Of a stretch of 21,854 nucleotides of DNA, positions 1 through 21,854 are shown one piece after another. Within the stretch, counting starts at the first letter, position 1; every line of letters begins with the position of its first letter. The position numbers were made by a program, and so were the translations under genes. Origin of the DNA: a virus. Location: positions 1-21,854 of the IMG/VR virus record IMGVR_UViG_3300027752_001680, one strand, 5' to 3'. The notes under the pieces were generated by a model that was given only the letters and a program-made list of their open reading frames with translations, was not told the origin of the DNA and did not search any database.

Positions 1-9
1 GCCTTAATT

Positions 10-897
10 ATGTCTGACCTTATACAAACTGCACTTCAAGATTCCTCGGTAGAGAAATTGACAGACGAAGCATTGCTACTATTCATAAAATCCGGTGAAT
101 TTAAAAAGGCTCAGGAAACTACCTTAAAAAATATTGCAATAGATACAGCGATCGCAGCTGGTACGAGTGCTGCAATAGGATCAATAATACCTGGTGTTGG
201 TACAGTTTCTGGGGCGGTGGGTGGTTCTGCGTATGGACTTGTTTCAGGCTTTTCAAGAATGGGTATAGAAGGTTACCAGGATATGGGTATGATAGGTAGA
301 GATAGTATACCTAATGCGGTTGAAAGGGCAATTAAAAAACAAAATTCGTTATATGGTAATCAGGATTTAAGCCCAGAAGCCATGAAGAATAAATTAACTA
401 ATGCTGCTGTAGAAATAACTCAGGCCAGAGGAATTTTAGAAGAACAAGTTATTGAGATTGATGAGAATATTGGGGACCTTACATCGCAAATTGGCTCACT
501 AAGTACTCCAACTGAAGGTGAAACTAGAAGGCAGTCGTCGCAGCGTGTGAGAAAACGCAAGGGACTGGCCAAACAATTAAAAGAATTAAGAACGGAAAGA
601 GGCACCGTTGGCGGCCAACTTCAAAATACTATAGGCATACAACAATTATCCAATGAGGAAATGAAAAGATTTTTAGAAAGTTATGGAAAGAATCTTGAGA
701 TAGGAAAAAACAGTTCCTCAGCCGATGTTTTAGATATGATATCAAGCAGTGGTGGTTTGGCGGTGGCAACGTCCGTTATCAACCATAACACTTACTATAA
801 TAGCCATTACAAAAGCGGCGACACCAACTTAAATAGTAGTACTGTCAATGCTATAGGTGGTGACGGTCGTGGCACCGAACAAACTGCTATGGGTTAA
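10..897 (+). CDS. Putative virion-associated protein with glycine-zipper segment and coiled coil
   Basis: I do not recognise this 295-aa product by name. Residues about 40-85 form a Gly/Ala/Ser-rich hydrophobic stretch of the glycine-zipper kind (alternating AxxxG and GxxxG spacing), which suggests membrane insertion or tight helix packing. Residues about 130-200 are strongly charged and helical and probably form a coiled coil. The last 50 residues are Asn/Ser/Thr/Gly-rich, a composition common at the C-termini of phage tail proteins. It is the only full-size gene on the + strand here and ends in a bidirectional terminator facing the leftward genes, so it probably closes a late/structural gene block; that role is inference. 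The start is uncertain: codons 1-9 upstream are open in frame, and the ribosome-binding site would lie outside the window. Confidence 0.6.
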   Translation: MSDLIQTALQDSSVEKLTDEALLLFIKSGEFKKAQETTLKNIAIDTAIAAGTSAAIGSIIPGVGTVSGAVGGSAYGLVSGFSRMGIEGYQDMGMIGRDSIPNAVERAIKKQNSLYGNQDLSPEAMKNKLTNAAVEITQARGILEEQVIEIDENIGDLTSQIGSLSTPTEGETRRQSSQRVRKRKGLAKQLKELRTERGTVGGQLQNTIGIQQLSNEEMKRFLESYGKNLEIGKNSSSADVLDMISSSGGLAVATSVINHNTYYNSHYKSGDTNLNSSTVNAIGGDGRGTEQTAMG

Positions 898-930
898 AAG
901 GGGCAGCCGAAACTACCCCCTTTAATTAAT
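896..930. terminator. Bidirectional hairpin terminator between convergent genes
   Basis: AAAGGGG (897-903) pairs with CCCCTTT (917-923), and an inner AG/CT pairing closes a CCGAAA loop. The + strand continues TTTAATTAATT and the - strand ends in TTTT, so the hairpin can serve both the structural gene ending at 897 and the peroxiredoxin gene ending at 926. The stem starts inside the upstream stop codon. Confidence 0.75.
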
Positions 931-1447
931 TAGAAGCAACTTCTCTTAGATATTCACGTACAGTTTCTGGACTTGTTTCCCCATAAGGGTCAGTCTCGCA
1001 ATCATCAGATTTACCTGGTTCAACAAACATCTTTTCAATTACACCATCGTTTACAACCATAGCATATCTCCAAGATCTTGCACCAAAACCTAAGTTATCT
1101 TTTGCGACATTCATGTCCATACCTGCAGTAAATTCACAAGAGCCATCTGGTATAAATTTAATATCAGCAGCCCGTTGTTCTTTAGCCCAAGCATTCATAA
1201 CAAAAGCATCGTTACATGAAATGCAATATACTTCATCAATACCTAAAGCTTTAAAGTCTCCATACATTGCTTGATAACCAGGGACCTGGAAATTTGAACA
1301 TGTTGGAGTAAACGCTCCCGGTAATGAGAAAGCAATAACCCTTTTCTCAGCAAAATAATCATCGGTAGTAGGATACTGCCAATCGAAGTCGTCTGTTTCT
1401 GGGTTTTTAACTCTAGTTTTAAAAGTTACTTGTGGTACGTTTTTCAT
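926..1447 (-). CDS. Peroxiredoxin (AhpC/TSA, Prx5-like)
   Basis: Thiol peroxidase that would reduce hydrogen or organic peroxides in the infected cell. The 173-aa protein carries the peroxidatic-cysteine motif of the family (PGAFTPTCS, about residues 43-51) inside a thioredoxin-fold domain, followed by the PGYQAMYGDF region typical of the Prx5/AhpE-like group. The reading frame is open to 1477, but I place the start at ATG 1447. An AAGGA ribosome site lies just upstream of it, and the longer version would translate through the hsp20 terminator T-run. It is the last gene of the leftward series and overlaps the convergent terminator region. A glutaredoxin at 11957-12187 is a possible reducing partner; that pairing is inference. 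Confidence 0.88.
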   Translation of the reverse strand: MKNVPQVTFKTRVKNPETDDFDWQYPTTDDYFAEKRVIAFSLPGAFTPTCSNFQVPGYQAMYGDFKALGIDEVYCISCNDAFVMNAWAKEQRAADIKFIPDGSCEFTAGMDMNVAKDNLGFGARSWRYAMVVNDGVIEKMFVEPGKSDDCETDPYGETSPETVREYLREVASN

Positions 1448-1459
1448 AATATATCCTTC

Positions 1460-1487
1460 AAAAAAACGGGTGAGCATGACCCACCCG
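1460..1487 (-). terminator. Rho-independent terminator after hsp20
   Basis: On the minus strand a CGGGTG/CACCCG stem (1482-1487 with 1467-1472) and a 9-nt loop are followed directly by seven T (1466-1460). It lies 17 nt past the hsp20 stop codon and 13 nt before the peroxiredoxin start, so peroxiredoxin would depend on read-through or a separate unseen promoter. Confidence 0.85.
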
Positions 1488-1503
1488 GATTAACATCAAA
1501 AAA

Positions 1504-1950
1504 TCAACCTATTAAGAATTCCTTCTTATTATCAATTTTAATTTTCTTTGGCCTTTTCTCTTCAGGAATAATTCTTTGAAGAGCTATTGTTAAAAGCCCA
1601 TTTTTAAAGTTAGCACCTTCTACTACAAGGTCATCAGCTAATGTAAAGCTGCGTGTGAATTTCTTTTGTGAAATTCCCTTGTGAAGTACAATGGTGTCGT
1701 CCTCAGTTCTTTCGTCCCAAGTGGACTTAATCGTGAGAACATCTTCTTTAACTTCAATATCCACATCATTAATATCCATGCCAGCCAGTGCTAGTTCTAC
1801 TGCGAACTTGTCACCAGACTTGTTTCTACGAATATTATATGGGGGAAAGCCAGTTGCTACGTGAACTTGTGGAAATTCGACGAGTCTGTCGAACATCTTA
1901 TCAAAGCCTACCGCAAACGGCGTAAGTTGGTTTATATTTAATCCAGTCAT
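1504..1950 (-). CDS. hsp20: Hsp20 / alpha-crystallin small heat-shock protein
   Basis: ATP-independent holdase chaperone; family members are common in marine T4-like phages and are thought to stabilise proteins during infection. The 148-aa product has a short N-terminal arm (with FDKMFDRLVEF) and an alpha-crystallin domain from about residue 35 to 130, including the A-L-A-G-M-D/N and N-G-L-L-T-I-A-L signature strands. Near the C-terminus a short extension contains an I-x-I-like element (KKIKI). An AGGAG ribosome site sits 6 nt before ATG 1950. The gene follows the 50-aa RHH-like gene after an 87-nt gap and is followed by a strong terminator. I see no consensus promoter directly upstream. Confidence 0.9.
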   Translation of the reverse strand: MTGLNINQLTPFAVGFDKMFDRLVEFPQVHVATGFPPYNIRRNKSGDKFAVELALAGMDINDVDIEVKEDVLTIKSTWDERTEDDTIVLHKGISQKKFTRSFTLADDLVVEGANFKNGLLTIALQRIIPEEKRPKKIKIDNKKEFLIG

Positions 1951-2037
1951 TTTTATCTCCTATTAAGCAAGACTAGTTAATTTGATGGCTTGTTACACAC
2001 ATCACCTAATTTGTACACCCTAATGGCATGTACAAAA

Positions 2038-2190
2038 CTATTTATTCAGACTCTTTGTATCAGAGATAAACTTTTTAATAAAATGTCTTATCTCTCTAGA
2101 TGCGGATGTATCATCATCCTTGCAGAGCTGAATGAATTCTTTCTTTTGTTCTTTGTTTATTTTAATAAGTAACGTATCATCTTTAATCAT
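2038..2190 (-). CDS. 50-aa ribbon-helix-helix-like protein
   Basis: A short leftward ORF starting MIKDDTLLIKINKEQKKEF and ending TAG at 2040-2038. The pattern is a short basic/hydrophobic beta strand (LLIKI), a helix (KEQKKEFIQLCKD), a turn containing S-A-S, and a second helix (REIRHFIKKFI). This is the layout of CopG/Arc-type ribbon-helix-helix DNA-binding proteins. Function as a repressor is inference from this pattern; no search was possible. There is no clear Shine-Dalgarno before ATG 2190. It precedes hsp20 and starts 42 nt from the oppositely oriented late promoter at 2232, so either could be a target. Confidence 0.6.
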   Translation of the reverse strand: MIKDDTLLIKINKEQKKEFIQLCKDDDTSASREIRHFIKKFISDTKSLNK

Positions 2191-2231
2191 AATTTTGTTT
2201 CACTTTTGTCACATGTCTGTAACATTACTGT

Positions 2232-2239
2232 TATAAATA
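2232..2239 (+). promoter_or_regulatory. T4-type late promoter (TATAAATA), rightward
   Basis: An exact TATAAATA box, the T4 late-promoter consensus recognised by gp55-programmed RNA polymerase; a gp55 gene is present in this window. It lies 31 nt before the ribosome-binding site and start of the 28-aa rightward ORF at 2271. All flanking genes to the right are leftward, so its transcript would also be antisense to dut and regA. Confidence 0.6.
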
Positions 2240-2270
2240 CATATATACAAATTATATAAAAGGAAAATAC

Positions 2271-2357
2271 ATGCATTTTATTAAAAAGCAATATATAGCA
2301 TTACACGAAATAATGAAGCAATCTAGAATCCAAAATGTTTGGAGACAAGTACTTTAA
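2271..2357 (+). CDS. 28-aa rightward mini-protein under a late promoter
   Basis: A rightward ORF beginning MHFIKKQYIALHEIMKQS and ending TAA at 2355-2357, overlapping the 3' end of the convergent dut gene by 4 nt. It has an AAAAGGAAA ribosome site 5-6 nt before ATG 2271 and an exact TATAAATA late box 31 nt further up. The peptide is basic (Lys/Arg/His-rich) and predicted helical, with no family I recognise. The promoter, ribosome site and start arrangement argue that it is real despite its size. The alternative is that the transcript matters as antisense RNA and the ORF is incidental. Confidence 0.5.
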   Translation: MHFIKKQYIALHEIMKQSRIQNVWRQVL

Positions 2358-2863
2358 TTCTTTCCTGTACTACCAAAACCGCCATTCCTCTCAGTTTTCT
2401 GAGAAGGTCTAGTATCAACCTCGGTTAGTTCGGTTTTCAAAACCTTTGATAGTCTACACTGCGCTAGTCTCTCGCCACTCTCAACAATTACCAGACTGTC
2501 TGATATATTATATAGAGCGATAAACGACTCTTCTACGTAATCACTATCAATCACACCGACCCCATTACAAAGGTTTAAACCTTTCTTTGTCGCTACACTT
2601 GAGCGTACAAACATTTCCAGCACATGATTGTCTGGCACATCAAATATGAGTCCTGTCGGAATTAATGCTCTACTTAGGGGTGGGATTTGGATTCCAACGC
2701 TACCTTTGTAGGCTTTGGCCGGTACCATTATTTCTTTATTCAGCGCATTCCAGGTTTTAATTCTATCACCTATTGCGAATGCTGCTTTTATGTCAAAACA
2801 CGCCGAACCTTTTGTTTGAAAGGCTGGCATCTCTGCATATTCTTTTGTTTTAAAAATTTCCAT
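2354..2863 (-). CDS. dut: dUTP diphosphatase (dUTPase)
   Basis: Hydrolyses dUTP to dUMP and pyrophosphate, keeping uracil out of phage DNA and feeding dTMP synthesis. The 169-aa trimeric-type protein shows all five dUTPase motifs in order: FDIKAAF, VRSSVATKKGL, GVGVIDSDYVEE, GERLAQC and the C-terminal RNGGFGSTGK P-loop-like motif that closes the active site. The frame is open to a TTG at 2869, but I choose ATG 2863. The gene has its own perfect early promoter (2877-2905), whose -10 ends only 13 nt before the ATG, leaving a very short leader. It follows regA directly. It is slightly longer than the usual 150 aa because of an insert after motif 1. Confidence 0.93.
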   Translation of the reverse strand: MEIFKTKEYAEMPAFQTKGSACFDIKAAFAIGDRIKTWNALNKEIMVPAKAYKGSVGIQIPPLSRALIPTGLIFDVPDNHVLEMFVRSSVATKKGLNLCNGVGVIDSDYVEESFIALYNISDSLVIVESGERLAQCRLSKVLKTELTEVDTRPSQKTERNGGFGSTGKN

Positions 2864-2876
2864 AATCAATACCTAT

Positions 2877-2905
2877 ATTATAACACACTATTGTGCGTTT
2901 GTCAA
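2877..2905 (-). promoter_or_regulatory. Early sigma70-type promoter of dut
   Basis: Minus strand: TTGACA (2905-2900), 17-bp spacer, TATAAT (2882-2877) with an extended -10 TGT. The -35 abuts the regA stop codon (TAG at 2908-2906). The expected transcript start near 2870 leaves about 7 nt before ATG 2863. Confidence 0.85.
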
Positions 2906-3310
2906 CTATTTCTTGCCGATATTATATTTAACTGCAAGTTCCCATTCATCTTTTTCTTTAAAAGCAATAATTTTAATCTGATTGAGTGATGCGACTGGAT
3001 CAGTCGTCTTTGAATTGTCCAGAATCTTAACCAGTTCCCATTCTTCTAAAAGGTTTACAATTGTATTTCTTCTAGCTAAATCCTCATCAGTAAATGTATT
3101 CGCCTTGCCATCCAATATGAACAGCTCTTTAAAATGAAGAATGGAATATCGTCCCTTCTTATGAAGGATATGACAAGACTGAAATAACTTTTTCTCTTTA
3201 CGAGAAGAGATTCCAATACGGGTAAGAGTTTCTTTGATTTTGAGGAAACTGTCTGGCGTGGGTAGCTCTACCTCGACGCCGACACCTCTAAAAATGTCTT
3301 CGTTATCCAT
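2906..3310 (-). CDS. regA: RegA translational repressor
   Basis: RNA-binding protein that in T4 represses translation of many early mRNAs, including those of clamp-loader genes, by occupying sequences near their start codons. The 134-aa product matches T4 RegA along its length by eye: DSFLKIKETLTRIGIS, the central SCHILHKKGRYSILHFKEL block, the DEDLARRNTIVNLLEEW helix and the C-terminal DEWELAVKYNIG. The gene order gp45, gp44, gp62, regA matches T4. An AAAAGGTG ribosome site precedes ATG 3310, and an exact late-type box lies 57 nt upstream, suggesting that RegA is also made late. The first dozen residues are an extension relative to T4. Confidence 0.95.
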   Translation of the reverse strand: MDNEDIFRGVGVEVELPTPDSFLKIKETLTRIGISSRKEKKLFQSCHILHKKGRYSILHFKELFILDGKANTFTDEDLARRNTIVNLLEEWELVKILDNSKTTDPVASLNQIKIIAFKEKDEWELAVKYNIGKK

Positions 3311-3366
3311 GATACATATTCACCTTTTTATTTTAATAATCTTTAATGGTCAATAACCAATAAGAC

Positions 3367-3374
3367 TATTTATA
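3367..3374 (-). promoter_or_regulatory. T4-type late promoter upstream of regA
   Basis: The minus strand reads TATAAATA exactly (plus strand TATTTATA) in the 76-nt gap between gp62 and regA, the correct orientation and distance for regA at 3310. The gap is non-coding, which makes chance retention less likely than within a gene. Confidence 0.6.
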
Positions 3375-3386
3375 GGAATTTAAACC

Positions 3387-3779
3387 TTAACCGCCAATAA
3401 CGAGCTTTTCATGTACAGATTTCAATTGTTCTTCATTAAGGACTTTTAAATACATTTTTGCAACAGTGCGATTACACTCGTAAACTTGTTGTATTGCATC
3501 AAGATCATTGTTCTTTTCGGCTTTATGCCATTTAGAAAATCTCTTGCGTTTCCTTAAAACACTACGATAGTATTCAAATTGGGCACCCGGGAAAAGCTCA
3601 TGTCTTTGGTTCATCTCATTGGCATGAAGAATTGTATCCTCAAAATAAGTAAACCCACGATTGACAATATAAGGATTGTATTCCTTTTCTGTAAGCTCTG
3701 GGTTATCACTCTCACCAATAAGATTCTTTTTACTGAATGAAGCTGCATTCATAAAATCAAACGGACTAAGATCTTTCAT
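3387..3779 (-). CDS. 62: Clamp-loader small subunit gp62
   Basis: Partner of gp44 in the 4:1 gp44/gp62 ATPase complex that loads the sliding clamp gp45 onto primer-template DNA. The assignment rests on position (gp44 upstream, regA downstream, as in T4) and on marine-phage-like length (130 aa; T4 gp62 is about 187 aa). Visible features are SPFDFMNAASFSKKNLI near the N-terminus, a NRGFTYFEDTILHANEMN segment, and a basic SVLRKRKRFSKWHK patch near residue 75, a plausible DNA-binding surface. A TTG at 3782 is in frame, but ATG 3779 is preferred. It overlaps the 3' end of the 57-aa zinc-ribbon-like gene by 14 nt, implying coupled translation. Confidence 0.82.
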   Translation of the reverse strand: MKDLSPFDFMNAASFSKKNLIGESDNPELTEKEYNPYIVNRGFTYFEDTILHANEMNQRHELFPGAQFEYYRSVLRKRKRFSKWHKAEKNNDLDAIQQVYECNRTVAKMYLKVLNEEQLKSVHEKLVIGG

Positions 3780-3939
3780 CAAGTACCTCTATTAGTTCCT
3801 TGGATAGAGAATCAAATTCCGGGCCGCAAGTTTCACATAATGTGACCTTGTGTTTCCCTTCAGCGGTATTCATTTCAACTGTCCAAGCCTTTCTTTTTGT
3901 TGTCGTTGTGCTACAATTAAAACATCTGGTTTTTAACAT
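3766..3939 (-). CDS. 57-aa zinc-ribbon-like protein between gp44 and gp62
   Basis: A small leftward ORF starting MLKTRCFNCSTTTTKRKAW, in the gap between gp44 and gp62. It has two CxxC pairs (CFNC near residue 6 and CETC near residue 35), the spacing of a zinc ribbon, followed by an acidic helix. Its ATG shares one base with the gp44 stop codon (TAATG), and its stop lies 14 nt inside gp62, so both junctions indicate translational coupling in the clamp-loader operon. Function is unknown; nucleic-acid or protein binding via zinc is inference from the cysteines. Confidence 0.7.
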   Translation of the reverse strand: MLKTRCFNCSTTTTKRKAWTVEMNTAEGKHKVTLCETCGPEFDSLSKELIEVLDERS

Positions 3940-4892
3940 TACACAAACTCTGATTCAATCATTACTTCGGTAAGGAACGCAACCATATTAATTTCTTGGT
4001 CTGCAACAAAGTTTGCCTTGTACATATAATCAGCAAGAGTCACAATGAAACCAGCCTGAGTTCTGAATTCGACCTTCTTTGAAGCTGCATCGTATATGCG
4101 CCTAAACATTTCATTCATATCTTGATCTGAATTGTTTGCAACCCATTTACGCATTTCTGTAAAGTTTTTAGTTTTAAGAAATTTAAACAGTGCGTCAATA
4201 GATTCCTGTTTGATATTAACAAAGATACCTTCATCAATTTTACCTGATGCTGCATACGATTGTAGTTCTGTTAATACACGACGAAAATCTGGGAAGTGTT
4301 TTTCAATAACTTTTGCCAGGACGCCTTTGTCATAGTCAACATTTTCATTAGCAAGTATTTCTTGAGTACGTTTAAAGAAATCCATTGCCAGTTTTGGCCT
4401 TTCTGTTTGTTCAATACCAAAATCAACTTCTGAAAGTCTAGATCTTAGTGGACCGATGATACGATTTTTGAAATTACAAGTAAATATGAATCCACAATTG
4501 GAAGAATATTCCTCAATGAAATTACGCAAGGCTGGTTGAACACTAGTTGTATTCAAATAGTCTGCTTCATCAAAGATAACATATTTACGACCCGTGCCTG
4601 TCAGCGAGACAGCTGAGGCGAACGTAGAGATATCGTATCGGAGGGTATCAATATTGACATTTAATGAGCCATTTTTGACGATGTAATCACAACCAAGCTC
4701 ATCGAGCATTGCTTTCGCAATAGTTGTTTTACCTACGCCTGGACCACCAGCCAATAAGAGATTTGGGATATTTCCATCAGCAACAAATTTTCGGAATGTT
4801 TCCTTCATTTGTTCTGGTAGGATTGTATCTGCGATTTGTTGTGGGCGGTATTTTTCTACCCATAACACTTCATTTGCTTTCGCATTTATCAT
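3939..4892 (-). CDS. 44: Clamp-loader ATPase subunit gp44
   Basis: AAA+ ATPase that opens the gp45 clamp and loads it at primer-template junctions with gp62. The 317-aa protein has the RFC-box start WVEKYRPQQIADTILP (residues 11-26), Walker A GGPGVGKTT (49-57), Walker B VIFDEAD (105-111), sensor-1 FTCN (137-140) and the arginine-finger region GPLRSRLSEVDF, where the Cys of the common SRC motif is Leu. Its length matches T4 gp44 (319 aa). A GGTGA ribosome site precedes ATG 4892 and overlaps a five-codon upstream ORF (4912-4895). Two hairpins lie in the 92-nt leader after the 98-aa gene; in T4 this is a translationally controlled start, so the leader may carry RegA or structural control. Confidence 0.95.
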   Translation of the reverse strand: MINAKANEVLWVEKYRPQQIADTILPEQMKETFRKFVADGNIPNLLLAGGPGVGKTTIAKAMLDELGCDYIVKNGSLNVNIDTLRYDISTFASAVSLTGTGRKYVIFDEADYLNTTSVQPALRNFIEEYSSNCGFIFTCNFKNRIIGPLRSRLSEVDFGIEQTERPKLAMDFFKRTQEILANENVDYDKGVLAKVIEKHFPDFRRVLTELQSYAASGKIDEGIFVNIKQESIDALFKFLKTKNFTEMRKWVANNSDQDMNEMFRRIYDAASKKVEFRTQAGFIVTLADYMYKANFVADQEINMVAFLTEVMIESEFV

Positions 4893-4917
4893 AATTAATC
4901 ACCATAAAACATAATAT

Positions 4918-4997
4918 AAAAAATTGAGGGCGGGGACAAGGCATAACCAGGTCCCCTATTCTCGAGATAAGTTCGGTAATTTTTTTAAGAAATTACC
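4918..4997 (-). promoter_or_regulatory. Structured intergenic leader before gp44
   Basis: Two inverted repeats lie between the 98-aa gene and gp44. The first, GGTAATTT/AAATTACC (4975-4982 with 4990-4997), is a perfect 8-bp stem spanning the upstream stop codon. The second, GGGGAC/GTCCCC (4932-4937 with 4951-4956), has an inner GG/CC pairing and is followed after 8 nt by six T on the minus strand (4923-4918). The second could be a weak intrinsic terminator lowering gp44 relative to gp45, or an RNA-protein binding site. Confidence 0.5.
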
Positions 4998-5281
4998 TTG
5001 TCAGCCAATTCACCTTCAGCTGGCATATGGACATCAACACTCTGTTCATGAGCAGCAGAATCCTGCTGTTGTTGAGGACCATTTTGTCTTAGATATGTTT
5101 CTACTTTATTTCGTAACATACCAACACCAGCAAGTTCTTGTCCTTGGAACCCGCCTCTTTGCGAACATACATCAATAATCTGTAATAGAGTACTGAGGTC
5201 ACCGAGAGTGATACTCACCGGTTGTTCATTTTGTTGGCCATTTTGGTTTTGGCCGAAGTTACCATTCACTGGTTCGTTCAT
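4985..5281 (-). CDS. 98-aa Gln/Asn-rich protein between clamp and clamp loader
   Basis: I do not recognise a named family. The start is MNEPVNGNFGQ at 5281: AAAGGTGA lies 5 nt upstream and the ATG is one nt after the gp45 stop. The frame is open further into gp45 (to 5338), but that extension is a shadow of the gp45 end. The centre (about residues 22-66) looks like a compact helical domain with a regular pattern (SITLGDLSTLLQIIDVCSQ, GQELAGVGMLRNKVETYL). Both ends are low complexity, rich in Gln/Asn and then acidic. Its fixed position between gp45 and gp44 suggests a link to the replisome or late transcription; that is inference. Confidence 0.75.
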   Translation of the reverse strand: MNEPVNGNFGQNQNGQQNEQPVSITLGDLSTLLQIIDVCSQRGGFQGQELAGVGMLRNKVETYLRQNGPQQQQDSAAHEQSVDVHMPAEGELADKVIS

Positions 5282-5282
5282 A

Positions 5283-5948
5283 TTATTCACCTTTATTATA
5301 AGTCGACTTTGAATCAATCGCCACATAGTATGTGACACCTTTTCCTTTGAATTCAGATATGCCTTTTGAGCATATTGTTACCTGATAGTCCAAAGGTAGT
5401 AGTTTAAGATTATCGGTTTTAATGATAACATTAAACTTATCGGCAGTTTCCCCAATTTCAACGCCAAAGTCATCTGCGTTGTCATTAGCACTGTCGATTG
5501 CTTTGAGATAACATTTGCCGCCTTCGCCTACAAAAGCTACCTCAGAGAATTGTAATACACCTGCCGCCTTAAGTACGGAAGATAAATCCCCCTCAGAAAC
5601 ATTGACAGTCACATCAGCTGAAGGAAGTGTTATTTCCTTTTCTGGTGGTGTATGAATCATGGAAATGTCGGCGTAGACATATCGTGTGCGTCTTTTGCCT
5701 TCAGAGATTATAAAGTATTTATCCCCAAAGTCAATGTCCGGATCGTTGTATAAAGACAAGATTGACAAGAATCTTGAAAGGTCGTAAACACAAGCCTGTG
5801 ATGGCATTGTATCTGGAACTTCTGCGATTGCAATCAGTGTCTTTTCTGGCGTAATAGTTTTAATTGTATTACCTGCGTTCAATAGAATACTCTTATTGAT
5901 TGCTGTAAAGGATTTTAAAACGTTCAGCGTTTCATTAGAAAATTTCAT
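5283..5948 (-). CDS. 45: DNA polymerase sliding clamp gp45
   Basis: Trimeric ring that tethers gp43 to DNA and, in T4, also activates late transcription through gp33 and gp55. The 221-aa length matches T4 gp45 (228 aa). The N-terminus MKFSNETLNVLKSFTAINKSILL and the alternating strand pattern through RYVYADISMI, YLKAIDSANDNADDFGVEIG and the C-terminal SEFKGKGVTYYVAIDSKS are typical of the two-domain T4-type clamp. A GGAG site precedes ATG 5948. It has its own perfect early promoter (5988-6016) nested in the end of the upstream glycosyltransferase gene and leads the gp45, 98-aa, gp44, 57-aa, gp62 operon. Confidence 0.93.
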   Translation of the reverse strand: MKFSNETLNVLKSFTAINKSILLNAGNTIKTITPEKTLIAIAEVPDTMPSQACVYDLSRFLSILSLYNDPDIDFGDKYFIISEGKRRTRYVYADISMIHTPPEKEITLPSADVTVNVSEGDLSSVLKAAGVLQFSEVAFVGEGGKCYLKAIDSANDNADDFGVEIGETADKFNVIIKTDNLKLLPLDYQVTICSKGISEFKGKGVTYYVAIDSKSTYNKGE

Positions 5949-5987
5949 AATATATAGTCTCCAAGTTTATTTTCGTTTTCATGTGGT

Positions 5988-6016
5988 ATTATATACCTAT
6001 TTCGTTGCTTTGTCAA
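5988..6016 (-). promoter_or_regulatory. Early sigma70-type promoter of the gp45 operon
   Basis: Minus strand: TTGACA (6016-6011), 17-bp spacer, TATAAT (5993-5988). The -35 box encodes the Ile-Asp-Lys near the glycosyltransferase C-terminus, and the spacer contains that gene's stop codon. The predicted 5' leader of gp45 is about 33 nt and includes GGAG. Confidence 0.85.
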
Positions 6017-6869
6017 TAGGTGAGTACGTTTTTCTACTACTATTTTTGTCAGCAGTTGCCGATACACCTAATTGACCAATTGAGCCCATGTTGCCTCTAA
6101 AAATATAAGAGCCTACATGATTAATTTGCATCCATGGACACATCCAAACTTTCAAGTCTGCTTTACGAGCCATTTGACAGAAGAAATAATCCTCTGAAAG
6201 ATAGCGTTTAGATTCAGGGTCAATAACACAATCGAAATATGCGGTAATATCCCTTTCACCATCAAAGTTGTTGGTGCGGATGTGGTCGGGTTTGTATTTA
6301 AGTTCTGGATACGCATCGCGATATTTTTCCAGAGTATTTCTTGCGATAAGCATGAAACCTGTTCCAGCCTCTGACACTTCAACTGGTTCCCCAAGTTTAA
6401 ATGATTTGGTGCCTTTAACAGGATTAAATACGAAGTCAGATGTATATTGTTCCAATTTAAATGGATTGTCTTTTGCCAGACCTAGTTCAGCTGCCTTAGC
6501 AACTTTTTCCCAAGCAATTGTTTTCTTAGGATAGGGCCCAGTCACGACATCATATTCATCTGGGTTTTGGATATTTAAAGCAAGTAGTGCCAATACATCT
6601 TTAGGATTAAAACCTATATCGGAATCAATGAACATCAAGTGAGTACAATCACTTCTCATAAATTCATCTACGATATAGTTCCTAGCTCTTTGTACTAGAC
6701 TCTCATTAAATAAGAAATAATATTTGAGTGGAATTTGGTGTTGTGCACAAAGCATACTCAAATCATTTGTTGATTTTGTATATAAACCACCACACTGACC
6801 ACCGTACATAGGTGTACCAATGAATAGTTTATATTTTCTTAACTCTTCAGTTTTTACTTCGATCTGCAT
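5997..6869 (-). CDS. Family-2-like glycosyltransferase (GT-A fold)
   Basis: Predicted to transfer a sugar from a nucleotide sugar; acceptor unknown. The 290-aa protein opens with KYKLFIGTPMYGGQCGGLY, then has RARNYIVDEFMRSDCTHLMFIDSDIGF, in which DSD (residues 82-84) is the metal/nucleotide-sugar DxD motif of GT-A enzymes. Later come an EAGTGFMLIAR acceptor-side motif and a YLSEDYFFC (E-D) catalytic-base-like segment, the order seen in GT2-like phage enzymes. AAGGA precedes ATG 6869. It follows the 77-aa gene and overlaps the gp45 promoter at its 3' end. With the neighbouring UDP-glucose dehydrogenase, epimerase and TAGT-type enzyme it forms a sugar module; a DNA base or virion protein could be the acceptor. 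Confidence 0.8.
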   Translation of the reverse strand: MQIEVKTEELRKYKLFIGTPMYGGQCGGLYTKSTNDLSMLCAQHQIPLKYYFLFNESLVQRARNYIVDEFMRSDCTHLMFIDSDIGFNPKDVLALLALNIQNPDEYDVVTGPYPKKTIAWEKVAKAAELGLAKDNPFKLEQYTSDFVFNPVKGTKSFKLGEPVEVSEAGTGFMLIARNTLEKYRDAYPELKYKPDHIRTNNFDGERDITAYFDCVIDPESKRYLSEDYFFCQMARKADLKVWMCPWMQINHVGSYIFRGNMGSIGQLGVSATADKNSSRKTYSPIDKATK

Positions 6870-6884
6870 AATATACTTTTTCCT

Positions 6885-7118
6885 TTAAGGAAGCCTTGGG
6901 GCTGCAGGGGTTTTAAAATGTTTATTAAGCATTTCCAATTTATCTTCGTATTCAGAGATCATAGCCAATTCTTTTTCAATTGTTTCCATAATATCCGGAT
7001 GTTCTGCCACACCGACATGAGAGTTCAATAGAACTTCCACATTAATTTTATGTTTTTCAATATGAGCTCGAAAGTGTAGTTCCGAAGCTGTTATTATTTT
7101 TTCTTTTAGATTTAGCAT
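6885..7118 (-). CDS. Conserved-looking 77-aa helical protein
   Basis: Function unknown. The product (start MLNLKEKIITASELHFRAH) is almost entirely helical and charged, with an HIEKHKINVEVLL segment, a central GVAEHPDIMETIEKEL helix and a short Pro/Ala tail. I recall similar small proteins beside replication genes in marine T4-like phages, but cannot verify that here. An AGGA sits 8 nt before ATG 7118. A perfect early promoter (7133-7161) has its -10 only 14 nt from the ATG, so this is the first gene of the 77-aa/glycosyltransferase unit and its AGGA falls in the promoter discriminator. Confidence 0.78.
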   Translation of the reverse strand: MLNLKEKIITASELHFRAHIEKHKINVEVLLNSHVGVAEHPDIMETIEKELAMISEYEDKLEMLNKHFKTPAAPRLP

Positions 7119-7132
7119 TATTTAGTTCCTAT

Positions 7133-7161
7133 ATTATAACACACTTTTGGTCATTTGTCAA
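7133..7161 (-). promoter_or_regulatory. Early sigma70-type promoter of the 77-aa/glycosyltransferase unit
   Basis: Minus strand: TTGACA (7161-7156), 17-bp spacer, TATAAT (7138-7133) with extended -10 TGT. The -35 is inside the last codons of the UDP-glucose dehydrogenase gene, whose TGA stop (7153-7151) lies in the spacer. Confidence 0.85.
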
Positions 7162-8044
7162 CACGATACGTGTCATTAAGTTGTATTGCTCTTTCCAGTA
7201 ACTCCAACATGGAATTATTTCTTGATTCCTCAACAAAGGCTTTTGTATCTTTTGGGAAGCAATTGCCACCAAAACCAAATTGACCATCTGGTCCTGGAAC
7301 ATTCATATGAGAAGGTCCGATTCTTGGTTCGTGGGCCAATATGCCAATAAACTCTTCCCAAGGTGTATCCATGGAATAAGTGTTATACAATTGTCTTAAT
7401 TCATTAAAGAATACAACTTTTGTTGCCAACCAACTATTCATTGTATATTTAAGAAAACTTGCTGCTTTGATATCCAGTTTAAATGAAGGAACCGGTTTTA
7501 CAAGGCTGTGTTTCGTATACATTTGTTCGACCTTAGTACATGCGTCCCAGTCACCCCCAAAAATTTGGAATGGTGGGTTAATGAAATCATCATTAGCATT
7601 TGCTTCAGTTAGAAATTCTGGGTTATATACGATTTGTAATTGAGTGAAAGTATTCACAAAGGCTTCCAAGACACTCGGTGCGACTGTTGATTTAACTACA
7701 ACAACGCCCTTGTATTTTTCCTTATTGAGAGTTTTTAATGTGTCTCTAATAAGGTCTGCGTTTACACTACCTACCGGGCCATCAGCTGTTGCTGTTTTTC
7801 TTGTTGGTGTCGGTAAACAAATAAACATTACATCAGGATTTAGTTCTACCAAATCCATTGCAGTGAGTTCTGAAAATCGTGGGTCAACTACGAAAGTATC
7901 CACTGTATCAGTTTCAAATCCATTCGCTACAGCACCACCGACAAAACCTCTGCCGATAATTCCAAGTTTAAGTGATAATCCTGGCATGGTAAGTTTCATC
8001 TGCCTTGGCGTTTTAAACGCTCTAATATTTGTTGCTTGTTCCAT
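7151..8044 (-). CDS. Short UDP-glucose/GDP-mannose dehydrogenase-type enzyme
   Basis: Predicted NAD-dependent oxidation of a nucleotide sugar to the uronate (for example UDP-glucose to UDP-glucuronate). The N-terminal Rossmann motif is LGIIGRGFVGG (about residues 27-37), followed by PDVMFICLPTPT, VVVKSTVAPS and YNPEFLTEANANDDF, all family landmarks. The central domain has KYTMNSWLATKVVFFNEL and the catalytic-cysteine loop GFGGNCFPKDTKAF (Cys262). At 297 aa it ends shortly after that loop and lacks the C-terminal UDP-binding domain of the usual ~400-450-aa enzymes. The end is not a frameshift: the gene stops cleanly at a promoter. GGAG precedes ATG 8044; dexA lies 20 nt upstream. Whether it is active, or acts as a compact dimer, is open. 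Confidence 0.87.
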   Translation of the reverse strand: MEQATNIRAFKTPRQMKLTMPGLSLKLGIIGRGFVGGAVANGFETDTVDTFVVDPRFSELTAMDLVELNPDVMFICLPTPTRKTATADGPVGSVNADLIRDTLKTLNKEKYKGVVVVKSTVAPSVLEAFVNTFTQLQIVYNPEFLTEANANDDFINPPFQIFGGDWDACTKVEQMYTKHSLVKPVPSFKLDIKAASFLKYTMNSWLATKVVFFNELRQLYNTYSMDTPWEEFIGILAHEPRIGPSHMNVPGPDGQFGFGGNCFPKDTKAFVEESRNNSMLELLERAIQLNDTYRVDK

Positions 8045-8064
8045 TTTGTCTCCATAATATAAAA

Positions 8065-8682
8065 TTAATCAAGTTTCTCTGCACGTTCAATTGCCTGTAA
8101 TCTTAACACATCAGCTAAAATATCCCAGGCACTATCGTGTGCTTTAAAAGTTTTATCCCAGAGCTGTGTATCTTCAATAGGACAGAATCCATTCTTACGA
8201 GGGAAATCCAATTTCGCATCAATCCAAGATCTTGTATCTCTAAGGGACCAATGTGGCAGGTATTCCATCACTTGATTTTTCTTTCCAATTGCATCAAATA
8301 ATCTCCATAATATAATCGGATCGAAAGAATTACTTCTTGACCACCAGTTAGAGATTTTTCCGTGTGGGATTAGGTATGATATAAACTGCTCAGCAAATTG
8401 TTCTAAGCTGATATCTGTTGCTTTCGGTACAATATTCTTACGAACATCAGATGGTTGTGATTCCCAGAATGCAACAGTGCTTTTATCAATAGTAAAATTG
8501 TATAGAGAAACTTGTTCTCTAATATCGAATTTGTATTTTTGGACTGACTGAAGGTCGCCAAAGTTGTATGGTTTGTCGGAAGTAAATTTGTCCCAATCAA
8601 ATACCAATGCTGACATGTCTATGACGACACAGTTATTGGTATCAATACCCATTGTTTCAAAGTCAATAATGCAGTGCTTCAT
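8065..8682 (-). CDS. dexA: DexA-like 3'-5' exonuclease (DEDDh)
   Basis: Resembles T4 exonuclease A (DexA), a DEDD-family 3'-5' exonuclease of accessory function in T4. The 205-aa protein has ExoI IDFETMG (D7, E9), a central STVAFWESQPSDVRKNI block much like T4's STIEWWKNQSPEARKNI, ExoII NSFDPIIL, and ExoIII HDSAWDILADVLRL with the catalytic His and Asp. Length is near T4 DexA (227 aa). GAGGAA precedes ATG 8682. A perfect early promoter (8709-8737) sits at the end of the epimerase gene, and a late-type TATAAATA box lies further up (8754-8761), so both early and late expression are possible. Confidence 0.88.
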   Translation of the reverse strand: MKHCIIDFETMGIDTNNCVVIDMSALVFDWDKFTSDKPYNFGDLQSVQKYKFDIREQVSLYNFTIDKSTVAFWESQPSDVRKNIVPKATDISLEQFAEQFISYLIPHGKISNWWSRSNSFDPIILWRLFDAIGKKNQVMEYLPHWSLRDTRSWIDAKLDFPRKNGFCPIEDTQLWDKTFKAHDSAWDILADVLRLQAIERAEKLD

Positions 8683-8708
8683 AATATAAATTCCTCATTT
8701 GTTGTACC

Positions 8709-8737
8709 ATTATATACTATTTTGTACATAATGTCAA
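8709..8737 (-). promoter_or_regulatory. Early sigma70-type promoter of dexA/UDP-glucose dehydrogenase
   Basis: Minus strand: TTGACA (8737-8732), 17-bp spacer, TATAAT (8714-8709). The TGA inside the -35 box is the stop codon of the epimerase gene. Confidence 0.85.
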
Positions 8738-9588
8738 CCATTATCTATCAACTTATTTATATAAGTTTTCAGATTGTGTTTTGGAGACCAGCCTAGGTCC
8801 CGTGTTTTTTCTGTGATGACACTAGCAGACATACGATTGCCTTTTCTAGGTGGTAGTTGTTCGGTACGAGTGTTAAACATCTTAGCTACATCCGCCACAG
8901 TGTATTTTTCTGGATGGCCAATACCATATTCATCACCCTGTCCCTTGTCACCTATCAGTACTAGAGCGTCTACAATATCATCTATATAAGTGAAATTTCT
9001 TTCCTGGGTACCAGGCATTACAATTGGTAGAGCCTTGCCGTCAGATTTTAATTTTGCATATTTTGCAATAAGTGTCGCGTATGGCCCATCTTTTATTTCT
9101 CTGGGTCCATATACATTATAAAAGTATGTAATTGCATAATCAATACCAAACCACTCACCATATTGTTTTACCAATTCAGTATTACGAGCTTTGGACCAAG
9201 CATAAGGACTCATTACATAACCATCATCCGTGTCAGCAAATTTAGTACTGGAGCCTGAATAAACAAGTTTTGCACCCCATGCACGGACACATTCCAATAC
9301 TCTTGTTGTGCCTTCGCAATTAAATTTATGAACCAATTCAATATCGTCAAATGATTGTTCGACACGAGAATATTCACCTAAATGATAAACTCTATCAATA
9401 CCAGAGAATCTCTCCGGCGTTAGATTTGTAGTACAATCCTCAACATATGCAACTCTTTCCACATGATTTTCTACTGAGCCAGTAAAATAATTATCATATG
9501 AAATTACATCATGGCCTTCGGATACAAGTCTTTCAGCAAGATGACTTCCTACAAAACCTGCACCACCTGTTATTAGAATTTTAGCCAT
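8734..9588 (-). CDS. NAD-dependent sugar-nucleotide epimerase/dehydratase
   Basis: Extended short-chain dehydrogenase of the UDP-glucose 4-epimerase-like group; would convert one nucleotide sugar to another. From ATG 9588 the 284-aa protein starts MAKILITGGAGFVGSHLAE (Rossmann TGGAGFVG), has D-N-Y-F-T-G (adenine-ribose side), LVYSGSSTKFAD and the catalytic YAWSK (YxxxK), then YNVYGPRE and RNFTYIDDIVDAL, both typical of the family. The reading frame runs on to 9651, but that part overlaps the TAGT-type gene; at 9588 the overlap is 8 nt and a GGGAG lies 11 nt upstream. It is short at the C-terminus compared with GalE (~338 aa). The substrate cannot be told from sequence alone. Confidence 0.87.
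   Translation of the reverse strand: MAKILITGGAGFVGSHLAERLVSEGHDVISYDNYFTGSVENHVERVAYVEDCTTNLTPERFSGIDRVYHLGEYSRVEQSFDDIELVHKFNCEGTTRVLECVRAWGAKLVYSGSSTKFADTDDGYVMSPYAWSKARNTELVKQYGEWFGIDYAITYFYNVYGPREIKDGPYATLIAKYAKLKSDGKALPIVMPGTQERNFTYIDDIVDALVLIGDKGQGDEYGIGHPEKYTVADVAKMFNTRTEQLPPRKGNRMSASVITEKTRDLGWSPKHNLKTYINKLIDNG
8754..8761 (-). promoter_or_regulatory. Possible late promoter (TATAAATA) upstream of dexA
   Basis: The minus strand reads TATAAATA exactly, 72 nt before the dexA start and in the right direction. It lies inside the epimerase coding region (encoding Tyr-Ile-Asn/Lys), so in an AT-rich genome it may be coincidental. Confidence 0.3.
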
Positions 9589-10816
9589 GGATGGATGTTC
9601 TCCCTTCTGGAAATTCATCTGCCTCGAACTGTGGGTCTGGATATTGTTCATCCGTATTCCAGTTGCGCATTAGTTGCATTCCATAATTATCTACTTTATT
9701 TACAATTGGCATATCTTTTTTCAAAATAAGAGGATTCTGTCTAGCAGGATATCCATCTTTAGTCATAATCGCATTAAGATCTACATGGTGATGTACTCTG
9801 CCATATCTCTCAACTAGTGTCACACAATCAGGGTGCATTTCTTTTAACATTTTTGATTTGTTATATGCTGGATCATTTTCACCTTCACCAGAATAATCCT
9901 CATATACCTCAGTTGTGTTTCCACCTTTTACTGTTCCAGTTCTTAATTTGCCTTGAACAAATGCATACATTAATACTGTACACAAACCTTCTTTAAGGAC
10001 ACGAATACTTAGATCTACATCCTCGTTAAACTTGCCTCTCCATTTATGTGGGCAATTATTATCAATTAGGATACACGACATCATTCTTGTATTTAGTATG
10101 AATGGCTGATATGGGCATGGGTCAACAACAAAGAATTTATATTGGAAAGATGCTAGTGCAACATTTTCATATCTGTCAACAAAATCCTCAGTAGCCCTAA
10201 AAATACCAGAGCCATTCTCTACACGATATCTTTTGTTTTTGTGTAATCTTACGAACCCATCAATGTTATCGTCCATTAACCAATGTCTAGCATGACCATT
10301 GGCTTGGGAGTGTTCCCAACACCAGTTCCTGGCAGGGCCTGAGCCTTTGCCGTGGTTACTGAATGGTAATTCCAATACGGTTCCTAAATCGCCTGCGGCA
10401 CTTGTAGCTTTGACATAAACATCATATTCTTGTGGTTCAACCGCGATGTAATATGGTATGCCCATTTTCTCCAATGTCTTTGCAGTATGTCTTGTATCTG
10501 CTCTACCTTTACTAATAATATAGATAGGATATTTTGGATTAAAATGGTCTGTGTCAGTTTCGACATACCTGTTTGTCATATTTTCTTCTCTGCCTCTAGC
10601 AGGATAATAGACAACGTTTGTTTTCTTTGTTAGATTATATTCCATTTTATCACTGAAATGATTCCTATCTTCTTCTGATTTGAATTTAACAGCGATTTGT
10701 TTAAATACATCTTTTTTCTTTGCTTGAAAGGTTGGCATACCAGCTGCGTACCATTGCACGTACTGATTACGCCATTCCTTTTGAAGTTGTTCTTGAGTTT
10801 TTACTGGTGTATACAT
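9581..10816 (-). CDS. TET-associated-type glycosyltransferase (TAGT) with N-terminal module
   Basis: The 411-aa protein matches my recollection of the TAGT family, GT-A-fold glycosyltransferases that occur with phage TET/JBP dioxygenases and are predicted to glycosylate hydroxymethylated pyrimidines in DNA. Landmarks in order: YPIYIISKGRAD (about 96-107), YIAVEPQEYDVY, LPFSNHGKGSGPARNWCWEH (150-169), HWLMDDNIDGF (DDN at 182-184), DFVDRYENVALASF, WRGKFNEDVDLSIR (NEDxD, 264-268), KGGNTTEVY and YGRVHHHVD. Residues 38-79 form a separate module that also occurs in the 107-aa protein upstream. Its ATG shares a base with that gene's stop (TAATG), and its 3' end overlaps the epimerase. No TET oxygenase or hydroxymethylase is in this window, so DNA as acceptor is inferred from the family. 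Confidence 0.8.
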   Translation of the reverse strand: MYTPVKTQEQLQKEWRNQYVQWYAAGMPTFQAKKKDVFKQIAVKFKSEEDRNHFSDKMEYNLTKKTNVVYYPARGREENMTNRYVETDTDHFNPKYPIYIISKGRADTRHTAKTLEKMGIPYYIAVEPQEYDVYVKATSAAGDLGTVLELPFSNHGKGSGPARNWCWEHSQANGHARHWLMDDNIDGFVRLHKNKRYRVENGSGIFRATEDFVDRYENVALASFQYKFFVVDPCPYQPFILNTRMMSCILIDNNCPHKWRGKFNEDVDLSIRVLKEGLCTVLMYAFVQGKLRTGTVKGGNTTEVYEDYSGEGENDPAYNKSKMLKEMHPDCVTLVERYGRVHHHVDLNAIMTKDGYPARQNPLILKKDMPIVNKVDNYGMQLMRNWNTDEQYPDPQFEADEFPEGRTSIHG

Positions 10817-11139
10817 TATAATAAGTCCAATAGGCCATTCTCTTCACGGCCAGCTTTATAAACTACATCCTTAAGTTTCGGCATTGGTTTTTCGTCAATC
10901 GCCAACATAAAGTTAATATAGTCTTGTTCAGTTTCAAAGTTTACAAAAAGTGTTTGCCAGTCTTCTGGGAACTCAGCATCAACCTTTTTCCTATTCACTA
11001 GTGGTTTATATTCCTCTTCTTCCTCACCTAGGAATACACCTAATGTGTCAGTAATATTTTCATCAGCAACATAGCCAACCAAATCGTCATATTCGGCTGC
11101 TGTATCCTTTGTGTATTCTTTTAAAATTTTATCATTCAT
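10816..11139 (-). CDS. 107-aa acidic protein sharing a module with the TAGT-type enzyme
   Basis: Function unknown. The first 55 residues are acidic (including an EEEEE run); residues 61-101 (WQTLFVNFETEQDYINF to GREEN) line up with residues 38-79 of the next gene's product (FKQIAVKFKSEEDRNHF to GREEN), including the shared V-x-F-x-[ST]-E-x-[DE] core, VVY strand and terminal GREEN. This points to a duplicated domain or a mobile interaction module. The protein ends LLDLL, a short hydrophobic-acidic tail. GAGGT precedes ATG 11139. It is translationally coupled to the glycosyltransferase (TAATG), so the two probably act together. Confidence 0.72.
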   Translation of the reverse strand: MNDKILKEYTKDTAAEYDDLVGYVADENITDTLGVFLGEEEEEYKPLVNRKKVDAEFPEDWQTLFVNFETEQDYINFMLAIDEKPMPKLKDVVYKAGREENGLLDLL

Positions 11140-11176
11140 AATTTAATTTACCTCATTTGAAATATATTTAGTAACT

Positions 11177-11755
11177 TTACGCAACTTTTTTGAGTCTCCA
11201 TTTTGGAAAAGTTTTTGCCTTACATCTGTAAGACACACCTTCCTTACTCATTTTATATTTCTCCGCGACCTTAGAAGGAGAAGTATATGTTACGCCCTCT
11301 ATTATATAGTCAAATTTTCTAGCTGGGGTTGCGACCCAAGGGACTAATTTAATCCCTGCTTCCCTATATGCATCTCTCCAAAATAGAGTATCATATTTTT
11401 TCAATACAATATTCTCTTCTGAAGTAGTATAGTGCCCTCTCATTCTAGACATTAAGAGTCTTTTAATGAAATTGTCACTCTTGCCTCTTTCAAAAGCCCT
11501 AAGAATATCTTGTACAGATTTTGTTCTACTGAAATAGTGTTCATAACATGGTCTGTATTTGGAATCCTTTGCCCTTTCAGCCACTGCCCTCTCAGAGATA
11601 AATCTCACTGGCATTCGTCCAGCTGCAAACAAGGAATTTGTTAGAGCTGAATTAGCCATTTTCTGGCATTTGTTGTAAGCTTTTGGACGGCCTAGAATTA
11701 GTTTGAAGAGGCTGAAAACCTCTTCTTGATTCTGTGTAAGTGTGTGTTTTGACAT
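11177..11755 (-). CDS. NUMOD-like DNA-binding protein, possible homing-endonuclease relative
   Basis: The C-terminus of this 192-aa protein (about the last 45 residues, IIEGVTYTSPSKVAEKYKMSKEGVSYRCKAKTFPKW split over a GVxYxSxxxVAxxYxMSxxxVxxRC pattern) is a NUMOD-type helix-turn-helix, the DNA-binding tail found on many phage homing endonucleases. The basic N-terminal 140 residues contain R-P-C-Y-E-H-Y-F-S-R, with E, H and R that could be catalytic, but no clear GIY-YIG or HNH signature. Start: the frame opens at ATG 11779, only 11 nt from the promoter -10, but ATG 11755 has AAGGA 8 nt upstream and leaves a normal leader, so I prefer it. A free-standing selfish nuclease or a DNA-binding regulator are both possible. 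Confidence 0.62.
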   Translation of the reverse strand: MSKHTLTQNQEEVFSLFKLILGRPKAYNKCQKMANSALTNSLFAAGRMPVRFISERAVAERAKDSKYRPCYEHYFSRTKSVQDILRAFERGKSDNFIKRLLMSRMRGHYTTSEENIVLKKYDTLFWRDAYREAGIKLVPWVATPARKFDYIIEGVTYTSPSKVAEKYKMSKEGVSYRCKAKTFPKWRLKKVA

Positions 11756-11790
11756 AGTTTGCATCCTTGTGTTAGCCATAATATAAGTAT

Positions 11791-11819
11791 ATTATAACAC
11801 AATTACTCTTCATTGTCAA
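11791..11819 (-). promoter_or_regulatory. Early sigma70-type promoter of the NUMOD-like/TAGT/epimerase operon
   Basis: Minus strand: TTGACA (11819-11814), 17-bp spacer, TATAAT (11796-11791) with extended -10 TGT. It begins 3 nt past the stop of the 44-aa ORF. Confidence 0.85.
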
Positions 11820-11822
11820 CCC

Positions 11823-11957
11823 CTATTTTGGCCCACCGTTGTGGCCAATCATAGATGATTTTGCGTTTTGCTTTTCTCTCCAAGCTAGGAAATGAATTGC
11901 AACTTCTCTTGTTGTGTGAGTTAGAGTACTCACAGGACTTCTTTTAGATTTTTTCAT
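11823..11957 (-). CDS. 44-aa basic protein after glutaredoxin
   Basis: A small leftward ORF whose ATG shares a base with the glutaredoxin stop codon (TAATG at 11959-11955) and which ends TAG at 11825-11823, just before the next promoter. It starts MKKSKRSPVSTLTHTTREV and continues with an amphipathic helix (AIHFLAWREKQ). It is Lys/Arg-rich with no recognised family. The start/stop overlap, the same as at several certain junctions here, and its exact fit between glutaredoxin and promoter support it as a real coupled gene. Confidence 0.6.
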   Translation of the reverse strand: MKKSKRSPVSTLTHTTREVAIHFLAWREKQNAKSSMIGHNGGPK

Positions 11958-12187
11958 TAATCTTTAACCTCAGTTAGTGCTTTAAGTTCAGTATACCCAC
12001 CAATCTTATTATCATCGACAATAATTTGAGGGAAAGTTCTTGCTGTTGGGAATTCTGCTTTGAATTCGTCAAACGTGTAATCCTCATCTAGTTGAAGATA
12101 AGTATAGTCAAGTCCTTGTTGGGCACATAGACTTTTTGCTTGAACACAATAGCCACATGATGTTTTGCCATAAATTGTAACTGACAT
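11957..12187 (-). CDS. Glutaredoxin
   Basis: Small dithiol oxidoreductase that could reduce ribonucleotide reductase or other disulfides. The 76-aa protein has the thioredoxin-fold start MSVTIYGKTSCGYCVQAK with a CGYC active site (Cys11 and Cys14), the cis-proline TFPQIIVD motif and the GGYTEL glutathione-side loop, all in the correct order and at the family's minimal length. The ATG shares a base with the stop of the 95-aa upstream gene. It might also recycle the peroxiredoxin coded at 926-1447; that is inference. Confidence 0.93.
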   Translation of the reverse strand: MSVTIYGKTSCGYCVQAKSLCAQQGLDYTYLQLDEDYTFDEFKAEFPTARTFPQIIVDDNKIGGYTELKALTEVKD

Positions 12188-12474
12188 TATACTAACTTTA
12201 ACCCACCAGAACCAGGCATGATTAGTCCAGTTGTGGCTTCAATTACTTGTGCTTTCAACTCGTCCATTGGCTCTGCCAAGAACATAACTGAGTTTTCATT
12301 CACTACAATTGGTTCCCTTTTAGCGTAAGGAACAAAAGGAACCATTCCAATTTTACCTTCACCAGCTGGGACCAAAAGAATACCATCCGTTAAGGTATAG
12401 AATCCTTTGTCATATTTTACTTTTGCTACAACTTCTTCACCAGTTGTAAGCCTTACGATTTGTATTTCGCTCAT
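12187..12474 (-). CDS. 95-aa Sm-like-fold candidate
   Basis: Unknown function. The N-terminal half (IQIVRLTTGEEVVAKVKYDKGFYTLTD split as VxLxTGEEVVAxV then FYxLxDxxxLVP) has the Sm1-like rhythm of LSm/Hfq proteins: strand, TGE turn, strand, strand. A later strand (ENSVMFLAEP) could be Sm2. A Gly-rich region and helix follow (MDELKAQVIEATTG). This is a pattern-level match only; an RNA-binding ring is inference. AGGAG precedes ATG 12474, and it is the first gene after a perfect early promoter, coupled to glutaredoxin downstream. Similar short proteins occur, by my recollection, in other marine T4-like phages as conserved hypotheticals. Confidence 0.75.
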   Translation of the reverse strand: MSEIQIVRLTTGEEVVAKVKYDKGFYTLTDGILLVPAGEGKIGMVPFVPYAKREPIVVNENSVMFLAEPMDELKAQVIEATTGLIMPGSGGLKLV

Positions 12475-12496
12475 ATATTTCTCCTAATGTGTGTAT

Positions 12497-12525
12497 ATTA
12501 TAACACGTTTATTTGTATTTGTCAA
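12497..12525 (-). promoter_or_regulatory. Early sigma70-type promoter of the Sm-like/glutaredoxin unit
   Basis: Minus strand: TTGACA (12525-12520), 17-bp spacer, TATAAT (12502-12497) with extended -10 TGT. The TGA inside the -35 is the stop codon of the sulfotransferase-like gene. Confidence 0.85.
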
Positions 12526-13262
12526 CTACTTTTTAAAGTTTTTTCGACATTAAATCCCGGTGGGATCTTTGGTTCAATTTCCCAGGTAACTTCTCTATTA
12601 TATGCAGGATAGTGTGACTCGTTAAAGTAATCTTCCATACAAATAAGCTCACCTGGATGCTTTTTCATTGTCTCGGCCATATTTTCATAATTTTTTATGA
12701 GACCTTCAGTAAGTGGACCGGACCTTAAATGGTAGTTTTTCTCCCAATCGTTCTGTATATCAACATGGTGTTTTACTTTTTCACCAATGCCGTGTTTCGC
12801 CAAATGTAGTTGTTTCATTTTCTCAACACCTACAGCATTCTTATATGATACAAACCCAGTTCCACCAAAATCTCCTATCTGTCTTACAGCAATCCAACTC
12901 TTTACTTGAGCTAGGAAATCCCTGCGATAGAGATAATAGATTTTATCTACTTTATTTAGTATTCGGTCCATGGCTTCATCGGACGAGACTTGGTTGGGCA
13001 TTACCTTAAAGACACAAGCATGGCCAGCCTCTAGCTGTTGGAGGAAAAATTCCTCACTCTGTAACCATTCTTTTTCTTCTGTTGGTAAGTCTTTATAATT
13101 TAACTGAATTTGGTATTTTGCTTTGGCACGACCTAGTGGTTCGGGCTTATTATGTGCAAACAATTCAGCTTTATATGGGAGCTTATATTGTTCTGATTTC
13201 AGGAGAGTAAAAGATGTGCTGCCAGTCCTAAAATTTGTTATAATAGCTACTTGGTTAATCAT
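12522..13262 (-). CDS. Sulfotransferase-like protein coupled to gp43
   Basis: Resembles PAPS-dependent sulfotransferases, which move a sulfuryl group to a hydroxyl or amine acceptor such as a carbohydrate. The 246-aa protein starts MINQVAIITNFRTGSTSF, where FRTGST (11-16) fits the 5'-phosphosulfate-binding loop. YYLYRRDFLAQVKSW (Arg113/Arg114 to Ser122) fits the 3'-phosphate-binding motif (R and S nine residues apart), and ELICMEDYFNE resembles the conserved E-D-L/Y region. Its ATG shares one base with the stop codon of the DNA polymerase gene (TAATG), so it is translated with gp43. The substrate is not visible from sequence. Divergent P-loop proteins with other functions remain possible. Confidence 0.72.
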   Translation of the reverse strand: MINQVAIITNFRTGSTSFTLLKSEQYKLPYKAELFAHNKPEPLGRAKAKYQIQLNYKDLPTEEKEWLQSEEFFLQQLEAGHACVFKVMPNQVSSDEAMDRILNKVDKIYYLYRRDFLAQVKSWIAVRQIGDFGGTGFVSYKNAVGVEKMKQLHLAKHGIGEKVKHHVDIQNDWEKNYHLRSGPLTEGLIKNYENMAETMKKHPGELICMEDYFNESHYPAYNREVTWEIEPKIPPGFNVEKTLKSS

Positions 13263-15805
13263 TATGTAAAGAAATCCTCAATCGTATCTATCCTTTCTGA
13301 CGACCAACCTAAGGAATCAAGTATGCCTTGGATCGGGGTAAGAAAAACCTTGTTGAATTGTGTATCGTAGTCAATATATTTAGTAAGTTCCATTTCCTTC
13401 GGCAATACGCCTGGGAAACTGATAACATTTTGTTGTATCGGATTAGGCACTTTCATATAGACGAGCTTGACCTTATCACCAGATTGTATTGATGGATATC
13501 TTTTGGCCAATTTGTTCTGAGCCAAATGATGATTATAAACAATAGAACCTCGGACGTGTATCGGGCAACCTTTTCTGAATAATGTTACGGGATGTTTGTA
13601 TTTCTCAATGTCGTCAGTTCCAGATGTTTTAGCAATAGCCTCTACTGGTAATGATTTAAATTCGTCCTTAAACTCTTTAATATAGATCTGTACATCGGAT
13701 TCGGTGCCATTCATGATTACATTAAACACGGACCTCATTTTTTCTCTGCAGACTTCTGGTGTTGATGAACGAACACTTTCCAAACCAGTCACACTGATTT
13801 TTGGCTTTTCATAATGAACACCTTCTGAGTTAAGCACATTGAGAATATATCTCTTTTTAGCCACAAAGATTGCTCTGTCGGTAATCTTTTCACGTTTCAT
13901 CACCATCGCATTGCGATATGCACCCATCTGTCGTTGAAGTTCCAAATAGCCTTTTTCAATCACTTGTTCGATTTTGGTAGAACAAATTTTATCCAGGAAC
14001 TCTTCGCCTTGTTTTCTGTCAATCTCTTTTGTCCCAAACACTTCTTGAATGAGGTCACCAAAGTTAACATAAATTGAGTCTGTGTCAATGTATATAATAT
14101 AGTCTTTATCTTTTGTGCCTAGGACCTTATTCATATAATTGTTAACAGATTTCTGAGCATATCGGATTGCCAATTGACCAGATGTAGTAATAGCCTCTGC
14201 CATTTCTGAAATATAATAGAGGAAATATTTGTTTGCCGTTGCGCCGTATAGACTGTTCATGGCAATTTTAATAGACATCTGAGAGTTGTGTAATTGGTTG
14301 ACCTCTCGTTTGAGCCTTTTGACTTCTCTTACATCAGTCTCAATCTCAAGCTGTTGTTCAACTGCAATCATTTGCTTTTTAATTACAGAACGATTATTGT
14401 AGTATTCGTCAATAATTTCTGGAATGATACCAACATTTTTATTAGTAAAGCATACGCCATTGGCAGCAACTGAAACTGATGGATCATCATTTACATAATC
14501 ATCTGTCAGAACCATATCCTGAGTAACATATTCACGTCTGTCGTCAATCCAGGTTTCTGGTGACATATTAAATTGTAACATCAGATGCGGATATAGGGAG
14601 TTCAAGTCAAAAGAAACTACCCAAGGATGCATGCCTTGTTCTGGATCTTTAACATAACCACCAACCAGCGCACCAAGGTTAGCACCAGGGCCACCTTTAA
14701 TAGGAGGAACAATTTTGTCTGCAATCAGTCTACGATATATTGTAGATTCCCAAATGCCTACAGTTCCGAATGCGTCTTTATAATCAACACCGCCACCATA
14801 AGCAACAGTCATTACCAATTGTAATAAACTTGTTTCGTCCTCGAGTTCCTCAATCAGCTGAGTGTCACGAAGGTTATAATCTAGATAGAGTTGTGGATTT
14901 TGTTCATAGAGTTCGGTCAAGCCACCATAATCAGAATAGTCTAATTTCTTTTTGCCAAGAACTGAATAGCCAATATGGTCGAGTTTATATGATTCTTGTG
15001 GACCATATTTGTAACCAAACTTTTTGAACGCGTCCATGTAATCGACAATGGTCATACCAGAGATACGATACGTTGATTGGACCTTATTAAAGATTTCTGA
15101 TGAGCGTTGTTTGATATGTTTCCAAGGTGATAATTGTTTTGCAACATCTTCACCAAGTAGCCGAATGATACGAGTCACGATATATTGAATGTCAAAGTAT
15201 TCGACGTTCCAACCAGTTACGATATCCGGATAATCCGAGGACCACAATTTTACAAAATATCTAAGCAGAGCCTCTTCAGTTTCAAATTTGATAAAATCAA
15301 TATTGTCTTGGTCGATACCAGTAGCTGTTTGTGTTTTATCATAATCCTTACGACCAAGCAATGTATATTTTGCACTACGTGAGCTGTGATAAGCAATTGA
15401 TGTAATCTCTTTATCAGCCTGATTAATATCTGCATATCCGTCACTGATATCAACCTCAATATCAAACGAGGCAATGTTGATCTGATTAATGTCAAATTCA
15501 ATCTTGCCTGGATATTTTTCTTGTATGAACTGAGTAGTATAATTGGTATTGCCGAAGATTCTCATGTTTGGAATACCTTTGTACTCTTCGATGAAATCCT
15601 TAGCCTCTCGCATGTCTCCAAATTTATGAGGAGAGAGTTTATATTGGCCAGTTAAGGACGTATAACCTTCTGCTCCAGATTTTGGTGTGTGTACATATAA
15701 TGTAGGTCTGAATGGAACTTTGTAAGAAAAGCGCTTGCCATTTTCATAGCCGCGCCATAAGATATTGTTGCCGTATCTTTCAACGGAAGTATAGAACGAT
15801 GTCAT
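13262..15805 (-). CDS. 43: Family B DNA polymerase gp43
   Basis: Replicative polymerase with 3'-5' proofreading. The 847-aa protein (T4 gp43 is 898) has ExoI SFDIEVD (D115, E117), ExoII TGWNVEYFD (198-205), ExoIII YNLRD (310-314), polymerase motif A DLNSLYPHL (400-408), motif B KIAMNSLYG (513-521) and motif C YIDTDSIY (572-579). The C-terminus DTIEDFFT is a hydrophobic-acidic tail suitable for binding the gp45 clamp. No intein or intron split is seen. It has its own early promoter (15832-15860). The leader contains a five-codon ORF whose TGA overlaps the gp43 ATG (ATGA), and no strong Shine-Dalgarno is visible, so translation may be coupled or weak. ATG 15805 fits the family start. Confidence 0.97.
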   Translation of the reverse strand: MTSFYTSVERYGNNILWRGYENGKRFSYKVPFRPTLYVHTPKSGAEGYTSLTGQYKLSPHKFGDMREAKDFIEEYKGIPNMRIFGNTNYTTQFIQEKYPGKIEFDINQINIASFDIEVDISDGYADINQADKEITSIAYHSSRSAKYTLLGRKDYDKTQTATGIDQDNIDFIKFETEEALLRYFVKLWSSDYPDIVTGWNVEYFDIQYIVTRIIRLLGEDVAKQLSPWKHIKQRSSEIFNKVQSTYRISGMTIVDYMDAFKKFGYKYGPQESYKLDHIGYSVLGKKKLDYSDYGGLTELYEQNPQLYLDYNLRDTQLIEELEDETSLLQLVMTVAYGGGVDYKDAFGTVGIWESTIYRRLIADKIVPPIKGGPGANLGALVGGYVKDPEQGMHPWVVSFDLNSLYPHLMLQFNMSPETWIDDRREYVTQDMVLTDDYVNDDPSVSVAANGVCFTNKNVGIIPEIIDEYYNNRSVIKKQMIAVEQQLEIETDVREVKRLKREVNQLHNSQMSIKIAMNSLYGATANKYFLYYISEMAEAITTSGQLAIRYAQKSVNNYMNKVLGTKDKDYIIYIDTDSIYVNFGDLIQEVFGTKEIDRKQGEEFLDKICSTKIEQVIEKGYLELQRQMGAYRNAMVMKREKITDRAIFVAKKRYILNVLNSEGVHYEKPKISVTGLESVRSSTPEVCREKMRSVFNVIMNGTESDVQIYIKEFKDEFKSLPVEAIAKTSGTDDIEKYKHPVTLFRKGCPIHVRGSIVYNHHLAQNKLAKRYPSIQSGDKVKLVYMKVPNPIQQNVISFPGVLPKEMELTKYIDYDTQFNKVFLTPIQGILDSLGWSSERIDTIEDFFT

Positions 15806-15831
15806 AGATAGTGTCTCATAATGTAGGTACC

Positions 15832-15860
15832 ATTATAACATACCTGGAGCGATATGTCAA
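15832..15860 (-). promoter_or_regulatory. Early sigma70-type promoter of gp43
   Basis: Minus strand: TTGACA (15860-15855), 17-bp spacer, TATAAT (15837-15832) with extended -10 TGT. The TGA in the -35 is the gp46 stop codon. The predicted leader to ATG 15805 is about 20 nt. Confidence 0.85.
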
Positions 15861-17569
15861 CCGATAATTTCGGAGAAGTTTTTAACCTTGCCGAACGTGA
15901 TGCTTCCATCAAATTTCTCTGCAAATTGGTCTCCTCTGTGACTGATAACAAAGATATTATCATCAGAGTTAAGTCCGTGTAGTGTTTCAATAAGACTCTC
16001 AATACCAACACTGTCTAATGCACCATCAAGAGTCTCATCTAGAATCAATAGGTTGGTTGAAACAGAGTTTCTAAGTTTGGCAACTGCGCGCCATGCCAGC
16101 ATAATTGAAAGTGTAATTCTGAGTTTTTCGCCTTCACTGAATGAGGCATATGTAAAGTTATCTCTAAACCTTGAACGAATAACCTCATTAAACTCTTCAT
16201 CAAGATGAAAGTCAACGAATAGGTCAAATGCAGCAAGATACTTGTTGATCAGTTTATTCATCACTGGAATATATTGGCTGATAATTCTAGCCTTAATTCC
16301 ACCATCCTTAAGAATTGTATGTACAACACTTAATATTTCACGATCCTCTACAAAGGCTTGATGGATGTCATTTTGTTTGGATAGATCTTCTTGTAAACTC
16401 TGAAGTTTAGATGTATCTACTTCTTCGACTTCACGTTGAGCACCTTCCAGTTCCTTTTTATAAGAAACAAGGGCGTTCTTTGACATTTTGATTTCAGCTC
16501 TGATTTCAGATATCTTGAAGTTAACTGATTGAATTTGTTCCTCAACCTTTGAAATAGAACCGAGTCGGTCTTGGTGAGTTTTAATTGTTTCTGCAGCAGA
16601 GACTAGACCTTGTTCGATACCAGCCTTTATGTCAAGCTTTTCATTAACTTGTCCTGATTTAAAGTCGTGAGCAATACCCTGTTTACATGTTGGACAATCA
16701 TCATTATGTTCATAGAAGGATAGTTCCTTTTCAAGCTGTACACGACTTCTGTCAAGTTCATTTCTGTGTTGAGTTGCATCAGCAAACTTTTGTTTCTCAT
16801 CAGCCTTATCAGATATATCATCATAGAGTGCTTTCATAATCTCATCTTGAGTATCAATGGTACTATTCCTTGATTCGATTTCGTCAATATGACCAGACAT
16901 CTTATCACGTATTTGATCTACTTGAGTCTCTTTAATCTTACGGATCTCATTATTATTTTCTTCGGCCGAGGATATTTTAGTTTCCACTAATTCAATGTTG
17001 TATTTCGTATCATTAATTGCAGCCTTGTTTTCATTGATTTTATCTTTGGCCAATAGATTCATTACACTGAATACTTGAATGTCTAATAGGTCCTCAATGA
17101 TTTCTCTTCGCTGACCAACTCTTAATTCCATAAACGGAACATAGGTAGCTGAACCTAATACTACAATCTGATTAAAAGATTTATAATTAATGCCGAGTAT
17201 ATTTTCTTCCAAGTGTTGCTGATAATCTTTTTTGGCAGCATTCTGATTAAGCATCTCACCATCTTTAAAGATTTCAAACACGTTGGGTTTCATGCATCTA
17301 CGAATAAGATAATTATTACCACCAGCTGCAAAATACAGTTCGACTTCGAGCCCCTTTTTATTAATACTGTTTAAGAGTTGACTCTTACTAATATTACGGA
17401 AAGGCTTTCCATATAAACCAAATGTCATTGCATCTAGTAGAGTACTTTTACCAGAACCATTTGACCCACTGACCAACGTAGTCGCGTATGAATCAAAATC
17501 AATGGTGGTAAAGGTATTACCCGTTGATAATATATTTTTATATTTTATTTTCTTAAAATGGATTCTCAT
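15857..17569 (-). CDS. 46: Recombination endonuclease subunit gp46 (Rad50/SbcC-like)
   Basis: ATPase partner of gp47 in the T4 Mre11/Rad50-type complex that resects DNA ends for recombination-dependent replication. The 570-aa protein (T4 gp46 is 560) has Walker A SGSNGSGKST (34-43), a long heptad coiled coil with the zinc-hook CPTC at 291-294, the ABC signature SFSEGEKLRITLSIML and Walker B LLILDETLDGALD, then the H-loop FVISHRGDQF. Its ATG shares one base with the gp47 stop codon, and its TGA stop is embedded in the -35 of the gp43 promoter. Confidence 0.96.
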   Translation of the reverse strand: MRIHFKKIKYKNILSTGNTFTTIDFDSYATTLVSGSNGSGKSTLLDAMTFGLYGKPFRNISKSQLLNSINKKGLEVELYFAAGGNNYLIRRCMKPNVFEIFKDGEMLNQNAAKKDYQQHLEENILGINYKSFNQIVVLGSATYVPFMELRVGQRREIIEDLLDIQVFSVMNLLAKDKINENKAAINDTKYNIELVETKISSAEENNNEIRKIKETQVDQIRDKMSGHIDEIESRNSTIDTQDEIMKALYDDISDKADEKQKFADATQHRNELDRSRVQLEKELSFYEHNDDCPTCKQGIAHDFKSGQVNEKLDIKAGIEQGLVSAAETIKTHQDRLGSISKVEEQIQSVNFKISEIRAEIKMSKNALVSYKKELEGAQREVEEVDTSKLQSLQEDLSKQNDIHQAFVEDREILSVVHTILKDGGIKARIISQYIPVMNKLINKYLAAFDLFVDFHLDEEFNEVIRSRFRDNFTYASFSEGEKLRITLSIMLAWRAVAKLRNSVSTNLLILDETLDGALDSVGIESLIETLHGLNSDDNIFVISHRGDQFAEKFDGSITFGKVKNFSEIIG

Positions 17570-18630
17570 TATAAACTAAGTGCCTCACTGTAAAGTTCAT
17601 TAACGACACTTTTGACTCGTTCCTTGTCTGCTGTTGTTTCAATAGATTCTATATAATCACTTAAAAGCTCTGATGTGTCTTTTGTTTCGTCTAGTATTTC
17701 TTCATCACCATAATCTGCTAGGTTAAGATTGTCCTCGATAGCCTTTATATCCACTGCTCCACATTCTGACATTCTATTCATAAACAAATCATAGAGATAT
17801 GCATTGGTTCTGTTTTTAATTATAATTTTAACATAGGTATCTTTGTATTTGTCGACATCAAAATTTGCGACATCATCTACTGTCCACGTTTCATCATCAT
17901 AATTGATTTTAAAGAACACTCGATTCGGGTTGAGTATCTTTTCCATTTCTCGTGTTTCTGTATCGAAAACATGGAAACCTCTCTTGCCTTTATAATCACC
18001 CCACATCATTTCATACGGCGCACCAAGGTATTCTAAATTTTTATATCTTGATGGGTGGTGGAAGTGTCCTGAATATACATCTTGGAATTGTTTAAATACA
18101 CCCAGCTCTAAGCCGTGCGCGCATAATTGGCCTCTCATCATTTCAAAGCCTCTCATTTCCAAATGTGCCATTACTACATCGGCGTCACTATTCTTTATAA
18201 ACTCTAGATTGTGTTCAGAATTTTCTCTACTAATCCAAGGAAGCATAAGGAACTTTGTTCCCCCAATTTCTAAGTGCTTACCTAGATCTTGATATAATGT
18301 AAAGTTAGGATATTCTTTTAATAGTAAATTCATACTATTCACTTCGTTTGTATTGCTGTAATATGTATCATGGTTTCCAATTAATGCATGGAACTCTATA
18401 TTACGTTCAGCCAAACCATCAAACAATGCTGTCTTAGCATGTTGTAAGCTTACATAATTGATGTACTTTCTACGATCAAAGGTATCGCCCAGATCGAATA
18501 CTGTTGTAATATTGTGTTTATCCAAATATGGAAAGAATACTTCGTGAAAAAACTTTCTTTGAACTTCGTGAAATACACGGCTATCTCCTCTTGCACCAAA
18601 ATGAATGTCGGTGACTATTGCAATTTTCAT
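17569..18630 (-). CDS. 47: Recombination endonuclease subunit gp47 (Mre11/SbcD-like)
   Basis: Metal-dependent nuclease subunit working with gp46. The 353-aa protein (T4 gp47 is 339) shows the calcineurin-like phosphoesterase motifs in order: IVTDIHFG (D8, H10), DLGDTFDRR (D49), LIGNHDTYY (GNHD, 85-88), VVMAHLEM and YSGHFHHPS (GHxH). The start ATG 18630 follows the peptide deformylase stop by one nt; the deformylase 3' end provides the AGGAG-like site. Coupling to gp46 by a TAATG junction keeps the two subunits balanced. Confidence 0.96.
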   Translation of the reverse strand: MKIAIVTDIHFGARGDSRVFHEVQRKFFHEVFFPYLDKHNITTVFDLGDTFDRRKYINYVSLQHAKTALFDGLAERNIEFHALIGNHDTYYSNTNEVNSMNLLLKEYPNFTLYQDLGKHLEIGGTKFLMLPWISRENSEHNLEFIKNSDADVVMAHLEMRGFEMMRGQLCAHGLELGVFKQFQDVYSGHFHHPSRYKNLEYLGAPYEMMWGDYKGKRGFHVFDTETREMEKILNPNRVFFKINYDDETWTVDDVANFDVDKYKDTYVKIIIKNRTNAYLYDLFMNRMSECGAVDIKAIEDNLNLADYGDEEILDETKDTSELLSDYIESIETTADKERVKSVVNELYSEALSL

Positions 18631-18631
18631 A

Positions 18632-19216
18632 TTACTCCTGGATATTGTCTGCAGCTGCTACCTCTGTCTGCAGTTGCTTGGCCTCAGCGGCACTCATAGA
18701 TTTTAAATAGTTCATTACACCAGCGCGTTGTTTTACTATTTTGGATTTTTTCTTGTCGGCTCTTTCCCATTTTAAACGAGACACTTTGTCTTTATATACA
18801 ACACCGTGTAAATGGTCATATTCATGCAGGAAACATCTTGCGCCATATCCGGCTATTAGACCATCCTGCTTTTCTAATTTTTCATTGTACCAAATTGCTT
18901 TGATATCTTTAGGTCGGGATATTTTCACAAACATATCTGGGAAACTCAAACAGCCTTCAACATCAAGAACCATCTCATCTGACACATCAACAATCTCTGG
19001 GTTAATCACCATTACTGCAGCATCTGTTTTTTCTCCCATAACAAATAGTTTATAGTCTAAACCTACTTGAGGTGCTGATAGTCCAAGACCATTATTTGCG
19101 AGCATCAGCTTTACCATTTGCTCTTTAAGTTCGATGGGATCGAAACCTGGGTCTTCCAAATTCACATCAGATACTTCCTTTGAAAGGATAGGATCTGGAT
19201 AATATACTAAGTTCAT
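18632..19216 (-). CDS. def: Peptide deformylase
   Basis: Removes the N-formyl group from new proteins; phage copies are known in marine T4-like phages, where they are thought to help process host or phage proteins during infection. The 194-aa protein has all three motifs: GLGLSAPQVG (43-52), EGCLSFP (87-93) and HEYDH (131-135), the metal-binding HExxH-type site. The start overlaps the nucleotidyltransferase stop by 4 nt (ATGA). Compared with short cyanophage versions it carries an extra C-terminal tail of about 50 residues, Lys-rich then Ala/Glu-rich, whose role is unknown. Confidence 0.95.
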   Translation of the reverse strand: MNLVYYPDPILSKEVSDVNLEDPGFDPIELKEQMVKLMLANNGLGLSAPQVGLDYKLFVMGEKTDAAVMVINPEIVDVSDEMVLDVEGCLSFPDMFVKISRPKDIKAIWYNEKLEKQDGLIAGYGARCFLHEYDHLHGVVYKDKVSRLKWERADKKKSKIVKQRAGVMNYLKSMSAAEAKQLQTEVAAADNIQE

Positions 19217-19638
19217 AATTTACCTTCTTCTCTCATTTGTGCTCTAATTTTTGTTGCAGATATCTCGTGAATATCTTTACCAAGATCATGTTCTGTAAAT
19301 GTGTAACCTACTCCACGACCAAAGCTAATGTCAACAATATTTGGTACTTCCAAAATTAGATATTCACGTCCATTTTCATAACCATGTTCTCTTAATCCAT
19401 TTTCAATACCTTCAATGGTTTGTATCATACCAAACGGGTTATCATCCTGTACAACCGTTCGGCCTGCTCCTGCATCACCATCAAAATTATATACGTCACG
19501 TACCATTATAACAACTTGCCCGGTCAATGTCAAACACTTTTTAAAAAGATTTGTATGTCCATCATGCCAAGGCTGCCATCTGCCCAACATTTGCACAGTG
19601 GGCTTTTTATAATCAAATGCTTCATCCATTCCAAACAT
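19213..19638 (-). CDS. HxGH-type nucleotidyltransferase (NadM/cytidylyltransferase-like)
   Basis: Adenylyl- or cytidylyl-transferase of the HxGH superfamily. The 141-aa protein has the first nucleotide-binding motif LGRWQPWHDGHTNLF (HDGH, 25-28) and the second motif ISATKIR (126-132), equivalent to the ISSTxxR of nucleotidylyltransferases. The segment between them (VPNIVDISFGRGVGYTF) is family-like. Archaeal NMN adenylyltransferases are the closest pattern I know, giving an NAD-salvage role; cytidylyl transfer onto an alcohol phosphate is an alternative. It lies in one operon with an APS-kinase-like gene, but the motif does not look like that of ATP sulfurylase. GGAG precedes ATG 19638. Confidence 0.8.
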   Translation of the reverse strand: MFGMDEAFDYKKPTVQMLGRWQPWHDGHTNLFKKCLTLTGQVVIMVRDVYNFDGDAGAGRTVVQDDNPFGMIQTIEGIENGLREHGYENGREYLILEVPNIVDISFGRGVGYTFTEHDLGKDIHEISATKIRAQMREEGKL

Positions 19639-19639
19639 T

Positions 19640-19852
19640 TTATTTTACTCCATATTTTATAAACTTATACCATAGTCTTTCATGTCCATAATACAGTCCA
19701 AATTTTATCACCAAATCAGCTAGAAATACTGCACCAATTGCTTTAGGAGGCAATCCAAAGAACCAGGCAATACAAACTGTAGTTATGCTTGCGACAATAC
19801 GCCACGTGACTGCTTTAGCCAAATGTCTCTTTGCGCTTACTTCTTCAGCCAT
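19640..19852 (-). CDS. DUF2061 small membrane protein
   Basis: The 70-aa product has a basic N-terminus (SAKRHLAKAVTWRIVAS), the typical opening of DUF2061, then two predicted membrane helices (about 15-33 and 37-55) and a C-terminal YYGHERLWYKFIKYG, also characteristic. Function is unknown; in some bacteria DUF2061 genes sit inside sulfate-assimilation operons beside cysC and cysD/cysN, by my recollection. Here the start lies 16 nt inside the 3' end of an APS-kinase-like gene, which repeats that association. The product is expected in the inner membrane. Confidence 0.85.
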   Translation of the reverse strand: MAEEVSAKRHLAKAVTWRIVASITTVCIAWFFGLPPKAIGAVFLADLVIKFGLYYGHERLWYKFIKYGVK

Positions 19853-20265
19853 TTCTGATATGCCATATTAATTACTGGTTCTAATTCCAGATGTGTGTTC
19901 GCGTACCATTCGGTGACATGGTAATCACAGTGCCGAGGTTTTTGAAAGATCTTATTTGTATCTTCGAATCTACCTTCTTGAATAGTATCCATCCAAATAG
20001 TATAATCTGGGTCAAAAGCATTTCTTGTTTCTGCGAAAGGACATACAAAGTCTGTAACTGCAATTTTACCAGCCATGGATACACCATCTGATAAGAGTCT
20101 CATTCTCATTGCTTGTCTCATTCTGCCTTCATTACTGAAGTCCCAGTCATCATATTCTTTTCTAACAGCATCAGCATTTATCCAAACACCTTCAACAGCC
20201 TCTGCCAAAGGTTCTGCTAAAGTACTCTTCCCTGAGCCGGGAAGGCCAAAAATCAATATTTTCAT
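19837..20265 (-). CDS. P-loop kinase, APS-kinase-like (CysC-like)
   Basis: Predicted small-molecule kinase; the best pattern match is adenylylsulfate (APS) kinase, which makes PAPS. The 142-aa protein has Walker A GLPGSGKST (7-15), WINADAVRKEYDDWDFS (matching the D-x-D-x-x-R and following region of CysC), a QAMRMRLLSDG helix and DFVCPFAETR (72-81), which aligns with the F-I-S-P-F-R-x-x-R motif of APS kinases. EDTNKIFQKP follows. At 142 aa it is shorter than bacterial CysC (~200). It overlaps the gp55 stop by 4 nt and the DUF2061 gene by 16 nt. A different nucleoside or sugar kinase is possible, so the substrate is uncertain. Confidence 0.72.
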   Translation of the reverse strand: MKILIFGLPGSGKSTLAEPLAEAVEGVWINADAVRKEYDDWDFSNEGRMRQAMRMRLLSDGVSMAGKIAVTDFVCPFAETRNAFDPDYTIWMDTIQEGRFEDTNKIFQKPRHCDYHVTEWYANTHLELEPVINMAYQKWLKK

Positions 20266-20801
20266 TTTGCTTCCTTAGCTTCCTTTTCCTTAAGTTCTTT
20301 GTTTGCTTTTGACTCTTCTTTTTTCTTTTGATGTTTGTCTTCGAAGTCTTTTACGAATTCGTTGATATAGTCTGGGAGTTCGTTCTGAGGAACATTATCA
20401 CCAGCACTATTGAGAATCATATTCTCGTGATTCATTTGTTGTGACGCTTTGAATTTAATGTACATCTGCTTTTTCTCTTTAGCGATGCGTCTTAAAAATG
20501 CGAACCAAATGATTTGCGTGAAATATGCAAAGGGGTTTTGTGATTTTTCTGGATTAAAGTTATTAATATACTGTAAACAGTTTTCAATACCATCAGAGAT
20601 CATTTCCTCTTTATATGTGTATCCAGAGAAGTTTGGTTTTGTTGCGAGTCTTGTTGCAATTAACAAGATGCATTTTCCAATATAGTCTGGGACTATGGGG
20701 TTGCGTTCGCCTGATTCCTCAGCCTCTGCTACCAATTTTTTGTAATCAATTAGAGCTTGTAGTAGATCTTTATTGTTTACATAGTTCTTTTTTCTTGCCA
20801 T
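20262..20801 (-). CDS. 55: Late sigma factor gp55
   Basis: Sigma-70-family factor that directs host RNA polymerase to TATAAATA late promoters. The 179-aa protein matches T4 gp55 in its core: IGKCILLIATRLATKPNFSGYTYKEEMISDG, then IENCLQYINNFNPEK, NPFAYFTQIIWFAFLRRI and KEKKQMYIKF, the region-2-like segment that contacts polymerase and the -10. Its C-terminus is a Lys/Glu-rich tail ending KEAKEAK, without the hydrophobic clamp-binding motif at the end of T4 gp55. AGGAG precedes ATG 20801. It leads the gp55 to gp46 operon from an early promoter (20845-20873), fitting early synthesis of a late regulator. Confidence 0.95.
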   Translation of the reverse strand: MARKKNYVNNKDLLQALIDYKKLVAEAEESGERNPIVPDYIGKCILLIATRLATKPNFSGYTYKEEMISDGIENCLQYINNFNPEKSQNPFAYFTQIIWFAFLRRIAKEKKQMYIKFKASQQMNHENMILNSAGDNVPQNELPDYINEFVKDFEDKHQKKKEESKANKELKEKEAKEAK

Positions 20802-20844
20802 TTTGGCTCTCCTAGTAAACTATCATAATTTAGTAATAGTGTGT

Positions 20845-20873
20845 ATTATAATACAATTTTCGCCCTTTGTCAA
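20845..20873 (-). promoter_or_regulatory. Early sigma70-type promoter of the gp55-gp46 operon
   Basis: Minus strand: TTGACA (20873-20868), 17-bp spacer, TATAAT (20850-20845). The leader to ATG 20801 is about 37 nt. It stands back to back with the rightward promoter at 20923-20950. Confidence 0.85.
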
Positions 20874-20922
20874 CCGTTTAGTTAATAAAGTTAAAAAGTT
20901 TTCAGTTTTTTTAAAAAAAGGG

Positions 20923-20950
20923 TTGACATCTGCTTAGATTGTGTTATAAT
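20923..20950 (+). promoter_or_regulatory. Rightward early-type promoter, antisense to uvsW
   Basis: Plus strand: TTGACA (20923-20928), 16-bp spacer, TATAAT (20945-20950), with the same TGTGTTATAATA context as the leftward early promoters. A perfect T7A7 palindrome (20906-20919) just upstream could act as an UP element. No credible rightward gene follows: the first ORFs are 4 and 13 codons. The transcript would be antisense to the uvsW 3' end. Confidence 0.75.
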
Positions 20951-20974
20951 AAGCTTATCGGCTTTAAGTTATAC

Positions 20975-21854
20975 CTATAAAGGATTGATGTCAATAGTGT
21001 AGATTTTGAATGGAAACTCTTCAGTACTATAAATCTCTATTCTCTTTTTAAAATGTTTCAGTGTGTAATTTTCAAAACTTCCGACCGATAAATCATCAGC
21101 AATATCATACAACACGGCTTGCTCGGAATCTTTAGCTTTCCTTAATGCCCTTCCTATACTTTGTAATACTTTAATCTCTGATTTAGAACCAGAAGCAAAG
21201 ATCACATTGTCCAATCTTTTTAAGTTGACACCAGTACTAAATACTCCATAGGAAGCCAATATATCATGTTTCTTCTCTGGGTCATTCTCTACCAGATGTC
21301 GAATCCTTTCACGTTCCTCTCCGGATGTTCCACCATAGATAAAATGCAACTCTCTTCCTTCTTTGCGCAGCAAAGGTTCTAAGACTTTTCCATGTTTTTC
21401 TACCAAATCAAATAACACAAGATTATTCTGGTCCTTGAGCGACCAAAGAAGATTCTTTATAAAGTTATTACGCTTTGTATGATTAGTGAGATATTCACGT
21501 TCGGCTGGCCATTTCTTTAATTTGTCTAATCTACCCATTGCATCTTTAAATGCCTTACGAGCGTCATTGTCGTGAGATAAAACAATTGCTTTCACTTTAA
21601 AATTGGCAACAGTTCCTTCGTCCATTAATTTCTTTGTTGTCACAAGCTTTTTCACTTTACCAAAACAACCTTCCAAAACTAATCTGTGTGTTTTACTCTC
21701 AGCAGATTTTAATGTTCCAGTAAAGCCATGTCGATAGTCACAATCAGTTAATTTATGCATGATTTGTGTGAGAGATTTCGCCTGGAATAGATGAGCTTCG
21801 TCTCCCATCACAACTCTAAATTGAGCAAACCAACTCTTGGGTTGTTTTACTAAT
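20975..21854 (-). CDS. uvsW: DNA/RNA helicase UvsW (partial, 5' end outside window)
   Basis: SF2 helicase that in T4 unwinds branched DNA and R-loops, shifting replication from origin- to recombination-dependent mode. The window holds the C-terminal ~292 residues. Coding continues to the right edge, since codons upstream of 21811 (starting LVKQPKSWFAQFRVV) remain open and family-like. Motif II is VVMGDEAHLF, motif III GFTGTLK, motif IV-like NNLVLFDLVEKH, motif V ASYGVFSTGVNLKRLDNVIFA and motif VI QSIGRALRK. The C-terminal tail ends at TAG 20977-20975. A strong rightward promoter lies 25 nt past the stop, so early antisense RNA could cover this gene. Confidence 0.95.
   Translation of the reverse strand, partial: LVKQPKSWFAQFRVVMGDEAHLFQAKSLTQIMHKLTDCDYRHGFTGTLKSAESKTHRLVLEGCFGKVKKLVTTKKLMDEGTVANFKVKAIVLSHDNDARKAFKDAMGRLDKLKKWPAEREYLTNHTKRNNFIKNLLWSLKDQNNLVLFDLVEKHGKVLEPLLRKEGRELHFIYGGTSGEERERIRHLVENDPEKKHDILASYGVFSTGVNLKRLDNVIFASGSKSEIKVLQSIGRALRKAKDSEQAVLYDIADDLSVGSFENYTLKHFKKRIEIYSTEEFPFKIYTIDINPL

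Follow-up and report, generated by a model that had tools for sequence, protein, structure and literature searches.

The gene that directly follows the gp43 DNA polymerase in a T4-like phage very likely encodes a PAPS-dependent sulfotransferase (hereafter ST) with an Stf0-like core, which is carried as an accessory cassette predicted to be co-expressed with an early gene and for which a sugar hydroxyl is the likeliest acceptor. The gene lies on the minus strand of a 21,854-base virus record, analyzed at its full length and termed the window, and comprises an ATG-initiated ORF of 246 residues (12522..13262), as defined by the ORF call, sequence alignment, an AlphaFold2 model and profile comparison. 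The preliminary description had proposed a sulfotransferase, an identity that is upheld by the fold, the profile and the conserved residues, from which we infer the transfer step. On the basis of sequence and model, the assignment to a PAPS-dependent, Stf0-like enzyme outside PF09037 is well supported.

The AlphaFold2 model of ST, calculated from a 33-sequence alignment, is confident, with a pLDDT of 94.6 and a pTM of 0.91; the single-sequence fold (pLDDT 33) was useless. At the N-terminus, a β-strand (residues 4-8) runs into the loop NFRTGST, followed by a helix (residues 15-25), so that a PAPS loop with the expected basic residue (Lys or Arg) sits directly after strand 1. A further strand (residues 107-112) leads through R113 into a helix (residues 116-129) that bears the invariant S122, as expected of a 3'-phosphate site. 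Structural similarity search against the PDB using Foldseek ranked the trehalose sulfotransferase Stf0 (PF09037, PDB 1TEX) first, with an E-value of 4.2e-4 and a probability of 0.99, making it the best solved fold for ST, although its lead over the P-loop kinases next in rank is narrow and the TM-scores, at 0.34-0.45, are low.

The two PAPS-binding landmarks named in the preliminary description, NFRTGST at residues 10-16 and YLYRRDFLAQVKS at residues 110-122, are both exact. The former (13215..13235, minus strand) is the putative loop for the 5'-phosphosulfate, in which R12, S15 and T16 are invariant throughout the family and R12 takes the position of the Arg in the Stf0 loop. The latter (12897..12935, minus strand) forms the strand-turn-helix predicted to bind the 3'-phosphate, with R113 and S122 invariant. 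Between them lie ELF (residues 33-35; 13158..13166, minus strand), whose invariant E33 is the likely catalytic base and aligns with EFF of Stf0 (GEPQEFF), and KVMPNQ (residues 86-91; 12990..13007, minus strand), which aligns with KLMWNQ of Stf0. Further downstream, PGELICMEDYF (residues 203-213; 12624..12656, minus strand) adopts a strand followed by a helix in the model, and presumably stands where many sulfotransferases have their YEDL-type motif. Across 33 homologues down to 27% identity, the residues N10, R12, S15, T16, E33, P89, Y110-R113 and S122 are invariant, which argues that these motifs did not arise by chance. According to a review, the PAPS loop of Stf0 carries an Arg, and enzymes of this kind use a His or a Glu as catalytic base (PMC11625862); the ST family has both R12 and E33, the latter being invariant and aligned with the Glu of Stf0. 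By alignment with Stf0, the first loop would hold the 5'-phosphosulfate through R12, S15 and T16, R113 and S122 would hold the 3'-phosphate of PAPS, and E33 would take the proton off the acceptor hydroxyl.

Profile comparison with hhalign of the 33-row ST family against a diverse Stf0 alignment gave a P-value of 4.4e-4 and a score of 34.4 over 126 columns, with the register RTGST/RSGST, E33/E36, KVMPNQ/KLMWNQ and RRDFLAQVKSW/RPDVVSQAVSFW. The diverse Stf0 alignment was needed here, as a lone Stf0 sequence yielded no information in such a comparison. After trimming of gappy columns, the score was 26.4, against a maximum of 23.0 in 200 column shuffles and, far lower still, 12.6 for the reversed-alignment control; 37 other families of these phages scored at most 22.4 against Stf0. 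In ST and Stf0, the Arg-type PAPS loop, the catalytic Glu, the K-x-M-x-N-Q motif and the 3'-phosphate site R-x-D-x(3)-Q-x(2)-S thus follow one another in the same order and at the same spacing. However, the hhalign similarity is limited to the PAPS-binding half; the identity in the structural alignment is ~11%, and the C-terminal half is unrelated in sequence, as probably is the acceptor site. Since the PF09037 HMM gives no match to ST, which lies below its detection, we call the protein Stf0-like rather than filing it in that family. Proteins of the Sulfotransfer_3 family have been reported in marine phages, such as the OM43-phage contigs similar to cyanophage S-SRM01 (PMC10580990). Like ST, they are phage-borne accessory sulfotransferases with an unassigned acceptor; in contrast to them, ST has no HMM match to Sulfotransfer_3 (PF13469), with an hhalign P-value of 0.15.

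Two other readings of the fold have to be weighed. The shikimate and adenylate kinases that make up most of the Foldseek ranks 2-20 would fit a P-loop nucleoside or sugar kinase. However, the Walker A motif GxxxxGK[ST] is absent from all 33 aligned members, the invariant R12/S15/T16, E33 and R113/S122 fit the sulfotransferase pattern instead, and hhalign gives a P-value of 0.37 when the family is compared with the APS kinases that these phages encode, which together make a kinase highly improbable. A degenerate sulfotransferase fold that binds or sequesters nucleotide (PAP or PAPS) and performs no transfer could account for a C-terminal half unlike that of Stf0, and for the two short relatives (L151 and L153) that lack much of the middle region; yet the putative catalytic E33 is kept without exception, in these short relatives too, and we regard this reading as very unlikely too.

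ST represents an Stf0-like family that is uncatalogued in current HMM libraries: no model in Pfam, NCBIfam or PHROGs matches it, and a sequence search of the PDB with the window ST found nothing. Relatives occur at ~80 loci in IMG/VR, all from uncultivated marine viruses. Among 50,697 isolated-phage records in INPHARED, neither the window ST nor three distant relatives found a match, and two peptide patterns scanned against bacterial and archaeal genomes confirmed no relative there. Two distant relatives of ~190 residues (L151 1049-1618 and L153 6983-7579) lack the middle insert, and their contigs differ in gene content. The gene is under purifying selection, with a dN/dS of ~0.08 against the relative L002 and 0.15 against L006.

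Upstream of ST, gp43 (13262..15805, minus strand) shares at most 44% identity with isolated phages among the matches listed. The last A of its TAA stop codon is the first base of the ST start codon (TAATG), the junction reading ...TTTACATAATGATTAAC; the shared base of the preliminary description is therefore confirmed as a -1 start/stop overlap. The word "fused" in its title is wrong, as gp43 and ST are two proteins with overlapping start and stop codons. From this overlap, coupled translation is predicted. A perfect sigma70-type promoter (12/12, TTGACA-17-TATAAT, with a TG before the -10 element; 15832..15860, read 15860>15832 on the minus strand) lies 26 nt before gp43 and is the presumed promoter of gp43-ST, and a second perfect one, whose -35 element overlaps the ST stop codon, serves the phrog_527 gene (12497..12525, read 12525>12497 on the minus strand). 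Because these perfect promoters bound the pair and none that scores 11/12 or better separates gp43 from ST in the window, we consider the two genes as one unit. In this arrangement, ST would be transcribed from the strong promoter 5' of gp43 and translated as an overlapping second cistron, and the claim that it is made together with gp43 holds at the level of gene layout, from which expression is predicted. In total, eight perfect TTGACA-17-TATAAT promoters stand on the minus strand of the window, just before genes at apparent operon heads (20873>20845, 15860>15832, 12525>12497, 11819>11791, 8737>8709, 7161>7133, 6016>5988 and 2905>2877). In relatives, the -35 element of the next promoter often contains the stop codon of gp43 or ST (GGTTGACA).

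Among the 80 best gp43 loci, 19 have ST directly 3' of gp43, and in the gp43-adjacent copies it is spaced -4, -1 or 0 nt from the gp43 stop codon. The proposed survey of gp43-adjacent genes thus found the overlap conserved among these copies, whereas other relatives place ST behind other genes. It follows phrog_527 in L064, L065 and L141, and dCMP deaminase, beside a T4-type dCMP hydroxymethylase, in L100 and L107; in L102-L137 it follows a small basic ORF between DUF6433 and a HAD-like gene, and in L138 it occupies yet another place. The DUF6433 context had been taken from gene sizes for the late gp2-gp4-gp53 cluster, which we rejected, as Pfam identifies RNase H and DUF6433. Wherever an upstream ORF could be called, ST starts -11 to +3 nt from its stop codon, or +16 nt in L138, and no promoter of at least 11/12 was found in the 150 nt upstream of ST at any locus tested. 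Among 20 virus records, 12 have one copy and none has two. In a quick tree, five changes of context are needed. Moreover, between the window (12522-13262) and the close relative L006 (3820-4560), the synonymous divergence of ST is 1.2, ~4-fold the value of 0.33 for the adjacent gp43; this gap suggests exchange between lineages, likely by recombination. L006 also has a small cytochrome-c-like ORF (5123-5572; CxxCH, 149 residues) between grx and a g11177 homologue.

The varied contexts, the tight spacing and the lack of a strong promoter of its own indicate that ST habitually rides behind another gene, and we propose that it is an accessory cassette, which different phage lineages carry behind different genes. 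gp43 is one carrier among several. Since homologues show the same coupling to upstream genes that are unrelated, adjacency to gp43 does not name the acceptor, and the earlier idea that this coupling points to DNA or a replisome-linked acceptor is unsupported.

As for the donor, the window encodes an APS-kinase-like P-loop kinase (19837..20265, minus strand), a possible source of PAPS, which matches PF01583 with 34.6 bits against a cut-off of 21.1 and has the APS kinase 2yvu as its best PDB relative (E-value 1e-9). The gene invoked in the preliminary description is therefore real; as a dedicated partner of ST it is weakened by co-occurrence in both directions, for a 156-kb record has ST and no kinase and others have the kinase and no ST, although several of the records are fragments in which absence is weak evidence. 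As the kinase does not track with ST, host PAPS is the simplest source of the donor; phage-made PAPS is possible. In the window, an NMNAT-like nucleotidyltransferase (19213-19638) and the kinase are separate genes with a small gene between them, and in L017 (8943-9725) and L065 (4514-5296) the two form one 260-residue fusion. Such fusions, also seen in phrog_10255, recall the bifunctional PAPS synthetases composed of APS kinase and ATP sulfurylase, which the phage kinase resembles in its APS-kinase part. However, the nucleotidyltransferase half is nearer to NMN adenylyltransferase, weakly its closest relative among solved structures, and ATP sulfurylase is absent from its solved-structure matches.

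By analogy with Stf0, a sugar hydroxyl is the most probable acceptor and our best guess in view of the Stf0-like core and of the glycosyltransferases that lie near ST in the gp43, dCMP deaminase and DUF6433 contexts. Such a sugar could be part of a glycan of the host envelope, of a small glycoside or of glycosylated phage DNA. That ST sulfates a glycan or lipid of the host envelope in infected cells, so as to block superinfection for instance, is a serious possibility, if short of probable: Stf0 itself acts on a sugar (PMC11625862), glycosyltransferases neighbor ST in the DUF6433 context, and ST is an accessory, single-copy gene that has moved several times, as a host-interaction cassette would.

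Alternatively, ST might sulfate the sugar on glycosylated hydroxymethyl-pyrimidine DNA and so shield the genome from host nucleases, which we consider unlikely. The sugar enzymes of the window cited in the preliminary description are real, namely a TAGT-family glycosyltransferase (9581..10816, minus strand) that could make a DNA-linked sugar, a UDP-glucose dehydrogenase and a nucleotide-sugar epimerase, and all three would suit such a pathway. So would the transcription unit shared with gp43, and the position of ST in the dCMP deaminase context between gp42, the T4-type dCMP hydroxymethylase, plus dCMP deaminase and a glycosyltransferase/C5-methylase cassette. However, the presence of TAGT does not follow that of ST: two TAGT matches stand in a 170-kb relative that lacks ST, ST records of 156, 108 and 101 kb have no TAGT, and most ST records lack it. 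A TAGT-ST linkage is thus rejected by co-occurrence in 20 virus records, several of them fragments and with TAGT as the only glycosyltransferase surveyed. In addition, many gp43 loci with gp42 showed no ST, proximity is weak evidence in a T4-like early region full of DNA genes, and a Tet/JBP search gave no match, as its control also failed to do.

A T4-type gp42 that keeps the N-D of NDYAW is encoded at L107 2273-2947 and in many relatives; in L107 and relatives it lies beside dCMP deaminase and near a C5-methylase-like gene, a neighborhood suggestive of hydroxymethylcytosine in the DNA of this clade. The 170-kb TAGT relative (G201) gave no match to a dCMP hydroxymethylase. Given gp42 in relatives and TAGT in the window, sulfation of a DNA-linked sugar is possible; DNA sulfation by virtue of the gp43 coupling is not supported. 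The more specific proposal, that some marine T4-like phages sulfate sugar-bearing hydroxymethylcytosine in their DNA as a new class of anti-restriction modification, appears improbable, and a literature search on sulfotransferases and phage DNA hypermodification found no paper.

Were DNA the acceptor of ST after all, the resulting DNA modification would be of a new kind. ST stands for a widespread marine viral enzyme family, seen here only in uncultivated viruses, that current HMM libraries have missed. Its genetic setting indicates that a start/stop overlap with the DNA polymerase gene can be a generic route of expression for an accessory gene rather than a clue to its function.
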